Of a stretch of 64,000 nt of DNA, positions 1-64,000 are shown in pieces; the first letter of the stretch is position 1; each line of letters starts with the position of its first letter. Below the pieces are notes generated by a model. It saw only the letters and a list, made by a program, of their open reading frames with translations. It ran no database searches and was not told where the DNA came from. This DNA is from Pseudomonas sp. GM78 (GTDB taxonomy: Bacteria; Pseudomonadota; Gammaproteobacteria; Pseudomonadales; Pseudomonadaceae), in assembly GCF_000282475.1 (NCBI RefSeq), contig NZ_AKJF01000061.1, forward strand, positions 60,688-124,687. The letters run 5' to 3'. Position numbers and translations under genes: made by a program.

Positions 1-64
1 AGCATGATGTGGCGTTCGGATTTGTGACAAATACCCTGGGGCCGTACGTCTTGATGGATCCGCG

Positions 65-134
65 CGCACAAAGGCTTGTGCGGGTACTGGCCACTTGTCT
101 GTAAATCACGCTTAAAGGTTCCGGAGCTGGAACC
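65..134. promoter_or_regulatory. Upstream region of the OmpA-like gene with two hairpins
   Basis: Two inverted repeats precede the first gene. CGCACAA/TTGTGCG (65-82) has a 4-nt loop. GGTTCC/GGAACC (117-134) has a 6-nt loop. Neither is followed by a T-run, so they do not look like simple terminators. They could be the end of an upstream gene outside the window or leader structure. No function can be assigned. Confidence 0.3.
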
Positions 135-217
135 CGACAGCCTTTTCAGTTTCCAAGCGTCTGTTTATGCGGGCCGATTCGGCCTGATCTTTATTACTTC
201 ATTTTTGTGGATATCCA

Positions 218-1330
218 ATGTCAACCAAACCCACCCTCGCCTTGGCACTGTGCTTCGCTATTACCGGTTGCGCACAGACTCCTAAAAGTGATGTAGACGG
301 CGGCAGCTGGTGGCCGTTCGGGTCTTCCGACAAAGTCGCGACCAAGACACCGGCTCCAGCCCCGACCCCAACCCCGGCACCGCTGAAACCGGTGGCCGCG
401 CCGGTTGCCAAGGCTGAAAGTTCCAGCCCTTGGTACTGGCCGTTCGGCTCCGAGGAAGCGCTCGATAAAAAACCGGAAGTAAAACCTGCGGCCAAGCCGG
501 TCGAAGTGGCCAAGGCCAAGGCTGAGGCCGATGCGGGTGGCAAGTGGTGGTGGCCGTTCGGTGGCAAAGAGCAGAGCACTGCCAAAGCCGTGCCGATGCC
601 GGATCCGAAAGTCACCCAGGCCTGGCTTGATGACTACGAGCCGCGCCTGCGTACAGCGATCAAGGACAGCAACCTGCAACTCGAGCGCCGTGAAAACGTA
701 TTGGTGGTCACCGCGCCGGTAGAAGGATCGTTCAACCCGGACCGTCCGGCCATGCTGCTGCCGGTGGTGCTCGGCCCGTTCACTCGCGTTGCGAAAATCC
801 TTGAAGCCGACCCGAAGACGGCCGTGCTGGTACTCGGCCACAGCGATACCTCGGGTGCCGCGCCCGCTAATGTGAAGCTGAGTCAGGAACGTGCGCAATC
901 GGTGGCTGCAATCTTCCGTCTCAGCGGTCTGCAGCGTGATCGCCTGATGCTGCGCGGCATGGGCGGCGAAGCCCCGCGTGCCGCCAACGACAGCGTTGAA
1001 GGTCGTGCCTTGAACCGTCGGGTGGAGCTGTTGGTCACGCCGCAAAACACCATGGTCGCGCTGCTGAGCAAGTACAATATGCCGGCTCCGGCGCCTGTGC
1101 GCATGGTCGCGGCCCAGGACATCAAACCGGTGGCCAAGCCTGTGACGCCAGCCCCTGCCGATGCAAAGAAAGCGGCTGCACCGGTCGCGAAAAAAGCGCC
1201 GGCCAAGAAAGCCGCCAAGGCTCCAGCCAAGAAGGCACCGGCTAAAACCGTGACACCTGCGAAAAAGACTGCACCGGCCAAAGCCGCTGCCGACGCGACG
1301 AAGGTCGCCGCCGATACCACAAAGAAGTGA
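218..1330 (+). CDS. OmpA-family lipoprotein with Trp-rich repeats and Lys/Ala/Pro tail
   Basis: The protein has 370 residues. The signal peptide ends in a lipobox (ITGC, lipidated Cys18), so it should be an outer-membrane lipoprotein. Residues 30-115 carry three copies of a W-W-P-F-G type motif (about 31-35, 72-77 and 110-115) joined by Pro/Ala linkers. Residues about 195-275 form an OmpA C-terminal peptidoglycan-binding domain, with GHSDTSG and the usual NRRVEL ending. The last ~70 residues are a Lys/Ala/Pro repeat tail resembling histone H1 or AlgP. The OmpA domain implies anchoring to the cell wall; the role of the Trp repeats is unknown. It lies 24 bp upstream of pdxH, probably in one operon. 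Confidence 0.85.
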   Translation: MSTKPTLALALCFAITGCAQTPKSDVDGGSWWPFGSSDKVATKTPAPAPTPTPAPLKPVAAPVAKAESSSPWYWPFGSEEALDKKPEVKPAAKPVEVAKAKAEADAGGKWWWPFGGKEQSTAKAVPMPDPKVTQAWLDDYEPRLRTAIKDSNLQLERRENVLVVTAPVEGSFNPDRPAMLLPVVLGPFTRVAKILEADPKTAVLVLGHSDTSGAAPANVKLSQERAQSVAAIFRLSGLQRDRLMLRGMGGEAPRAANDSVEGRALNRRVELLVTPQNTMVALLSKYNMPAPAPVRMVAAQDIKPVAKPVTPAPADAKKAAAPVAKKAPAKKAAKAPAKKAPAKTVTPAKKTAPAKAAADATKVAADTTKK

Positions 1331-1354
1331 TTCGTTAACCATAAGGAATGCGCC

Positions 1355-2002
1355 ATGACCAAGGCCCTGGCTGATATGCGCCGCGACTACACCCGTGATG
1401 GCCTGACCGAGGCGCAAGCGCCGGTCGAGCCGTTTGCGCTGTTCCACCAATGGTTTGCCGACGCGGTGAAAACCGAGCAGGCACCGGTGGAGGCCAATGC
1501 CATGACCTTGGCCACTGTCGACCAGGACGGACGGCCGCATTGCCGCATTCTGCTGCTCAAGGGCCTGGATGCGCAGGGCTTCACCTTCTTCACCAACTAC
1601 GACAGCGCCAAAGGCCAGCAGCTGGAGGCGAATCCATTCGCCGCCATGACGTTTTTCTGGCCGACGCTGGAGCGTCAGGTGCGGATTGAAGGTCGGGTGG
1701 TGAAGGTCACGCCCGAGGAGTCCGACGCGTACTATCAGGTGCGCCCGCTGGGCAGCCGCCTCGGTGCCTGGGCTTCGCCGCAGAGCCGGGTGATAGCCGA
1801 TCGCAACGAACTGGAGTCGCTGCTCAAGGATACCGAGCAGCGTTTCAGCGATACCCAGCCTCACTGCCCTGAACACTGGGGCGGTTATCGTCTGCTGCCA
1901 GAACGCATCGAGTTCTGGCAAGGTCGACCAAGCCGACTGCACGACCGCCTCAACTATCGCCTGCAGGGTGCCAGCTGGATTCTTGAACGTCTGGCGCCTT
2001 AA
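1355..2002 (+). CDS. pdxH: Pyridoxine/pyridoxamine 5'-phosphate oxidase
   Basis: The 215 residues are full length for the FMN-dependent PdxH family. The enzyme oxidises pyridoxine or pyridoxamine 5'-phosphate to PLP in the last step of vitamin B6 synthesis and salvage. Family features are present: the FMN-binding RILLLKG and [10 protein letters not shown] stretches, the QVRIEG strand, the [15 protein letters not shown] segment and the C-terminal RLHDR substrate-binding motif. AAGGA lies before the ATG. The neighbour order, OmpA lipoprotein then pdxH, is one I associate with Pseudomonas. Confidence 0.96.
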
Positions 2003-2007
2003 GCAGT

Positions 2008-2244
2008 CTACCGCTCGGGATAGTCTGCCGCGGCGGCCTCAAGCCACTGCGGCAGGTCTCGACGCTTGATTTTCTGCGCCTGGGCGCTCGCCAACCGTTC
2101 GAGCATGAAGGCTTTCTTCTGCTCGTCCTTGCCGGCCAGCGCCAACGCCAGGTCCCGGTCCATCCAGCGTCGGATGCGTACGTACAGCCAGCCATGGAAG
2201 TACAGTCCGGCGACGGTCGTCACGACAATGATAAAGTAATCCAT
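2008..2244 (-). CDS. Small membrane-anchored protein, function unknown
   Basis: The protein has 78 residues. One hydrophobic N-terminal helix (about residues 2-20) is followed by a basic, charged cytoplasmic tail of about 55 residues. It converges on pdxH with only a 5-bp gap and no obvious terminator between them. The start is ATG with GGGG about 8 nt upstream. I do not recognise a named family, though small proteins of this shape are common in Pseudomonas next to pdxH. Confidence 0.7.
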   Translation of the reverse strand: MDYFIIVVTTVAGLYFHGWLYVRIRRWMDRDLALALAGKDEQKKAFMLERLASAQAQKIKRRDLPQWLEAAAADYPER

Positions 2245-2410
2245 ATAAATCCCCGGTCAGTGGCGCAGTTTTGAGTAAAGGCCGCTACTGTGTGGTGAGT
2301 TCGCAGTCGGCCTGTACGGAGCCTGAATCGAAGCAATTTTCTCCGGGCAAGGCCGTGACAGGCGTCAAGCTGGGGAGTTTAATGGTTACTTGTCCTTTGG
2401 AGTTGATGCT

Positions 2411-2875
2411 ATGCGTAAGTCTGTTCTGCTGGTTGCTTCCTTTTCTACCATGGCGATGTTGCTCACTGGCTGCCAATCGAGCCTGACCGGTGACTCCTAT
2501 TCCCGTGACGAAGCGCGTCGCGTGCAGACGATTCGCATGGGCACCATCGAAGCCCTGCGACCGGTGAAAATCGAAGGTACCAAAACCCCGATTGGCGGCG
2601 CTGCGGGTGCAGTGGTTGGCGGTGTCGGCGGCAGTGCCATCGGCGGCGGTAAAGGCAGTATCGTCGCTGCAGTCATCGGTGCAGTTGCCGGCGGCCTGCT
2701 GGGCTCGGCCACTGAAGAAGGCCTGACCCGCACCCAAGGCGTGGAAATCACCGTGCGCGAAGATGACGGCAGCATGCGCGCCTACGTGCAACAGGTTCAG
2801 GAAAACGAAGTGTTCCGTGTCGGCGAGCGCGTGCGCATTGCCACCGTTGATGGCACCAGCCGCGTTTCCCACTAA
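2411..2875 (+). CDS. Glycine-zipper outer-membrane lipoprotein (SlyB/Pcp-like)
   Basis: The protein has 154 residues from the ATG at 2411, which gives a normal lipoprotein signal peptide with lipobox LLTGC. An upstream ATG at 2390 would add seven residues ahead of the signal and is less likely. Residues about 50-105 form two Gly-rich membrane-spanning helices (GGAAGAVVGG and GAVAGGLLG), the Gly-zipper/2TM motif. A C-terminal beta-rich region of about 45 residues follows. Such proteins sit in or under the outer membrane and are often stress-induced; the exact role is not known. It is monocistronic and ends at a strong terminator. Confidence 0.85.
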   Translation: MRKSVLLVASFSTMAMLLTGCQSSLTGDSYSRDEARRVQTIRMGTIEALRPVKIEGTKTPIGGAAGAVVGGVGGSAIGGGKGSIVAAVIGAVAGGLLGSATEEGLTRTQGVEITVREDDGSMRAYVQQVQENEVFRVGERVRIATVDGTSRVSH

Positions 2876-2892
2876 ACGGGAATATGGGTAAA

Positions 2893-2932
2893 AGAAACCC
2901 CCGATCAGGGTGACTGGTCGGGGGTTTTCTTT
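2893..2932. terminator. Rho-independent terminator, usable on both strands
   Basis: AAACCCCCGA (2895-2904) pairs with TCGGGGGTTT (2918-2927), and T/C-rich sequence follows. It sits between the convergent glycine-zipper gene and the minus-strand gene at 2955. The A-run on the left lets it serve both. Confidence 0.85.
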
Positions 2933-2954
2933 TGCGCCAGTTTCCCGCATCAGG

Positions 2955-3425
2955 CTACAAATCGCTGTTCTTCAGGGCCGTTTCAATGATCTGCTCCGGT
3001 GTCAGTTCTTGAGCGTTGTCTCCATCACCAAAGTACTCACCGGGCCAGAAAAAAAGATCGGAAATACGAGCATCTGGAATATTAAGTGCCAGCATTTTTA
3101 GCCAGAAGTCGGTGGTGTGTTCCGGGCTATCGGCATTCATGACTCTTCGAGCGATTTCGATCAGTTCAGATTGGGAGATATCCCTCAGGCGCCGTTCATA
3201 AGGAGCTGTCAGGATCTGGCGAACCCATGTGTCATGATCCTGGGCCCCGAAAACGCCTTGAAAATCGAGAAAGGTTAGATGGGTCATGGCCTCTCGATTG
3301 AATTCAGCCAACAGATTCCAGGCCCGATCCTGATCTGCGCCAGCGATTTCGGCAGCAAGGTCTGCAAGGCGAGCGACCTTCGCTTCGCAAAGATCCGGGG
3401 GCATTAGTTCCTGACGAAGCGTCAT
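2955..3425 (-). CDS. Orphan soluble protein of unknown function (immunity-protein-like in character)
   Basis: The protein has 156 residues from the ATG at 3425, chosen because GGAGAGG lies just upstream. The frame stays open to 3494, but that extension has no ribosome site. It is acidic and mostly helical, with a Trp/Phe-rich C-terminal part (LFFWPGEYFGDGD). There is no signal peptide or membrane segment. Size, acidity and isolation recall orphan immunity proteins of polymorphic-toxin systems, but I see no toxin beside it and cannot name the family. Base composition is slightly more AT-rich than its neighbours. Confidence 0.75.
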   Translation of the reverse strand: MTLRQELMPPDLCEAKVARLADLAAEIAGADQDRAWNLLAEFNREAMTHLTFLDFQGVFGAQDHDTWVRQILTAPYERRLRDISQSELIEIARRVMNADSPEHTTDFWLKMLALNIPDARISDLFFWPGEYFGDGDNAQELTPEQIIETALKNSDL

Positions 3426-3580
3426 AACCCTCTCCAACATTACTGAATTTGACCGTGCCTGCATAAAGCAAAAGGCACGGGTCAGAAATCGCAAAGTTAT
3501 CGAGAAAGGCCTGGAGATTTATGCAGGCAGCATCCGTAAAGATCGTAGGAAGAATCTGATGCGTTGTGCGAAAGCTGAAC

Positions 3581-3606
3581 CTGTAGGAGCATGCTCGCTC
3601 CTACAG
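3581..3606. repeat. Short REP-type palindrome
   Basis: CTGTAGGAGC and GCTCCTACAG form a perfect 10-bp inverted repeat around a 6-nt loop, downstream of nhaA. The arms match the ends of the longer REPIN elements in this window, so this looks like a collapsed copy. Confidence 0.7.
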
Positions 3607-3642
3607 GATTTCCAGCATTGGAAGCTGTTGCTCCGTCCGGGG

Positions 3643-4830
3643 CTATGCAGCCTGTAGCACAGACCTGCGACTCGCCGCCGCTGTCACGGCATAACCTATC
3701 AGCGCCGCCAGAATCGAACCGGTCAGGATCCCCATGCGGTCCATCCCGGCGTAGTCACTGACGCCCGGCTCAAAGGCCAGCGAACCGACAAACAAGCTCA
3801 TGGTGAAGCCGATGCCGCAGAGAATCGCGACCCCCAGCACCTGGCCCCAATTGGCACCCTGGGGCAGGGCGGCGATGCCGGTTTTCACCGCGAGCCAGGT
3901 CAGGCCATACACGCCGACGGTCTTGCCCAGCAGCAAGCCGATCGCGATGCCCATTGGCACGTCATGGGTGAAGCTCTCGACGGTCACGTCGGTCAGGGAC
4001 AGGCCGGCGTTGGCGAAGGCGAACAACGGCAGGATGCCGTAGGCCACCCAGGGGTGCAGCGCGTGTTCCAGGGTCAGCAGGGGCGATGGTTCGGCGTTTT
4101 TCGTGCGCAACGGAATGCAGAAAGCCAGGGTCACGCCCGCCAGCGTGGCATGCACACCGCTTTTGAGCACGCAGACCCAGAGGATCAGGCCGATGATCAT
4201 GTACGGTCCGAGCTTCACCACGCCTAGCCGGTTCATCCCGATCAGCGCCGCGATGCAGGCGGCGGCCAGGGCCAGGGACAGGGTCGACAGCGCGCCGGAA
4301 TAGAAGATCGCGATGATGACAATGGCGCCGAGGTCGTCGATGATCGCCAGGGTCATCAGGAACAGCTTCAGCGACACCGGCACGCGTTTGCCCAGCAGCG
4401 CCAGTACACCCAGCGCGAAAGCGATGTCGGTGGCCGTCGGGATCGCCCAGCCATTCAGGGCTGGCGGGTTGTCCCGGTTGAGGAACCAGTAGATCAGCGC
4501 CGGCACGACCATGCCGCCAATGGCGGCCGCGCCGGGCAGGACGATCTGCGACGGCTTGGACAGTTGCCCGTCGAGGACCTCGCGCTTGACCTCCAGCCCG
4601 ATCAGCAGGAAGAACATCGCCATCAGCCCGTCGTTGATCCACAGCAGCAGCGGCTTGGCGATTTTCAGCGCGCCGATCTGAGCGACGACGGGGGTTTCCA
4701 GCAGGTCGTTGTAAAGCCACGACAGCGCGGAGTTGTTGATGATCAGCGCGAGGACAGCCGCAGCGATCAATAGCAGACCGCTGGCAGCTTCCAGCTGAAA
4801 GAAACGCGTGAACGTGCTACGCAGAGGCAA
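3643..4830 (-). CDS. nhaA: Na+/H+ antiporter NhaA
   Basis: The 395 residues are full length for NhaA, an inner-membrane antiporter that expels Na+ or Li+ in exchange for protons. About 12 hydrophobic helices are visible. The ion-binding pair appears in IIDDLGAI (Asp165-Asp166), and the helix IV sequence [11 protein letters not shown] carries the conserved Asp135. The start is TTG, preceded by GGAG at good spacing; a nearby upstream ATG is out of frame. It is transcribed away from the cysteine-synthase-like gene across an AT-rich gap. Confidence 0.95.
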
Positions 4831-4887
4831 GGTCGCTCTCCATCGATAAAGTCAAAAGGTGGCACACCCTAACCCGTACCGTTAGTT

Positions 4888-4932
4888 GTTAAAACAAAAG
4901 TTATATTCTTTTTTGTTATATGTCGTAACAGC
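4888..4932. promoter_or_regulatory. AT-rich divergent promoter region between nhaA and the PLP-enzyme gene
   Basis: Unlike its surroundings, this stretch is rich in A and T, with GTTATAT repeated twice around a T-run. It is the only promoter-like block in the 249 bp between the divergent genes. By resemblance only, such blocks occur at sulfur-controlled Pseudomonas promoters, which would suit a cysteine-metabolising enzyme. Confidence 0.4.
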
Positions 4933-5079
4933 ACGATTCTGCGGCAAGGAGCTGAGCCTAGCAGTTGCCGGACGTATTGGAACTCAGCTGTATCTGTGCT
5001 GGATGTAGGATTTTTCCTAAGCTTGGAGGTTGAGGCTGTGACAAGGCCGCCTATTGCCCGACCCATCGAGAAAACCACC

Positions 5080-6174
5080 ATGAGCGACAATCGACAGTGG
5101 TCCCGCGAAGCCATCCGGATCATCGAAGCCGATTTCCAGCGCAGCGCCGACACTCACCTGATCCCTTTGTCGCTGCCGGGTTTCGCGGGCATCGAGTTGT
5201 ACTTCAAGGATGAGTCGAGTCATCCCACCGGCAGCCTGAAGCACCGTCTGGCGCGGTCGCTGTTCCTCTATGCGCTGTGCAATGGCTGGCTCAAGCCCGG
5301 AGCGCCGGTGATCGAGGCATCCAGCGGTTCGACGGCAATTTCCGAGGCCTACTTCGCGCGTTTGCTGGGGGTACCGTTCATTGCCGTGGTGCCAGCCAGC
5401 ACGTCGAGGGAGAAGATTGCGCAGATCGCGTTCTATGGCGGGCAAACGCATCTGGTCGCGGACCCTACGCAGATATACGCCGAGTCCGAGCGCCTGGCGC
5501 GAGAACACGACGGCCACTTCATCGACCAGTTCACCTACGCCGAGCGCGCGACAGACTGGCGGGCGAACAACAACATCGCCGAATCGATCTTCCAGCAGAT
5601 GCGCTACGAAAAGCACCCGGAGCCGAGCTGGCTGGTGTCCAGCCCCGGCACTGGGGGCACGACGGCGACCCTGGGACGTTACGTGCGTTATCGCCAGCAC
5701 GCCACCCGCGTGTTGTGTGCCGATGCCGAACGCTCGGTGTTTTTCGATTACTACCAGAGCGGCGATGCCAGCCTGCGCCTGGATCACGGTTCGCGGGTCG
5801 AGGGCATTGGCCGGCCCCGGGTGGAGGCGTCATTCCTGCCCAAGGTCATCGATGCGATGGTCAAGGTGCCGGACGCATTGTCGTTGGCAGCCATGCACTA
5901 CCTGGCCGAACGCCTGGGGCGTCACGTTGGCGGATCGAGCGGGACCAACCTGATTGGCGCCTTGATGGCGGCGCAGCAGATGGCGGCGGCGGGGGAGGTG
6001 GGGTCGATCGTGGCGATTCTGTGCGACAGCGGCGAGCGCTATGCCACGACGTATTACGATCAGGCGTGGCTCAAGGCCGAGGGGTTTGAACTGAGCGGGT
6101 TGATCGATGCGGTGGCAGCGACGGTCGAGCGCGGCGAGCCGCTGCCGGCTACAGTGTTGCGCGCCAATATCTAA
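5080..6174 (+). CDS. PLP-dependent cysteine synthase-family enzyme (possible L-cysteine desulfhydrase)
   Basis: The protein has 364 residues from the ATG at 5080. The fold is type II PLP (cysteine synthase/cystathionine beta-synthase). The PLP lysine is in HPTGSLKHR (Lys54), SSGST (81-85) occupies the substrate-loop position, and PGTGGT (189-194) binds phosphate. The variant SSGST and the long C-terminus (DSGERYATTYYD) fit the branch often annotated as cysteine desulfhydrase (Cds1-like) rather than CysK or CysM. It would act on cysteine or O-acetylserine in the cytoplasm. The reaction direction cannot be told from sequence. Confidence 0.85.
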   Translation: MSDNRQWSREAIRIIEADFQRSADTHLIPLSLPGFAGIELYFKDESSHPTGSLKHRLARSLFLYALCNGWLKPGAPVIEASSGSTAISEAYFARLLGVPFIAVVPASTSREKIAQIAFYGGQTHLVADPTQIYAESERLAREHDGHFIDQFTYAERATDWRANNNIAESIFQQMRYEKHPEPSWLVSSPGTGGTTATLGRYVRYRQHATRVLCADAERSVFFDYYQSGDASLRLDHGSRVEGIGRPRVEASFLPKVIDAMVKVPDALSLAAMHYLAERLGRHVGGSSGTNLIGALMAAQQMAAAGEVGSIVAILCDSGERYATTYYDQAWLKAEGFELSGLIDAVAATVERGEPLPATVLRANI

Positions 6175-6196
6175 GATCTTTCAGACGCTGAAAACC

Positions 6197-6292
6197 CCTG
6201 TGGGAGCCGGGCTTGCCCGCGATGGCGGATTCAAATTCAACACAAATGTTGACTGAACCACCGCTATCGCGGGCAAGCCCGGCTCCCACAGG
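6197..6292. repeat. REPIN (paired REP palindrome)
   Basis: Two inverted copies of a REP unit beginning CCTGTGGGAGCCGGGCTTG flank a short spacer. The element lies between convergent genes (PLP enzyme and FAD oxidoreductase) and can act as a terminator-like hairpin. Confidence 0.85.
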
Positions 6293-6319
6293 TTTCGCAT
6301 TGTTCCGGTGATTTGCGTG

Positions 6320-7933
6320 TCAGGCCTCAAGGCCCAGGATATCCCGCGCCACGGCTTCGGCAATGCGAATGCCATCCACACCCGCCGACAGAATCCCGCC
6401 CGCATAACCCGCGCCTTCACCGGCCGGGAACAAGCCCTTGACGTTCAGGCTTTGCATCGACTCGTTGCGGGTGATGCGCAGTGGCGACGAAGTACGCGTC
6501 TCGATCCCGGTCAACACGGCGTCGTGCAGCGAGTAACCGCGAATCTGTTTCTCGAACGCCGGCAAGGCTTCGCGAATCGCCTCGATGGCGAAGGCGGGCA
6601 AGGCCAGCGCCAAGTCACCCAGGGCAACACCTGGCTTGTAGGACGGTTCGACGCTGCCCAGCTCGGTGGACGGCTTGCCGGCGATAAAATCGCCGACCAG
6701 TTGCGCCGGTGCCTCGTAGTTGCTGCCGCCGAGCACAAAGGCGTGGGATTCCAGGCGTTCCTGCAACTCGATACCGGCCAGCGGGCCGCCCGGGTAATCG
6801 ACTTCCGGTGTAATCCCGACAACGATTCCGGAGTTGGCGTTGCGCTCGTTACGCGAGTACTGGCTCATGCCATTGGTGACCACGCGGTTCGGCTCGGAGG
6901 TCGCCGCCACTACCGTACCGCCCGGGCACATGCAGAAGCTGTAGACGGAGCGGCCGTTCTTGGCGTGGTGCACCAGTTTGTAGTCGGCGGCGCCGAGTTT
7001 CGGGTGGCCGGCGTACTTGCCCAGGCGCGCGCGGTCGATCAGCGACTGCGGGTGCTCGATGCGGAAACCTACCGAGAACGGCTTGGCTTCCATGAACACG
7101 CCGCGGCCATGGAGCATGCGGAAGGTGTCACGGGCGCTGTGGCCGAGGGCCAGGATCACGTGTTTGGAGTGGATCTGTTCGCCGCCATCGAGTTCGACGC
7201 CAACCAGTTGGCCGTCCTCGATCAGCACGTCGGTCACCCGCTGCTGGAAGCGTACTTCGCCGCCCATGGCGCGAATCTGTTCACGCATGTTTTCCACAAC
7301 GCCGGTCAGGCGGAATGTACCGATGTGCGGTTTGCTGACGTAGAGGATTTCTTCCGGGGCACCGGCCTTGACGAACTCATTGAGCACTTTGCGCCCGATG
7401 AACTTCGGATCCTTGATCTGGCTGTAAAGCTTGCCGTCGGAGAATGTCCCCGCGCCGCCCTCGCCGAATTGCACGTTGGACTCTGGGTTGAGCACGCTTT
7501 TACGCCACAGGCCCCAGGTGTCCTTGGTGCGCTGGCGTACTTCCGTGCCGCGTTCGAGGATGATCGGCTTGAAGCCCATCTGCGCCAGCAGCAGCCCGGC
7601 GAAAATCCCGCACGGACCAAAGCCGACCACAACGGGGCGCACGCTCAGGTCGGCCGGCGCCTGGCCGACCATCTTGTAGCTGACATCCGGTGCCACGTTG
7701 ACGTTACGGTCATCGGCGAACTTGTGCAGCACCGCCGCTTCATCGCGAACATCGAGGTCGATGGTGTAGATGAAGCACAGCTCCGAGGACTTTTTGCGTG
7801 CATCGTAGCTGCGCTTGAACAGGGTGAAGTCGAGCAAGTCATCGCTGGTGATGCCCAGGCGCTGCAGGATGGCAGGGCGCAGGTCTTCATCGGGATGGTC
7901 GATCGGCAGCTTGAGTTCGGTGATTCGTAACAT
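6320..7933 (-). CDS. NAD(P)/FAD-dependent oxidoreductase (uncharacterised FAD dehydrogenase family)
   Basis: The protein has 537 residues. An N-terminal domain of about 95 residues precedes a Rossmann FAD-binding motif VVVGFGPCGIFAG (about 101-113). The ILERG acidic end of strand 2 follows, and then the ATSEPNRVVTNGMSQYSR segment. The C-terminus has the usual second FAD contact (GLFPAGEGAGYAGG). This is the widespread family often called uncharacterised FAD-dependent dehydrogenase; its substrate is unknown. It stands alone on the minus strand. Confidence 0.85.
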   Translation of the reverse strand: MLRITELKLPIDHPDEDLRPAILQRLGITSDDLLDFTLFKRSYDARKKSSELCFIYTIDLDVRDEAAVLHKFADDRNVNVAPDVSYKMVGQAPADLSVRPVVVGFGPCGIFAGLLLAQMGFKPIILERGTEVRQRTKDTWGLWRKSVLNPESNVQFGEGGAGTFSDGKLYSQIKDPKFIGRKVLNEFVKAGAPEEILYVSKPHIGTFRLTGVVENMREQIRAMGGEVRFQQRVTDVLIEDGQLVGVELDGGEQIHSKHVILALGHSARDTFRMLHGRGVFMEAKPFSVGFRIEHPQSLIDRARLGKYAGHPKLGAADYKLVHHAKNGRSVYSFCMCPGGTVVAATSEPNRVVTNGMSQYSRNERNANSGIVVGITPEVDYPGGPLAGIELQERLESHAFVLGGSNYEAPAQLVGDFIAGKPSTELGSVEPSYKPGVALGDLALALPAFAIEAIREALPAFEKQIRGYSLHDAVLTGIETRTSSPLRITRNESMQSLNVKGLFPAGEGAGYAGGILSAGVDGIRIAEAVARDILGLEA

Positions 7934-8028
7934 GGCGGGATCCGGTTCGCGGGGCGCACAACTGCGCCAGGGCGTTTGAAACCGGCGATTATAAGCCTCA
8001 AAGGCGCAGGCCCGTGAGGCTTAAACGA

Positions 8029-8694
8029 TCAGTCGTCGCGCGATCCGCCGAAATACCCGCAACCACGTTGCACCTGGCCGTTGATTCGCAGTTCAGCACT
8101 CATGTGCTGAATGCTGCCGGTGCTGCTGTCGACGCAGCGTTGCGGTGCGACCCACAGTTCGATGTGCTGCTGGTTGGCTTCGGTGCTGAGGTTGAAGCGG
8201 CCATCGCCCAATTGCTCCTCGACGTAGGGCACGGCCAACGGTGCCTGGCCGGCGCGTTCGAGGACCATGCCTTTGCCGGTGACCTTCATGCTCCACTCGG
8301 GGGCATGGCCGGCGGCGCGCAGGATCAGCTTCTTGAAGTCGGGATCGGCACAGGCATTGCCCGAACGCTCGACGCGGTAGAGCTGTTCGAGGTCCAGTTG
8401 CCCGTCGCCGGAACCGGAAACGATCCGCCCGCGCACATCGGCAAACAGTTTGCCCTGGGCATCGGCCAGGCTCGCGGCCTGTTGCAGGACGCTGGTTCCG
8501 CCGGTGTCGTTGACCGCATAACGTTTCTGCTCGCCGCATGGCTGGAACATCAGCTTGCCGTCGGCGGCGCTCAACTGGCCCTGCATGCGGGTCTGGCCTG
8601 CGTGGGAAGCGCTTTCACGCGAGCCATCGAACAGCTGACAGGCGGCGAACAGCGGAAGAAGGGCAACGAGGACTAAGGATCGGGCAGCACGCAT
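8029..8694 (-). CDS. Lipoprotein of unknown function (NlpE-like N-terminal character)
   Basis: The protein has 221 residues from the ATG at 8694, which has AGGAGA upstream. An in-frame TTG at 8712 is not needed. The signal peptide ends in the lipobox FAAC. The body contains a domain with QLSAADGKLMFQPCGEQ and a second half of beta character. Two Cys pairs (PCGE/ACAD and RCVD/RGCGY) could form disulfides in the periplasm. It appears to be a conserved Pseudomonas envelope lipoprotein of unknown role. Confidence 0.78.
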   Translation of the reverse strand: MRAARSLVLVALLPLFAACQLFDGSRESASHAGQTRMQGQLSAADGKLMFQPCGEQKRYAVNDTGGTSVLQQAASLADAQGKLFADVRGRIVSGSGDGQLDLEQLYRVERSGNACADPDFKKLILRAAGHAPEWSMKVTGKGMVLERAGQAPLAVPYVEEQLGDGRFNLSTEANQQHIELWVAPQRCVDSSTGSIQHMSAELRINGQVQRGCGYFGGSRDD

Positions 8695-8868
8695 CTTGGG
8701 GTCTCCTGACAAGTGCCGTCACGTTACTCAGCCTGACCGTTCATCACAACCCATGAGTTGGACTTGCATGGGAAACACGCCGCGCATGAAACATTCAGCT
8801 GTACTTGAACCACCAGGGTGAAAGGATTTTGGCCGTAACCTTGTCGGTCTTTTTGATGCGGAGGTGTT

Positions 8869-9237
8869 ATGAGGGGCTCAGGCAAGCTGCTTTGTGTGGC
8901 ATTGGGAATGATGGCCGCGATGCAATGTCTGGCGGCAGACATTGATCTTTCGTCCAGATCCGACTTTTTGGAAATGAACCTGGAGCTCAAACGGGTCGAT
9001 GACCCAAATCCGCAATCCATTGCGCTCAAGGTCGTACTTAGCCCCGATGCGCAAAGCCGTCTGGAACAGGTAACGCGTCAGGAATTGCACCAGTCTTTGC
9101 GCCTGTCCATCAACGGCATCATGGTGTCGACCTCGACGGTTCAATCGGTGATCAAAGGCCCCGGTCTGATGATATCCGTACCGCGCGAGATAGCCGGCAA
9201 TCTGCTGCCTACGCTGCTGGAGCCGCCGGCAACCTGA
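8869..9237 (+). CDS. Small exported protein resembling the SecDF P1-head domain
   Basis: The protein has 122 residues with a signal peptide ending about CLAA. The rest reads like one copy of the periplasmic P1-head domain of SecD: a strand, then SPDAQSRLEQVTRQ, then LRLSINGIMVSTSTVQS and a Gly turn. There are no membrane helices besides the signal, so it would be a free periplasmic single-domain protein. Starts divergently from the lipoprotein at 8694; GGAGG lies before the ATG. Function unknown. Confidence 0.75.
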   Translation: MRGSGKLLCVALGMMAAMQCLAADIDLSSRSDFLEMNLELKRVDDPNPQSIALKVVLSPDAQSRLEQVTRQELHQSLRLSINGIMVSTSTVQSVIKGPGLMISVPREIAGNLLPTLLEPPAT

Positions 9238-9272
9238 TGCGGCGCTGAGTCAGCGCCGCACCTTGGGTCTGT

Positions 9273-9869
9273 TCAGATGTGAAAGGTCTGGCCGGTCTGC
9301 AAGCCTTCGACACTCTTGGCGTAGGCCAATGCCACATCGGCTGCCGGAACCGGTTTGAAGCCGCGGAAGTACGGTGCGTATTTGCCCATGGCTTCGACCA
9401 GCACGTTCGGGCTGATCGAGTTGACCCGCAGGCCGCGGGGCAATTCGATGGCCGCGGCACGGACAAAGCTGTCCAGGGCACCGTTGACCAGCGCTGCGGA
9501 GGCGCCGCTGCGGATCGGGTCGTGGCTCAATACGCCAGTGGTAAAGGTGAAGGACGCACCGTCATTGGCGAACTCACGACCGATCAGCAGCAAGTTGACC
9601 TGGCCCATCAACTTGTCTTTCAGGCCCAGGGCGAAACTCTCTTCGGTCATTTCATCCAATGGAGCAAAGGTCACGTTGCCAGCGGCGCACACCAGTGCAT
9701 CGAACTTGCCGGTTTGCTCAAACAGCTTGCGAATCGAGGCGCTGTCACTGATATCCACCTGGAAATCACCGCTGTTGCGGCCGATGCGCACGATCTCGTG
9801 GCGCTGGGACAGTTCCTTGTCCACGGCCGAACCGATGGTGCCGCCTGCGCCGATCAAAAGAATTTTCAT
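9273..9869 (-). CDS. Short-chain dehydrogenase-like protein lacking the usual Tyr/Lys
   Basis: The protein has 198 residues. The N-terminal nucleotide site is clear (LLIGAGGTIGSAV) and VCAAGN is present. The normal YxxxK catalytic motif is replaced by SAALVNGAL at the expected place, while SISPN follows as usual. It is shorter than classical SDRs (about 250 residues). It may be an SDR subfamily with altered chemistry or a binding protein. It is divergent from a LysR regulator 106 bp away, the typical arrangement of a regulator and its target. Confidence 0.8.
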   Translation of the reverse strand: MKILLIGAGGTIGSAVDKELSQRHEIVRIGRNSGDFQVDISDSASIRKLFEQTGKFDALVCAAGNVTFAPLDEMTEESFALGLKDKLMGQVNLLLIGREFANDGASFTFTTGVLSHDPIRSGASAALVNGALDSFVRAAAIELPRGLRVNSISPNVLVEAMGKYAPYFRGFKPVPAADVALAYAKSVEGLQTGQTFHI

Positions 9870-9975
9870 GCTGGCTGATCCTCGTATCGAATGAGTGAGG
9901 CTTCAGTTTAGAGTGGTTTTTTCTGCGGATAAGCGCACTAATAGGCAACCTTTGGTTTTCAAATGGAAACAATCC

Positions 9976-10884
9976 ATGAGCGAGATGGATGACCTGGCGG
10001 CATTCGCCGTGTTGGTCGAAGCGGGCAGTTTTACCTTGGCGGCGCAGCAATTGGGTTGCAGCAAGGGCCAGCTGTCCAAGCGCATCAGCCAGTTGGAAAC
10101 CCAGTTTTCGGTGGTCCTGCTGCAGCGCACCACCCGGCGCTTGAGCCTGACGGCGGCGGGCGCTGCGTTGTTGCCTCAGGCCCAGGCGCTGGTGGTGCAA
10201 GTCGAACGCGCTCGGCAGGCCCTGGCACGGTTGAAGGACGACATGGCCGGCCCTGTGCGGATGACGGTTCCAGTGTCGCTGGGGGAAACCTTCTTCGATG
10301 GCTTGCTGCTGGAGTTCTCGGCCCAGTATCCCGAGGTGCAGATTGAGCTGGAGCTCAACAACAGCTACCGCGATCTGTCCCGTGACGGCTTCGATCTGGC
10401 GATCCGCTCCGATGTGGCGATCGACCTGCGCCTGGTGGCGCGCCCGCTATTGGCATGGCGAGAGTTGACCTGCGCCAGTCCGGCCTATCTGGAGCAATAC
10501 GGAGAACCGCAGACCCCCCAGGCGCTGGCTGAGCACCGGTGCCTGCTCAACAGTCACTACAGTGGTCGGGAGGAGTGGTTGTATCACCAACAACACGAAC
10601 TGTTGCGGGTGCGGGTTTCTGGACCGTTCGCGAGCAACCATTACAACCTGTTGAAAAAGGCCGCTCTGGCTGGCGCCGGCATTGCCCGTTTGCCGTCCTA
10701 CGCATTGCCGGCGGAATTGGCTGACGGACGTTTGCGTTGGCTGCTGCGTGATTATCAGACCCGCAGCATGCCGATGTATCTGGTGCATCCGTATCAGGGT
10801 GGGTTGCCCAAGCGCACGCATGTGCTGGCGGATTATTTGATCGGGTGGTTCAAGCGCAGTGGCGAAGCACTGGACAGACTCTAA
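9976..10884 (+). CDS. LysR-family transcriptional regulator
   Basis: The protein has 302 residues from the ATG at 9976. The N-terminal winged helix is FAVLVEAGSFTLAAQQLGCSKGQLSKRISQLE-like (shown here in part), followed by TTRRLSLT. The rest is the periplasmic-binding-type effector domain. It is likely to regulate the divergent SDR-like gene, since LysR proteins usually control a neighbour from the shared intergenic region. The inducer is unknown. Confidence 0.9.
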   Translation: MSEMDDLAAFAVLVEAGSFTLAAQQLGCSKGQLSKRISQLETQFSVVLLQRTTRRLSLTAAGAALLPQAQALVVQVERARQALARLKDDMAGPVRMTVPVSLGETFFDGLLLEFSAQYPEVQIELELNNSYRDLSRDGFDLAIRSDVAIDLRLVARPLLAWRELTCASPAYLEQYGEPQTPQALAEHRCLLNSHYSGREEWLYHQQHELLRVRVSGPFASNHYNLLKKAALAGAGIARLPSYALPAELADGRLRWLLRDYQTRSMPMYLVHPYQGGLPKRTHVLADYLIGWFKRSGEALDRL

Positions 10885-10898
10885 ACGCTCACATAACC

Positions 10899-11001
10899 CC
10901 TGTAGGAGCGAGCCTGCTCGCGATGGACGTTAACGATGACGTGGGCTGTCTGGATGAACGCAGCGCCCTCCAGTTCTTCGCGAGCAGGCTCGCTCCTACA
11001 G
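10899..11001. repeat. REPIN (paired REP palindrome)
   Basis: Inverted units begin CCTGTAGGAGCGAGCCTGCT and end with its complement. It lies between the LysR gene and the liv operon terminator. This is the GAGCCTGCTCGCGA variant, also found at 16922 and 42019. Confidence 0.85.
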
Positions 11002-11034
11002 TGGGTTTTCATTGTTGGCGGGATTGTGGCAGGC

Positions 11035-11066
11035 AAAAAAAACGGCCCGTGAAGGCCGTTTTTTTG
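11035..11066. terminator. Bidirectional terminator between lysR and livF
   Basis: AACGGCC (11041-11047) pairs with GGCCGTT (11054-11060), with an A-run on the left and a T-run on the right. It can end both the LysR transcript and the convergent liv operon. Confidence 0.9.
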
Positions 11067-11080
11067 TTTAACGCCGAGGC

Positions 11081-11782
11081 TTAGCCACCGAGGTACGCAT
11101 CACGCACTTTCGGATCGGTCAGCAGCGCTTCACCGGTACCTGTCATCACCACCCGGCCGTTTTCCAGCACGTAGGCGCGGTCAGCGATTTTCAGGGCCTG
11201 GTTGGCGTTCTGCTCGACCAGGAACACCGTCACACCGTCCTTGCGCAGCTGTTCGATGATATCGAAGATCTGCTGGATGATGATCGGGGCCAGGCCCAGC
11301 GAAGGCTCGTCGAGCAGCAATAGCTTGGGCTTGCTCATCAGCGCACGGCCGATGGCGAGCATTTGCTGTTCGCCGCCGGACATGGTGCCGCCACGTTGGG
11401 CGAAGCGTTCTTTCAGGCGTGGGAAAAGTCCGAGGACCTTGTCCATCTGTTCCTGATAGTCGCCCTTGGCGGTGAAGAAACCACCCATGGACAGGTTTTC
11501 TTCCACGGTCAGGCGGGAAAACACCCGACGGCCTTCCGGCACCACGGCAATGCTCTTGCGCATGATCTGCGAGGAATCCTGCCCGACCAATTCCTCACCC
11601 ATGTAGCGGATGCTGCCGCTGTGGGCCCGCGGCGAACCGCACAGGGTCATCAACAGCGTGGACTTGCCGGCACCGTTGGCACCGATCAGGGTCACGATCT
11701 CGCCCTGGCGGACTTCGACGTTGACGCTGTGCAGGGCCTGGATCTTGCCGTAGAAGGTGGAAACGTTTTCGAACTGCAGCAT
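11081..11782 (-). CDS. livF: Branched-chain amino-acid ABC transporter ATPase LivF
   Basis: The protein has 233 residues with Walker A GANGAGKST, signature SGGEQQMLAIGRAL, Walker B LLLLDEPS and the switch His region. Together with LivG it powers import of leucine, isoleucine and valine (BraG in P. aeruginosa naming). It is last in the operon, and its ATG abuts the livG stop directly. Confidence 0.95.
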   Translation of the reverse strand: MLQFENVSTFYGKIQALHSVNVEVRQGEIVTLIGANGAGKSTLLMTLCGSPRAHSGSIRYMGEELVGQDSSQIMRKSIAVVPEGRRVFSRLTVEENLSMGGFFTAKGDYQEQMDKVLGLFPRLKERFAQRGGTMSGGEQQMLAIGRALMSKPKLLLLDEPSLGLAPIIIQQIFDIIEQLRKDGVTVFLVEQNANQALKIADRAYVLENGRVVMTGTGEALLTDPKVRDAYLGG

Positions 11783-12550
11783 TTACGCTTCCCCCAGGTA
11801 GGCTTTGATCACTTCAGGATTGTCGCGGATCTGTTCCGGCGTACCGTTGGCCAGGGGCGTGCCCTGGTTGATCACGACGATGTGGTCGGAAATGCTCATG
11901 ACCAGTTTCATGTCGTGCTCGATCAGCAGCACGGTGACGTTGTGCTCTTCACGCAACACGCTGATCAGGGCCTTGAGGTCTTCGGTTTCCTTCGGGTTCA
12001 GGCCGGCGGCCGGTTCGTCGAGCATGAGGATCCGCGGACGGGTCATCATGCAGCGGGCGATTTCCAGGCGCCGTTGCTGACCGTAGGCCAGGGTGCCGGC
12101 CGGACGGTTGGCGAACTCCTTGAGATTGACCTTTTCCAGCCAGTACTCGGCGAATTCCATGGCCTCGCGTTCGCTCTTGCGGAACCCCGGGGTCTTGAAC
12201 AGGCCGGACAGGAAGTTGGTGTTCAGGTGGCGATGCTGGGCGATCAAGAGGTTCTCGACCGCGGTCATGTCCTTGAACAACCGCACGTTCTGGAAGGTAC
12301 GCACCACGCCCTTGAGGGCGATCTTGTGGCCTGGCAGGCCTTCGATCTGCTCTCCATCGAGCAGGATGCTGCCGCCGCTCGGCTTGTAGAAGCCGGTCAG
12401 GCAGTTGAACACGGTGGTCTTGCCGGCACCGTTGGGGCCGATCAGTGCGACCACTTGTTTCTCTTTCACGCTCAAGGCAACGCCGTTGACCGCCAGCAAG
12501 CCGCCAAAGCGCATGCTCAGGTTTTCTACTTTCAGGATCTCGCGGCTCAT
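11783..12550 (-). CDS. livG: Branched-chain amino-acid ABC transporter ATPase LivG
   Basis: The protein has 255 residues with Walker [10 protein letters not shown], signature [13 protein letters not shown] and Walker [16 protein letters not shown]. The long insert between Walker A and the signature ([11 protein letters not shown]) is typical of LivG. It overlaps the livM stop by 4 bp (ATGA), implying coupled translation. Confidence 0.95.
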
Positions 12551-13803
12551 TTGCGCAGCTCCATGTGAGGACGTTGCATGGGCAGCAGACCCTGAGGGCG
12601 CCAGATCATCATCAGTACCATCAAGGCACCGAACATCAACATGCGATATTCACTGAACTCACGCATCATTTCCGGCAGCAGGATCATCACCACGGCAGCC
12701 AGGATCACACCCAGCTGCGAGCCCATGCCACCCAACACCACGATGGCGAGAATGATCGCCGACTCGATGAAGGTGAAGGACTCCGGTGTGATCAGGCCTT
12801 GGCGAGCGGCGAAGAAGCTACCGGCGAAACCGGCGAAACTGGCGCCCAGGGTAAAGGCCGACAGTTTGATCACGGTAGGGTTCAGGCCCAGCGCACGGCA
12901 GGCAATCTCGTCTTCACGCAGTGCTTCCCAGGCACGACCCAGGGGCATGCGCAGCAAGCGGTTGATGACGAACAGCGCAGCCAGTGCCAGCAGCAGTGCA
13001 ACCAGGTAAAGGAAGATCACCTTGTTGATCGAGTTGTATTGCAGGCCGAAGTACTCGTGGAACGTCTGCATGCCTTCGGCGGCTTTACGTTCGAAGGTCA
13101 GGCCGAAGAACGTTGGTTTCTCGATGTTGCTGATGCCGTTCGGACCGCCCGTGAGGCCGGTCAGGTTACGCAGGAACAGACGGATGATTTCACCGAAGCC
13201 CAGGGTCACGATCGCCAGGTAGTCGCCGCGCAGACGCAGCACCGGGAAACCGAGCAGGAAGCCGAAGGTGGCCGCCATCAGGCCGGCAATCGGCAGGCAG
13301 ATCCAGAAGCTCAGGCCGTAGTAGTGCGACAGCAGCGCGTAGCTGTAGGCGCCGACGGCGTAGAAACCGACGTAACCCAGGTCGAGCAGGCCGGCGAGGC
13401 CCACCACGATGTTCAGGCCCAGGCCGAGCATCACGTAGATCAACACCAGCGTCGCGATATCCACCGCGCCGCGAGAGCCGAAGAACGGCCAGACCAGTGC
13501 ACCGGCGATCAGCGCAATGATGAACCAGCGTTGCGTGGAGGGCAGGGTCAGGAAATTGCTGGCCTTGGCCGGAATCAGCGGCATGCTCGGCGAGGAACGC
13601 CAGGCCGAGCTGATCTGCTGGTCGAACAGGACACGCAGGAACATCAGCACCGAGCACACGGCGATGGTGATCAGCGTGGCGGTGCTGGTGCCATGGACTT
13701 CGAGGTGGATACCGACGATGGTCAGCTTCAGGCCCAGTACCGGATAGGCTACCGCCCACACCAACAGCGCGCTGAAGAGCGCTTGCTTAAGATTTCTAGT
13801 CAT
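12547..13803 (-). CDS. livM: Branched-chain amino-acid ABC permease LivM
   Basis: The 418 residues match the long LivM form, with about ten membrane helices and an N-terminal extension. The permease core has [20 protein letters not shown] and the loop [13 protein letters not shown] that contacts the ATPases. It overlaps livH and livG by 4 bp each. Confidence 0.95.
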
Positions 13804-14723
13804 ACCTTCTCAACCTCCGGACGGCCCAGCAGGCCGGTTGGCCGGAACAACAACACCAGAACCAGGAGACCGAAGGCCACGACGTCCTTGTACTGGTCGC
13901 CGAAGATATCGGCACCGAAAGCTTCTGCCACACCCAATACCAGCCCGCCGAGCATGGCGCCCGGAATGCTGCCGATACCGCCCAATACCGCGGCGGTGAA
14001 GGCCTTGAGGCCGACCAGGAAACCGGCGTTCGGGTTGATCACGCCGTATTGCATGCTCAGCAGCACGGCCGCGATGGCCGCCAGCGCGGCACCGATGACG
14101 AAGGTCAGGGCAATGATGTTGTTGGTGTTGATACCCAGCAGGTTGGCCATCTTGATGTCTTCGGCACAGGCGCGGCAGGCGCGACCCAGGCGAGAGCGGG
14201 AGATGAACAGCGTCAGGCCGAGCATGGCGACCAGGGTCACCACGAACACCACGATTTGCATGTAGGAAATCAGCACTTCATGTGCGCCACCTGGCCCGAA
14301 GGCAAAGTTGCCCGGAATCAGGTTGGGAATGGATTTGTCCTTGGAGTCTTGCGCCAGCAGAACGGTGTTCTGCAGGAAGATCGACATGCCGATGGCGGAG
14401 ATCAGCGGGATCAGACGGTTGCTGCCGCGCAAGGGGCGGTAGGCGATCCGTTCGATGCTGTAGCCGTAGGCACTGGTGACGACGATAGTCGCCAGGAAAG
14501 CGGCGGTCATCAACAGCGGAACACTGTCGAGTCCCAGCATGGCCAGCCCGGCAATGGCGATGAACGCCACGTAGGAGCCGATCATGTACACCTCGCCGTG
14601 GGCGAAGTTGATCATTCCAATGATGCCGTAAACCATCGTATAGCCGATGGCGATCAGGGCATACGTGCTGCCAATGGTCAGACCATTAACCAGCTGTTGG
14701 AAGAAGTGATAGATGTCAGGCAT
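13800..14723 (-). CDS. livH: Branched-chain amino-acid ABC permease LivH
   Basis: The protein has 307 residues and about eight helices. The family start [20 protein letters not shown] is present, as is the coupling loop [24 protein letters not shown] lies before the ATG. The 232-bp gap to the binding-protein gene upstream holds a terminator-like hairpin that could lower permease expression relative to the binding protein. Confidence 0.95.
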
Positions 14724-14905
14724 TACAGCGCTCCTAAAAACCTGATACGCATTTCACTGGTGGAGTCATTTTCCCGCCCGATCCCGTGGATCTGCATCCA
14801 CTTCGAATTCGGGGTTTGCCAGCGAACCGCTGATGACGGTTTTGAGATTTTCAGGTGGGGAGACTAGCGGATCACGCCAGCGCGGCCCAGATACGTTCGT
14901 AAAAC

Positions 14906-14931
14906 AAAGCCCACGGCACGCCGTGGGCTTT
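14906..14931 (-). terminator. Intercistronic hairpin between the binding-protein gene and livH
   Basis: AAAGCCCACGG and CCGTGGGCTTT form an 11-bp stem with a 4-nt loop just after the binding-protein stop. This is a strong attenuating hairpin. In such operons it gives more binding protein than permease mRNA. Confidence 0.75.
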
Positions 14932-14955
14932 ATTGGCAGTCAGTCAGGCAGGACC

Positions 14956-16083
14956 TTACTGAGGCGAAGCTTCAGTTTTTGGCTTGCCGAAGTGCCACTC
15001 GTAGACCACGAATTTGAAGTCTTTCAGGTCGCCCTTGTCGTCGAAGCTCAGGTCGCCGGTCGGGGTCTTGAAGGTGCCTTTGTGGATGGCTTCAGCCACT
15101 TTGGCGGAGTCTTCGGACTTGGCAGCCTTGATACCTTCGGCGATCACGGTCACAGCCGAGTAGGCCGGGAACACGAACGGACCACTTGGGTCTTCTTTCT
15201 TGGCCTTGAACGCGTCAGCCAGGGCGACGTTGGCCGGATCCTGGTCGAAGGATTTCGGCAGGGTCACCAGCAGGCCTTCGGAGGACTTCTGGGCGATCTG
15301 CGAGATCGAGTCGTTACCCACGCCTTCCGGACCCATGAACTTGGCTTTCAGGCCTTTTTCATCCGCTTGACGCAGGATCAGGCCCAGCTCCGGGTGGTAG
15401 CCGCCGTAGTAGACGAAGTCGACGTTGGCTTGCTTGAGCTTGGCGATGATCGAGGAGAAGTCCTTGTCGCCGGCGTTGATGCCTTCGAACACGGCAACCT
15501 TGGTGCCTTTCTTCTCGAGGGTCTGTTTAACGGCGGTAGCGATGCCTTCACCGTATTGCTGCTTGTCGTGCAGGACAGCAACGATTTTCGGTTTGACGAA
15601 GTCGGCGATGTAGTTACCGGCGGCAGGGCCCTGGGCGCTGTCCAGACCGATGGTGCGGAACACCATTTTGTAACCACGGTTGGTGATGTCCGGGCTGGTG
15701 GCAGCCGGAGTGATCATGATCACGCCTTCGTCTTCGTAGATGTCCGAAGCCGGTTGAGTGGAGCTGGAGCACAGGTGGCCAACCACGAATTTCACGCCGT
15801 CGTTGACGACTTTGTTCGCGACCGCTACCGCTTGTTTTGGATCACAGGCGTCATCGTATTCAACGGCTTCGAGTTTCTTGCCGTCTACGCCGCCTTTGGC
15901 GTTGATCTGTTCAATGGCCATTTTGGCGCCGCTGAACTGCATGTCGCCGTATTGGGCTACAGGGCCGGTTTTAGGGCCGGCGATGCCGATCTTGATGGTG
16001 TCAGCTGCGAACGAATGGCTGGCAACCCCGGCCAGAACCATAGCGGCAAACAGTTTGGAAATCTGCTTAGTAGCCTTAGTCAT
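14956..16083 (-). CDS. braC: Branched-chain amino-acid ABC periplasmic binding protein
   Basis: The protein has 375 residues. The signal peptide ends SHSFA-ADT, and the mature part is a type I periplasmic binding protein (IKIGIAGPKTGPVAQYGDMQ, GHLCSSSTQPAS, MITPAATSP). It delivers Leu/Ile/Val, and possibly Ala or Thr, to LivHMGF. It is first in the operon, with its promoter in the 349 bp upstream. Confidence 0.94.
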   Translation of the reverse strand: MTKATKQISKLFAAMVLAGVASHSFAADTIKIGIAGPKTGPVAQYGDMQFSGAKMAIEQINAKGGVDGKKLEAVEYDDACDPKQAVAVANKVVNDGVKFVVGHLCSSSTQPASDIYEDEGVIMITPAATSPDITNRGYKMVFRTIGLDSAQGPAAGNYIADFVKPKIVAVLHDKQQYGEGIATAVKQTLEKKGTKVAVFEGINAGDKDFSSIIAKLKQANVDFVYYGGYHPELGLILRQADEKGLKAKFMGPEGVGNDSISQIAQKSSEGLLVTLPKSFDQDPANVALADAFKAKKEDPSGPFVFPAYSAVTVIAEGIKAAKSEDSAKVAEAIHKGTFKTPTGDLSFDDKGDLKDFKFVVYEWHFGKPKTEASPQ

Positions 16084-16182
16084 AGTGCTCCACTCTTACT
16101 GTTGTAATTTTTATAGTCCTGGCGCCGCAGGCGGCAGAACCGGGTAAGTATCTACGACATTCCCCGGAAAAGCCCCTCGGCA

Positions 16183-16198
16183 ACTGTACCGGTACAGT
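16183..16198. promoter_or_regulatory. Perfect 16-bp palindrome, candidate operator
   Basis: ACTGTACCGGTACAGT is its own reverse complement. It lies 100 bp upstream of braC and 235 bp before the DUF2288 gene. A dimeric repressor or activator of the transport operon could bind here. The half-site spacing (CTGT-N6-ACAG) does not fit LexA (N8). The rest of the 349-bp intergenic region shows nothing else recognisable. Confidence 0.45.
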
Positions 16199-16432
16199 GT
16201 AGAGCGCCGATTGTCAGCCTGGGAAGCTGGCGCCAGGGGGCAAAACTTGGGGGTGTCGCTTTTTTGAAAGAAAAAGTCAGAATTGCGGCGGGGTTTTGAC
16301 GGGCTTATAGCCATATTCCGTGCATTCCCTGGCATTCCTGCGCTTTTCATTCGGTGATGCAAATTGCTTCTGGGTTTTTCTGCCTGAGCACCGACGTTAT
16401 CATTGCGTCGATTTCTTTTCCGGACCGGACCC

Positions 16433-16738
16433 ATGACTGAAGAACCTAGCACCCTCTATGCCAAGCTGCTTGGCGAAACCGCATCTATTTCCTGGAAGGA
16501 GCTGGAGCCGTTCTTCGCCAAGGGTGCCCTATTGTGGGTCGACCCCAGCCTTGATTTGATCGCTGCCGCCGAGGCCATGGCAACCGACGACGGCGAGAAA
16601 GTGGCTGCCTGGCTGGCCGCCGACCAGGTCGCCAAGCTCTCTGAAACGCGGGCGCTGGATCTTTTCCAACGCGATCCACAGCTGTGGGCAGTGGTGGTTT
16701 CGCCGTGGATCATGATCCAGGAAAAGGCACAGGCTTGA
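16433..16738 (+). CDS. DUF2288 family protein
   Basis: The protein has 101 residues from the ATG at 16433. It is short and acidic, without signal or membrane segment, and shows the family pattern LYAKLLGETA, ISWKELEPFFAKG, LLWVDPSLDL and WLAADQV. DUF2288 proteins are found in proteobacteria and cyanobacteria; no function is established. A single gene facing away from braC. Confidence 0.85.
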   Translation: MTEEPSTLYAKLLGETASISWKELEPFFAKGALLWVDPSLDLIAAAEAMATDDGEKVAAWLAADQVAKLSETRALDLFQRDPQLWAVVVSPWIMIQEKAQA

Positions 16739-16921
16739 CGGATGCGCCTTATTGGTGCGATGGCTTGGCGGCGATAAGTGTGTAGCCGAGTAGCGTGATG
16801 GCACGTTGCCGTAGAGAAAGGCCACGCTTCACGGTGACGTAAACGTAACGGGAACAGTTGCGGGGACAATCAAACGGCCGCTCAATTGTTTCTGGATGTT
16901 GAAAAAGTGTTGTTCTTGAGG

Positions 16922-17012
16922 ACGCCATCGCGAGCAGGCTCGCTCCCACAGGGATCGCATTCACTCAGAAGGAACGCGGTCAACTGTGGGAGCGAGCCTG
17001 CTCGCGATAGGG
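16922..17012. repeat. REPIN (paired REP palindrome)
   Basis: Inverted GCCATCGCGAGCAGGCTCGC and its complement lie about 30 bp apart. The element sits between the DUF2288 gene and the tubulin-like gene, which converge on it. Confidence 0.85.
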
Positions 17013-17034
17013 CCGACTCGGTGTTGCGCCGGGC

Positions 17035-19284
17035 TTAGAAAGTCTTGCCCGTATGGTTATTCAACGAAATAACCTTGGTCTTGCCAATCCGGTGACGATA
17101 GATCTCGCGCAGGTACTTGATCGCTTTTTTCACGCAGTCGCGGGACAGGCGGATGTCATTGATTGAGACAAACTTGTCCTTGTCGTTGATCAGCTCGCGA
17201 TACTTCTTCTCGTACATCGGTTTGATCGCATACCAATTGGTATCGAGAATTTTCGCCGGGTTCTCGAACTCGTTGAGCAGGTCGTCGATCAGGCTTTCAT
17301 CGAATTCTTCGTTGATGATGAAGTCCAGGACCGAGTTGTCCAGGGTGTCATCGAAGCGGTAAGGGGTTCGCGCAAAGCAACGCTTGATGAACGCCACGAT
17401 CAAGGTCAGGAAATCGTCCGACAGGCACGGACTCTTGGCGATCAGGGTGGTCAGCGACAGGTTGGCCGAGGCGCCGATCACCAGCGCATAGCGCTTGAGC
17501 GTGGTGTTGGGGAACAGGTTGTTGAGGTGCGTCTTCAACCGGTTCAGGTCCATGTAGGACAGCTTGTAGTCCTTGGGCAGGGAAACGATCGACACCACCG
17601 ACGAGCAGTTCTTGAAGAAGTGCAGGTCGTGCAGGGCCGCCGCGTCATACCCCGAATTCTTGTACTGCTCCAGCGACGCCCGATAGCGCTTGGACTCGAT
17701 CGGCAACAGACTGATGCCTTCGATGGCCTGGGTAACCTTGTTGAAGTGCGGCAGGTCGATGGAGCGGAAGAACAGGTCGTCGATGTTCAGGCGCTGTGGC
17801 TCTTTCTCGAACACCTTGAACTTGTCGCCGGTAGGCGCCGGGGTTTCCGGAACCACGGACTCGGCGTAGGCAATCGCTACCGGGCCGGCCAGACTCATGA
17901 ACAGGTCGTTGGCGTCCAGGCGAATGGTTTCGCCAATGTCGATGCCGGCACGGCGGAAATAGTTCTGGTCGTAGTCGGTCGTGACCGCCTGCGCGGTCAG
18001 GATGTTGAAGATCTGCTGTGAGATGTACTGGTTGGCATGCTTTTCCATCGCGTTGACGTCGATGTTCTGGATGTTGCCGTCATCGCTTTCTTCGGCATAG
18101 CGCATGATGTCGTTGGAAATCAGCATCATCGCGTTCCAAGGACGGATACGGCCCATGACACTGGCTTCGCTGCTGTCTTCGTTGGCGAAGTTGTAGGAAA
18201 AGTCCCACTCCTCCGACAGGTATTTGCACAGCAGGCGACCGGCGTTGATGTGCAGCGCTTCGGACATTTCACTGCGGTGATCGGAAATGTTTGGCAATAC
18301 GCAGATGCCGCTGGTGAAGATCGGCTCGAAGACGAAGGCGTGGCCACTCTTGCTGTCATGCTCGTCCATCGGCTTGGTGTCGAACGTCTTGTTCATGTAC
18401 GAGTGTTGCTGGGCCAGGCCGAACTCCGAGGCCATGCCTGAACCGGTGCCGCCGCCGGCACTGAAGATCGAGAAGTACAGGCGCGACTGGTTGGCCTTGA
18501 TGCCGCAGCTGTCGATCAGGTACGAGTGGATCATCTTCCAGTCCGGGCTGGAGAAGCGCTGGGTGTCCTTGTTCAGGATGATCTTGGCCAGGTACTGGCC
18601 GAGGATCGGCGCGTTACCGGCACCCCCGGCATGGACTTCCGACAGGTCCATGATTTTCATTTTGCTGTAGTCACGCAGGAACCCGCTTTTTTCGCCTTTG
18701 CGCGAGAAGCGGATACGCCCGGCAATATCCTTGTCCAGGTCGCCCAGCATCACCAGCGGTTCTACCAGGAACACCGGTTTGGTGGCCTTGTTCGCCCCCA
18801 GGCGCAAATTGTTACGAATCCACTGGGCCGGGCTGTAGCCCTTTTCCGCATAGCGTTTGTCTGGCGAGAGGCGGTCTTCGTTGTTGAACTCGTTGAGGTA
18901 GAACTTGCGGGCGTTGTAGACCAGTTCCGCGACATCCAGCGCGATGTTCGAACCGCAGCGGCCCAGGCCAATCAGGCACACTGACGGGAACTGCTGGTCG
19001 TTGTGCTGTTCGTTGTCGCCTTCCAGATGCGGTGGGCGGGGGAACACCATGTCGCGCAGGCCGTCGAGGTTGTCGAGGATGCGATCGGTGTTGGTTTCGG
19101 TGAAGTACAGGTATTGCTGGGTCGCCAGTGGGCGCGACGGCGTCAATGGCTTCGAGGGTACGGGGCTGTTAGCCGCCGGGCTCAGCGTCAGGTCGGAAAG
19201 CGCAGGGGCCGGGTTGTTTTTGGAAGTCATTGTTCGCCATGTACCTGGGCTGGTTGGTCGCGGACTACTGTCGTCGACCATCAC
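17035..19284 (-). CDS. Large tubulin/FtsZ-superfamily GTPase-like protein
   Basis: The protein has 749 residues. The first 55 are Pro/Ser-rich and disordered. The Rossmann loop is LIGLGRCGSN (104-113), and a Gly-rich loop HAGGAGN lies at 218-224. The tubulin signature is SAGGGTGSGM (275-284). NAMMLISNDI (384-393) aligns with the FtsZ T6 region, and a long helix follows. RLDANDLF (455-462) aligns with the FtsZ T7 loop, keeping two acidic positions (Asp457, Asp460), before SLAGPVAIAYA. The last ~270 residues match nothing I know. It should bind GTP and may polymerise. The start is GTG at 19284 or ATG at 19281; an ATG at 19230 is possible. Ribosome sites are weak. It is a single gene, divergent from the one at 19424. 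Not FtsZ itself. Confidence 0.82.
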   Translation of the reverse strand: MMVDDSSPRPTSPGTWRTMTSKNNPAPALSDLTLSPAANSPVPSKPLTPSRPLATQQYLYFTETNTDRILDNLDGLRDMVFPRPPHLEGDNEQHNDQQFPSVCLIGLGRCGSNIALDVAELVYNARKFYLNEFNNEDRLSPDKRYAEKGYSPAQWIRNNLRLGANKATKPVFLVEPLVMLGDLDKDIAGRIRFSRKGEKSGFLRDYSKMKIMDLSEVHAGGAGNAPILGQYLAKIILNKDTQRFSSPDWKMIHSYLIDSCGIKANQSRLYFSIFSAGGGTGSGMASEFGLAQQHSYMNKTFDTKPMDEHDSKSGHAFVFEPIFTSGICVLPNISDHRSEMSEALHINAGRLLCKYLSEEWDFSYNFANEDSSEASVMGRIRPWNAMMLISNDIMRYAEESDDGNIQNIDVNAMEKHANQYISQQIFNILTAQAVTTDYDQNYFRRAGIDIGETIRLDANDLFMSLAGPVAIAYAESVVPETPAPTGDKFKVFEKEPQRLNIDDLFFRSIDLPHFNKVTQAIEGISLLPIESKRYRASLEQYKNSGYDAAALHDLHFFKNCSSVVSIVSLPKDYKLSYMDLNRLKTHLNNLFPNTTLKRYALVIGASANLSLTTLIAKSPCLSDDFLTLIVAFIKRCFARTPYRFDDTLDNSVLDFIINEEFDESLIDDLLNEFENPAKILDTNWYAIKPMYEKKYRELINDKDKFVSINDIRLSRDCVKKAIKYLREIYRHRIGKTKVISLNNHTGKTF

Positions 19285-19423
19285 GGAATGAGAGCTCGCG
19301 TCTTTTATCAGCGCGTATTAGTCCCGGGCGGCGCAGTCAGCTTGCGCGTCGCTCGGCGGAATCCTTTCCTGCATCTTGATGAATCGGCCAATATTCGGTG
19401 TTCTTTAATCAAAAGGAGGCAAA

Positions 19424-20317
19424 ATGATGTCAACGCTACCGGCCCTGGGTTTTGCCGGAATCGGCCTGATGGGCCTGCCAATGTGCCGGCGTTTGCTCGC
19501 CGCGGGTTACCCACTGACTGTGTGGAACCGCAATCCGGCCAAGTGCGCGCCGCTGGTCGAGGCCGGTGCACGCCAGGTCGCCACGCCTGCCGAGTTGTGC
19601 CAACACGCTGAGGTAGTCATGTTGTGCCTGGCGGATACGGCGGTGGTTCGCGAGGTGGTTTTCGGCAAGTCGGGCATTGCCGAGGGGGCGAAAAAGGATC
19701 AATTGCTGGTGGATTTTTCCAGCCTGGAACCCACGGCGACCCGGGAGATGGCGGCAGAACTGGGCAAGACCGGCATGGGGTGGCTGGATGCACCGGTGTC
19801 CGGCGGGGTGGTGGGCGCTGAAGCCGGCAGCCTGGCGATCATGGTCGGCGGCACCGTGGCGGACCTTGGACGCGTCAAACCGGTTTTGTTGAGTCTTGGC
19901 CAGCGCGTGACGCACATGGGCGCCGTGGGCGCAGGGCAGGTGACCAAGGTCTGCAACCAGATGATCGTTGCCTGCAACGCGTTGGTCATCGCCGAAGTGG
20001 TGGCCTTGGCGGAGCGCTCCGGGGTCGACGCCAGTCTGATCGCCGAGGCACTGGCCGGTGGGTTTGCCGATTCAAGGCCCTTGCAGTTCCTGGCTCCGCA
20101 AATGGCCGAGAGCCGTTTCGAACCGGTCAAATGGCACGTGCGGACTTTGCTCAAGGATCTGGACGGTGCGGTGAAGTTTTCCCGCGAACAAGGTTCGGCG
20201 ACGCCGATCAGCGGCCTGGCTGCGCAATTGATGCGCCTGCACGGTGGGCAAGGTTTCCTGGAGAAAGACCCGTCTACATTAGTGCAGATGTACCGTGAAC
20301 CAGACCCAGATGCGTGA
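19424..20317 (+). CDS. NAD(P)-dependent beta-hydroxyacid dehydrogenase (3-hydroxyisobutyrate dehydrogenase family)
   Basis: The protein has 297 residues. The N-terminal Rossmann motif is GFAGIGLMGLPM, with WNRNP after strand 2. The substrate motif is DAPVSGGVVGAEAGSL, and the catalytic Lys lies in GAGQVTKVCNQ. It oxidises a beta-hydroxyacid such as 3-hydroxyisobutyrate, tartronate semialdehyde or a relative; the substrate is not determinable. AAAGGAGG before the ATG is a near-perfect ribosome site. The 3' end overlaps the convergent GGDEF-EAL gene by 44 bp. Confidence 0.88.
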   Translation: MMSTLPALGFAGIGLMGLPMCRRLLAAGYPLTVWNRNPAKCAPLVEAGARQVATPAELCQHAEVVMLCLADTAVVREVVFGKSGIAEGAKKDQLLVDFSSLEPTATREMAAELGKTGMGWLDAPVSGGVVGAEAGSLAIMVGGTVADLGRVKPVLLSLGQRVTHMGAVGAGQVTKVCNQMIVACNALVIAEVVALAERSGVDASLIAEALAGGFADSRPLQFLAPQMAESRFEPVKWHVRTLLKDLDGAVKFSREQGSATPISGLAAQLMRLHGGQGFLEKDPSTLVQMYREPDPDA

Positions 20318-22490
20318 CGGTGTATGAATGCTTGCGCTGGTTGATTTCGTTCAGCACCGGCTGCAGTTCGGTTAGCGGAACCGGACGGCTGAGCAGGTAG
20401 CCCTGGACGAAGTCGCAGCCGTGGCCTTCGAGAAACCGGTACTGCTCGAAGGTTTCGACACCTTCGGTAACCACATCCAGATGGAGGGTGTGGGCCATGA
20501 CGATGATGGCCTGGACGATCTCCATGTCCTGGGTGGATTTGGGAATGTCCTGGATGAATGAGCGGTCGATCTTCAACGTGTTCAGCGGCAAGCGCTTGAG
20601 GTAAGCCAGGGATGAATAACCGGTGCCGAAGTCATCGATCGACAGTGAAACGCCGAGGGCGCGTATCTGCTGCAGCAACACCAGCGTATCGGTAATGTTG
20701 CCCATCAGCGCACTCTCGGTGACCTCCAGTTCCAGTCGATGGGGCTCCACCCCGGCGCTGCGCAACGCGAGTGAGATTTCGTCGCTCAGTTCTTCGCGCG
20801 CCAGGGTCAGGGGGGAGCAATTGATGGCGATCTTCAAGTGCCCGCAACCCTGGCGCGCCAGCTCGCCCAGGTCTGCGCAGGCCTTGCGCAGCACCCAGTT
20901 GTCCAGTTCGGTAATCAGGCCATTGGCCTCGGCGATGCCAATGAAGCGGTCCGGGGCGAGGAAACCGTGGACGGGATGTTGCCAGCGGATCAACGCTTCG
21001 AGCTTGCTGACCTGGTTGGTCTTGAGGTCCAGGATCGGTTGGTAATAGAGCATCAGGCCTGTGTCTTCGCGCAGGGCATGGCGCAGTTCTTCCTCCAGTT
21101 GCAGCTCCAGCATGGCACGCGCCTTGAGGTTGGCACTGAAGAAATTCAGGCCGTTTCGACCACTGTCCTTGGATTGGTACAGCGCCAGGTCGGCGTTTTT
21201 CAGCAGTTCTTCACAAGTCTTGCCGTCCTCGGGAAACACGCTGATACCAATGCTGGTGGTCATGACCATGCGTCGCCCGGACAGCTCGATGGGTTCCTTC
21301 ATTTTCAGCATGATGCGCTGGGCCATCTGCCGCGCCTCTTCACGGTCATGCAGGTCGATGAGAATGCAGAATTCGTCGCCACCAAAGCGTGCCACTACAT
21401 CGTCATGACTGCGTACCGAGCTTTTGATGTGCCGGGCGAGGACCTTGAGCAGTTCATCGCCGGCATCGTGGCCGAGGCTGTCGTTGATACGCTTGAAATG
21501 GTCGATGTCGAGGAACAGCACCGCGAGCATGCCGCCTGAGTGAGTGCGCTCCAAAAGCTTCTCGGCGAAGAGCTGGTTGAACCCGCGACGGTTGACCAGG
21601 TTGGTCAGGGCGTCGTAGTGCGCCACCTGTTGCAGGGACATGCGCGCCTGGTCCAGTTGGCTGAGCAGCGAGTTGACCCGCAGCAGGTCACGGTCCTTGT
21701 GCTGCAGTTTCTTGTCTGCCAGCGCCGCGCTGATGCAACTGCCGATGATCAGTAGCGTCATGACGGTTACCGTCAGGCCCAGTTGCAGATGGTTGTTTTC
21801 GCCGGGCTCTGGCAACAGGCTGCCAGAAGGCAGCACCAGGTCGAAGGCGGCCATGCCGGTGAAATGCAGGCTGAAGATGCCTGCTCCCAGCACCAGGCTG
21901 GCGCCGCATTTGAGCAACTGATTGAAAAGTCCCGATCCGGTGCGCAGATAGCTCGCCAGCAGCAGCGCCGCCAGACTGGCGCCGATGGCGATCATGATGG
22001 AAAGGATGAACAGCGCCGGTTGGTAGTAGGCCGTCGCTTGTGAACGCATGGCAGCCATGCCCACATAGTGCATGGTGGCGATGCCCAGGCCGATGATGAT
22101 CGACGCCTTGCAGCATTGGCGGACATTCAGGGTAGGCAGGCTCAGGGTGTGCATCGCCAGCCATGACGCACACAGGGCGATCAACAGCGACAGGAGTGTG
22201 ATGGGCAAATGGTAGTGCACGTCGATCGGCACCTGGAACGCCAGCATGCCAATGAAGTGCATGGCCCAGATTCCGCCGGCCAGGCACCCGGCGCCGATCC
22301 AGCGCCATAAACGTTGCGACGCGGGTTTTTGCGCATGGCTGATGCGTTCGGCCATATCCAGCGTGGCAAAACAGCCGGCGCAGGCGACCAGAAAAGCCAG
22401 CAGCACCAGAAAAGGGTCATGTGCGCAATGGAGTATGACCTGTCCGCTTTCTGCTAGCTCTGTAGTGAAATGCAGACCAAGCCACTCCAT
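20274..22490 (-). CDS. MHYT-GGDEF-EAL membrane c-di-GMP protein
   Basis: The protein has 738 residues from the ATG at 22490; an upstream in-frame TTG is unlikely. The N-terminal MHYT sensor has seven helices with MHFIGM, MHYVGM and LHFTGM motifs, thought to bind copper and sense O2, CO or NO. The GGDEF motif is intact (370-374), but the residue nine before it is Ser, not Arg, so the inhibitory I-site seems absent. The EAL motif is intact (EALIRW about 498), with NCSP, EVTESAL, DDFGTGYS and EGVET. Both synthesis and hydrolysis of c-di-GMP are therefore possible. Many dual proteins act mainly as phosphodiesterases. Confidence 0.93.
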   Translation of the reverse strand: MEWLGLHFTTELAESGQVILHCAHDPFLVLLAFLVACAGCFATLDMAERISHAQKPASQRLWRWIGAGCLAGGIWAMHFIGMLAFQVPIDVHYHLPITLLSLLIALCASWLAMHTLSLPTLNVRQCCKASIIIGLGIATMHYVGMAAMRSQATAYYQPALFILSIMIAIGASLAALLLASYLRTGSGLFNQLLKCGASLVLGAGIFSLHFTGMAAFDLVLPSGSLLPEPGENNHLQLGLTVTVMTLLIIGSCISAALADKKLQHKDRDLLRVNSLLSQLDQARMSLQQVAHYDALTNLVNRRGFNQLFAEKLLERTHSGGMLAVLFLDIDHFKRINDSLGHDAGDELLKVLARHIKSSVRSHDDVVARFGGDEFCILIDLHDREEARQMAQRIMLKMKEPIELSGRRMVMTTSIGISVFPEDGKTCEELLKNADLALYQSKDSGRNGLNFFSANLKARAMLELQLEEELRHALREDTGLMLYYQPILDLKTNQVSKLEALIRWQHPVHGFLAPDRFIGIAEANGLITELDNWVLRKACADLGELARQGCGHLKIAINCSPLTLAREELSDEISLALRSAGVEPHRLELEVTESALMGNITDTLVLLQQIRALGVSLSIDDFGTGYSSLAYLKRLPLNTLKIDRSFIQDIPKSTQDMEIVQAIIVMAHTLHLDVVTEGVETFEQYRFLEGHGCDFVQGYLLSRPVPLTELQPVLNEINQRKHSYTVTHLGLVHGTSALM

Positions 22491-22781
22491 AGCATGCCCC
22501 GTGGTTGTCTCCCTGGCCGGCAATCAACGCTGGCGAATGTGTTGGAGTATAGAGGCCGTGCATTGAACGCAAGGGATAGTGGCACATTGTCTCCCAATGA
22601 TTTTGGAATGGACCTTAGTGCGTTTGGAAATAAAATGTTGCATGGGCCGCGTCTGTTCCCATGGGTGGGTATCAGCTTTACGAATAATTACAGACAGCCT
22701 TGGCCCGCCTGACTAGATTGCAGGTTCCGGGCTCGGATGCACTGGCAATGAAGCCCTCATAACAATAAAAGAGACGGACCC

Positions 22782-24131
22782 ATGCAGAACTCGACCCAAG
22801 CGGCGAATGCCTGGCGCATTCTGTTCCTGCTATTCCTGGCCAACCTGTTCAACTTCTTCGACCGCACCATCCCGGCCATCATCATCGAACCGATCCGCAT
22901 GGAGTGGCACCTCAGCGACTTTCAACTGGGCATCATCGGCACAGCCTTCACCATCGTCTACGCGATCGCTGGCCTGCCGCTGGGACGAATGGCCGATACC
23001 GGCTCGCGCAGCAAATTGATGGGTTGGGGCCTGGCGGCGTGGAGCGGCCTGACCGCCGTCAACGGCATGGTCGGCAGCTTCTGGAGTTTCCTGATCGTGC
23101 GCATGGGCATTGGCATCGGCGAAGCCAGTTACGCACCGGCCGCCAACTCTCTGATCGGCGACTTGTTCCCGGCGCATCGCCGGGCGCGGGCCATGGGCAT
23201 TTTCATGCTTGGCCTGCCGTTGGGCCTGTTGTTGGCGTTCTTCACCATCGGCGCGATGGTCAAGGCCTTCGACAGCTGGCGTGCGCCGTTCTTCATTGCC
23301 GCGGTGCCGGGGCTGATCCTGGCGGTCTTCATGTTTTTCATCAAGGAACCGAAACGCGGCGCGGCTGAAAGCGTGCAGGTGTCGCAGGAGAAGGTTGACC
23401 GGCCTATCCGCCGTATCCTGGCAGTGCCGACTTTCCTGTGGCTGGTGCTGGCAGGGCTGTGCTTCAACTTCGCGACCTATGCCTGCAATTCGTTTCTGGT
23501 GCCGATGCTGCAGCGCTATTTCCTGATGCCGTTGCAGGAAGCGGCGGTGGCGACCGGGGTGATCGTCGGCGTGACCGGGTTGGTCGGCCTGACCCTGGGT
23601 GGCTGGGTCGCGGACAAGATTCATCAGCGAATTGCCAACGGTCGTCTGTTGTTCGCTGCGTTCAGTCTGATCATTTCAACCCTGTGCACGGCGTGGGCGC
23701 TGCATTCGGGGCGGATAGAGATTGGCGTGTTCGTGGCGGTGTTCAGCCTGGGCTGGCTGTTTGCTTATAACTTCTATACCTGCGTCTACACAGCGATTCA
23801 GGATGTGGTCGAACCGCGCCTGAGGGCCACTGCCATGGCCTTGTTCTTTGCCGGGCTGTACCTGTTGGGCGGTGGGTTGGGGCCAGTGGTGGTCGGTGCC
23901 TTGTCCGATCACTTTGCCCACACGGCGATGCTGGCGGAAGGTGCCGAACAGATGACCGAGGCGTTCAAGGCGGTCGGCCTGCATGACGCGATGTACCTGA
24001 TTCCGGTGGCGCTGTTTTTTACCATGGTGTTTCTGGTGTTGGCTTCGAGGTGTTTTGTGAGGGATGCGAAGCGGATGAAGGAAGGGTTGGTGGCGGTGGT
24101 TGAGCCGGCGGGTTCTGTGGCGACTGCTTAA
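22782..24131 (+). CDS. MFS transporter (Spinster-like branch)
   Basis: The protein has 449 residues and 12 predicted helices. The opening NLFNFFDRTIPAIIIEP and the loop GRMADTGSRSKLMGWG are typical of the Spinster/hexuronate side of the major facilitator superfamily. The substrate is unknown. It is a single gene with its own promoter in the 291 bp upstream, ending at a REP element and terminator. Confidence 0.88.
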   Translation: MQNSTQAANAWRILFLLFLANLFNFFDRTIPAIIIEPIRMEWHLSDFQLGIIGTAFTIVYAIAGLPLGRMADTGSRSKLMGWGLAAWSGLTAVNGMVGSFWSFLIVRMGIGIGEASYAPAANSLIGDLFPAHRRARAMGIFMLGLPLGLLLAFFTIGAMVKAFDSWRAPFFIAAVPGLILAVFMFFIKEPKRGAAESVQVSQEKVDRPIRRILAVPTFLWLVLAGLCFNFATYACNSFLVPMLQRYFLMPLQEAAVATGVIVGVTGLVGLTLGGWVADKIHQRIANGRLLFAAFSLIISTLCTAWALHSGRIEIGVFVAVFSLGWLFAYNFYTCVYTAIQDVVEPRLRATAMALFFAGLYLLGGGLGPVVVGALSDHFAHTAMLAEGAEQMTEAFKAVGLHDAMYLIPVALFFTMVFLVLASRCFVRDAKRMKEGLVAVVEPAGSVATA

Positions 24132-24221
24132 GATCAAAAGATCGCAGCCTTCGACAGCTCCTACATTGGATCGTGTACACCTGTAGGAGCTGCCGAAGGC
24201 TGCGATCTCTTGATTTTGATC
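24132..24221. repeat. REPIN, AAGGCTGCGATC variant
   Basis: GATCAAAAGATCGCAGCC and its complement enclose GGAGCTGCCGAAGG-type arms. This second REP family recurs at 51687-51781. Confidence 0.8.
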
Positions 24222-24222
24222 T

Positions 24223-24258
24223 AAAAAAAGGCCCGCATCGCTGCGGGCCTTCTTTTTT
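24223..24258. terminator. Bidirectional terminator between MFS gene and rapA
   Basis: AAGGCCCGCA (24228-24237) pairs with TGCGGGCCTT (24242-24251), with A- and T-runs on each side. Confidence 0.9.
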
Positions 24259-24277
24259 ACCGGTAGAACAGGGGGGC

Positions 24278-27124
24278 TTAACCCGCTACCAGCACCCGGA
24301 TCGCTTCCAGTCGCAGCGCAGCCTTGTCGAGCATGGCCAGGCCTTGTTCGCGTTGCTTGCGCAAGGCAACCAGTTCGCTGTCGCGTACGGTCGGGTTGAC
24401 CGCTTGCAACGCGGTCAGGCGTGCCAGTTCTTCGTCGGTATCGGCGGCCAGGCGGCGTTGCGCCTCGGCCACGCGTTCGGCGTGACGTGGGTAGATCTTG
24501 TCTTCGCCGGCGTTGATCCGTGGCGTCAGCTGATCGCGCTGGGCCTGGATGAACTTGTTGGCGCTGGCGCGCGGCACGCTTTCCAGTTGATCGTTCAAGG
24601 TCTCGAACGACACCCGGGCCGACAGGTCGTTGCCATTGGCATCGAGCAGGCAGCGCAGGGCGGCCGGCGGCAGGTAGCGGCCCAGTTGCAGCGAGCGCGG
24701 GGCAACCACTTCGCTGACGTAGAGCAGCTCCAGCAACACGGTGCCGGGTTTCAGCGCCTTGTTCTTGATCAGCGCCACGGCGGTGTTGCCCATGGAACCG
24801 GACAGCACCAGGTCCATGCCGCCCTGGACCATCGGGTGTTCCCAGGTGATGAACTGCATGTCTTCGCGAGACAGCGCCTGGTTGCGGTCGTAGGTGATGG
24901 TCACGCCTTCGTCGTCACCCAGCGGGAAGCTGGCGTCGAGCATTTTTTCGCTCGGCTTGAGGATCAGGGCGTTTTCCGAATGGTCTTCGCTGTCGATGCC
25001 GAATGCATCGAACAGGGTTTCCATGTAGATCGGCAGGGCGAACTGGTCGTCTTGCTCGAGGATGGCCTCGACCAGCGCATCGCCTTCGCCCGCACCACCG
25101 GAGTTGAGTTCCAGCAAGCGGTCACGGCCGGTGTGCAGTTCGGCTTCCAGGCGCTCGCGCTCGGTACGGGCTTCGTCGATCAGTGCTTGCCATTCACCAT
25201 CGTCGGCTTCTTCGAGCAACGGCAGCAGGCGCGGGCCAAACTGATGTTGCAGGGCGTTGCCGGTCGGGCAGGTGTTGAGGAATGCGTTCAATGCTTCGTG
25301 GTACCACTGGAACAGGCGCTCTTGAGGGCTGGTTTCCAGGTACGGCACGTGCAACTCGATGGTGTGCTTCTGGCCGATCCGGTCCAGACGACCGATACGT
25401 TGTTCCAGCAGATCCGGGTGCGATGGCAGGTCGAACAGCACCAGGTGATGGGAGAACTGGAAGTTGCGGCCTTCACTGCCGATTTCCGAGCAGATCAGCA
25501 CTTGCGCGCCAAATTCTTCGTCGGCGAAGTAGGCGGCGGCGCGGTCACGTTCGAGGATGTTCATGCCCTCGTGGAACACCGTGGCCGGGATGCCGGAACG
25601 CACGCGCAGGGCGTCTTCGAGGTCCATGGCGGTTTCGGCGTGGGCGCAGATCACCAGCACCTTGGTGCGCTTGAGCATTTTCAGCTGGTCGATCAGCCAC
25701 TCGACGCGAGGGTCGAATTTCCACCAGCGCTCTTCCTCGCTGGCATCAGGCTGGGCCTGGAAGCTGACTTCCGGGTACAGCTCGGCGTGATCGCCCAGGG
25801 GCAATTCGAGGTATTCGTCCGGGCACGGCAGCGGGTAAGGATGCAGTTTGCGCTCCGGGAAACCCTGGACCGCGGCGCGGGTATTACGGAACAGCACACG
25901 GCCGGTGCCGTGGCGGTCGAGCAGTTCGCGCACCAGGCGGGCGCTGGCCTCGGTGTCGCCATCGTTGACGGCGGTCAGCAGGGCTTCGCCTTCGTTGCCG
26001 AGGAAGCCATGGATGGTTTCGTGGGCTTGCGGCGACAGGCGACCTTTTTCCAGCAGCTCCTGTACGGCCTCGGCCACCGGGCGATAGTTTTCGCTCTCGG
26101 CGCGGAAGGCCGCCAGGTCGTGGAAGCGGTTTGGATCGAGCAGGCGCAGGCGCGCGAAGTGACTGTCCTGGCCCAGCTGTTCCGGGGTCGCGGTCAACAG
26201 CAGGACGCCCGGAATCGTTTCCGCAAGCTGCTCGACCAGCGAGTATTCAGGGCTGACCTGATCTTCGTGCCACACCAGGTGGTGCGCTTCGTCGACCACC
26301 AGTAAGTCCCAACCGGCCGCGAACAGCGCGTCCTGGGCTTTCTCGTCGTCCACCAGCCACTCCAGGGCCACCAGGGCGAGCTGGGTGTCTTCGAACGGGT
26401 TGGAGGCATCGCTTTCGATGAAGCGTTCTTCGTCGAACAACGCGACCTGCAGGTTGAAGCGGCGGCGCATCTCCACCAGCCACTGGTGCTGGAGGTTTTC
26501 CGGCACCAGGATCAGCACGCGATTGGCGCGGCCCGAGAGCAGTTGGCGATGGATCACCAAGCCGGCTTCGATGGTTTTACCCAGGCCCACTTCGTCGGCC
26601 AGCAAAACCCGTGGCGCAATGCGGTCGGCCACTTCGCGGGCGATGTGCAACTGGTGCGCGATCGGTTGCGCACGCACGCCACCCAGGCCCCACAGCGACG
26701 ACTGCAGTTGGCGGCTGGTGTGTTCCAGGGTGTGATAACGCAGGGCGAACCAGGCCAGGGGGTCGATCTGCCCGGCGAACAGACGGTCGCTGGCGAGACG
26801 GAACTGGATGAAGTTCGACAGTTGGGTTTCCGGCAGGGTGACCACTTCGTTCTGCCCGTCGAGGCCGTGATAGACCAGCAGACCATCGACGTCGTCGACT
26901 TCGCGTACGGTCAGTTTCCAGCCTTCGAAGTGAGTGATGGTGTCACCCGGAGAAAACCGCACACGTGTGAGGGGCGCATTCCGTAGCGCGTACTGGCGAG
27001 TGTCGCCAGTGGCCGGGTAGAGCACGGTCAGCAAGCGGCCGTCCTGTGCCAGAACGGTGCCCAAACCCAGCTCCGCTTCGCTGTCACTGATCCAGCGTTG
27101 CCCCGGTTGATACTGCTGCGCCAT
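24278..27124 (-). CDS. rapA: RNA polymerase-associated ATPase RapA (HepA)
   Basis: The 948 residues are close to the E. coli length. The N-terminal Tudor-like domains ([14 protein letters not shown]) precede an SNF2 helicase core. That core has Walker [11 protein letters not shown] (about 175-184), DEAHH (278-282), [20 protein letters not shown] and the motif [15 protein letters not shown]-terminal RapA domain follows. It binds RNA polymerase and recycles stalled complexes. A monocistronic gene. Confidence 0.96.
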
Positions 27125-27355
27125 GCTGCCTGACTCCCACCTTGAAAAAGCGGGCTATCTTAACGGAATCAGGTCTCCAGACCAAAGGAATACCTGTGCA
27201 GGAACTGCCTTGAGCTGCGATCTTTTGATCTGGCCAGGCTGAACAAATCGTAGCCTGTGACAGTTCCCGCCGTGCCGATAGAGGCACAGTTTGCGACCGA
27301 TGGCTCAAGTCGCCGCCGCTGCGGCCGACAGCCTGCTGACAGGAGACTGATAAAT

Positions 27356-27697
27356 ATGCTGCCACCGATGCTCCCCTTGAGTGCCGTGCCGATCACTTCA
27401 CAGCACGACCCGGTCCGCCCGCGCCCGGATATCGCGCCCGTCGTGCCGATGCAGGAAAGTGCCAGCGACAGCACCATCGACCTGCAAAATCGTGATCCGG
27501 AGGAGGCTGCCCTGCTGCTGCGCGAGGAGCAGCGGCGCAAGCAAGAGCAGCAAAGACGCCGTCGTGAGGCCGACGAGGACCCAGAGGCGCACCTGCCGAT
27601 CCCGGGCAACGAACTCAATGCCGACAACACCGTGCCGGTGGCTCCGTTGATGGAAGGCCAGCCTCGCCAAGGGCTGTGGGTCGATATCGAGATTTGA
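27356..27697 (+). CDS. Conserved hypothetical Pro/Glu/Arg-rich protein
   Basis: The protein has 113 residues from the ATG at 27356, with CAGGAG upstream. It has no signal or membrane segment, a Pro-rich start, a highly charged central stretch (EEAALLLREEQRRKQEQ, then RRRREADED) likely to form a single helix, and a C-terminal PRQGLWVDIEI. Its function is unknown. Homologues have been given unrelated enzyme names in Pseudomonas annotations, which nothing in the sequence supports. Confidence 0.75.
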   Translation: MLPPMLPLSAVPITSQHDPVRPRPDIAPVVPMQESASDSTIDLQNRDPEEAALLLREEQRRKQEQQRRRREADEDPEAHLPIPGNELNADNTVPVAPLMEGQPRQGLWVDIEI

Positions 27698-27796
27698 GCC
27701 GGTGGCTGGTCAGCGCCGTCGCCAGACCGCATTATTGGCACAATCCTGCCGAACCCTGCGGCAACTGAATTTCATTTCAAGCGATGCACTGACGCC

Positions 27797-27958
27797 ATGA
27801 GCCAAGATGACAAGCTGATCGACCTTAATGCCGAACGCGCCAAGCGTGTCCATGACCTCAACGACAAGCGCCTGAATGAAGTGCGCCAGGCGTTTGAGCA
27901 GGCCATGCCGTTGGGCAAGGCGAAGAAAAAGCCGAAGAACAAACCGAAAAAGCGTTGA
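27797..27958 (+). CDS. Small basic protein, unknown function
   Basis: The protein has 53 residues, from ATG at 27797 to TGA at 27958. An amphipathic helix (DLNAERAKRVHDLNDKRLNE) is followed by a Lys/Pro tail (GKAKKKPKNKPKKR), suggesting nucleic-acid or ribosome contact. Codon use matches the neighbours. It lies 99 bp after the previous gene. Confidence 0.65.
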   Translation: MSQDDKLIDLNAERAKRVHDLNDKRLNEVRQAFEQAMPLGKAKKKPKNKPKKR

Positions 27959-28022
27959 GTCCCACTGCATCGATTGATGCAGGTCAGTTTTCCCCTCCTT
28001 CTATGCCCGGCCCCGGGCAACA

Positions 28023-28036
28023 TTGATCCCGGTCAA
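28023..28036. promoter_or_regulatory. Anr/Fnr-type box upstream of ccoM
   Basis: TTGAT-CCCG-GTCAA matches the Anr consensus TTGAT-N4-(A/G)TCAA. It lies 66 bp before the ccoM start, a position suited to activation under low oxygen. Confidence 0.75.
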
Positions 28037-28102
28037 TATTCTCTCCTGCCCGATTGGTTACCTTGGCTCCATCGCAACAGGGCAACTGCAGGGAGACGCG
28101 TC

Positions 28103-28219
28103 ATGTTTTTCGACAACGTGGTGATCGCCGGAGTGCTGACCGTCAGCCTCATGTTGGTATTTTTTGCAGGGTTCGGATTTTTTATCTGGAAAGACTCGCA
28201 CAAGCGCAAAAAGCCGTAG
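28103..28219 (+). CDS. ccoM: CcoM-like small subunit of cbb3-type cytochrome c oxidase
   Basis: The protein has 38 residues. One membrane helix (about 8-28) contains Phe/Gly runs (FFAGFGFFIWKDSHK) and is followed by a short Lys/Arg tail. This agrees with what I recall of CcoM, the small subunit seen in the Pseudomonas stutzeri cbb3 oxidase structure (NVV-AGV-TV start, AGFG-FIWKD end). It is encoded away from the ccoNOQP genes. An Anr-type box upstream fits control by low oxygen. GGGAG before the ATG supports this start. A strong terminator follows. Confidence 0.78.
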   Translation: MFFDNVVIAGVLTVSLMLVFFAGFGFFIWKDSHKRKKP

Positions 28220-28254
28220 GTCTTTCTTGAGGCAATGAGCACGCAAGGCATTTT

Positions 28255-28282
28255 GGGCAACTTCGGTTGCCCTTTTTTTTTT
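28255..28282 (+). terminator. Terminator of ccoM
   Basis: GGGCAA and TTGCCC surround the loop CTTCGG (28255-28272), followed by ten Ts. A textbook rho-independent terminator. Confidence 0.92.
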
Positions 28283-28313
28283 GCCTGCGATTTCTATCGG
28301 GCACACAAAACAT

Positions 28314-28408
28314 CTGTAGGAGCTGAGCTTGCTCGCGATAGCGGTTTAACATCCAACGTAGATGCTGAATGTTACGGCCTCTTCGCGAGCAAGCTCAGCT
28401 CCTACAGG
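28314..28408. repeat. REPIN (paired REP palindrome)
   Basis: CTGTAGGAGCTGAGCTTGCT and its complement are 55 bp apart. The element lies between the ccoM terminator and the pit gene terminator. Confidence 0.85.
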
Positions 28409-28438
28409 TTTCGGGTTGTTTGCCTTTCTTGCGGCAAT

Positions 28439-28474
28439 AAAAAAGGCGCGGTCCTCACGGAGCGCGCCTTTTTC
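28439..28474. terminator. Terminator of the Pit transporter gene
   Basis: AAAAAGGCGCG (28439-) pairs with CGCGCCTTTTT, with a loop of about 12 nt. Read on the minus strand it ends the pit transcript. Confidence 0.8.
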
Positions 28475-28487
28475 GTACAGCTGCGTA

Positions 28488-29963
28488 TCAGCTACCCAGC
28501 GCCTTCGACGCCAGCCAGAACAGGCCGGCCGACAGCGCCACCGTGGCCGGCAGGGTCAGGACCCAGGCCAGCAGGATGGTTTTGACCGTGCCACCTTGCA
28601 GGCCGCTTTTGTTGGCGACCATGGTACCGGCCACGCCCGAGGACAGGACGTGGGTAGTGGACACCGGCAGGCTGAAGATGTTGGCCATGCCGATCAGGCT
28701 CGCGGTGGTGATCTGCGCCGACATGCCCTGGGAATAGGTCATGCCTTGCTTGCCGATCTTCTCGCCGATGGTCAGTACCACGCGTTTCCAGCCAACCATG
28801 GTACCCAGGCCCAGGGCCAGGGCGACCGCCAGGATGACCCAGAACGGAGCGTATTCAGTGGTCGTGGTCAGGTCCTTGCGCAGCTTGTCCAGGTCGGCCT
28901 TTTCACGGGCGCCCAGGATTGGCAATTTGCTGACTTTCTTCGCCGTGTCATCCAGGCACAGCAGGTAGCGACGTACTTCGATGCGGCTTTCCGATGACAG
29001 CGAATGGTAGTCAGCTACACCTTTAAGGGTGCCCAGCAGTGCGTCGATGGTCGGTTCGGTCTGCTGCGGGTTGCAGCGGAACTTCTCCGGCAAATCGCCT
29101 TCCAAGCTTTTGCCCAGGGCCAGGAACTCGCCCAGGGAGTCGGCGTTGCGCTTGTAGAACTGGCTCAAGTGCAAGGTCGCGTCGCGGGTACGTTCGATCT
29201 GGTAGGTGGTGCTGTTCAGGTCGAGTACGAACTGCGCTGGCACAATACCGATCAGCACCAGCATGATCAGGCCGATACCTTTCTGACCATCGTTGGAGCC
29301 GTGCACGAAGCTCACGGCCATGGCCGAGATCACCAGTACCAGGCGGTTCCAGAACGGTGGGTGCTTCTTGTCGTCGATCTTGCGGCGCTGTTCCGGCGTC
29401 TTGTGCATCTTCGACAGCGGACGCCACCATTTAAGACCGATCAGTATCAGCGCGGCGATCAGGAAACCTGCCATCGGCGAGAACACCAGCGACATGGCGA
29501 TGTCGATCGCCTTTTGCCAGTTCACCCCGTCGGCCAGCGGAATATCGTTGATCAGGGCATTTGCCAGGCCTACGCCGAGGATCGAACCGATCAGCGTGTG
29601 GGAGCTGGAGGCCGGGATACCGAAGTACCAGGTGCCCAGGTTCCAGGTGATGGCCGCTGCGAGCAGCGAGAAAACCATTGCCAGGCCGTGGCCGGTGTTC
29701 ACGTTGATCAGCAGTTCAACCGGCAGCAGGTGGACAATGGCATACGCCACGCCAACGCCACCGAGCAATACGCCAAGGAAATTGAACACACCGGAAAAGA
29801 ACACCGCCAGATGTGGAGGCATGGCTTTGGTGTAGATAACAGTGGCTACCGCGTTAGCGGTGTCATGAAATCCATTGATGAACTCGAAGGCGAGGACAAA
29901 AGCCAGGGCGAGCAAGAGGCTCACAAGCACCCAAGCATCCAGTCCGCTGAATAAATCGATCAT
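28488..29963 (-). CDS. pitA: Low-affinity inorganic phosphate transporter (Pit family)
   Basis: The protein has 491 residues and about ten helices in two Pit repeats. The signatures GFHDTANAVATVIYT and SFVHGSNDGQKGIGLIMLV are clear, and a cytoplasmic loop of about 130 residues lies between the halves. It imports metal-phosphate by proton symport in the inner membrane. Single gene with the promoter in the 376 bp upstream (29964-30339), where I see only one GC-rich hairpin (30248-30264). Confidence 0.93.
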   Translation of the reverse strand: MIDLFSGLDAWVLVSLLLALAFVLAFEFINGFHDTANAVATVIYTKAMPPHLAVFFSGVFNFLGVLLGGVGVAYAIVHLLPVELLINVNTGHGLAMVFSLLAAAITWNLGTWYFGIPASSSHTLIGSILGVGLANALINDIPLADGVNWQKAIDIAMSLVFSPMAGFLIAALILIGLKWWRPLSKMHKTPEQRRKIDDKKHPPFWNRLVLVISAMAVSFVHGSNDGQKGIGLIMLVLIGIVPAQFVLDLNSTTYQIERTRDATLHLSQFYKRNADSLGEFLALGKSLEGDLPEKFRCNPQQTEPTIDALLGTLKGVADYHSLSSESRIEVRRYLLCLDDTAKKVSKLPILGAREKADLDKLRKDLTTTTEYAPFWVILAVALALGLGTMVGWKRVVLTIGEKIGKQGMTYSQGMSAQITTASLIGMANIFSLPVSTTHVLSSGVAGTMVANKSGLQGGTVKTILLAWVLTLPATVALSAGLFWLASKALGS

Positions 29964-30339
29964 GAAGGTTTTCTGACCCGGTCATAAGGGGGCGCGATTA
30001 TGCCAGAAAAGACTGGAAATCGATGCACTTGCTGCTCATCGGTAACATTCTTCAACGAATTATTTTGCAACGGTGCCCATAACCCCGGTGAATTTCAGGG
30101 TTTTGCAAGTGATTGAATTTCTTTGGAAAGCCCGCAGGCACAGGGGTTTGCCTCACCTGTAGGGGGTGTGGGCATGCTTGTATGAAATTTCTGAAAAAAG
30201 GGTCAGATTCGAGCCTTCAACCTCGTCCGGTGGGCAAGGCGGCCGCTGCCCGCTCGTAGCGGGCGCAAAAGGCAACATCCATACATTCCGCTTTTAACGG
30301 ATGCAATGCAGACCCCGGCAGGTATTCAAGCCCAGGCCA

Positions 30340-30540
30340 TCATGGCTCCTCGGCTTTGAGTTCCTTTTCCATTTTTTCCAGTTCTTGCTTGAAAACCTGA
30401 TCCTGAACGGTGGCACGTTTGCGCCATGGCTTGCGTTCCGGTTCTGGCTGGGCGGCGTAGGTGGTGACTTCCCCGCCGTAAACTTCCTTGTAACGTTGTT
30501 CCTGGCGCTCAAGTTCCGCGCGCAGTTCGTCTTTTGTCAC
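30340..30540 (-). CDS. Small charged conserved hypothetical protein
   Basis: The protein has 66 residues from the GTG at 30540, with AGG 10 nt upstream. The frame is open further upstream, but that part has no coding character. It is a highly charged helix ([20 protein letters not shown]), then Pro-rich, then a second helix ([17 protein letters not shown]). Probably a soluble coiled-coil protein, function unknown. Confidence 0.7.
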
Positions 30541-31098
30541 GGTGCTACCTGATTGAGTTGAGATGAATTCTGGTGAAACGCGCTGCACTGATGTATTGAC
30601 CGCACGCGTCGAATGCAAAAGCCCTTGCAAGCATCGCTTTTGCGACAGTGCGATCGTTACTTCCATGTTGCAGGCGGCCACGGCACCAGAGATAAACAGC
30701 TGACGTAGCATCAGAGCCTGTTTCAGCAAGCGCGTTGGCGCCATGCGGATGCAATCGGCGTCAGGTGCTTGCTGTGGAGAGCGGCGATGGAACATCGCGC
30801 CACCGGGTAGCGGCATCGGCCAATGAAAAACCGAATGGCTACTGAATTACATTATAGCGAGCGATTTAGAGAACACTATCACGATAGAGTTAAAAGTGGA
30901 TCTTGATGTGTGATTGTTTTTTATCCATAACCGTTACTGGCAACTTGGGTATGGATGATGCCACTGTACGGCTATGCCTTTCTGGCGCCATTAAGTCGCA
31001 CAACTAAAGACAGTTACATTGCACCTTGGAGTCTGCGGCGCCTGAGCAAAAACATGTACTGATGGCTGCATGACCGGTTGCATCATGAACAGCATGGA
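30541..31098. other. Intergenic stretch, no gene seen
   Basis: This holds no convincing reading frame on either strand. It includes an AT-rich patch (about 30835-30960) unlike the flanks, possibly promoter sequence for the minus-strand small gene. PcaR-like boxes begin just after it. Confidence 0.5.
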
Positions 31099-31132
31099 TT
31101 GCGATTATCGAGCAATGGTTCGATAATCGCCC
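31099..31132. promoter_or_regulatory. Paired inverted PcaR-like boxes before pcaR
   Basis: TTGCGATTATCGAGC (31099-31113) and GTTCGATAATCGCCC (31118-31132) are inverted copies of the PcaR box I recall from P. putida (GTTCGATAATCGCAC), 4 bp apart. The location 83 bp before pcaR fits autorepression. Confidence 0.75.
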
Positions 31133-31214
31133 AGTGTCTTGGGGCCGGGCTTGTGTGCCCAGCAGCCAGTGCCCTGTAATAGCTCGCCGATCCGTCCGGG
31201 AAAAGGACCTTGTT

Positions 31215-32057
31215 ATGAACGATCAACTGCGCAACTCCTTCGCTTCGGTGGCACCGCCGATCGTTGCTTCACCCGCCAAGCGGATCCAGGCCCTGACCGG
31301 TGATCCGGATTTCATGACCTCGCTGGCGCGTGGGCTGGCCGTGGTGCAAGCCTTCCAGGAGCGCAAGCGGCACCTGACCATTGCGCAGATCAGCCATCGC
31401 ACGGAAATTCCCCGCGCCGCCGTGCGACGTTGCCTGCACACGCTGATCAAGCTCGGTTACGCCACCACCGATGGCCGTACGTATTCGCTGCTGCCCAAAG
31501 TGCTGACCCTCGGCCATGCTTATGTGTCCTCGACGCCGCTGGCTGTTTCTGCGCAACCCTACCTGGACCGTATGAGCGAGCAACTCCATGAGGCCTGCAA
31601 CATGGCCACCCTGGAAGGCGATGACATTCTATATATCGCCCGCTCGGCGACCACCCAGCGCCTGATTTCGGTCGACCTTTCGGTGGGCGGACGCCTGCCG
31701 GCCTATTGCACGTCGATGGGCAGGATCCTGCTTGCCGCTCTCGATGACACGTCGTTGCGCGAGTATCTCGACCACGCCGACCTGCAAGCCAAGACCAGTC
31801 GTACCATTCATACCCCTGAGGCCTTGCTCGAATGCCTGCAGGAAGTGCGTCAGCAGGGGTGGTGCATCGTCGATCAGGAGCTGGAGCAGGGACTGCGCTC
31901 GATCGCCGTCCCGGTCTACGACGCTTCCGGCCAGGTGGTCGCAGCGCTCAACGTCAGTACCCACGCCGGCCGGGTCAGCCGCAGCGAGCTCGAGCAGCGT
32001 TTCCTGCCCGGTCTGTTGAGTGCCAGCCGCGACCTCAGCGCGCAGCTGTTTGCCTAA
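31215..32057 (+). CDS. pcaR: IclR-type regulator of the beta-ketoadipate pathway
   Basis: The protein has 280 residues from the ATG at 31215, with AAAGGA upstream. The IclR winged helix is LTIAQISHRTEIPRAAVRRC (about 55-75). The effector domain contains ILYIARSATTQRLISVDLSVG and SMGRILLAALDD. PcaR activates pca genes with beta-ketoadipate as inducer and represses itself. Position at the head of the cluster and the boxes around it support the call. Confidence 0.92.
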   Translation: MNDQLRNSFASVAPPIVASPAKRIQALTGDPDFMTSLARGLAVVQAFQERKRHLTIAQISHRTEIPRAAVRRCLHTLIKLGYATTDGRTYSLLPKVLTLGHAYVSSTPLAVSAQPYLDRMSEQLHEACNMATLEGDDILYIARSATTQRLISVDLSVGGRLPAYCTSMGRILLAALDDTSLREYLDHADLQAKTSRTIHTPEALLECLQEVRQQGWCIVDQELEQGLRSIAVPVYDASGQVVAALNVSTHAGRVSRSELEQRFLPGLLSASRDLSAQLFA

Positions 32058-32060
32058 GGT

Positions 32061-32075
32061 GTTCGATAATCGCAC
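32061..32075. promoter_or_regulatory. PcaR box upstream of pcaK
   Basis: GTTCGATAATCGCAC is an exact match to the 15-bp PcaR consensus as I recall it. It starts 4 bp after the pcaR stop and lies 114 bp before pcaK. Confidence 0.8.
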
Positions 32076-32188
32076 GGAGTCGCTTTTAGTGAATTGACGC
32101 TGTTTCCTGCAGATTATTACTGTCGCGGCTGCGCCAACCTTTCGGCTGGCACCTGTTCGACTGTGTACTTTTGCGTGGAAAAATAATA

Positions 32189-33535
32189 ATGAACCAGCCC
32201 CAGTCTGCTGTAGGTAACTGCCTCGACGTGCAGTCCTTCATCAATGCCCAGCCCATTTCGCGTTATCAATGGCGAGTGGTGATCCTGTGTTTCCTGATTG
32301 TCTTCCTCGATGGCCTCGATACGGCGGCCATGGGCTTTATCGCGCCCGCCCTGTCCCAGGATTGGGGTATCGACCGCGCCAGCCTGGGCCCGGTCATGAG
32401 TGCGGCGCTGATCGGCATGGTCTTCGGCGCATTGGGCTCCGGCCCTTTGGCTGATCGTTTCGGGCGAAAAGTCGTACTGGTGGGCGCCGTGTTCTTGTTC
32501 GGTGCATTCAGCCTGGCGTCGGCTTACAGTACAAATGTCGATCAGTTGCTGGTCTTGCGTTTCCTCACTGGCCTGGGGTTGGGTGCCGGGATGCCGAACG
32601 CCACCACGTTGCTGTCGGAATACACCCCGGAGCGCAAGAAGTCCCTGCTGGTGACCAGCATGTTCTGCGGCTTCAACCTGGGTATGGCCGGTGGCGGATT
32701 CATTTCGGCCAAGCTGATTCCGGCCTTCGGCTGGCACAGCCTGCTGTTGATCGGCGGGATCCTGCCGTTGATCCTCGGCGTCGTGTTGCTGTTCTGGCTA
32801 CCCGAATCGGCGCGTTTTCTTGTCGTGCGTAATCGCGGCACAGACAAAGTACGCAAGACGCTGGCGCCCATCGACCCGGCGGTGGTGGCCCAGGCATCGG
32901 GCTTCAGCGTGCCGGAACAAAAAACCGTGAAGGCGCGCAACGTGTTTGCCGTGATCTTCAGCGGCACCTACAGCGTCGGCACCTTGTTGTTGTGGCTGAC
33001 CTACTTCATGGGCCTGGTGATTGTTTACCTGCTGACCAGCTGGCTGCCAACCCTGATGCGCGACAGTGGCGCGAGCATGGAGCAGGCCACGTTCATCGGC
33101 GCGCTGTTCCAGTTCGGTGGGGTGTTGAGCGCAGTGGGCGTAGGCTGGGCGATGGATAGGTTCAATCCGCACAAGGTCATCGGCACGTTCTACCTGTTGG
33201 CCGGGGTGTTTGCCTACGCGGTAGGGCAGAGCCTGGGCAATATCACCCTCCTGGCGACCCTGGTGCTGGTGGCCGGTATGTGTGTCAACGGTGCGCAATC
33301 GGCGATGCCGTCGCTGGCGGCGCGGTTTTATCCGACTCAAGGACGTGCCACCGGGGTGTCGTGGATGCTCGGGATTGGCCGCTTCGGCGCGATCCTGGGG
33401 GCATGGATGGGCGCGACCCTGCTGGGGCTGGGCTGGAATTTCGAGCAAGTGCTGACGGCATTGGTGATTCCGGCGGCGTTGGCGACTGCTGCGGTGCTGA
33501 TTAAAGGCGTGGTCAGTCATGCGGATGCGACCTGA
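32189..33535 (+). CDS. pcaK: 4-Hydroxybenzoate/protocatechuate transporter and chemoreceptor-associated permease PcaK
   Basis: The protein has 448 residues from the ATG at 32189, with 12 helices. It belongs to the aromatic acid:H+ symporter family of MFS. The marker DGLDTAAMGFIAP in helix 1 (Asp needed for uptake in PcaK) and the loop GPLADRFGRKVV are present. It brings 4-hydroxybenzoate or protocatechuate across the inner membrane. Confidence 0.9.
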   Translation: MNQPQSAVGNCLDVQSFINAQPISRYQWRVVILCFLIVFLDGLDTAAMGFIAPALSQDWGIDRASLGPVMSAALIGMVFGALGSGPLADRFGRKVVLVGAVFLFGAFSLASAYSTNVDQLLVLRFLTGLGLGAGMPNATTLLSEYTPERKKSLLVTSMFCGFNLGMAGGGFISAKLIPAFGWHSLLLIGGILPLILGVVLLFWLPESARFLVVRNRGTDKVRKTLAPIDPAVVAQASGFSVPEQKTVKARNVFAVIFSGTYSVGTLLLWLTYFMGLVIVYLLTSWLPTLMRDSGASMEQATFIGALFQFGGVLSAVGVGWAMDRFNPHKVIGTFYLLAGVFAYAVGQSLGNITLLATLVLVAGMCVNGAQSAMPSLAARFYPTQGRATGVSWMLGIGRFGAILGAWMGATLLGLGWNFEQVLTALVIPAALATAAVLIKGVVSHADAT

Positions 33536-33571
33536 TAGCAGTTTTCAGAAACGGTAGCCTGACAACAATGT

Positions 33572-33605
33572 GTTCGATAAACGAACACTCAGTCGATTAT
33601 CGGAT
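33572..33605. promoter_or_regulatory. PcaR-like boxes upstream of pcaIJ
   Basis: GTTCGATAAACGAAC (33572-33586) and an inverted partial copy with CGATTATCG (33593-33601) lie about 100 bp before pcaI. They suggest a separate PcaR-controlled promoter for pcaIJF. Confidence 0.7.
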
Positions 33606-33704
33606 TGTTTGGCGTATGGCAGGAGCTTAATCTTTAACCAATCCGGCGCTGCGCATCGGCGCCTTTTCACCACGTTGGTTAATAAAAAATGGGAGCCTGC
33701 CCCA

Positions 33705-34562
33705 ATGGCTGAAATTCTTTCGCTGCACGACGCGGTGAAGCAATTCGTGAATGACGGCGATACGGTCGCACTCGAAGGCTTTACTCACCTGATCCCGACA
33801 GCGGCGGGTCACGAAATCATTCGCCAGGGCAAGAAAGACCTGACCCTGGTGCGGATGACCCCTGACCTGATCTACGATCAGTTGATCGGCGCCGGTTGTG
33901 CTCGCAAGCTGATTTTCTCCTGGGGGGGCAACCCTGGCGTCGGTTCGTTGCATCGTCTGCGTGACGCTGTCGAGAAGCAGTGGCCCCACGCCCTGGAAAT
34001 TGAAGAACACAGCCACGCCGACCTGGCCAACGCCTATGTCGCTGGCGCATCCGGCCTACCGTTCGCGGTGCTGCGTGCCTACGCCGGTTCCGACCTGCCG
34101 AAGGTCAACCCGCTGATCAAGTCCGTCACTTGCCCGTTCACCGGCGAAGTGCTGGCTGCCGTGCCTTCGGTACGCCCGGACATCACCGTGATCCACGCGC
34201 AAAAAGCCGACCGCAAGGGCAACGTGCTGTTGTGGGGCATTCTCGGCGTGCAGAAAGAAGCTGCGCTGGCTGCCAAGCGCTGCATCGTCACCGTTGAGGA
34301 AATCGTCGATGACCTGAACGCGCCGATGAACTCCTGTGTCCTGCCAACCTGGGCCCTGAGCGCGGTTTGCCACGTCCCTGGTGGTGCTCATCCTTCCTAT
34401 GCCCACGGTTACAACGAGCGCGACAACCGCTTCTACCAGGCTTGGGACCCGATTGCCCGCGACCGTGAAACCTTCACTGCGTGGATCAACGAGTACATCC
34501 ATGGCAGCGCTGACTTCAGCGAGTTCCAGGCCAAACTGGCCGCCGCTTCGGAGGCGAAGTAA
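33705..34562 (+). CDS. pcaI: 3-Oxoadipate CoA-transferase subunit A
   Basis: The protein has 285 residues from the ATG at 33705, with GGGAG upstream. It is the alpha subunit of a class I CoA-transferase: LSLHDAVKQFVNDGDTVALEGF at the N-terminus (in part), then the GGNPGVGSLHR oxyanion region. With PcaJ it moves CoA from succinyl-CoA to beta-ketoadipate. The stop overlaps the pcaJ start (TAATG). Confidence 0.94.
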   Translation: MAEILSLHDAVKQFVNDGDTVALEGFTHLIPTAAGHEIIRQGKKDLTLVRMTPDLIYDQLIGAGCARKLIFSWGGNPGVGSLHRLRDAVEKQWPHALEIEEHSHADLANAYVAGASGLPFAVLRAYAGSDLPKVNPLIKSVTCPFTGEVLAAVPSVRPDITVIHAQKADRKGNVLLWGILGVQKEAALAAKRCIVTVEEIVDDLNAPMNSCVLPTWALSAVCHVPGGAHPSYAHGYNERDNRFYQAWDPIARDRETFTAWINEYIHGSADFSEFQAKLAAASEAK

Positions 34563-35341
34563 TGACTTACACCACCAATGAAATGATGACCGTCGCTGCC
34601 GCCCGCCGCCTGAAGAACGGTTCTGTATGCTTCGTGGGTATCGGCCTGCCGTCGAAAGCGGCCAACCTGGCGCGCCTGACCTCCTCGCCAGACGTGGTGC
34701 TGATCTACGAATCGGGCCCGATCGGTGCCAAGCCGAGCGTACTGCCACTGTCGATCGGTGACGGTGAACTGGCGGAAACCGCTGATACCGTGGTCCCGAC
34801 CGGTGAGATTTTCCGCTACTGGCTGCAGGGCGGGCGTATCGACGTCGGTTTCCTCGGCGCTGCGCAAGTCGACCGTTTCGGCAACATCAACACCACTGTG
34901 GTCGGTGATTACCACGCACCGAAAGTGCGTCTGCCGGGTGCCGGTGGCGCGCCGGAGATTGCCGGTTCCGCCAAGAGCGTGCTGATCATCCTCAAGCAGT
35001 CGTCGCGTTCGTTCGTCGACAAACTCGACTTCATCACGTCGGTCGGCCATGGCGAGGGTGGTGATTCACGCAAGCGTCTGGGCCTGCCGGGCGCAGGTCC
35101 TATAGGGATCATTACCGACCTGTGCATCATGGAGCCGGAAGCCGGCACCCACGAATTTGTGGTCACTGCACTGCACCCGGGCGTGACCCGCGAGCAAGTG
35201 GTCGCGGCTACCGGTTGGCCGATCCGTTTTGCCGACAACGTCGACACCACCGCCGAGCCGACCGAGGTCGAGCTGACCGCACTGCGCGATCTGGAAGCCC
35301 GCACCGCAGCGGCCCATGGCCAAGCACCAGGAGAAGCATAA
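34562..35341 (+). CDS. pcaJ: 3-Oxoadipate CoA-transferase subunit B
   Basis: The protein has 259 residues. The beta subunit holds the catalytic Glu in [11 protein letters not shown], and [12 protein letters not shown] is the CoA-site loop. Its translation is coupled to pcaI at one end and pcaF at the other (TAATG both times). Confidence 0.94.
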
Positions 35342-36543
35342 TGCGTGAAGTTTATATCTGCGACGCGATTCGCACCCCCATCGGCCGTTTCGGCGGAGGC
35401 CTGTCGGCGGTTCGCGCCGACGACCTGGCCGCCGTGCCGATCAAGGCCCTGATGGAGCGCAACCCGTCGGTGGACTGGAACGCAGTGGACGAGGTGTTCC
35501 TCGGCTGCGCCAACCAGGCCGGTGAAGACAACCGCAACGTGGCGCGCATGGCGCTGCTGCTGGCGGGTCTGCCGGAATCGATTCCTGGCGTGACGCTCAA
35601 TCGCCTGTGCGCTTCGGGCATGGATGCCATCGGCACCGCGTTCCGCGCCATTGCCAGTGGCGAAATGGAGCTGGCGATTGCCGGTGGCGTCGAATCGATG
35701 TCCCGCGCACCGTTCGTGATGGGCAAGGCCGACGCCGCGTTCTCGCGCAACATGAAACTCGAAGACACCACCATCGGTTGGCGCTTCATCAACCCGTTGA
35801 TGAAAGCCCAGTACGGTGTGGATGCGATGCCGCAGACCGCCGACAACGTCGCCGACGATTACGAAGTGTCCCGTGAAGACCAGGACGCGTTCGCCCTGCG
35901 CAGCCAGCAACGCACCGCTGCCGCGCAAGCCGCGGGCTTTTTCGCCGAAGAGATCGTCGAAGTGCGCATTGCCCACAAGAAGGGTGAAACAGTTGTCAGC
36001 CAGGATGAGCATCCTCGCGCCGACACGTCCCTGGAAACCCTGGCCAAACTCAAGCCAGTCAATGGCCCGGACAAAACCGTCACTGCCGGCAACGCTTCCG
36101 GTGTGAACGACGGCGCCGCGGCATTGATCCTGGCCTCGGCCGAAGCGGTGAAAAAGCACGGTCTGACGGCTCGCGCCAAAGTATTGGGCATGGCCAGCGC
36201 CGGTGTTGCACCTCGGGTGATGGGTATTGGCCCGGTGCCAGCGGTGCGCAAGTTGACCGAACGCCTGGGTGTGGCGGTCAGCGATTTCGACGTCATCGAA
36301 CTCAACGAAGCGTTCGCCAGCCAGGGCCTGGCGGTGCTGCGCGAACTGGGGCTGGCGGACGACGCACCTCAAGTCAACCCGAACGGTGGCGCCATTGCCT
36401 TGGGCCATCCGTTGGGCATGAGCGGTGCGCGTTTGGTACTGACTGCTCTGCATCAGCTGGAAAAAACCGGTGGCAAGAAAGGTCTGGCGACCATGTGCGT
36501 CGGTGTCGGCCAAGGTCTGGCCCTGGCGATCGAGCGCGTCTGA
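35341..36543 (+). CDS. pcaF: 3-Oxoadipyl-CoA thiolase
   Basis: The protein has 400 residues. The thiolase features are the acyl-accepting Cys in [12 protein letters not shown] (about 90), [16 protein letters not shown] with the catalytic His, and the C-terminal CVGVGQG. The enzyme splits beta-ketoadipyl-CoA to succinyl-CoA and acetyl-CoA, the last step of the pathway. Confidence 0.95.
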
Positions 36544-36581
36544 CGCGCTCGAAAAGACTTATAAGAACTGAGGAATGTTTC

Positions 36582-37286
36582 ATGACTGACAAGCCTGGTT
36601 ACCGTCGACCGCAGGAAGGCACCCAGCCTGCCTACCTGCACCCGACCTATCAATCCACCAACCTGCGCTCGCCGTCCAAACCGCTGGTGTTCCTGCCGCA
36701 TTCGCTGTCGGAAATCACCGGTCCTACCGTGGGTGCCGAGCGCATCAACGAGAAGGACAACGACCTGACCGCCCAGCACGAGGGAGAGCCTCAGGGTGAG
36801 CGCATCATCGTCCACGGCCGTGTGCTGGACGAAAACGGTCTGCCGGTGCCGGGGATTCTGGTGGAGATCTGGCAGGCCAACGCCGCCGGCCGCTACAACC
36901 ATGCCCGGGACCTGCACGACGCACCGCTGGACCCGAACTTCACCGGCACCGGCCGTACCGTGACCGACGCCGATGGCTGGTACCAGTTCCAGACCATCAA
37001 GCCTGGCGCGTATCCGTGGGGTAACCACCACAACGCCTGGCGTCCGGCGCACATCCATTTCTCGCTGTTCGGGCCGAGCATCCTGACGCGCCTGGTCACG
37101 CAGATGTATTTCCCCGGGGACCCGCTGCTGGCGTACGACCCGATTTACAACTGCGTGCCGGATACCAGTGCCAAAGAGCGTTTGATCGCCAGTTTCGATC
37201 TGGAAAAAACCATCCCTTCCTATGCCCTCGGGTATCGCTGGGACATCGTATTGCGCGGCCGCGACGCCACGCCGATGGAGAAATAA
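36582..37286 (+). CDS. pcaH: Protocatechuate 3,4-dioxygenase beta subunit
   Basis: The protein has 234 residues from the ATG at 36582. It carries the non-haem Fe(III) site: Tyr105 (GRYNH), Tyr144 (AYPWGNHH), His157 and His159 (AHIHF). These equal the known P. putida ligands Tyr108, Tyr147, His160 and His162 with a constant offset of three. It opens the ring of protocatechuate between the hydroxyls. It sits 38 bp after pcaF. Confidence 0.95.
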   Translation: MTDKPGYRRPQEGTQPAYLHPTYQSTNLRSPSKPLVFLPHSLSEITGPTVGAERINEKDNDLTAQHEGEPQGERIIVHGRVLDENGLPVPGILVEIWQANAAGRYNHARDLHDAPLDPNFTGTGRTVTDADGWYQFQTIKPGAYPWGNHHNAWRPAHIHFSLFGPSILTRLVTQMYFPGDPLLAYDPIYNCVPDTSAKERLIASFDLEKTIPSYALGYRWDIVLRGRDATPMEK

Positions 37287-37287
37287 G

Positions 37288-37854
37288 ATGACGCTGACTG
37301 CGACCACGTCCCACACCGTAGGGCCGTACTACCACATCGGCCTGACCTGGCTGAATCGCGAAAACCTGACCGTCGAACAAACCCTGGGCGAGCGCGTGGC
37401 GATCACCGGGCAAGTGGTCGATGGCAACGGTGATGTCGTCAACGACGCGATGCTGGAAGTCTGGCAGGCCAACGCCGCCGGCAAGTACGACCACCCTGAA
37501 GACGATCAGGACAAACCCCTGGACCCGAACTTCGAAGGCTTTGGCCGGGTGCCGGTGGACGCCGAAGGGCGTTTCCGTTTCACCACCATCAAGCCGGGCA
37601 CGGTCGAAGGCCTCAAAGGCACGACCCAGGCACCGCACCTGGTGGTGCTGGTGTTCGCCCGCGGTTTGGTGAAGCACTTGCTGACGCGGATCTACTTCGA
37701 TGGGGAACCCGCCAACGTGAACGACCCGCTGCTCGAATGCGTGCCGGCCGAGCGTCGCGGCACCTTGCTGGCGAAGCAGGATGCGAGCGGTGTTTATCAG
37801 TGGAATGTGATTCTGCAGGGCACTGATGCGGAGACGGTGTTCTTCGATTATTGA
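37288..37854 (+). CDS. pcaG: Protocatechuate 3,4-dioxygenase alpha subunit
   Basis: The protein has 188 residues. It has the same fold as PcaH (LEVWQANAAGKYDHPEDD, TRIYFDGE) but lacks the iron ligands, as the alpha subunit should. It is one base after the pcaH stop. A REPIN follows, so pcaT may be read at a lower level. Confidence 0.95.
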   Translation: MTLTATTSHTVGPYYHIGLTWLNRENLTVEQTLGERVAITGQVVDGNGDVVNDAMLEVWQANAAGKYDHPEDDQDKPLDPNFEGFGRVPVDAEGRFRFTTIKPGTVEGLKGTTQAPHLVVLVFARGLVKHLLTRIYFDGEPANVNDPLLECVPAERRGTLLAKQDASGVYQWNVILQGTDAETVFFDY

Positions 37855-37869
37855 TCGAACACCACATAA

Positions 37870-37978
37870 CCTGTGGGAGCGGGCTTGCTCGCGAAAGCGG
37901 TGTGTCAGGCAACATTCATATCGACTGACACGACGCCTTCGCGAGCAAGTCGAATCGTCGCACCGCCGCTCCCACAGG
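37870..37978. repeat. REPIN inside the pca cluster
   Basis: CCTGTGGGAGCGGGCTTGCT and an interrupted inverted copy are separated by about 50 bp. The right arm carries an insertion (CGAATCGTCGCAC) that weakens the palindrome. It sits between pcaG and pcaT in the same transcription direction. Confidence 0.8.
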
Positions 37979-38065
37979 GGGAATCGCGTCGCTGAACCAT
38001 CTGCGGAACGGGACTGTTGCAAAGTGTGTCTAGACTCTCACTGTCCCCATTGAGTGAACAAAACA

Positions 38066-39373
38066 ATGACAACCCCAACTACAGCTCCAGCAGCGCTCTA
38101 CACCGGCGAAGAACGCAGCAAGCGAATCTTCGCCATTGTCGGCGCATCGTCGGGTAACCTCGTCGAATGGTTCGACTTCTACGTCTACGCCTTTTGTGCG
38201 ATCTATTTCGCGCCAGCCTTTTTCCCGTCCGACAACCCCACGGTGCAGTTGGTCAACACCGCGGGCGTGTTTGCCGTCGGGTTCCTGATGCGCCCGATTG
38301 GCGGCTGGATTTTCGGCCGTCTCGCGGACAAGCACGGGCGCAAGAATTCGATGCTGATATCGATTCTGATGATGTGCTTCGGTTCGCTGCTCATCGCCTG
38401 CCTGCCAACCTACAAGGACATTGGCGTCTGGGCGCCGATCATGCTGCTGTTGGCCCGTTTGCTCCAGGGCCTGTCGGTGGGCGGCGAATACGGCACCACC
38501 GCCACCTACATGAGCGAAGTCGCCCTCAAGGGCCAGCGCGGTTTCTTCGCCTCGTTCCAGTACGTGACCCTGATTGGCGGGCAGTTGCTGGCGGTGTCGC
38601 TGGTGGTGGTCCTGCAACAGTTCCTCACCGAGGATGACCTGCGTGCCTACGGCTGGCGGATTCCGTTCGTGGTCGGTGCCATGGCGGCCTTGGTTTCGCT
38701 GTACCTGCGTCGTTCGCTGAAAGAAACCACCAGCAAGGAAATGCGCGAAAACAAGGACGCCGGCAGCATTCGCGCGCTGTTTCGCGACCATAAGGCTGCG
38801 TTCATCACCGTGCTCGGCTATACCGCCGGTGGCTCGCTGATTTTCTACACGTTCACCACGTACATGCAGAAATACCTGGTGAACACCGCTGGCATGCACG
38901 CCAAGACCGCCAGTTACATCATGACCGGCGCACTGTTCCTTTATATGTGCATGCAGCCGATCTTCGGCATGCTCTCGGACAAGATCGGTCGCCGGAACTC
39001 GATGCTGTGGTTTGGCGCACTCGGCACGCTGTGCACCGTGCCGATTCTGCTCAGCCTGAAAAGCGTCACCAGTCCGTTCCTGGCCTTCGTGCTGATTACC
39101 CTGGCGCTGGCGATTGTCAGTTTCTACACCTCGATCAGCGGTCTGGTAAAAGCCGAAATGTTCCCGCCTGAGGTGCGTGCATTGGGTGTTGGCCTGGCTT
39201 ACGCGGTGGCGAATGCAATCTTCGGTGGTTCAGCGGAGTATGTAGCCTTGAGCCTCAAAGCGGTCGGCATGGAAAACTCCTTCTACTGGTACGTGACGTT
39301 GATGATGGCGATAGCGTTCCTGTTCAGCCTGCGTCTGCCCAAGCATGCGAAGTATCTAGAAAACGACCTTTGA
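38066..39373 (+). CDS. pcaT: MHS-family MFS transporter (PcaT-like)
   Basis: The protein has 435 residues from the ATG at 38066; a GTG at 38054 is an alternative. It is a metabolite:H+ symporter subfamily protein with [29 protein letters not shown] and [18 protein letters not shown] motifs. The place in the cluster matches PcaT, the permease tied to uptake of beta-ketoadipate and related dicarboxylates. A GC hairpin (39382-39402) separates it from pcaB. Confidence 0.82.
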
Positions 39374-39381
39374 TCCACACC

Positions 39382-39402
39382 CGCGGGCCCGAGCGGCCCG
39401 CG
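39382..39402. other. Intercistronic hairpin between pcaT and pcaB
   Basis: CGCGGGCC (39382-39389) pairs with GGCCCGCG (39395-39402). There is no T-run, so it is likely an mRNA-stabilising or attenuating hairpin and not a full terminator. Confidence 0.5.
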
Positions 39403-39418
39403 CCTCCAGGGACTGTTT

Positions 39419-40783
39419 ATGAACGAGCGACCGGGCAATCAATTGTTCGATGCCTATTTCACTGCCCGCGATATGCGCGAAGTGTTCTGCGATCAGGGCC
39501 GGGTCCAGGCCATGCTCGATTTCGAAGCGGCGCTGGCCCGGGCCGAAGCGCGGGTCGGTGTGATTCCGCATGCCGCGGTAGCGCCGATTGAAGCGGCGTG
39601 CCAGGCCGGGCATTACGATTTTGCCGCCCTCGGCGAGGCGATTGCCACGGCGGGTAACTCGGCGATCCCGCTGGTCAAGGCGTTGGGCAAGCAGATCGCC
39701 GCGAGCGATGCGCAAGCTGAACGCTATGTGCACCTGGGCGCCACCAGTCAGGACGTAATGGACAGCGGCCTGGTGCTGCAATTGCGCCGTGCGCTGGAAT
39801 TGATCGACAGCGATCTGGCGCAACTGGGCGACACCCTCGCCACCCAGGCCCAACGGTATGTGGCCACGCCACTGGCCGGGCGCACCTGGTTGCAGCACGC
39901 GACGCCGGTCACCCTCGGCATGAAAATCGCCGGTTGGCTGGGCGCCGTCACTCGCAGCCGTCAACGCCTGCAAGAACTCAAGCCGCGCCTGCTGGTGCTG
40001 CAATTCGGTGGCGCATCTGGAACCCTTGCGGCCCTCGGTGAGCAGGCGATGCCGATTGCCCAGGCGTTGGCCGATGAGCTGCAACTGAGCTTGCCCGACC
40101 AGCCTTGGCACACCCAGCGCGATCGCCTGGTGGAGTTTGGCTCGGTACTCGGATTGATCGCCGGCAGCCTCGGCAAACTCGGCCGCGATATCAGCTTGTT
40201 GATGCAGACCGAAGCCGCCGAGGTGTTCGAACCTTCGGCGCCGGGCAAGGGCGGTTCTTCGACCATGCCGCATAAACGCAATCCAGTTGGCGCGGCGGTG
40301 CTGATTGGCGCGGCGACTCGCGTGCCGGGCCTGCTTTCGACACTGTTCAGCGCCATGCCACAGGAGCACGAGCGCAGCCTGGGGCTGTGGCATGCCGAGT
40401 GGGAAACCCTGCCGGAGATTTGCTGCCTGGTGTCCGGCAGTCTCAAGCAAGCGCTGTTGGTCGCGGGCGGGCTGGAAGTGGACGCCGAACGCATGGCCCG
40501 CAACCTCGACCTGACCCAGGGCCTGGTGCTCGCCGAAGCGGTGAGCATCGTCCTCGCACAACGGGTTGGCCGCGACACCGCGCATCACCTGTTGGAGCAA
40601 TGCTGCAAACGCGCCGTGGCTGAAAAACGCCATCTGCGCGCCGTACTCGGCGACGAGCCGCAAGTGACCGCCGAGCTGTCGGCCACTGAACTCGATCATC
40701 TGCTGGACCCCGCCCATTACCTCGGTCAGGCCCGTACCTGGGTCGAGCGAGCGGTGGCTGAACATTCTGCATTGACTGCCTGA
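39419..40783 (+). CDS. pcaB: 3-Carboxy-cis,cis-muconate cycloisomerase
   Basis: The protein has 454 residues of the fumarase/aspartase superfamily. The signature GSSTMPHKRNPVGA (about 280-293) is intact and LGATSQDVMDSG carries the conserved TSQD. It turns carboxymuconate into carboxymuconolactone. It precedes pcaD by 11 bp. Confidence 0.94.
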   Translation: MNERPGNQLFDAYFTARDMREVFCDQGRVQAMLDFEAALARAEARVGVIPHAAVAPIEAACQAGHYDFAALGEAIATAGNSAIPLVKALGKQIAASDAQAERYVHLGATSQDVMDSGLVLQLRRALELIDSDLAQLGDTLATQAQRYVATPLAGRTWLQHATPVTLGMKIAGWLGAVTRSRQRLQELKPRLLVLQFGGASGTLAALGEQAMPIAQALADELQLSLPDQPWHTQRDRLVEFGSVLGLIAGSLGKLGRDISLLMQTEAAEVFEPSAPGKGGSSTMPHKRNPVGAAVLIGAATRVPGLLSTLFSAMPQEHERSLGLWHAEWETLPEICCLVSGSLKQALLVAGGLEVDAERMARNLDLTQGLVLAEAVSIVLAQRVGRDTAHHLLEQCCKRAVAEKRHLRAVLGDEPQVTAELSATELDHLLDPAHYLGQARTWVERAVAEHSALTA

Positions 40784-40794
40784 AGGAGACTGCT

Positions 40795-41586
40795 GTGGCT
40801 TTCGTTCAACTCGCCGATGGCGAACTGCATTACAAACTCGATGGGCCGGTTGATGCGCCGGTGCTGGTGCTGTCCAACTCGCTGGGCACTGACCTGCACA
40901 TGTGGGACGCGCAGATTCCGGCGTTCACGGAGCACTTCCGTGTGCTGCGTTTCGACACCCGCGGCCACGGCCAATCGTTGGTGACACCGGGCCCTTACAG
41001 CATCGAACAACTGGGCCGTGACGTATTGGCACTGCTGGATGCCTTGCACATCGAACGCGCACATTTCTGTGGCCTGTCCATGGGCGGGCTGATCGGGCAA
41101 TGGCTGGGGATCAACGCTGGCGAACGTCTGAATAAGCTGATCGTGTGCAACACCGCGGCGAAAATCGGCGATCCGTCGATCTGGAACCCGCGTATCGAAA
41201 CCGTGCTGCGTGACGGTCAGGCGGCCATGGTCGCCTTGCGCGATGCGTCGATTGCACGCTGGTTCACCCCGGATTTCTCCGAAGCCAACCCGGCGGCGGC
41301 CAAGCAGATTACCGACATGCTGGCGGCCACTTCGCCTGAAGGCTATGCGGCCAATTGCGCGGCGGTGCGCGATGCCGATTTCCGTGATCAGTTGTCCTCG
41401 ATCAAGGCACCGTTGCTGGTGATCGCCGGCACCCAGGATGCGGTCACGCCGCCGTCCGGCGGGCACTTCATCCAAGAGCACGTACCGGGCGCCGAGTACG
41501 CCGAGTTCTATGCCGCGCACTTGTCCAACGTCCAGGCCGGCGCTGATTTCAGCGATCGCGTACTGGCCTTCCTGAAGGCTCGCTGA
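40795..41586 (+). CDS. pcaD: 3-Oxoadipate enol-lactonase
   Basis: The protein has 263 residues with a GTG start after AAGGAG. It has an alpha/beta-hydrolase fold: FDTRGHGQS, nucleophile elbow GLSMGG and a late Asp/His pair (IAGTQDAVTPP, AAHLSNVQ). It hydrolyses the enol-lactone to beta-ketoadipate. Confidence 0.94.
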   Translation: MAFVQLADGELHYKLDGPVDAPVLVLSNSLGTDLHMWDAQIPAFTEHFRVLRFDTRGHGQSLVTPGPYSIEQLGRDVLALLDALHIERAHFCGLSMGGLIGQWLGINAGERLNKLIVCNTAAKIGDPSIWNPRIETVLRDGQAAMVALRDASIARWFTPDFSEANPAAAKQITDMLAATSPEGYAANCAAVRDADFRDQLSSIKAPLLVIAGTQDAVTPPSGGHFIQEHVPGAEYAEFYAAHLSNVQAGADFSDRVLAFLKAR

Positions 41587-41596
41587 GGAGAATTCC

Positions 41597-41989
41597 GTGG
41601 ACGAGAAACAACGTTACGACGAAGGCATGAAGGTCCGTCGCGCCGTTCTGGGCGACGCCCATGTCGACCGCAGCCTGACGACCCTGACCGAGTTCAACTC
41701 GGAGTTCCAGGAAATGATCACCCGCCACGCCTGGGGTGACATCTGGACCCGTCCGGGCCTGCCGCGCCACACCCGCAGCCTGATCACCATCGCCATGCTG
41801 ATCGGCATGAACCGCGAGGGTGAACTCAAACTGCACCTGCGCGCCGCCGCCAACAACGGCGTGAGCCGCAGCGAGATCAAGGAAGTGATCATGCAGAGCG
41901 CGATCTACTGCGGGATTCCGGCAGCTAACGCGACGTTCCACCTGGCGGAGTCGGTGTGGGATGAGTTGGGGATTGAATCGCGGGAGTGA
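41597..41989 (+). CDS. pcaC: 4-Carboxymuconolactone decarboxylase
   Basis: The protein has 130 residues with a GTG start after GAGGAG. It has an AhpD/CMD fold with IWTRPGLPRHTRSLITIAM (in part) and QSAIYCGIPAANATFHLAE. It decarboxylates carboxymuconolactone to the enol-lactone used by PcaD. It is separate from PcaD here, whereas some bacteria fuse the two. Last of the plus-strand pca genes. Confidence 0.95.
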   Translation: MDEKQRYDEGMKVRRAVLGDAHVDRSLTTLTEFNSEFQEMITRHAWGDIWTRPGLPRHTRSLITIAMLIGMNREGELKLHLRAAANNGVSRSEIKEVIMQSAIYCGIPAANATFHLAESVWDELGIESRE

Positions 41990-42018
41990 TCCCCGCGATA
42001 TGCGGCGCCTGATCTGAC

Positions 42019-42108
42019 GCCATCGCGAGCAGGCTCGCTCCCACAATTAACCGGGTTTTTCCTGAAGGAATGCGGTCGAATGTGGGAGCGAGCCTGCTCG
42101 CGAAGGCG
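42019..42108. repeat. REPIN (paired REP palindrome)
   Basis: Inverted CGCCATCGCGAGCAGGCTCG and its complement lie between the convergent pcaC and porin genes. Confidence 0.85.
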
Positions 42109-42118
42109 TACTTGAGGT

Positions 42119-43378
42119 TTACAACAGGCTGATCGGGTAGCTGATGATCACGCGGTTCTCATCGAACTCGTTGTTGCTGTAATCGCGGCGTATCGTCGAG
42201 TTGCGCCATTTCACGTTCAGGTCTTTCAGCGCACCGCTCTGCACGGTGTAGCCCAGTTCACTTTCACGACCCCATTCCTTGCCATCGGTGATCGTGCCGG
42301 TGTGCACGTTATCGCCGCTGATGTAGCGGTTCATCAGGGTCAGCCCCGGCACGCCAAGGGCAGCGAAGTTGTAGTCGTGGCGCACTTGCCAGGATTTTTC
42401 CCGGGCGTTGTCGTAGCTGGAGTTGTAGCTGTCGTTGGCCAGGGTGCCGCCACTGGTGCCGTTGACCCGCATCCACGGGCTGTCGCCGGTGAGTTTCTGC
42501 AAGCCGACGTAGAAGGTGTTGCCGCCGTACTTGGCCGAGAGCAGGCCGTACATGGTTTTGTTGTCCAGCTCGCCGGCCCGGGCGCTGCCGTCATCCTTGC
42601 CGTAGAAGTAACCGAGGTTGGCACCGAGGGTCCAGGCGCCGATCGGTTGGCTGTGGGTCAGGTTGATGAATTGCTGGCTGTAGATGTCCTTGAGTTCGGC
42701 GTTCCACACCCCGATCTGGGTGCGTTTGTCGTTGAACAGGTATTCGCCGCCCTGGAAGTTGAAACGGTCGGATGTGAATGCGGCTTTGCCGGTCATCGAC
42801 ATGTCGCCCATGCTGCTGTCGTCGCGCGGGCTGTTTTGGCGGAACTGGCCGCCGTACAGGGTCAGGCCATCGATTTCCTTCGAGGTGAGCTGCCCGCCAC
42901 GGAAGGTTTGCGGCAGCGAACGGCCGTCGTCCGAACGCAAGATCGGCAATACCGGCATCCATTCGCCGACCTTGGCTTCGGTCTGCGACAGCTTGGCCTT
43001 GAACGCCACGTTGGTGCGACCGAAGTTGTCCGCCGGGCGGCCGTCACTGTCCAGCGGCAGCAACTGGGTACCGCCCGTGCCTTTGCCGCCATCGAGTTTC
43101 ACCGAGTACAGCCCCAGCACATCCATGCCGAAACCGACGGTGCCCTGGGTAAATCCGGACTTGGCATCGAGAATGAAGCTTTGCGTCCACTCTTCGGCCT
43201 TGCCCTGGGCCTTGGTCGGGTTGGTGAAGTTGCGGTTGATGTAGAAGTTGCGCAGGTTCAGGTTGACCTTGGCCCCTTCGACAAAACCCGACTCCTCGGC
43301 CTGGGCGGGCAGGGCTGCGCTCGCCAGGGCTACGGCGATCAGGCTGGGAACGAGATACTGCGCGGAAGAAGGTGTCAT
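42119..43378 (-). CDS. OprD-family porin (BenF-like)
   Basis: The protein has 419 residues. The signal peptide ends PAQA-EE. The rest is an 18-strand outer-membrane barrel with family marks: NLNLRNFYINRNF, WTQSFILDAKSGFTQGTVGFG (in part), DVLGLYSVKLDGG and a final aromatic strand. It should pass aromatic acids through the outer membrane. Placement beside pca, and a PcaR-like box about 210 bp upstream, link it to protocatechuate or 4-hydroxybenzoate uptake. Confidence 0.88.
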   Translation of the reverse strand: MTPSSAQYLVPSLIAVALASAALPAQAEESGFVEGAKVNLNLRNFYINRNFTNPTKAQGKAEEWTQSFILDAKSGFTQGTVGFGMDVLGLYSVKLDGGKGTGGTQLLPLDSDGRPADNFGRTNVAFKAKLSQTEAKVGEWMPVLPILRSDDGRSLPQTFRGGQLTSKEIDGLTLYGGQFRQNSPRDDSSMGDMSMTGKAAFTSDRFNFQGGEYLFNDKRTQIGVWNAELKDIYSQQFINLTHSQPIGAWTLGANLGYFYGKDDGSARAGELDNKTMYGLLSAKYGGNTFYVGLQKLTGDSPWMRVNGTSGGTLANDSYNSSYDNAREKSWQVRHDYNFAALGVPGLTLMNRYISGDNVHTGTITDGKEWGRESELGYTVQSGALKDLNVKWRNSTIRRDYSNNEFDENRVIISYPISLL

Positions 43379-43587
43379 GGGCTCGGGTCTCTCTAATTCT
43401 TGGGGATGAAACAGGGGGATGCCGCAACCCGGGGTTGCAGACGTGCATTTGAAATCAGGACAAGCGAGGCGGATCAGCCGGACAGGGCAGGGCGCGGGGG
43501 CATGGCATCGGACCTGTTGTTATTGGTTTTGTGGATCGGATGGTGCGGTGAATGTACTAGGTAGTTCAATCTGTTAAAGCAGGTATT

Positions 43588-43602
43588 GGGCGATTATCGA
43601 AC
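43588..43602 (-). promoter_or_regulatory. PcaR-like box upstream of the porin
   Basis: Read on the minus strand this is GTTCGATAATCGCCC, 14 of 15 bases of the PcaR consensus and identical to one box before pcaR. It is oriented toward the porin gene. Confidence 0.72.
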
Positions 43603-43833
43603 ATCTTATTCAGTATGGTTGATTGCCCATATGTCGCGCTGCGTTTTAATTTTTTGAAGCCTGTTTTTATCAAGTCTTAGCGTTTTTTGTGGAATAAAAA
43701 TTCTCACGTCTATTCAGATTAGTGCTGCTGAACTGTCATTTGTACCAGTAGAGGGTTAGTTTTGGTTGGTATAAGGTATTCGGGCAACAATTCGTAATTA
43801 TATGGGGTGTCTATTGTTAGTTGAGGGTATGAA

Positions 43834-44265
43834 ATGAGTTCGAATTTTGAAGTTGATATGAAAATATCCACCGCTACAGGTTCTGTGAATGTCACAGTTG
43901 AAAAGAGTGGTTTGAAAACGGAACTGACAGCTCAACGCATTATCTTGGATAATAATTTCACGCTTGGTGCTCATTTTGGCCCGAATGACGGGACTCGAGT
44001 GCCAGCATTGAATTTGGAGAGTTTTAGACGCCTTGAGGTCGGCAGCTACGAAATCGGTTCAGAGGGAGAGCATGTTCAGGCAATTTACGGGACGGGTCGG
44101 GGGTCTGTAATTTCAGGGGACTTAGGATATGGGTTGTTGAAGATCAATAAAATTGATAATCAGTCAGGTGTTCAGTACGTAGAAGGTTCTTTTGAGTTTA
44201 TGTCTACGAATGACAATAATGAAATTTCGAAGATCGTCTGCAAAAAGTTTTGGGCCAGGCGCTAG
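43834..44265 (+). CDS. AT-rich orphan protein of unknown function
   Basis: The protein has 143 residues with GAGGG before the ATG. It has no signal or membrane helix and a mostly beta-strand composition (SVNVTVEKSGLKTE, VEGSFEFMSTNDNN), ending in a basic tail. Base composition and codon use (many AAT, TTT and GAA codons) differ sharply from both flanking operons, as does the preceding 250 bp. This suggests acquisition by transfer. I cannot name a family. Confidence 0.7.
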   Translation: MSSNFEVDMKISTATGSVNVTVEKSGLKTELTAQRIILDNNFTLGAHFGPNDGTRVPALNLESFRRLEVGSYEIGSEGEHVQAIYGTGRGSVISGDLGYGLLKINKIDNQSGVQYVEGSFEFMSTNDNNEISKIVCKKFWARR

Positions 44266-44332
44266 CCGCAATGTTGAGACTGTGTTTTGAATACACTTGA
44301 GTGGCCGACGACTATTGGCCGGTCGCTAATAG

Positions 44333-44362
44333 TAATAAGCCCACCATTCGGTGGGCATTATT
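44333..44362. terminator. Terminator between the orphan gene and ttgC
   Basis: TAATAAGCCCACC and GGTGGGCATTATTA form a long stem with a 4-nt loop (ATTC). It is symmetric, so it probably serves both converging transcripts. Confidence 0.8.
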
Positions 44363-44375
44363 ACTCAATGCAACA

Positions 44376-45836
44376 TCAGAACAATTTCAACTTCGGTGCT
44401 TCTTCTTTCAACGGCTCGTTCTTCGCCGTCTGTTCATTCCAGCCACCGCCCAGGGCCTTGTACAGGTTGACCTGGCTGACCAGCTGGGCCAGACGGTCGG
44501 TGATCAATGCCTGTTGGGCACTGAACAGCTGACGCTGGGCATCGAGGAAGGTCAGGTTGCTGTCGACACCGATGCGGTAACGACGCTCGGCCAGGCGGTA
44601 GTAGTCCTGGTTGGCATTGACGAAATCCTGCTGTGCCTGCAACTGCTGCACGTAGGTCTGGCGCGCGGCCAGGCCGTCGGCGACTTCCTGGAAGGCCGTC
44701 TGGATGGACTTCTCGTAGTTCGCCACGCCAATGTCTTTCTGGATTTTCGAGTAATCCAGGCTGGCGCGCAGGCTGCCGGCGTTGAAGATCGGCAGGTTGA
44801 TCTGCGGCTGGAACAGCCAGGTACCCGAACCACCCTTGAACAGACCGGACAGGTCCGGGCTCAGGGTCCCGGCGTTGGCCGTCAGGCTGATGCTCGGGAA
44901 GAACGCTGCCCGCGCCGCGCCAATGTTGGCGTTGGCGGCCTTGAGGTTGTACTCGGCTTGCAGGATGTCCGGGCGACGTTGCAGCAAGTCCGACGGCAGG
45001 CCAGGCGGCACTTCGGCCAGCAGGTCGTCGTTCAGCGGTTTGGCCGCTTGCAGGTTGGCCGGGATGCCGGTGCCGAGCAGCAGCACCAGGCTGTTTTCAT
45101 CCTGGGCGACCTGACGGGTGTACTTGGCCAGTTGCGCACGGGCGTTTTCCACCGAGGTGCGCGACTGCGCCAGGTCCAGGGCCGAAGCGACCCCCACTTC
45201 GTTGCTGCGGGCGGTGAGCTTGTAGCTCTCCTCGAACGCGGCCAGGGTGTCCTGGGTCAGCTTGTACAGTTCCTTGTCGGCCTGCCAGGTCAGGTAGGCA
45301 TTGGCCACGCTGGCCACCAGGCTGATCTGGGTGCTGCGCCGACCTTCTTCGGTGGCGAAATACTTCTGCAGGGCTTCTTCGTTCAGGCTGCGAATCCGGC
45401 CGAACATATCCAGTTCATAGGCGCTGATGCCGACGGTGGCCGAGTAGGAACTGGTGATGCCTGCCTCGCCGGATTGCGAAGCGTCAGCCGGCAAGCGCTG
45501 GCGGCTACCGGTACCGTTGGCCGAAACGGCCGGGAACAGATCGGCGCGCGAGATGCGGTACTGAGCCGCAAAGGCATCGATGTTCAAGGCCGCGACGCGC
45601 AGGTCACGGTTGTTTTCCAGGGATAGCTGGATCAGCTGCTGCAGTGCCGGGTCATGGAAAAACTGCTTCCAGCCCTGCTCGGCAGCGGCCTGCGCCGGTG
45701 CCTCGGCCGGCGAGTACGCCAGGCCCTGCGGGTATTGTTCTGCCACCGGTGCATCCGGCCGCTGATAGTCAGGTATCAGCGAGCAGCCACCGAGCACGAA
45801 GGCGGCGACTGCCAGGGAGAGTAGCGACTTGCTCAT
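44376..45836 (-). CDS. ttgC: RND efflux outer-membrane channel TtgC
   Basis: The protein has 486 residues. It is a lipoprotein with lipobox LGGC and an OprM/TolC-type repeated helical barrel (two halves with [15 protein letters not shown] and [15 protein letters not shown]). It forms the outer-membrane exit duct of TtgABC. The ATG overlaps the ttgB stop (TAATG). Confidence 0.93.
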
Positions 45837-48800
45837 TAGCCAGCCTCTTTAGAAGGTTCAATGGCGTCTTGCTGGTCGACGTTTTTACGCTGACCCAGGG
45901 CCGACACGGTGACGAAGAACAGTGGGACCCAGAAGATCGCCAACACGGTTGCCGTGATCATACCGCCAATCACACCGGTGCCGATTGCATGCTGGCTACC
46001 GGAACCTGCGCCCGTGGAGATCGCCAGGGGTACCACGCCGAGCACGAACGCGAGCGAGGTCATGATGATCGGTCGCAGACGCATGCGGCAGGCTTCGATA
46101 GCCGCGTCGCGCAGGCTGCGCCCTTGTTCATGTAGTTCCTTGGCAAATTCGACAATCAGGATGGCGTTTTTCGCCGCCAGGCCGATGGTCGTCAACAAGC
46201 CCACCTGGAAGTACACGTCGTTGGACAGGCCGCGCAGGCTGGTGGCCATCAGTGCACCGATGATCCCCAGAGGCACCACAAGCATCACCGCGATCGGAAT
46301 CGACCAGCTTTCATAGAGTGCCGCCAGGCACAGGAACACCATCAGCAACGACAGGGCGTACAGCGCGGGTGCTTGCGAACCCGACAGACGTTCCTCGTAG
46401 GACAGGCCGGTCCAGGAAATACCGACACCGGCCGGCAGTTTCTTGGCGATGGCTTCGACTTCGGCCATGGCTTCACCGGTGGAGTAACCCGGTGCCGGGG
46501 CGCCGAGGACTTCCACCGCTTCCACGCCGTTGTAACGGGCCAGTTTCGGCGATCCGTAGATCCACTCACCCTTGGCAAACGCCGAGAACGGCACCATGGT
46601 GCCGACGCTGTTGCGCACGTACCACTTCTGCAAGTCTTCAGGGCTCATGCGCGCACCGGGCTGGCCTTGTACGTAAACCTTCTTCACCCGACCGCGGTCG
46701 ATGAAGTCGTTGACGTAGCTACTGCCCAGGGCGATCGACAGGGTGTTGTTGATGTCGGCGATGGTAATGCCCAGGGCACTGGCCTTCTCGTCATCGATTT
46801 CCAGCTGGTATTGCGGCTCATCGTTCAAGCCGTTCGGACGCACCTGCGTCAGGATCTTGCTTTGCGCCGCCATGCCGAGGAACTGGTTACGGGCTTCCAT
46901 CAGCTTGTCGTGACCGATGCCGGCGCGGTCCTGCAGGAACACGTCGAAACCGGTGGCGTTACCCAACTCCAGTACCGCCGGAGGCGCGAAGGCAAACACC
47001 ATGGCGTCACGGAAGGTGAAGAAGTGTTGCTGGGCGCGGGCGGCGACCTTGAACACGCTGTTGTCGGCGTTACGATCTTCCCATGGGCGCAGCATGATGA
47101 ACGCCATGCCCGAGCTCTGGCCACGGCCGGCGAAGTTGAAGCCGGTCACGGTAAACACCGAGTTCACCGCATCGCCTTCACCGCCATCCTTGCCCGGACG
47201 CAGCAGGAATTCACGCATTTCGTCCACCACCACCTGGGTGCGCTGGGCCGTCGAACCGGCGGGGGTCTGTACTTGGGCGAACAGTACGCCCTGGTCTTCT
47301 TCCGGCAGGAACGCGGTTGGAATGCGGGTGAACAGCCAGATCATGCCAACGACGATGATAATATAGGCCAGCAGGTACGGCGCCTTATGGGTGAGCATGC
47401 TGCCCACGCCACGCTCGTAGCTTTTGACGCCACGGTCGAAGTTGCGGTTGAACCAGCCGAAGAAGCCGCGTTTCGGCGTGTGGTGCTCGCCTTTCGGAAT
47501 TGCCTTGAGCATGGTGGCGCAGAGCGCCGGCGTGAAGATCAGGGCAACCAGTACCGACAGGGCCATGGCCGAGACGATGGTGATCGAGAACTGTTTGTAG
47601 ATCACACCGGTGGAGCCGCTGAAGAACGCCATTGGCAGCAGTACCGCCGACAGCACCAGGGCGATACCCACCAGTGCGCCCTGGATCTGGCCCATGGACT
47701 TCTTGGTGGCTTCTTTCGGTGACAGGCCTTCTTCGCTCATCACCCGTTCGACGTTTTCCACCACGACGATGGCGTCGTCCACCAGCAAGCCGATGGCCAG
47801 CACCATGCCGAACATGGTCAGGGTGTTGATGCTGAACCCGGCTGCCGCGAGGATGCCGAATGTACCGAGCAATACCACCGGCACCGTCATCGTGGTGATG
47901 ATGGTGGCGCGGAAGTTCTGCAGGAACAGGAACATTACCAGGAACACCAACCCGACCGCTTCGACCAGGGTGTGAACCACGCCCTTGATCGATTCGGTCA
48001 CCACCGGCGTGGTGTCATACGGGAACACCACTTCCATCCCTTCGGGGAAGAACGGCTTGAGGTTGTCGATGGTCGTGCGCAGGGCCTTGGCGGTATCCAG
48101 GGCGTTGGCGCCGGTGGCCAGTTTCACGGCCAGGCCGGACGCCGGGGCGCCGTTGAACTGGGCGTTGATGCTGTAGTTTTCGCCACCCAGGCCGACGTTG
48201 GCGACATCCTTGAGGCGAACCTGGGAGCCGTCCTTGTTGACCTTGAGCAGGATTTTTTCGAATTGCTCGGCGGTCTGCAGGCGGGTCTTGCCGATGATCG
48301 TCGCGTTCAGCTGGGTGCCGGGCAGGGCGGGCAGGCCGCCGAGCTGGCCGGACGACACCTGGACGTTCTGTGCGGCGATGGCGGTTTTGACATCGATCGG
48401 GGTCAGGTTGAAGTTGTTCAACTTGGCCGGGTCGAGCCAGATGCGCATGGCGTACTGGGAACCGAACACCTGGAAGTCGCCGACACCGGCGGTCCGCGAG
48501 ATCGGGTCCTGCATGTTGGACACGATGTAGTTGGACAGGTCGTCCTTGGTCATGCTGCCGTCACGGGAAACCACGCCGATCACCAGCAGGAAGTTCTTCA
48601 CCGCCTTGGTCACGCGGATACCCTGCTGCTGCACTTCTTGCGGCAACAGCGGGGTGGCCAGGTTCAGCTTGTTCTGGACCTGGACCTGCGCGGTATCGGA
48701 GTTGGTGCCTTGCTCGAAGGTCGCGGTAATGGTCATGGTGCCGTCGGAGTTACTTTCCGAAGACACATAACGCAAGTTGTCGATACCGTTGAGCTGTTGC

Positions 48801-48997
48801 TCGATCACCTGGACCACGGTGTCCTGTACGGTTTGCGCCGAAGCGCCCGGGTAGGTCACGGAAATGGCGATGGCCGGCGGCGCAATGCTCGGGTACTGGT
48901 TGATCGGCAGCTTGAGGATCGATAGAGCCCCGACCAGCATGATCACCAGGGCGATTACCCAGGCGAAAATCGGACGGTCGATGAAGAATCTGGACAT
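45836..48997 (-). CDS. ttgB: RND multidrug efflux permease TtgB
   Basis: The protein has 1053 residues of the HAE1 family (MexB/AcrB type). It starts [20 protein letters not shown]. It has 12 helices, two large periplasmic loops and the helix 4 proton-relay acids in [16 protein letters not shown]. It pumps solvents and antibiotics from the periplasm and inner membrane. Confidence 0.95.
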
Positions 48998-49000
48998 GAA

Positions 49001-50158
49001 TTACTCCCCTTGGCCGCTGGAAGCCTGCTCAGCGGGCTTGGCGGGGGCCGGGTTTTTTGCGCCGACGTTGGTGGCGTCAGTTGGCTTGACTTCGATGCCA
49101 GGCTTGACGAATTGCAGGCCTTCGGTGATCAGGCGATCGCCGGCCTTCAGGCCGTCCTCGATCAGCCATTGGTTGCCCACGGTACGGTTAGCCTTGAGCT
49201 GACGCAGTTCGACCTTGTTGTCGGGACCCACGACCAGCGCGGTCGGTGTGCCTTTGAGGTCGCGGGTGACACCTTGCTGCGGCGCCAGGATCGCGGCGCT
49301 GTTCACGCCTGCCTGCAACTGGGCATGCACGAACATGCCCGGCAGAAGGGTGTGATCAGGGTTCGGGAACACGGCGCGCAGGGTGACGGAGCCGGTGGTC
49401 TGGTCAACCGAGACCTCGGAGAACTCCAGCTTGCCGTCGAGTTTGTACTGGCTACCATCCTCGAGGGTCAGTTTGACTTTCGCGGCGTTGTCGCCGGCCT
49501 TTTGCAGGCGACCGCTTTCCAGTTCGCGGCGCAGCGCAAGCAGCTCGACCGAGGACTGGGTAACATCGACGTAGATCGGGTCCAGTTGCTGGATCACCGC
49601 CATCGCTTCGGTCTGGCCGTTGCTGACCAGCGCGCCTTCGGTGACCGACGAGCGACCGATCCGGCCGGTCAACGGCGCATACACCTTGGTGTAACGCACG
49701 TTGATCTGGGCTGTTTGCAGGGCGGCTTCCGATTGCAGGCGGTTGGCCACGGCGGTGTCGTATTCCTGGCGGCTTACGGCCTGTTCGTCGACCAGTTGCT
49801 TGTAGCGGTCGGAAACCGACTTGGTCGAACGCAGGTTGGCTTCGGCGCTTTTGAGCGTAGCGTCATAAACCGACGGATCGATCTGATACAGCTGCTGGCC
49901 GGCCTTGACGTCGCCGCCTTCCTTGAACAGACGCTTGAGAATGATGCCGTTGACCTGTGGGCGCACTTCAGCAATGCGGAACGCACTGGTGCGGCCCGGC
50001 AGTTCGGACGTCAACGTAAACGTTTGCGTCTGCAGGGTAACAACGCCGACCTGAGGCGGTGGAGCGGCCGGCGGGGCTTCTTCCTTTTTGCATCCGCTGA
50101 GCAGCGATGCGAGGGCGACGGCGGCGACCAGAGCGGTAACAGCTGGCTTGAATTGCAT
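49001..50158 (-). CDS. ttgA: RND efflux membrane-fusion protein TtgA
   Basis: The protein has 385 residues from the ATG at 50158. The frame opens further upstream, but this start gives a clean lipoprotein signal with lipobox LLSGC. It has lipoyl half-domains (GQQLYQIDPSVYDA, RYTKVYAPLTGRIGRSSVTEG in part) and an alpha-hairpin. It links TtgB to TtgC. It is first in the operon, 3 bp before ttgB. Confidence 0.93.
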   Translation of the reverse strand: MQFKPAVTALVAAVALASLLSGCKKEEAPPAAPPPQVGVVTLQTQTFTLTSELPGRTSAFRIAEVRPQVNGIILKRLFKEGGDVKAGQQLYQIDPSVYDATLKSAEANLRSTKSVSDRYKQLVDEQAVSRQEYDTAVANRLQSEAALQTAQINVRYTKVYAPLTGRIGRSSVTEGALVSNGQTEAMAVIQQLDPIYVDVTQSSVELLALRRELESGRLQKAGDNAAKVKLTLEDGSQYKLDGKLEFSEVSVDQTTGSVTLRAVFPNPDHTLLPGMFVHAQLQAGVNSAAILAPQQGVTRDLKGTPTALVVGPDNKVELRQLKANRTVGNQWLIEDGLKAGDRLITEGLQFVKPGIEVKPTDATNVGAKNPAPAKPAEQASSGQGE

Positions 50159-50246
50159 GAAAATCCTCGGGTCAGGCGCGAAAAAAACGCACAAGAAAAG
50201 ATTGAAGGTTAAAAAGTGAGGGCCGAGTGGATAAGTAGCATGCTAA

Positions 50247-50280
50247 GGAATATACTTACATTCATGGTTGTTTGTAAATA
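50247..50280. promoter_or_regulatory. TtgR operator
   Basis: On the minus strand the stretch reads TATTTACAAACAACCATG, then AATGTAAGTATATTCC. This agrees with the P. putida TtgR operator as I remember it, and it lies between ttgA and ttgR as expected. TtgR bound here represses both genes until a drug binds it. Confidence 0.85.
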
Positions 50281-50426
50281 GCTGGGTCATGTAACCCAAG
50301 CCCTTACAACCGCCGTTGAAAGGTCCGAATCGTAGGTCCGGGGACGATACCCGAGAGCACTCGCCCCGCTTTTATTCAGCTGATATCCAGACATCGCTGA
50401 AGCATCCTGATTGAGGTTGTACTGCC

Positions 50427-51059
50427 ATGGTCCGTCGTACCAAAGAGGAAGCTCAAGAAACCCGCAGCCAGATACTCGAAGCGGCCGAAAAAGCCTTTTT
50501 CGAGCGGGGTGTGGCGCGCACGACCCTGGCGGACATCGCGACCCTGGCCGGCGTCACCCGCGGGGCGATTTACTGGCATTTCAGCAACAAGGCGGACCTG
50601 GTGCAGGCCATGCTCGACAGCTTGCATGAGCCCCTTGATGAACTGGCCAAAGCCGCCGAAAGCGAAGACGAGCTCGACCCGCTGGGCTGCATGCGCCGGC
50701 TGTTGATTCATTTGTTTCATGAAGTTGCGCTGGATCCCAAGACCCGGCGCATCAACGAGATTCTGTTTCATAAGTGCGAATTCACCGATGAAATGTGCGA
50801 CCTGCGCCAGCAGCGCCGGGAAGCGAGCCTCGAATGCAACACGCGCATCGGCCTGACCCTGCGTAATGCCGTCAATCGTGGGCAGTTGCCGGAAGATCTC
50901 GACACCGTTCGTGCGGCTGTCAGCATTCATGCCTATATAGATGGCCTGCTGTACCAATGGTTGCTTGCGCCGGACAGCTTTGAGCTGCATACCGAGGCCG
51001 AGCGTTGGGTCGATATCGCGCTGGACATGCTGCGTTTCAATCCCAGCCTGCGTAAGTGA
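50427..51059 (+). CDS. ttgR: TetR-family repressor TtgR
   Basis: The 210 residues match TtgR. The N-terminal HTH is [20 protein letters not shown] (about 27-46), followed by the AcrR-type ligand domain ([23 protein letters not shown], in part). It is divergent from ttgABC and controls it and itself, released by flavonoids and antibiotics. Confidence 0.94.
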
Positions 51060-51217
51060 AACAAAATGCGTATTCGGCTTCCTGTGTGTCAACCGTTGAA
51101 GCTGTAGATGAACAGTTCTTCACGGGCGTTACGGCGCAAGGGTGCTTTTATATACACCTGTTCGGTCGGTTGACAGGTAACAGGCTCAGTATTTTGTAGG
51201 GATTTTGTGTCGAGTCC

Positions 51218-51332
51218 GTAGGAGCGAGGCTTGCCCGCGAAGGCGGCCTGACTGCCGACCTGATTTTGCAGATGTACTCTAATTCCTGTGGGAGCGAGCT
51301 TGCTCGCGAAGGCGGCCTGATAGCCGACCTGA
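51218..51332. repeat. Two REP units in direct orientation
   Basis: GTAGGAGCGAGGCTTGCCCG (51218-) and CCTGTGGGAGCGAGCTTGCT (51285-) both run into GCGAAGGCGGCCTGA, then a GCCGACCTGA tail. Unlike the other elements these are tandem, not inverted. Confidence 0.8.
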
Positions 51333-51686
51333 CTTTTGTTGACTGAATACATATCCGTTGCTGCGGTAACGGCGGCTGGCGGTTTCGCCCTTACGGCGAC
51401 TCACTTTTTTTACAAGCGCCTAAAAAAAGTAAGCAAAAAAACGCTCGCCCCAGCGTCCGGCCCCTCGCTAAGGCTCGGCGTTCCTTCGCTCCGGTTTCCA
51501 TCCGGGGGCATCGCCCTCCGGTTGGCTTCGCTGGCACCTACATGCGATGTGTTCGACTGCGTCGAACGGCGCTGCGCGCCAATCCCCGGATGGACACCTC
51601 CACTCAGCCTCCCGAAGGGGCGGGTGGATCAAAATCAAAAACAGCCGAGGCGAGCTGACACTCGACCTCATTGTTGGCGCAGTCCC
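51333..51686. repeat. Interspersed Pseudomonas repeat with spurious frames
   Basis: The block runs through a GCGGCTGGCGGTTTCGCC start, an A-rich middle and a GC-rich end. I recognise its pattern from multiple places in fluorescent Pseudomonas genomes. Frames on both strands are open but give low-complexity Pro/Arg/Ser peptides. It contains no transposase. It is probably non-coding repeat sequence. Confidence 0.5.
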
Positions 51687-51781
51687 CCTGTAGGAGCTGC
51701 CGAAGGCTGCGATCTTTTGATTTTGATTTGGGTATGCCACCGTTGCTGAAGATCAAAAGATCGCAGCCTTCGGCTGCTCCA
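51687..51781. repeat. REPIN, AAGGCTGCGATC variant
   Basis: CCTGTAGGAGCTGCCGAAGG with GATCTTTTGATTTTGAT, and the inverted copy ending CGGCTGCTCCA. Same family as 24132-24221. Confidence 0.82.
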
Positions 51782-51846
51782 ACAAGGCTAAAAAGCGATA
51801 TCCAATTCTGAAAAGCCGCAATACGACACTTTATTATTTGCATGAG

Positions 51847-52161
51847 TTATCGCTGTTGCGTTGCCTGCCTACTCTTGCGATCAACCCCTCGCTCCAACAC
51901 CTTCGCCACATCATCGATCACCGCTTTGCTCATCGCAGTCAGGTAATGCGCGGCCCAGGCGTGGCGGTCGGAGTCTTGGGTGTAAGCGGCATCCACGGTC
52001 AGGGACTTGGCGAGGAACAGCAGGTCGGAGGCTTGAGCCAGAGCGTCAGCGATGGGAACGTCTCGACAGACGTGGAACAGAGGCTGATTCGAGAGATACA
52101 GGAAGGGTGTGAGTCCGACGGTCTTCAGTTCTGAAGGTGAGCGCGGGTTTGTTTTGCTCAT
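51847..52161 (-). CDS. DUF3077 family protein
   Basis: The protein has 104 residues. The core FHVCRDVPIADALAQASDLL (about 29-48) followed by two helices fits DUF3077, small Pseudomonas proteins of unknown function. It has no signal or membrane helix. AAGGAG at 52174-52169, 7 nt before the ATG, is an excellent ribosome site. The 77-nt RNA upstream carries a 10-nt stretch complementary to exactly that site, so translation is probably repressed by antisense pairing. Confidence 0.8.
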   Translation of the reverse strand: MSKTNPRSPSELKTVGLTPFLYLSNQPLFHVCRDVPIADALAQASDLLFLAKSLTVDAAYTQDSDRHAWAAHYLTAMSKAVIDDVAKVLERGVDRKSRQATQQR

Positions 52162-52167
52162 GGTGCA

Positions 52168-52179
52168 ACTCCTTAATCC
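52168..52179 (-). promoter_or_regulatory. Ribosome-binding site and proposed antisense target b2
   Basis: Minus-strand GGAUUAAGGAGU contains the Shine-Dalgarno. GGAUUAAGGA pairs with UCCUUGAUCC in the leader RNA (52252-52243): 10 of 10 positions with one G-U wobble. Confidence 0.65.
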
Positions 52180-52213
52180 AAGAAGCCGCCACGTTCGTTT
52201 CCAAGCGAATGGG

Positions 52214-52290
52214 TGGCAGCTGTACGCGGGTTGGAAAACCGGGGATCAAGGAAACCGGCACGCCCGAAAGCGTCCCACGCACAGCTGCCA
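52214..52290 (-). ncRNA. C4-like antisense RNA (three-way junction)
   Basis: Read on the minus strand, a 17-bp closing stem (52290-52274 with 52230-52214) encloses two hairpins. One is ACGCU-UUCG-GGCGU. The other has a CCGG stem and a loop holding UUUCCUUGAUCC. Two closing-stem pairs are G-U on this strand but would be A-C mismatches on the other, so the minus strand is the sense. Size (77 nt), shape, and the loop's complementarity to the downstream ribosome site resemble the C4 antisense RNA of phages P1 and P7. A 10-nt sequence GCTTGGAAAC lies both upstream (52372-52363) and downstream (52206-52197), like the paired targets a1 and a2 of P1. Confidence 0.68.
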
Positions 52291-52603
52291 TAACACTTAT
52301 TTCGCAGTCGTAAAAAACGTCTGGAGTCGTGTTAGAGGTGCTGTTGCGCTGTGATCCGACGGGTTTCCAAGCCCGATCGCTGAATGGTCAGCGATGTCCG
52401 AAGACTATCCTTTCGAATAAAAGCGCAACAAGGCGGCAAAGTGCCAAAACGCAAGATTCGGAGTTTGCCTACAAGGTCCTGAGGCGTCATCCGATATTTC
52501 GATACCCTAAGTAAACGCAACTAAACATCCGGCATAAACAATCCGCATGAAAACCAAACTTCGGCGAAGTAATTCGAATTGATTTGATGCGTGGCAACCA
52601 CTA
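52291..52603. other. Upstream region of the C4-like RNA, no gene seen
   Basis: It holds the upstream copy GCTTGGAAAC (52372-52363, minus strand) and GGATCA (52357-52352), which match the antisense loop. It probably also contains the promoter of the RNA. A 62-codon open frame (52332-52520, minus) has no ribosome site or coding character. Confidence 0.5.
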
Positions 52604-52640
52604 CAAAAAAAGCCCCGACTCATAAGAGTCCGGGGCTTTT
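52604..52640. terminator. Terminator after the Old Yellow Enzyme gene
   Basis: AAAAAAAGCCCC-GACTC and GAGTC-CGGGGCTTTT pair around ATAA, with one bulged C. Read on the minus strand it ends the operon starting at 55234. Confidence 0.88.
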
Positions 52641-52659
52641 GCGTTTCAGCGGGTGCCGA

Positions 52660-53709
52660 TTACAACGTCGGGTAGTCGATGTAGCCAACCGGCCCTTTGG
52701 CATAGAACAGCTCTGGACGCGCCTCGTTAAGCGGCACATCGGCCTTCAACCGTGCCGGCAAATCCGGGTTGGCAATGAACGGCACGCCGAAAGCGACGGC
52801 ATCAGCCTTGCCTGCGGCCAGCCAGGCGTTGGCGCTGTCCCTGGTGAAGCGTTCGTTGATGATGTACGGGCCACCGAAGGCTTCCTTGATCTGCGGGCCG
52901 AGGCTGTCGTCGGCTTCTTTTTCGCGCGAGCAGATGAAGGCGATGCCGCGTTTGCCCAGTTCGCGCGCGACATAAGTGAAGGTTTCGGCGAGGTTGTCGT
53001 CACCCATGTCATGGGAGTCGGCGCGCGGTGCCAGGTGCACACCGACGCGGCCGGCGCCCCAGACTTCGATGGCTGCGTCGGTCACTTCCAGCAACAGGCG
53101 GGCACGGTTTTCCAGGGAGCCGCCGTATTGGTCGGTGCGCTGGTTGGTGCTGCTTTGCAGGAACTGGTCGAGCAGGTAGCCGTTGGCGCCGTGGATTTCC
53201 ACGCCATCGAAACCGGCGGCCTTGGCGTTTTCGGCACCGACGCGGTAGGCGTCGATGATGTCGGCGATTTCAGCGGTTTCCAGCGCGCGGGGCGTCGGGT
53301 AATCGGCCAGCGGACGCACCAGGCTGACGTGGCCTTTAGGCTGGATGGCGCTCGGGGCGACCGGTTTTTCGCCGTTCAGGTACGACTCGTGGGACACCCG
53401 GCCGACGTGCCACAGTTGCAGGAAGATCTTGCCGCCCGCGCCGTGGATCGCCTTGGTGACGTTGGTCCAGCCGCGCACCTGGTCGTTGGACCAGATGCCC
53501 GGGGTGTCCGGGTAGCCGACGCCCATCGGGGTGACCGAAGTGGCTTCGCTGAGGATCAGGCCGGCCGAAGCGCGTTGTACGTAGTACTCGGCCATCAGCG
53601 CGTTGGGTACGCGGCCTTCGTCGGCGCGGCAGCGGGTCAGCGGGGCCATGATGATGCGGTTGGCCAGTTCGAGGTCGCCCAGTTTGATCGGATCGAAAAT
53701 AGTCGTCAT
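52660..53709 (-). CDS. Old Yellow Enzyme family alkene/nitro reductase (NemA/Xen-like)
   Basis: The protein has 349 residues in a FMN TIM-barrel. It shows FDPIKLGDLELANRIIMAPL (in part), the catalytic pair in GVEIHGANGYLLDQFL (His/Asn) and the FMN phosphate site AFGVPFIANPDL. It reduces electrophilic alkenes, quinones or nitro compounds with NAD(P)H. It is third in an arsR-MFS-reductase operon, suggesting defence against reactive electrophiles. Confidence 0.9.
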   Translation of the reverse strand: MTTIFDPIKLGDLELANRIIMAPLTRCRADEGRVPNALMAEYYVQRASAGLILSEATSVTPMGVGYPDTPGIWSNDQVRGWTNVTKAIHGAGGKIFLQLWHVGRVSHESYLNGEKPVAPSAIQPKGHVSLVRPLADYPTPRALETAEIADIIDAYRVGAENAKAAGFDGVEIHGANGYLLDQFLQSSTNQRTDQYGGSLENRARLLLEVTDAAIEVWGAGRVGVHLAPRADSHDMGDDNLAETFTYVARELGKRGIAFICSREKEADDSLGPQIKEAFGGPYIINERFTRDSANAWLAAGKADAVAFGVPFIANPDLPARLKADVPLNEARPELFYAKGPVGYIDYPTL

Positions 53710-53730
53710 GAAATAGCTCTCTTGTGAAGA

Positions 53731-54897
53731 TCAGTTGGTAGCAGGGGCCAGTTCGGGGTCGCCGCTCTGACGGAAGGTGATCAGGGTCGCCAGCAGGGCG
53801 AGTACCGCCAGGGCCGCTGCCGCCAGGGGCACGCTGGTCAGGCCGAAACCGTGGGCGATGACGCTGCCGCCAACCCAGGCGCCCAGGGCGTTGCCGACGT
53901 TGAAGGCGCCGATGTTGAGGGTCGAGACCAGGTTCGGTGCGGCCTTGCCGTAGGTCACCACATTCACCTGCAGGGCAGGCACGGCGGCGAAACACGCGGT
54001 GGCCCAGAGGAACAAGGTGATTTCGGTCGGGATCAGCGCGACGCTGGTCCAGGTCAATACGGTGGAGACCACGGCCATGGCGATGAAGACGCCGATCAGC
54101 GTTGCCGCCAGGCCCTTGTCCGCCAGTTTGCCGCCGATGATGTTGCCGACGGTCAAACCCAGGCCGATGAGCATCAGGGTCCAGGTCACGCCGCGAGGCG
54201 AGACGCCGGTGACTTCGCCCAACAGTGGTGCCACATAGGTGAACAGGGTGAATACCGAGGCGGCGAACAGTGCGGTCATGCTCAGGGACAGCCAGATACC
54301 GGCACCCTTGAGGGCACGCAGTTCGGCGCGCATGTCGAGTTTTTCTTCATCGCGCTTGGCCGGCAGGAAGCGAACCAGGCCGATCAGTGCGATCACGCCG
54401 ATCACGGTCACCGCCCAGAAGGTCGAGCGCCAGCCGGCCTGTTGACCGAGCGCGGTGCCCAGCGGCACGCCGAGGACGTTGGCCAGGGTCAGGCCGGTGA
54501 ACATCAGGGCCACGGCCGAGGCGCGTTTGTTGGCCGGCACCAGGCCTGCCGCCACCACCGAACCGATGCCAAAGAACGCACCGTGGCACAGCGCCGTCAC
54601 CACACGGGCAAACATCAGCACGTTGTAGTCGCTGGCTACCGCGCAGAGCAGGTTGCCGACAATGAAAATGCCCATCAGCGCCACCAGGGCGGCCTTGCGC
54701 GGCAACCGGGCGGTGGCCAGCGCCATGAACGGCGCACCAATGGCCACGCCCAGGGCGTAACCGGTCACCAGCCAGCCGGCGCCGGGAATCGACACACCGA
54801 GGTCGGCCGCCACATCGGGCAGCAAGCCCATGATGACGAACTCGGTGGTGCCGATGGCGAAGGCGCTCAAGGCCAGAATGAGTAGCGAGAGGGGCAT
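53731..54897 (-). CDS. MFS efflux transporter (DHA1 family)
   Basis: The protein has 388 residues and 12 helices. The start LILALSAFAIGTTEFVIMGL is that of the AraJ/YdhP-type arabinose-efflux-like branch. An export role for the compound handled by the neighbouring reductase is likely; the substrate is unknown. It lies between arsR and the reductase, all on the minus strand. Confidence 0.88.
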   Translation of the reverse strand: MPLSLLILALSAFAIGTTEFVIMGLLPDVAADLGVSIPGAGWLVTGYALGVAIGAPFMALATARLPRKAALVALMGIFIVGNLLCAVASDYNVLMFARVVTALCHGAFFGIGSVVAAGLVPANKRASAVALMFTGLTLANVLGVPLGTALGQQAGWRSTFWAVTVIGVIALIGLVRFLPAKRDEEKLDMRAELRALKGAGIWLSLSMTALFAASVFTLFTYVAPLLGEVTGVSPRGVTWTLMLIGLGLTVGNIIGGKLADKGLAATLIGVFIAMAVVSTVLTWTSVALIPTEITLFLWATACFAAVPALQVNVVTYGKAAPNLVSTLNIGAFNVGNALGAWVGGSVIAHGFGLTSVPLAAAALAVLALLATLITFRQSGDPELAPATN

Positions 54898-54931
54898 CGT
54901 TTTATTCCTTTTGGCTGGCTGACGTTAAGGG

Positions 54932-55234
54932 TCAGAGCTCTTTGCTGAAGACTTTGAGGAACTCCTGAATGGTTTCCTCGTTGCGTTTGAAGAAGTGCCA
55001 CTGGCCGACTTTTCGGCTGCTGATCAGGCCGGCGCGTTGCAGGGTGGCCAGGTGTGCGGACACCGTGGATTGCGACAGGCCGCAACGTTGATCGATCTGC
55101 CCGGCGCAAACGCCGTGCTCGTTGCTGTGAGACTGATCGGGGAATTCGACGGTCGGGTCTTTGAGCCAGTGCAGGATGTCTCGCCGTACCGGGTGCGCCA
55201 GGGCTTTTATTATTTCGTCGAGGTCAAGGTTCAT
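54932..55234 (-). CDS. ArsR-family transcriptional repressor
   Basis: The protein has 100 residues in a compact winged helix: IIKALAHPVRRDILHWLKDP, recognition helix LSQSTVSAHLATLQRAG and wing KVGQWHFFKR. Two cysteines (VCAGQIDQRCG) lie just before the recognition helix and could sense metals or electrophiles. It heads the operon it should control. Palindromic sites lie upstream (55261-55350). Confidence 0.9.
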   Translation of the reverse strand: MNLDLDEIIKALAHPVRRDILHWLKDPTVEFPDQSHSNEHGVCAGQIDQRCGLSQSTVSAHLATLQRAGLISSRKVGQWHFFKRNEETIQEFLKVFSKEL

Positions 55235-55260
55235 GGTCGGGGCTCGTGATTAGTAAAACG

Positions 55261-55350
55261 CTATATCGCGATGAAGCGAACTTTAAATCGGTATTTCGCG
55301 ATATACCAATATGATTTCGATCTGATGGCCGAACAAATCGGTATATCGGG
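55261..55350. promoter_or_regulatory. Cluster of ArsR-type operator sites
   Basis: GGTATTTCGCGATATACC (55290-55307) is a near-perfect palindrome. Related TATATCGCGAT (55263-55273) and GGTATATCGGGTTATA (about 55340-55355) lie on each side. They sit between arsR and the divergent acpH-like gene. Confidence 0.65.
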
Positions 55351-55404
55351 TTATAACGATACGATGATTGTATAGGGACAGGGGCGCAGTGCTAAGCTGC
55401 GCCC

Positions 55405-55983
55405 ATGAACTATCTCGCACATCTTCACCTCGGTGGCCAGCGTCCCGGTCAATTGCTCGGCAGTCTGTATGGCGATTTCGTCAAGGGACGGCTGCAAGGG
55501 CAGTTCGACCCGGAAATCGAAACGGCCATCCAACTGCATCGCAGCATTGACGTGTTCACCGATCGGCATCCGTTGGTGGATGTCGCGTTGTCGAGGTTTT
55601 CCCTGACGCGCCGGCGTTATGCCGGGATCGTGCTCGATGTGTTTTTCGACCACTGCCTGGCACGGGACTGGACGCTGTACGCAGACCGGCCGCTGGAGCT
55701 GTTCACCTCGGACGTGTACCGGGTGCTGTCCAGTCAACCGCAGTTGCCGGAGCGCCTGGCGAGGATCGCGCCGCACATGGTGGCCAATGACTGGTTGGGA
55801 TCCTATCGGGAGTTCGAAGTGCTGGAGCAGGTATTGCGGGGGATTTCCCGGCGCTTGACCCGGCCGGAGGAACTGGCGGCGGCGATGCAGGAATTGCGGG
55901 TGTTGTATGAGCCGTTGAGTGAGGATTTTCGATTGTTTTATCCGCAGCTTCAGGACTTTGCGCAGAACTATCCAGCGACATAA
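55405..55983 (+). CDS. acpH: Acyl carrier protein phosphodiesterase (AcpH-like)
   Basis: The protein has 192 residues. AcpH removes the 4'-phosphopantetheine from ACP. Family marks are NYLAHLHLGGQRPGQLLGSLYGDFVKG (in part), LHRSIDVFTDRHP, DVFFDHCLARDW and a second-half metal-binding His/Asp set of the HD type. It is divergent from the arsR operon and may share operator influence. Weak ribosome site. Confidence 0.88.
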   Translation: MNYLAHLHLGGQRPGQLLGSLYGDFVKGRLQGQFDPEIETAIQLHRSIDVFTDRHPLVDVALSRFSLTRRRYAGIVLDVFFDHCLARDWTLYADRPLELFTSDVYRVLSSQPQLPERLARIAPHMVANDWLGSYREFEVLEQVLRGISRRLTRPEELAAAMQELRVLYEPLSEDFRLFYPQLQDFAQNYPAT

Positions 55984-55986
55984 CCC

Positions 55987-56080
55987 CCTGTGGGAGCGGG
56001 CTTGCCCGCGATGGCGGTGTGTCATCCAACATCAATGTTGAAAGTTAAGCCGCTATCGCGGGCAAGCCCGCTCCCACAGG
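55987..56080. repeat. REPIN (paired REP palindrome)
   Basis: CCTGTGGGAGCGGGCTTGCC and a full inverted copy lie about 25 bp apart, between the convergent acpH-like and olsA genes. Confidence 0.88.
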
Positions 56081-56089
56081 GATATGTTT

Positions 56090-56881
56090 TCAAGCTGCGA
56101 TCGCGGGGCGCATTGGGGCTTGCTGTGTTTCTGGAATTGCCCCAAACAACGCCTTCTGCACCGCCTGCTGCGCGTCGAACGCCAGCGCTGCACGCTCACG
56201 GCCTTCGCAAGCAATCGGCTTGAGCAGATGAATCTCCACCGCGCCGCGGTCATTGGCAAACAGGCGCATCAGGTGCGACAACAGATCATCATCGCCAATG
56301 AACGGCGCCAGTGTGTCGGGCTCGCCGTTGCGCACATATCGGATCGCCACCGGTTGCAGCTTCACCTCTGAATCAATCGCCGCCGACAGCAGGCGACCGT
56401 GGAAGGTGCGCAGCGAGCGGCCATCGGTGGTGGTGCCCTCCGGGAACATCAGCAGCGGATGTTCGTGTTGCAGGTGGCGGGTCATCTGTTTGCGGATCAA
56501 CTGGCTGTCACCCGAACCGCGACGGATAAACAGGCTGCCGGCCTTGGCCGCCAACCAGCCCGCCACCGGCCAGGTGCGCACTTCGGCCTTGGACAGGAAC
56601 GACAGCGGCGTGAGCATCCCAAGCAGCGGGATGTCGGTCCAGGATACGTGGTTGCTGACCCAAAGCATCGGCGACTTCGGCAACTCACCGTGCACCGTCA
56701 CATCGAAGGGCAGGGCGTTGCTCAGGCGCGCCATGAAAAACCGCGACCAGCGCTGGCGGCGCTCCATCGAATGGCTCAGCCCCAGGCGCTCGAAGACACC
56801 AAACACGGTGGCCATGCTCAGGCCGAGCCCGACCACCAGCGACACCCGGGCGATTCGCGCGTACACGCGCAACCGACGCAT
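56090..56881 (-). CDS. olsA: Lyso-ornithine lipid O-acyltransferase OlsA (PlsC family)
   Basis: The protein has 263 residues from the ATG at 56881, which overlaps the olsB stop (TAATG). It is a PlsC-type acyltransferase: N-terminal membrane helix, NHVSWTDIP (the NHxxxxD motif) and FPEGTTTDG. With OlsB it makes ornithine lipid, a phosphorus-free membrane lipid important when phosphate is low. This pair matches the P. aeruginosa olsBA operon. Confidence 0.9.
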   Translation of the reverse strand: MRRLRVYARIARVSLVVGLGLSMATVFGVFERLGLSHSMERRQRWSRFFMARLSNALPFDVTVHGELPKSPMLWVSNHVSWTDIPLLGMLTPLSFLSKAEVRTWPVAGWLAAKAGSLFIRRGSGDSQLIRKQMTRHLQHEHPLLMFPEGTTTDGRSLRTFHGRLLSAAIDSEVKLQPVAIRYVRNGEPDTLAPFIGDDDLLSHLMRLFANDRGAVEIHLLKPIACEGRERAALAFDAQQAVQKALFGAIPETQQAPMRPAIAA

Positions 56882-57636
56882 TACACAGCCGCCTTGAAGT
56901 GTTTGGCGTAGCGCGGGCAGAGTTCGTCGCGCTTGAGCAGGATGAACACATCGGCCACCTGGAAGTCTTCGTCCCAGCACGGCTCGCCGCAGATTTTCGC
57001 GCCCAGGCGCATGTAGGCCTTAAGCAGCGGCGGCATTTCAGCGATCACGTTCGAGGGAATATCCAGGGTCGGCAGCGGTTTTTTCGGTTCGGCCCGCAGG
57101 TGTTCGGTGCACAGGTAACGTTCGCGCAGACGCTGCATGATGGCGTGGGCCTGGATCCCGCCGTCCTGCATCGGAATGCTTGCGCAGCCCATCAGGTAGC
57201 TGTAGCCGCCCTGGTTCAAGACTTCCGCCAGCTCACCCCAGAGCACGGCGATGGTGCCGCCGTTACGGTAGGCCGGGTCGACGCAGGTGCGGCCTATTTC
57301 GAGAATAGGACCCTTCAAGTGAACCAGGCCGTGCAGGCGGAATTCTTCTTCGCTGTAGAACTTGCCCAGGCTGCTGGCGGCGGTGTGGTCGAGCAGGCGG
57401 GTGGTCGCCACCAGGCGCCCGGTGTTCAGGTCGCGCACGCCGATGTGGGTGCAGTGAACGTCGTAGTCATCCATGTCCAGACCCAGTTCCGCGCCTTTGA
57501 GCTTGGCGTTGAACTCGCCGCTGAACACGTTGAAGCGCAAGGCCTGTGCCTCTTGCAAAGCCTCGGCGCCGACAAGACGTTCGGCTTGCAGGCGGCGTTC
57601 GTTGCCGGTGTCGCTGATGCGGGCGATCTGAGTCAT
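56881..57636 (-). CDS. olsB: L-ornithine N-alpha-acyltransferase OlsB
   Basis: The protein has 251 residues of the autoinducer-synthase-like GNAT fold: [37 protein letters not shown] and YLMGCASI. It transfers a 3-hydroxyacyl group from ACP to ornithine, the first step in ornithine-lipid synthesis. It is first in the olsBA operon, divergent from the gene at 57793. Confidence 0.92.
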
Positions 57637-57792
57637 GGCGAATCTCCGTGCGGGCTGCTCACCCGTCTTGGGGGTTACAGCGAATCGACTTTCTTTATCC
57701 AGCCGTGTTGTGCAAAGTCAGGCTATGTAGCCCCGGTGTCATCGCCATGAAGCTTTGGTGATGCTTGTATGACAGCCCACAAGGAGCCTCTT

Positions 57793-58671
57793 ATGCCCTG
57801 GCAAACCCTGTTGAACCGCCACGCTCGCTTGCCCGCCAACCCGGATCTGGGTGAGGGGTTCGCAACGTTGTTGCAGCAGTTGGGAAACGTCACGCCGTTT
57901 GAACTGGCCGTGGTCGGTGCACGCTTGATGGCGACGCCGGGGCTGGCGTTCCTGGTGGGTTATCAGGCGGCGTTGCGCATGCTGTGGCCAAGCGCGCCGT
58001 TGAGCCTTGGCGCGTTGTGCGCGACCGAGCAACGCAGCCTGCGGGTGGCTGACATGCAGACCCGTCTGCACGATTTGCGTTTGAGCGGACGCAAGGATTT
58101 CGTCACCGCAGGCGATGCCGCCGATTGGTTGTTGATTGCCGCTCGAAGCGAGCAGCCAGGAGAAGCGCCGCGCCTGAGCCTGGCGGTGGTTTACCCCGAC
58201 GAGCCGGGCGTGCGGGTGGAAAAACTGCCGCCGATGCCGTTGATGCCGGACATCAGCCATGGCCGCTTGTTTCTCGATAACGCACTGTGCGAATTGCTCG
58301 CGGGGGACGGCTGGGATGCCTACGTCAAGCCGTTCCGGACCCTGGAAGACATCTATGTCTTGAGTGCCATGACCGCCTGGCTGTACGGCGTCGGCCAGGA
58401 CAGTGACTGGCCGACGCCCTTGCAATTGCGCTTGCTGGCGCTGCTCGCCGGGTGTGCGGAGGTCAGTCGACATCCCCCCGTAAGTCCGGCGGGGCATGTA
58501 TTGCTCGGTGGGTTGTTTGCGCAGTTCGAGGGGCTCAAGGCTGAAGTGAATCAGGCGCTGGCTGAAGGAGCGCCGGAGTGGGCGGCGATGTGGCAGCGCG
58601 ATCAGGCGGTGATGGATCTGGCGGCGGGGGCCAGGGGGAAGCGGTTGGCCAAGGCATTGTTGTCGATCTGA
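57793..58671 (+). CDS. Degenerate acyl-CoA-dehydrogenase-like protein
   Basis: The protein has 292 residues from the ATG at 57793, with AAGGAG upstream. The mid-section ATEQRSLRVADMQTRLHDLRLSGRKDFVT (in part) reads like the FAD-binding middle domain of acyl-CoA dehydrogenases, and AADWLLIAAR follows. Total length is shorter than that family (about 380), and I cannot see the catalytic Glu or a normal C-terminal FAD loop. It is divergent from olsBA. Lipid metabolism is a reasonable guess. Confidence 0.68.
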   Translation: MPWQTLLNRHARLPANPDLGEGFATLLQQLGNVTPFELAVVGARLMATPGLAFLVGYQAALRMLWPSAPLSLGALCATEQRSLRVADMQTRLHDLRLSGRKDFVTAGDAADWLLIAARSEQPGEAPRLSLAVVYPDEPGVRVEKLPPMPLMPDISHGRLFLDNALCELLAGDGWDAYVKPFRTLEDIYVLSAMTAWLYGVGQDSDWPTPLQLRLLALLAGCAEVSRHPPVSPAGHVLLGGLFAQFEGLKAEVNQALAEGAPEWAAMWQRDQAVMDLAAGARGKRLAKALLSI

Positions 58672-58676
58672 CGGGC

Positions 58677-58774
58677 CTCACCGCTGGCAAGCCAGCTCCC
58701 ACAGGATCTGTGTCGAATGCCATTATTTTGCACACCAGTGATCCCTGTGGGAGCTGGCTTGCCAGCGAAGGCGG
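58677..58774. repeat. REPIN, GCTGGCTTGCCAGC variant
   Basis: CCGCTGGCAAGCCAGCTCCC and CCTGTGGGAGCTGGCTTGCC are inverted. The core differs from the other REPINs (GCTGGCTTGCCAGCG in place of GGGCTTGCCCGCG). Confidence 0.85.
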
Positions 58775-58852
58775 TCCTGAGGGCAACGCAAATCCCGGAA
58801 CTGTCATCAACCTCGACTAGGCTCAGCAGGTTCATCGCCACGAGCCCCTGCC

Positions 58853-59947
58853 ATGCCCAAAGGCCTGTCCTTGTTATTCATGCTGTTGCTCAGTCTCGCG
58901 GTCCACGCCGAAGACTGGCCCACCGAGCAATGGTCCACAGGCCCAACCACCACGGGGCCGGCGCTTCAGGCGCTAGAGGCATACACCTTCCCACCCCGCG
59001 ACGACACCACCCGACAAGGCATCCGCACCGATGCCTTACTCGTCATCCGCGACGGCCGGTTGATCTACGAGCGCTACGCCGGTCCGACCACCGCCCAAAC
59101 GCCGCACCTCACTTGGTCCATCAGCAAAAGCCTGATGGCCACGGTCCTCGGCGTGGCGTATAGCGAGGGCCGCTTCAGGCTCCAGGACCCGGTGGCCAAA
59201 TTCTATCCGCCATTGCAAAAACACCCGGACCTGACCATCGCCGATCTGCTGCATTGGGCCTCGGGTATCGACTGGCAGGAAGACTACGAATACGCGCCGT
59301 TGAAGTCGTCGGTGGTGGCCATGCTCTACACCCGTGGTCACTCGGACATGGCCGCGTTCACGGCCGATCACGACACATACGCCGCACCGGGGCAGGCGTT
59401 TCGCTATTCCAGCGGTGACAGCAATCTGTTGTCCGCCGCACTGAAAGCCATCGTCGGTCCGGATCGCTACGCGGACTATCCGTGGACCGCGTTGTTCGAG
59501 CCTCTGGGCATTCGCCAAGCGGTCTGGGAAACCGACGCCACGGGAACGTTCGTCGCCTCGTCCTATGCCTACCTCACCGCCCGGGATCTGGCCCGCATCG
59601 GTCTGTTGATGGCGCGGGACGGTCGCTGGGGCGATAAACAACTGCTGCCCAAGGACTGGGTCGCATTCAACCGCGAACCCTTCGCGGGCTATCGCGCCAA
59701 TCAGGACGATGCGGTGCCCGGCGGCCACTGGTGGCTCAATCGTGCAGCAGACGGGGGCGCCCGACCCTGGCCCGATGCGCCCGCCGACACCTTTGCCGCG
59801 CTGGGCCATTGGGGCCAGGCGATGTACGTGATTCCCGGCGCGAACCTGGTGATCGTGCGCTACGGCGATGACCGCGACGGCAGCTACCGGCACAACGAAT
59901 TGCTCAGGCTGGCGCTCGAGGCTTTTGCCGGGAGGGAGCAGCCATGA
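58853..59947 (+). CDS. Serine hydrolase of the class C beta-lactamase family
   Basis: The protein has 364 residues. The signal peptide ends AVHA-ED. The active-site motif SxxK is TWSISKS (Ser89, Lys92), the Tyr motif is RYSSGDSN (Tyr185), and HWG replaces the KTG triad late in the chain. Proteins of this pattern are usually esterases or D-aminopeptidase-like enzymes, not true beta-lactamases. Periplasmic. Its stop overlaps the next gene (ATGA). Confidence 0.87.
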   Translation: MPKGLSLLFMLLLSLAVHAEDWPTEQWSTGPTTTGPALQALEAYTFPPRDDTTRQGIRTDALLVIRDGRLIYERYAGPTTAQTPHLTWSISKSLMATVLGVAYSEGRFRLQDPVAKFYPPLQKHPDLTIADLLHWASGIDWQEDYEYAPLKSSVVAMLYTRGHSDMAAFTADHDTYAAPGQAFRYSSGDSNLLSAALKAIVGPDRYADYPWTALFEPLGIRQAVWETDATGTFVASSYAYLTARDLARIGLLMARDGRWGDKQLLPKDWVAFNREPFAGYRANQDDAVPGGHWWLNRAADGGARPWPDAPADTFAALGHWGQAMYVIPGANLVIVRYGDDRDGSYRHNELLRLALEAFAGREQP

Positions 59948-60267
59948 GCGGTTTCATTCGTCGCCGTCCTTTCAGCTCGCTGCTGCTGGTGCTGTTGCTC
60001 GCGTTGCTCGGCTGGATCTGGCACGAGCGGGTGGCGCTATGGGCGTTCCCCGACATCATCAGCGCCTACACCGCGAAGGAATATTGCTCGTGCCGCTACG
60101 TGATGAACAACGACGCCGAGTATTGTCGTGGTTATGTCAAACAGTGGCTGCCCACCAGTGGGTTTGCCGATGATGTCGCCAGCAAGCGCATCACCGTCAG
60201 CGGCTTGGGGCGTAGCAACAGCGCTGAGTGGATTGGCGAACACCAGGGATGTCGCCTGAACCCCTGA
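59944..60267 (+). CDS. Small Cys-containing membrane-anchored protein
   Basis: The protein has 107 residues. One N-terminal membrane helix (about 10-32) carries a periplasmic part with four Cys (EYCSCRYVM, EYCRGYV, HQGCRLNP). It overlaps the serine hydrolase by 4 bp, so the two are co-translated. The periplasmic Cys could form two disulfides. No family is recognised. Its partner suggests a role in an envelope-localised hydrolase system. Confidence 0.75.
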   Translation: MSGFIRRRPFSSLLLVLLLALLGWIWHERVALWAFPDIISAYTAKEYCSCRYVMNNDAEYCRGYVKQWLPTSGFADDVASKRITVSGLGRSNSAEWIGEHQGCRLNP

Positions 60268-60414
60268 CCTGCAGGTTCCATCTAGTGGAACCACATTCGA
60301 TTGTCCTCGCGCGTGACTCGCGGTTATCTGGTGGTGAACGCGACCTGCCTTTGATCTGTCGTGAAATCACAGCGAACAAAAAGAACGGGAATACACCCGG
60401 CCCGAGGAAATCCC

Positions 60415-61590
60415 ATGACCCGACATCAGCACATTCTTGCCTGGCTCAACGACGTCGCCAGCGACTTGCATGCCACCCGCCAGGACATCCACGCTCACCC
60501 GGAGCTTGGCTTCGAGGAAAACCGCACTTCGGCGCTGGTCGCCAGGTCGCTTGAACAATGGGGTTACGAAGTCCACACCGGCATCGGCAAGACCGGGGTG
60601 GTGGGTATCCTGCGCAACGGCAGCAGCCCGCGCAAACTCGGGATACGGGCGGACATGGATGCACTGCCGATCATCGAGAATACCGGGGCGGTCTACAGCA
60701 GCCGGCACCAGGGCTGCATGCACGCCTGCGGGCACGACGGCCACACCACGATGTTGCTGGGCGCGGCGCGTTACCTGGCGGCGACTCGCCAGTTCGATGG
60801 CACCCTGACCCTGATTTTCCAGCCCGCCGAAGAAGGCCAGGGCGGCGCCGAAGCGATGCTCGCCGATGGCTTGCTTGAACGTTTTCCCTGCGACGCGCTG
60901 TTCGGCATGCACAACATGCCAGGCTTGCCAGCGGGGTATCTGGGTTTTCGCGAAGGGCCGATGATGGCTTCGCAGGATTTGCTCACCGTGACCCTCGAAG
61001 GCGTCGGCGGGCACGGTTCGATGCCGCACCTGGCAGTTGACCCCTTGGTGGCGGCAGCCAGCGTGGTCATGGCCCTGCAAACCGTGGTCGCGCGCAACAT
61101 CGATGCGCAGCAGGCGGCGGTGGTAACGGTCGGTGCCTTGCAGGCCGGGGAGGCGGCCAACGTCATTCCGCAGGAGGCGATCCTGCGCCTGAGCCTGCGC
61201 GCGCTGAATGCCCAGGTGCGTGAGCAGACCCTCGACCGGGTGCGCGCGATCATCGAATCCCAGGCGCAAAGCTTCGGTTGCACTGCGACAATCGAACACC
61301 GTCCGGCCTACCCGGTACTGGTCAACCACGCCGCCGAAACCGAGTTCGCCCGGCAAGTCGGCGTCGAGCTGGTCGGTGCCGATGCCGTCGATGGCAACAC
61401 CCCCAAACTCATGGGCAGCGAAGACTTCGCCTGGATGCTGCAACGCTGTCCTGGCGCCTACCTGTTCATCGGCAACGGCGTGTCGCGGCCGATGGTGCAC
61501 AACCCCGCCTACGACTTCAACGACGACATCCTGCTGACCGGGGCTGCGTATTGGGGCGCGCTGACCGAGAGCTGGCTGAAGCCGGCCTGA
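60415..61590 (+). CDS. M20 family amidohydrolase (hippurate hydrolase-like)
   Basis: The protein has 391 residues from the ATG at 60415, with GAGGAA upstream. The metal site is CMHACGHDGHTTMLL, with PAEEGQGGAEAML and GMHNMPG, and the C-terminal GSEDFAWML. It cleaves N-acyl amino acids such as hippurate, releasing a carboxylic acid and an amino acid. It is first of a likely three-gene operon with a transporter and an amidase. Confidence 0.9.
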   Translation: MTRHQHILAWLNDVASDLHATRQDIHAHPELGFEENRTSALVARSLEQWGYEVHTGIGKTGVVGILRNGSSPRKLGIRADMDALPIIENTGAVYSSRHQGCMHACGHDGHTTMLLGAARYLAATRQFDGTLTLIFQPAEEGQGGAEAMLADGLLERFPCDALFGMHNMPGLPAGYLGFREGPMMASQDLLTVTLEGVGGHGSMPHLAVDPLVAAASVVMALQTVVARNIDAQQAAVVTVGALQAGEAANVIPQEAILRLSLRALNAQVREQTLDRVRAIIESQAQSFGCTATIEHRPAYPVLVNHAAETEFARQVGVELVGADAVDGNTPKLMGSEDFAWMLQRCPGAYLFIGNGVSRPMVHNPAYDFNDDILLTGAAYWGALTESWLKPA

Positions 61591-61615
61591 CCCTTTCACT
61601 TTCTACTGCCGCTGG

Positions 61616-61641
61616 ACCGGGCGCGTCATGTCGCGCCCGGT
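61616..61641. other. GC-rich hairpin between amidohydrolase and transporter
   Basis: ACCGGGCGCG pairs perfectly with CGCGCCCGGT around TCATGT. There is no T-run, so it would adjust readthrough or stabilise the mRNA instead of ending it. Confidence 0.5.
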
Positions 61642-61671
61642 ATCACCCAACAGGTTTTTGGAGAGTTCCCC

Positions 61672-62982
61672 ATGCACACTTCGAGCACAGGTGTTTCGCG
61701 CACCCGGCAGGTGGTCGCTGCCGTTATCGGCAACGCGCTGGAATGGTATGACTTCATCGTTTACGGCTTTCTGGCGAGCATCATCGCTCGGCAGTTTTTC
61801 CCCTCCGAGGACGAATACGCGTCGTTGCTGATGGCCTTGGCGACCTTCGGCGTCGGCTTCTTCATGCGCCCGGTGGGCGGCATCCTGCTGGGCATGTATT
61901 CGGACCGCAAAGGCCGCAAGGCGGCGATGCAGATGATCATCCGCCTGATGACCGTGTCGATCGCGCTGATTGCCTTCGCGCCCAACTACGCCGCTATCGG
62001 CATGGGTGCGCCATTGCTGATCGTGGTCGCGCGGATGCTCCAGGGTTTCGCCACCGGCGGCGAATACGCCAGTGCCACGGCGTTCCTGGTGGAAAGCGCG
62101 CCGGCGCACCGCAAGGGTTTGTACGGTTCGTGGCAATTGGTCGGGCAGTGCCTGGCGGTGTTTTCCGGGGCGGGCATGGTGGCGTTGTTCACCCATCTGC
62201 TGACCCCCGAGGCCCTGGACAGCTGGGGCTGGCGGATTCCATTCATGATCGGCCTGTTGATCGGCCCGGTCGGCCTGTGGATTCGCAAGCACATGGAGGA
62301 ACCGGAAGAATTTCTCGAGGCACGCAAACAGGCCAAAGGCGAAAGCCCGGGTTTGCTGCAGGTGATCCGCGAACATCGCCGCGCCATTCTGGTGTCGATG
62401 GGCCTGGCATGCGGTGCGACGGTGTCGTTCTACGTGGTGTTGGTGAACATGCCGACCTTCGCCCACAAAAACCTCGGCTTGCCGCTGGATCAGGTGCTGC
62501 TGGTGCAAATGCTCGCGGTGGCGGTGATGACCGTGGTGATTCCGCTGTCCGGCGCGTTGTCGGACCGTCTTGGTCGGCGTCCGGTGTTGATGGCCTTCAC
62601 CCTGGCGTTTTTCCTGATGGTCTATCCGCTGTACGTGTGGGTCGCGGCGGCGCCCTCGGTGGAGCGTTTGCTGGTGATGCAACTGCTGTTGTGCAGTTCG
62701 ATTGGCGGCTTCTTTGGCCCGGCACCGACGGCGCTGGCCGAGCAGTTTCCGATTGAAGTGCGTTCCACCGGCGTGTCGGTGGCCTACAACGTTGCGGTCA
62801 TGGTGTTCGGCGGTTTCGCTCCGCTGATCGTCACCTGGCTGAGCAAGGTGTTGGCCACGCCGGTGGCGCCATCGTTCTACGTATTGTTCGCTTGCCTGCT
62901 GACGCTGTTGGGCACTTACTGCATGCAGGAAGCACCACGGGCAAAGAGACCCGTTGCACTTAACCTTGGGGTGAAACCTTGA
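61672..62982 (+). CDS. MHS-family MFS transporter
   Basis: The protein has 436 residues and 12 helices. VIGNALEWYDFIVYGFLAS and GMYSDRKGRKAAM put it with the citrate/dicarboxylate:H+ symporters, and GFATGGEYASATAFLVE is the family motif after helix 4. It probably takes up the substrate of the flanking amide-cleaving enzymes. The amidase start follows within 3 bp. Confidence 0.88.
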   Translation: MHTSSTGVSRTRQVVAAVIGNALEWYDFIVYGFLASIIARQFFPSEDEYASLLMALATFGVGFFMRPVGGILLGMYSDRKGRKAAMQMIIRLMTVSIALIAFAPNYAAIGMGAPLLIVVARMLQGFATGGEYASATAFLVESAPAHRKGLYGSWQLVGQCLAVFSGAGMVALFTHLLTPEALDSWGWRIPFMIGLLIGPVGLWIRKHMEEPEEFLEARKQAKGESPGLLQVIREHRRAILVSMGLACGATVSFYVVLVNMPTFAHKNLGLPLDQVLLVQMLAVAVMTVVIPLSGALSDRLGRRPVLMAFTLAFFLMVYPLYVWVAAAPSVERLLVMQLLLCSSIGGFFGPAPTALAEQFPIEVRSTGVSVAYNVAVMVFGGFAPLIVTWLSKVLATPVAPSFYVLFACLLTLLGTYCMQEAPRAKRPVALNLGVKP

Positions 62983-62984
62983 GC

Positions 62985-64000
62985 ATGAATCCGATTGTTG
63001 AAATGAACGCCGACGCGTTGTCCCAGGCCATCCACGCTCGTGTGGTGTCCTGCCGTGAAGTGATGCAGGTCTATCTGGCGCAGATCGAACGCTTCAATCC
63101 GCAGGTCAATGCGCTGGTGTCGCTGCGACCGGCCGAGGAGCTTTTGGCCGAGGCCGATGCCTGCGACCGGCAACTGGACCAGGGTCAGTCCCGCGGCTGG
63201 ATGCACGGCATGCCGCAAGCGGTGAAAGACCTGGCGGCCACCGCCGGGTTGCGCACGAGCATGGGTTCAACGCTGTTCGCTGAACAGGTTCCGCAGCACG
63301 ATGCCATCAGCGTGGCGCGGGTTCGTGATGGCGGCGCGATCATCATCGGCAAGACCAACGTGCCGGAATTCGGCCTCGGCTCGCACACCTACAACAGCGT
63401 GTTCGGCACCACCACCAATGCCTACGACCCGACGTTGAGTGCCGGTGGCAGCAGCGGCGGGGCGGCGGTGGCGTTGGCGTTGCGCATGCTGCCGGTGGCC
63501 GACGGCAGTGACATGATGGGCTCGCTGCGCAACCCGGCGGCGTTCAACAACGTGTTTGGCTTACGTCCGTCCCAGGGCCGCGTGCCACATGGCCCGCAGC
63601 CGGAGGTGTTTGTCCAGCAACTGGCCACCGAAGGGCCGATGGGCCGCACCGTCACCGATGTCGCGCGCTTGCTCGGGACCCAGGCCGGGTACGACCCGCG
63701 CGTGCCGTTGTCGTTGAATCAGGACCAGCAGGTTTTCCATCAGTCGCTGGTGCAGGATTTCAGTGAGGTTCGCGTGGGGTGGCTGGGCGACTACAACGGC
63801 TATTTGCCGATGGACCCTGGCGTGATGAGCCTGTGCGAGTCGGCGCTGCAGGACTTTGCGGCCCTGGGCTGCAAGGTCGAAGCCTGTCAGCCGGATTTCT
63901 CCATGGAACGCCTGTGGCAGACCTGGCTGGTGCACCGCCACTGGCTGGTGCAGTCAGCCAGGCGGACAACCAGCACCCCCCGCAACAGCGCGAAGGCCTG
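62985..64000 (+). CDS. Amidase-signature hydrolase (partial, runs off the window)
   Basis: About 338 codons are visible. The amidase-signature triad parts are MPQAVKDLAA (Lys), GGSSGGAAVALAL (Ser loop) and MGSLRNPAAFN. It hydrolyses an amide. It starts 3 bp after the transporter stop (or TTG at 62979). In the last ~45 bases the frame gives an Arg/Thr/Ser run, while the second frame (from 63959) gives QADNQHPPQQREGL, closer to what the family shows. A frameshift or sequence error near 63950 is possible. The stop lies beyond the window. Confidence 0.85.
   Translation, partial: MNPIVEMNADALSQAIHARVVSCREVMQVYLAQIERFNPQVNALVSLRPAEELLAEADACDRQLDQGQSRGWMHGMPQAVKDLAATAGLRTSMGSTLFAEQVPQHDAISVARVRDGGAIIIGKTNVPEFGLGSHTYNSVFGTTTNAYDPTLSAGGSSGGAAVALALRMLPVADGSDMMGSLRNPAAFNNVFGLRPSQGRVPHGPQPEVFVQQLATEGPMGRTVTDVARLLGTQAGYDPRVPLSLNQDQQVFHQSLVQDFSEVRVGWLGDYNGYLPMDPGVMSLCESALQDFAALGCKVEACQPDFSMERLWQTWLVHRHWLVQSARRTTSTPRNSAKA

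Follow-up and report, generated by a model that had tools for sequence, protein, structure and literature searches.

A C4-type antisense RNA as probable translational lock of a DUF3077 gene, and its multiplication in the genome of Pseudomonas sp. GM78

C4 is an immunity RNA of phages, and its presence in front of a DUF3077 gene of Pseudomonas sp. GM78 raises the question of what such an RNA controls there, and whether it stands alone. An earlier note on the window (the whole 64,000-nt stretch of DNA analysed here) had read the leader of this gene as one antisense switch, driving a Pseudomonas accessory gene outside a prophage.

C4 leader of the DUF3077 gene and its genomic site

The Rfam scan of the whole 64-kb window returned four matches above cut-off, two of them at the DUF3077 cassette (Table 1). 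The C4 model (RF01695), which the earlier note had suggested as a probe, scored 89.4 bits (cut-off 45; E 2e-16) without a broken pair in the alignment. Upstream of it, the c4-a1b1 model (RF03163) scored 47.8 bits, which is marginal (1.1 bits above the cut-off of 46.7), and a match of isrK over the a1-b1 region was weak (31 bits, below the cut-off of 50). The gene behind this leader was assigned to DUF3077 (PF11275) with 100.4 bits (Pfam cut-off 21). Folding recovered the 77-nt three-way junction with a 17-bp closing stem that had been described before; of its two inner hairpins, the second carries b′ in its loop, and a′ lies in the junction. By the P1 rule, the mature RNA would comprise about 77 nt (~52213-52289) with GG at its 5′ end, and GG is present at the expected position. 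The b′ loop (TTTCCTTGATCC) is complementary to the Shine-Dalgarno region of the gene (GGATTAAGGA; b2) across 10 positions, one of them a G-U pair, and a′ is complementary to the same heptamer in a1 and in a2, i.e., on both sides of C4. These pairings, as well as the motif GGATCA beside the upstream copy (b1), had been noticed from the letters alone and hold at the positions listed in Table 1. The interval originally given, 51847-52372, contains the gene and C4 but needs to be extended to ~52431 so that it includes the predicted promoter together with the a1-b1 hairpins.

Table 1. Features of the DUF3077 cassette and its surroundings (positions within the window)
Feature	Position	Strand	Remarks
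Predicted sigma70-like promoter of the leader	52403..52431	(-)	TTGTTG - 17 nt - ATAGTC; prediction, read from sequence
c4-a1b1 element	52356..52408	(-)	Rfam RF03163; hairpin, a1 within 8-nt hairpin loop, b1
a1 hairpin	52360..52375	(-)	CGGGCTTGGAAACCCG; core TTGGAAA at 52364-52370, complementary to a′ of C4
b1	52352..52357	(-)	GGATCA; read from sequence
C4 antisense RNA	52209..52295	(-)	Rfam RF01695, model span
b′ loop of C4	52243..52254	(-)	TTTCCTTGATCC; fold and pairing
a′ junction segment of C4	52231..52237	(-)	TTTCCAA; fold and pairing
a2 target	52198..52204	(-)	TTGGAAA, tip of small hairpin; pairing
Segment complementary to 3′ strand of C4 closing stem	52185..52192	(-)	GTGGCGGC; pairing shuffles
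b2 target	52170..52179	(-)	GGATTAAGGA, Shine-Dalgarno region of the DUF3077 gene; pairing
DUF3077 gene	51847..52161	(-)	104 aa; ATG 47 nt past C4 model end
Stretch absent in relatives between TetR and Oxidored_FMN genes	51214..52605		~1.4 kb, edges approximate; cassette and intergenic repeats

The system that this leader most resembles is C4 of P1/P7 immI (c4-icd-ant; RF01695/RF03163), which has the same fold, the same a′/b′ segments, and b2 lying over the Shine-Dalgarno sequence. In the P1 record the elements follow each other as a1, b1, c4, a2, b2, icd, ant1, and the order in the window, a1-b1-C4-a2-b2-gene, is alike, with the a1-b1 hairpins coming directly after the predicted promoter, as in P1. 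The distance from C4 to the ATG is 47 nt both in P1 c4-icd and in the window, and a model built from nothing but the 22 copies of the GM78 genome (see below) detected P1 c4 with 46.2 bits (E 5e-9). Rfam score, order and geometry thus confirm the P1/P7 layout that had been proposed; of the sequence features of RF01695, the score, the three-way junction and the downstream a2-b2 over the Shine-Dalgarno sequence are all present, and the upstream a1-b1 marginally so. In contrast to P1 immI, the target in the window is DUF3077 and not icd/ant, phage genes are missing alongside, and the cassette is absent from this site in relatives. Control of icd and an antirepressor within a phage or prophage, as in P1-type immI, was not found at the window locus.

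The four neighbouring genes searched with Pfam encode an efflux membrane-fusion protein, a TetR regulator, an Oxidored_FMN enzyme, and an MFS transporter; thus, no phage gene adjoins the cassette, as the earlier note had stated. In one relative (L216), the sequences at 51060-51213 and 52606-52700, on either side of the ~1.4-kb stretch that relatives lack, both align, ~0.13 kb apart. The Oxidored_FMN gene was found in all 59 genomes of the genus searched, and the TetR gene lay near it in 25 of the 29 relatives' loci fetched. Neither DUF3077 nor C4 was detected beside Oxidored_FMN in any of these 29 loci (L225 being cut by a contig end), which leaves the window locus as the sole positive among 30, and the closest homologues of the window DUF3077 protein are located at other genomic sites. 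Positions 51214-51846, inside the stretch that relatives lack, consist of intergenic repeats and palindromes adjoining the cassette.

Elsewhere in the window, the sRNA PhrS was matched over its full length (28063-28281, plus strand; 187.7 bits), and the Burkholderia RNA Bcj14 was matched on the minus strand at 49878-50050 (63.4 bits; cut-off 59), inside the efflux membrane-fusion gene, where it is maybe an artefact of the coding sequence. Another C4-like match (6200-6289, minus strand; 30 bits) has the sequence of an intergenic palindrome and was left out of the pairing matrices described below.

C4 copies and their pairing preference

The C4 element in the window is genuine, yet what had been taken for a single case turned out to be one of 22: the GM78 genome contains 22 C4 RNAs, all above the RF01695 cut-off, and none was matched in 14 control genomes. 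RF03163 matched 21 sites (11 of them above cut-off); each precedes a separate C4 by 44-66 nt, so that the C4 on contig C9 is the sole copy without an a1b1 site. The ATG lies 46-57 nt past the end of the C4 model in all copies. The stem covaries among them, in line with the check proposed at the outset: 94.3% of the cells in the alignment are paired and two-sided changes occur in 18 of 27 pairs, values neither of which was reached in 500 shuffles. Behind these 22 C4s lie 13 DUF6124 genes, three DUF3077 genes, one Bro-N antirepressor-like gene, and four genes for unassigned small proteins; the remaining cassette, C69b, has a leader ORF and, behind it, genes judged phage-like by eye. In one DUF3077 cassette, the gene stands directly behind C4, and in the other two it follows a short leader ORF. 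Such a leader ORF ahead of the next gene is kept in cassettes C69a, C69b, and C101, which is reminiscent of P1, where icd precedes ant1. A strongly conserved block, GCCTAC...TACGCCAGAATCCGCCGGCTTGTGCGCC, was seen ~130-200 nt upstream of C4 in eight loci (L009, L013, L014, L015, L017, L018, L021, and L023); it lies where many DUF6124 cassettes would have their promoter and is possibly the site of a shared regulator.

Whether each C4 favours its own target was assessed with duplex energies (a′-a2 plus b′-b2) for all pairs of elements, the target being the 24 nt before the start codon. This was done for the GM78 genome (22 × 22) and for G049, the richest of the genus genomes sampled (51 × 51; 51 of its 55 C4s, the four weak ones, L141-L144, being omitted here and in the upstream-region tests, and kept in the run with wider windows). 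Cognate pairs averaged -24.3 kcal/mol in GM78 and -22.4 kcal/mol in G049, compared with -13.7 and -12.6 kcal/mol off the diagonal, and in neither genome did any of 20000 shuffles reach the cognate value. Own targets were ranked first by 18/22 and 38/51 C4s, respectively, and own C4s by 18/22 and 35/51 targets. A first run on GM78 with hand-set windows gave own-first ranks of 18/22 and 21/22; with wider target windows, the numbers were 13/22 and 31/55 for C4s and 13/22 and 23/55 for targets. Cognate pairing is thus strongly preferred, without being fully private. The 51 C4s of G049 contain only 35 distinct a′ strings, and in the three DUF3077 cassettes of GM78, a′ and target have changed in a matched manner (TTTCCAA/TTGGAAA, TTTCCAC/GTGGAAA, and TTCTCAG/CTGAGAA). 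A preference for the own upstream region was evident for a′ (a1 side; 0/20000 shuffles as good in both genomes) and, more weakly, for b′ (b1 side; 50/20000 in GM78 and 0/20000 in G049). Twenty-two copies of the same layout, 14 controls without any, and own-target pairing above all 20000 shuffles argue that the element is more than a product of chance. In having 22 C4s in one genome, most of which favour their own target, GM78 differs from P1/P7.

A further complementarity connects the 3′ strand of the C4 closing stem with the segment between a2 and b2. Own pairs of strand and segment were matched by 3/20000 and 10/20000 shuffles in the two genomes, whereas the two controls per genome were matched by 1124-15316/20000. 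When the 5′ strand of C4 was left out, P1 and the window alike folded into a hairpin carrying a2 at its tip (-18.5 and -20.5 kcal/mol, respectively), as did 17 other cassettes (-10.7 to -23.9 kcal/mol; the first nine of each genome were folded, 18 in all). In the minimum-energy fold of the full leader, C4 won over this competing hairpin in all five sequences folded. The hairpin may be relevant during transcription or after processing, and may already have been reported in P1/P7 papers from the 1990s.

A bacterial genome rich in C4-like RNAs has a precedent in Acinetobacter baumannii, for which 21 C4-like sRNAs of Group 1 with variable a′ and RNA-seq signs of processing were reported (PMC5320573). 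No cis targets are assigned to them in the available part of that report (PMC5320573), whereas each C4 here has a2-b2 and a payload gene; GM78 is also set apart from A. baumannii in that most of its payloads form one homologous protein family. In Salmonella prophage Gifsy-1, the isrK-orf45-anrP system has a small ORF that is translated ahead of the controlled gene (PMC12197685), as may be compared with the leader ORF of some sister cassettes. Its target is, however, a prophage gene (PMC12197685), and the cassette in the window lacks a leader ORF and matches isrK, as mentioned, below cut-off.

Payload genes, phage contigs, and distribution

C4 is linked with two protein families. In GM78, it precedes 13 of 16 DUF6124 and 3 of 5 DUF3077 matches; those without it are three DUF6124 and two DUF3077 matches, one of these a fragment. 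In G049, 35/41 DUF6124 and 5/5 DUF3077 matches lie at most 300 nt downstream of a C4, and six DUF6124 matches do not; conversely, 15 of the 55 C4s of this genome have neither family behind them. All 30 DUF3077 loci fetched (59 genomes were searched, 41 of them gave a match, and the best locus was taken from 30) contained C4 according to model R1, one of them weakly (L115; 48.8 bits). In viral contigs, C4 was found within ~0.65 kb upstream in 59 of 61 DUF3077/DUF6124 loci, and the other two (L165 and L203) start at the gene, without upstream DNA. DUF6124 genes for which model R1 found no C4 comprise G000 C56:85093 and C198:7378 as well as L145-L149, and two of all these genes are the top DUF6124 scores of their genomes; genes of this kind are perhaps regulated otherwise.

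DUF3077 and DUF6124 are homologous to each other (profile comparison; 97.8%, E 1e-12). The small "VDTHAPLDIL" payload family (C17, C74, and C108) was considered as further kin and rejected (hhalign probability 0.4-0.6%). Across payload genes, dN/dS was 0.05-0.19 in 16 of 17 comparisons, dS being saturated in the remaining one; for the window DUF3077 gene and its homologues, it was 0.12-0.19 in the six computable comparisons, and dS was saturated in the seventh. These values indicate purifying selection on the payload proteins. The AlphaFold2 model of DUF3077 (mean pLDDT 88) consists of a beta hairpin and a helical hairpin; none of its structural matches was informative on function, and PADLOC gave no match for the five payloads submitted. 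Among the papers listed, DUF3077 appears in one, which connects it with a mutation for furfural tolerance in P. putida (PMC9630843). No paper on DUF6124, and none tying C4 to DUF3077 or DUF6124, was found in the open-access PMC literature.

That the cassette lies outside a prophage is correct for the window locus and does not extend to its sisters: in viral contigs, C4-DUF6124 cassettes occur near genes for a tail protein and a tape measure (L166 and L197) and for a major head protein (L181). Besides the Bro-N antirepressor-like gene behind one C4 of GM78, locus L123 of G049 (940-1452, minus strand) encodes an antirepressor-like body with a DUF6124-type N-terminus (MIKVTPNPPE). It apparently stands midway between the phage antirepressor and the DUF6124 cassettes, which suggests that payloads have been exchanged behind a common leader. 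In four viral DUF6124 loci (L193, L196, L200, and L207), a second, weak C4-like match (46-51 bits) lies ~520 nt upstream of C4, suggesting a tandem or decayed copy. DUF6124 was matched by one phage record.

Within the genus, any C4 match was obtained for 54 of 59 sampled genomes (GM78 included) and one above cut-off for 53. Matches per genome ranged from 0 to 54 (median 17), with at least 10 in 37 genomes; a closer search of the richest, G049, yielded 55, of which 52 were above cut-off. Among 93 genomes from other genera of the order, 12 contained C4, with at most six matches each.

Proposed mechanism and competing explanations

The reading we favour, at a probability of roughly 0.85, is that the DUF3077 leader is a C4 translational lock of the P1/P7 immI type, and that switch and payload have been multiplied as a cassette throughout the genome, mostly with keys of their own. 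We infer how such a cassette would be expressed, processed, repressed, and released. One transcript would start just before the a1-b1 hairpins and run through C4 into the DUF3077 gene. C4 would fold into its three-way junction and, by analogy with P1, have its 5′ end cut by RNase P. Pairing of a′ with a2 and of b′ with b2, which is the Shine-Dalgarno sequence, would then turn translation off, the gene in effect yielding its own repressor RNA, whereas the upstream a1/b1 copy might titrate C4 or pre-pair with it. With separate a′/b′ keys, many small genes of the DUF3077/DUF6124 type could be silenced largely independently. The antisense switch on an accessory gene that had been postulated is, thus, borne out as far as a C4 before DUF3077 goes, and repression itself is what the pairing would predict.

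Chromosomal C4s might instead act in trans, silencing genes that carry C4 targets in incoming phages or prophages, with the downstream gene as a mere carrier or decoy. This idea was raised earlier for the C4 RNAs of Acinetobacter (PMC5320573, in the part available), private keys would fit an arms race, and C4-payload cassettes are indeed present inside viral contigs. Of 46 distinct viral elements, 18 were bound by a C4 of GM78, and 24 by one of G049, within 1 kcal/mol of the energy with their own C4. However, for the targets of another chromosome the same measure gave 22 of 51 with the C4s of GM78, so that viral targets are not enriched and phage specificity had to be dropped. The payload is under purifying selection and the cis target is kept, neither of which a decoy would need, and we regard trans immunity as improbable. 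Still less credible is that the element is a decayed and now functionless remnant of prophage immunity, even though C4 belongs to phage immunity, one copy precedes a Bro-N antirepressor-like gene, and the MIKVTPNPPE N-terminus sits on an antirepressor-like body in G049. Stem covariation, cognate pairing in two genomes, the 46-57 nt spacing, dN/dS of 0.05-0.19, and multiplication throughout the genus all disfavour decay.

More serious, if still doubtful, is the proposal that the cassettes are toxin modules, in which the small protein inhibits growth and C4 is a cotranscribed, type I-like antitoxin. Type I toxin-antitoxin families are multi-copy small genes silenced by their own antisense RNAs with preferred pairing, and the many paralogous cassettes per genome with preferred antisense pairs fit this description. 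However, C4 is encoded upstream, on the strand and in the transcript of the gene that it would silence, unlike the antisense RNA of classic type I pairs; the DUF3077 model has no informative structural match, and PADLOC gave none for five payloads. On the other hand, the short leader ORF ahead of the next gene in C69a, C69b, and C101 parallels P1 icd-ant, and P1 Icd, the product of a C4-controlled gene, inhibits cell division by targeting FtsZ (PMC11897509). By weak analogy with Icd, the payload might be a conditionally released small protein, possibly growth-inhibiting or phage-responsive; that it is an effector in phage conflict or growth control is possible, with the odds somewhat against it. 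The translational lock itself, which we prefer, can be extended only tentatively to a genus-wide, horizontally moving arsenal of RNA-locked cassettes, numbering tens per genome in many species, each silenced by its own C4 key and shared with prophages as additional genes, in which the antirepressor body was swapped for DUF6124/DUF3077 behind an unchanged leader and release serves phage conflict or growth arrest; we hold this extension to be conceivable, at less than even odds.

Three points are new as far as our searches of the open-access literature show: C4 is tied to DUF3077/DUF6124, its lock-and-key pairs coexist in a single genome, and it occurs on the scale of a whole genus. P1 and P7 represent two C4 specificities; with 22 in one genome and more than 50 in another, the specificity code becomes directly testable, and mutually preferring C4-target pairs could serve as nearly independent translational switches. 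DUF3077 and DUF6124, families without known function, thereby gain a mechanistic handle. The findings suggest the takeover of a device from phage immunity, which was then copied many times and given other genes to control. Should the arsenal reading prove true, C4 would be a general device by which cells control many genes in parallel, beyond phage immunity.
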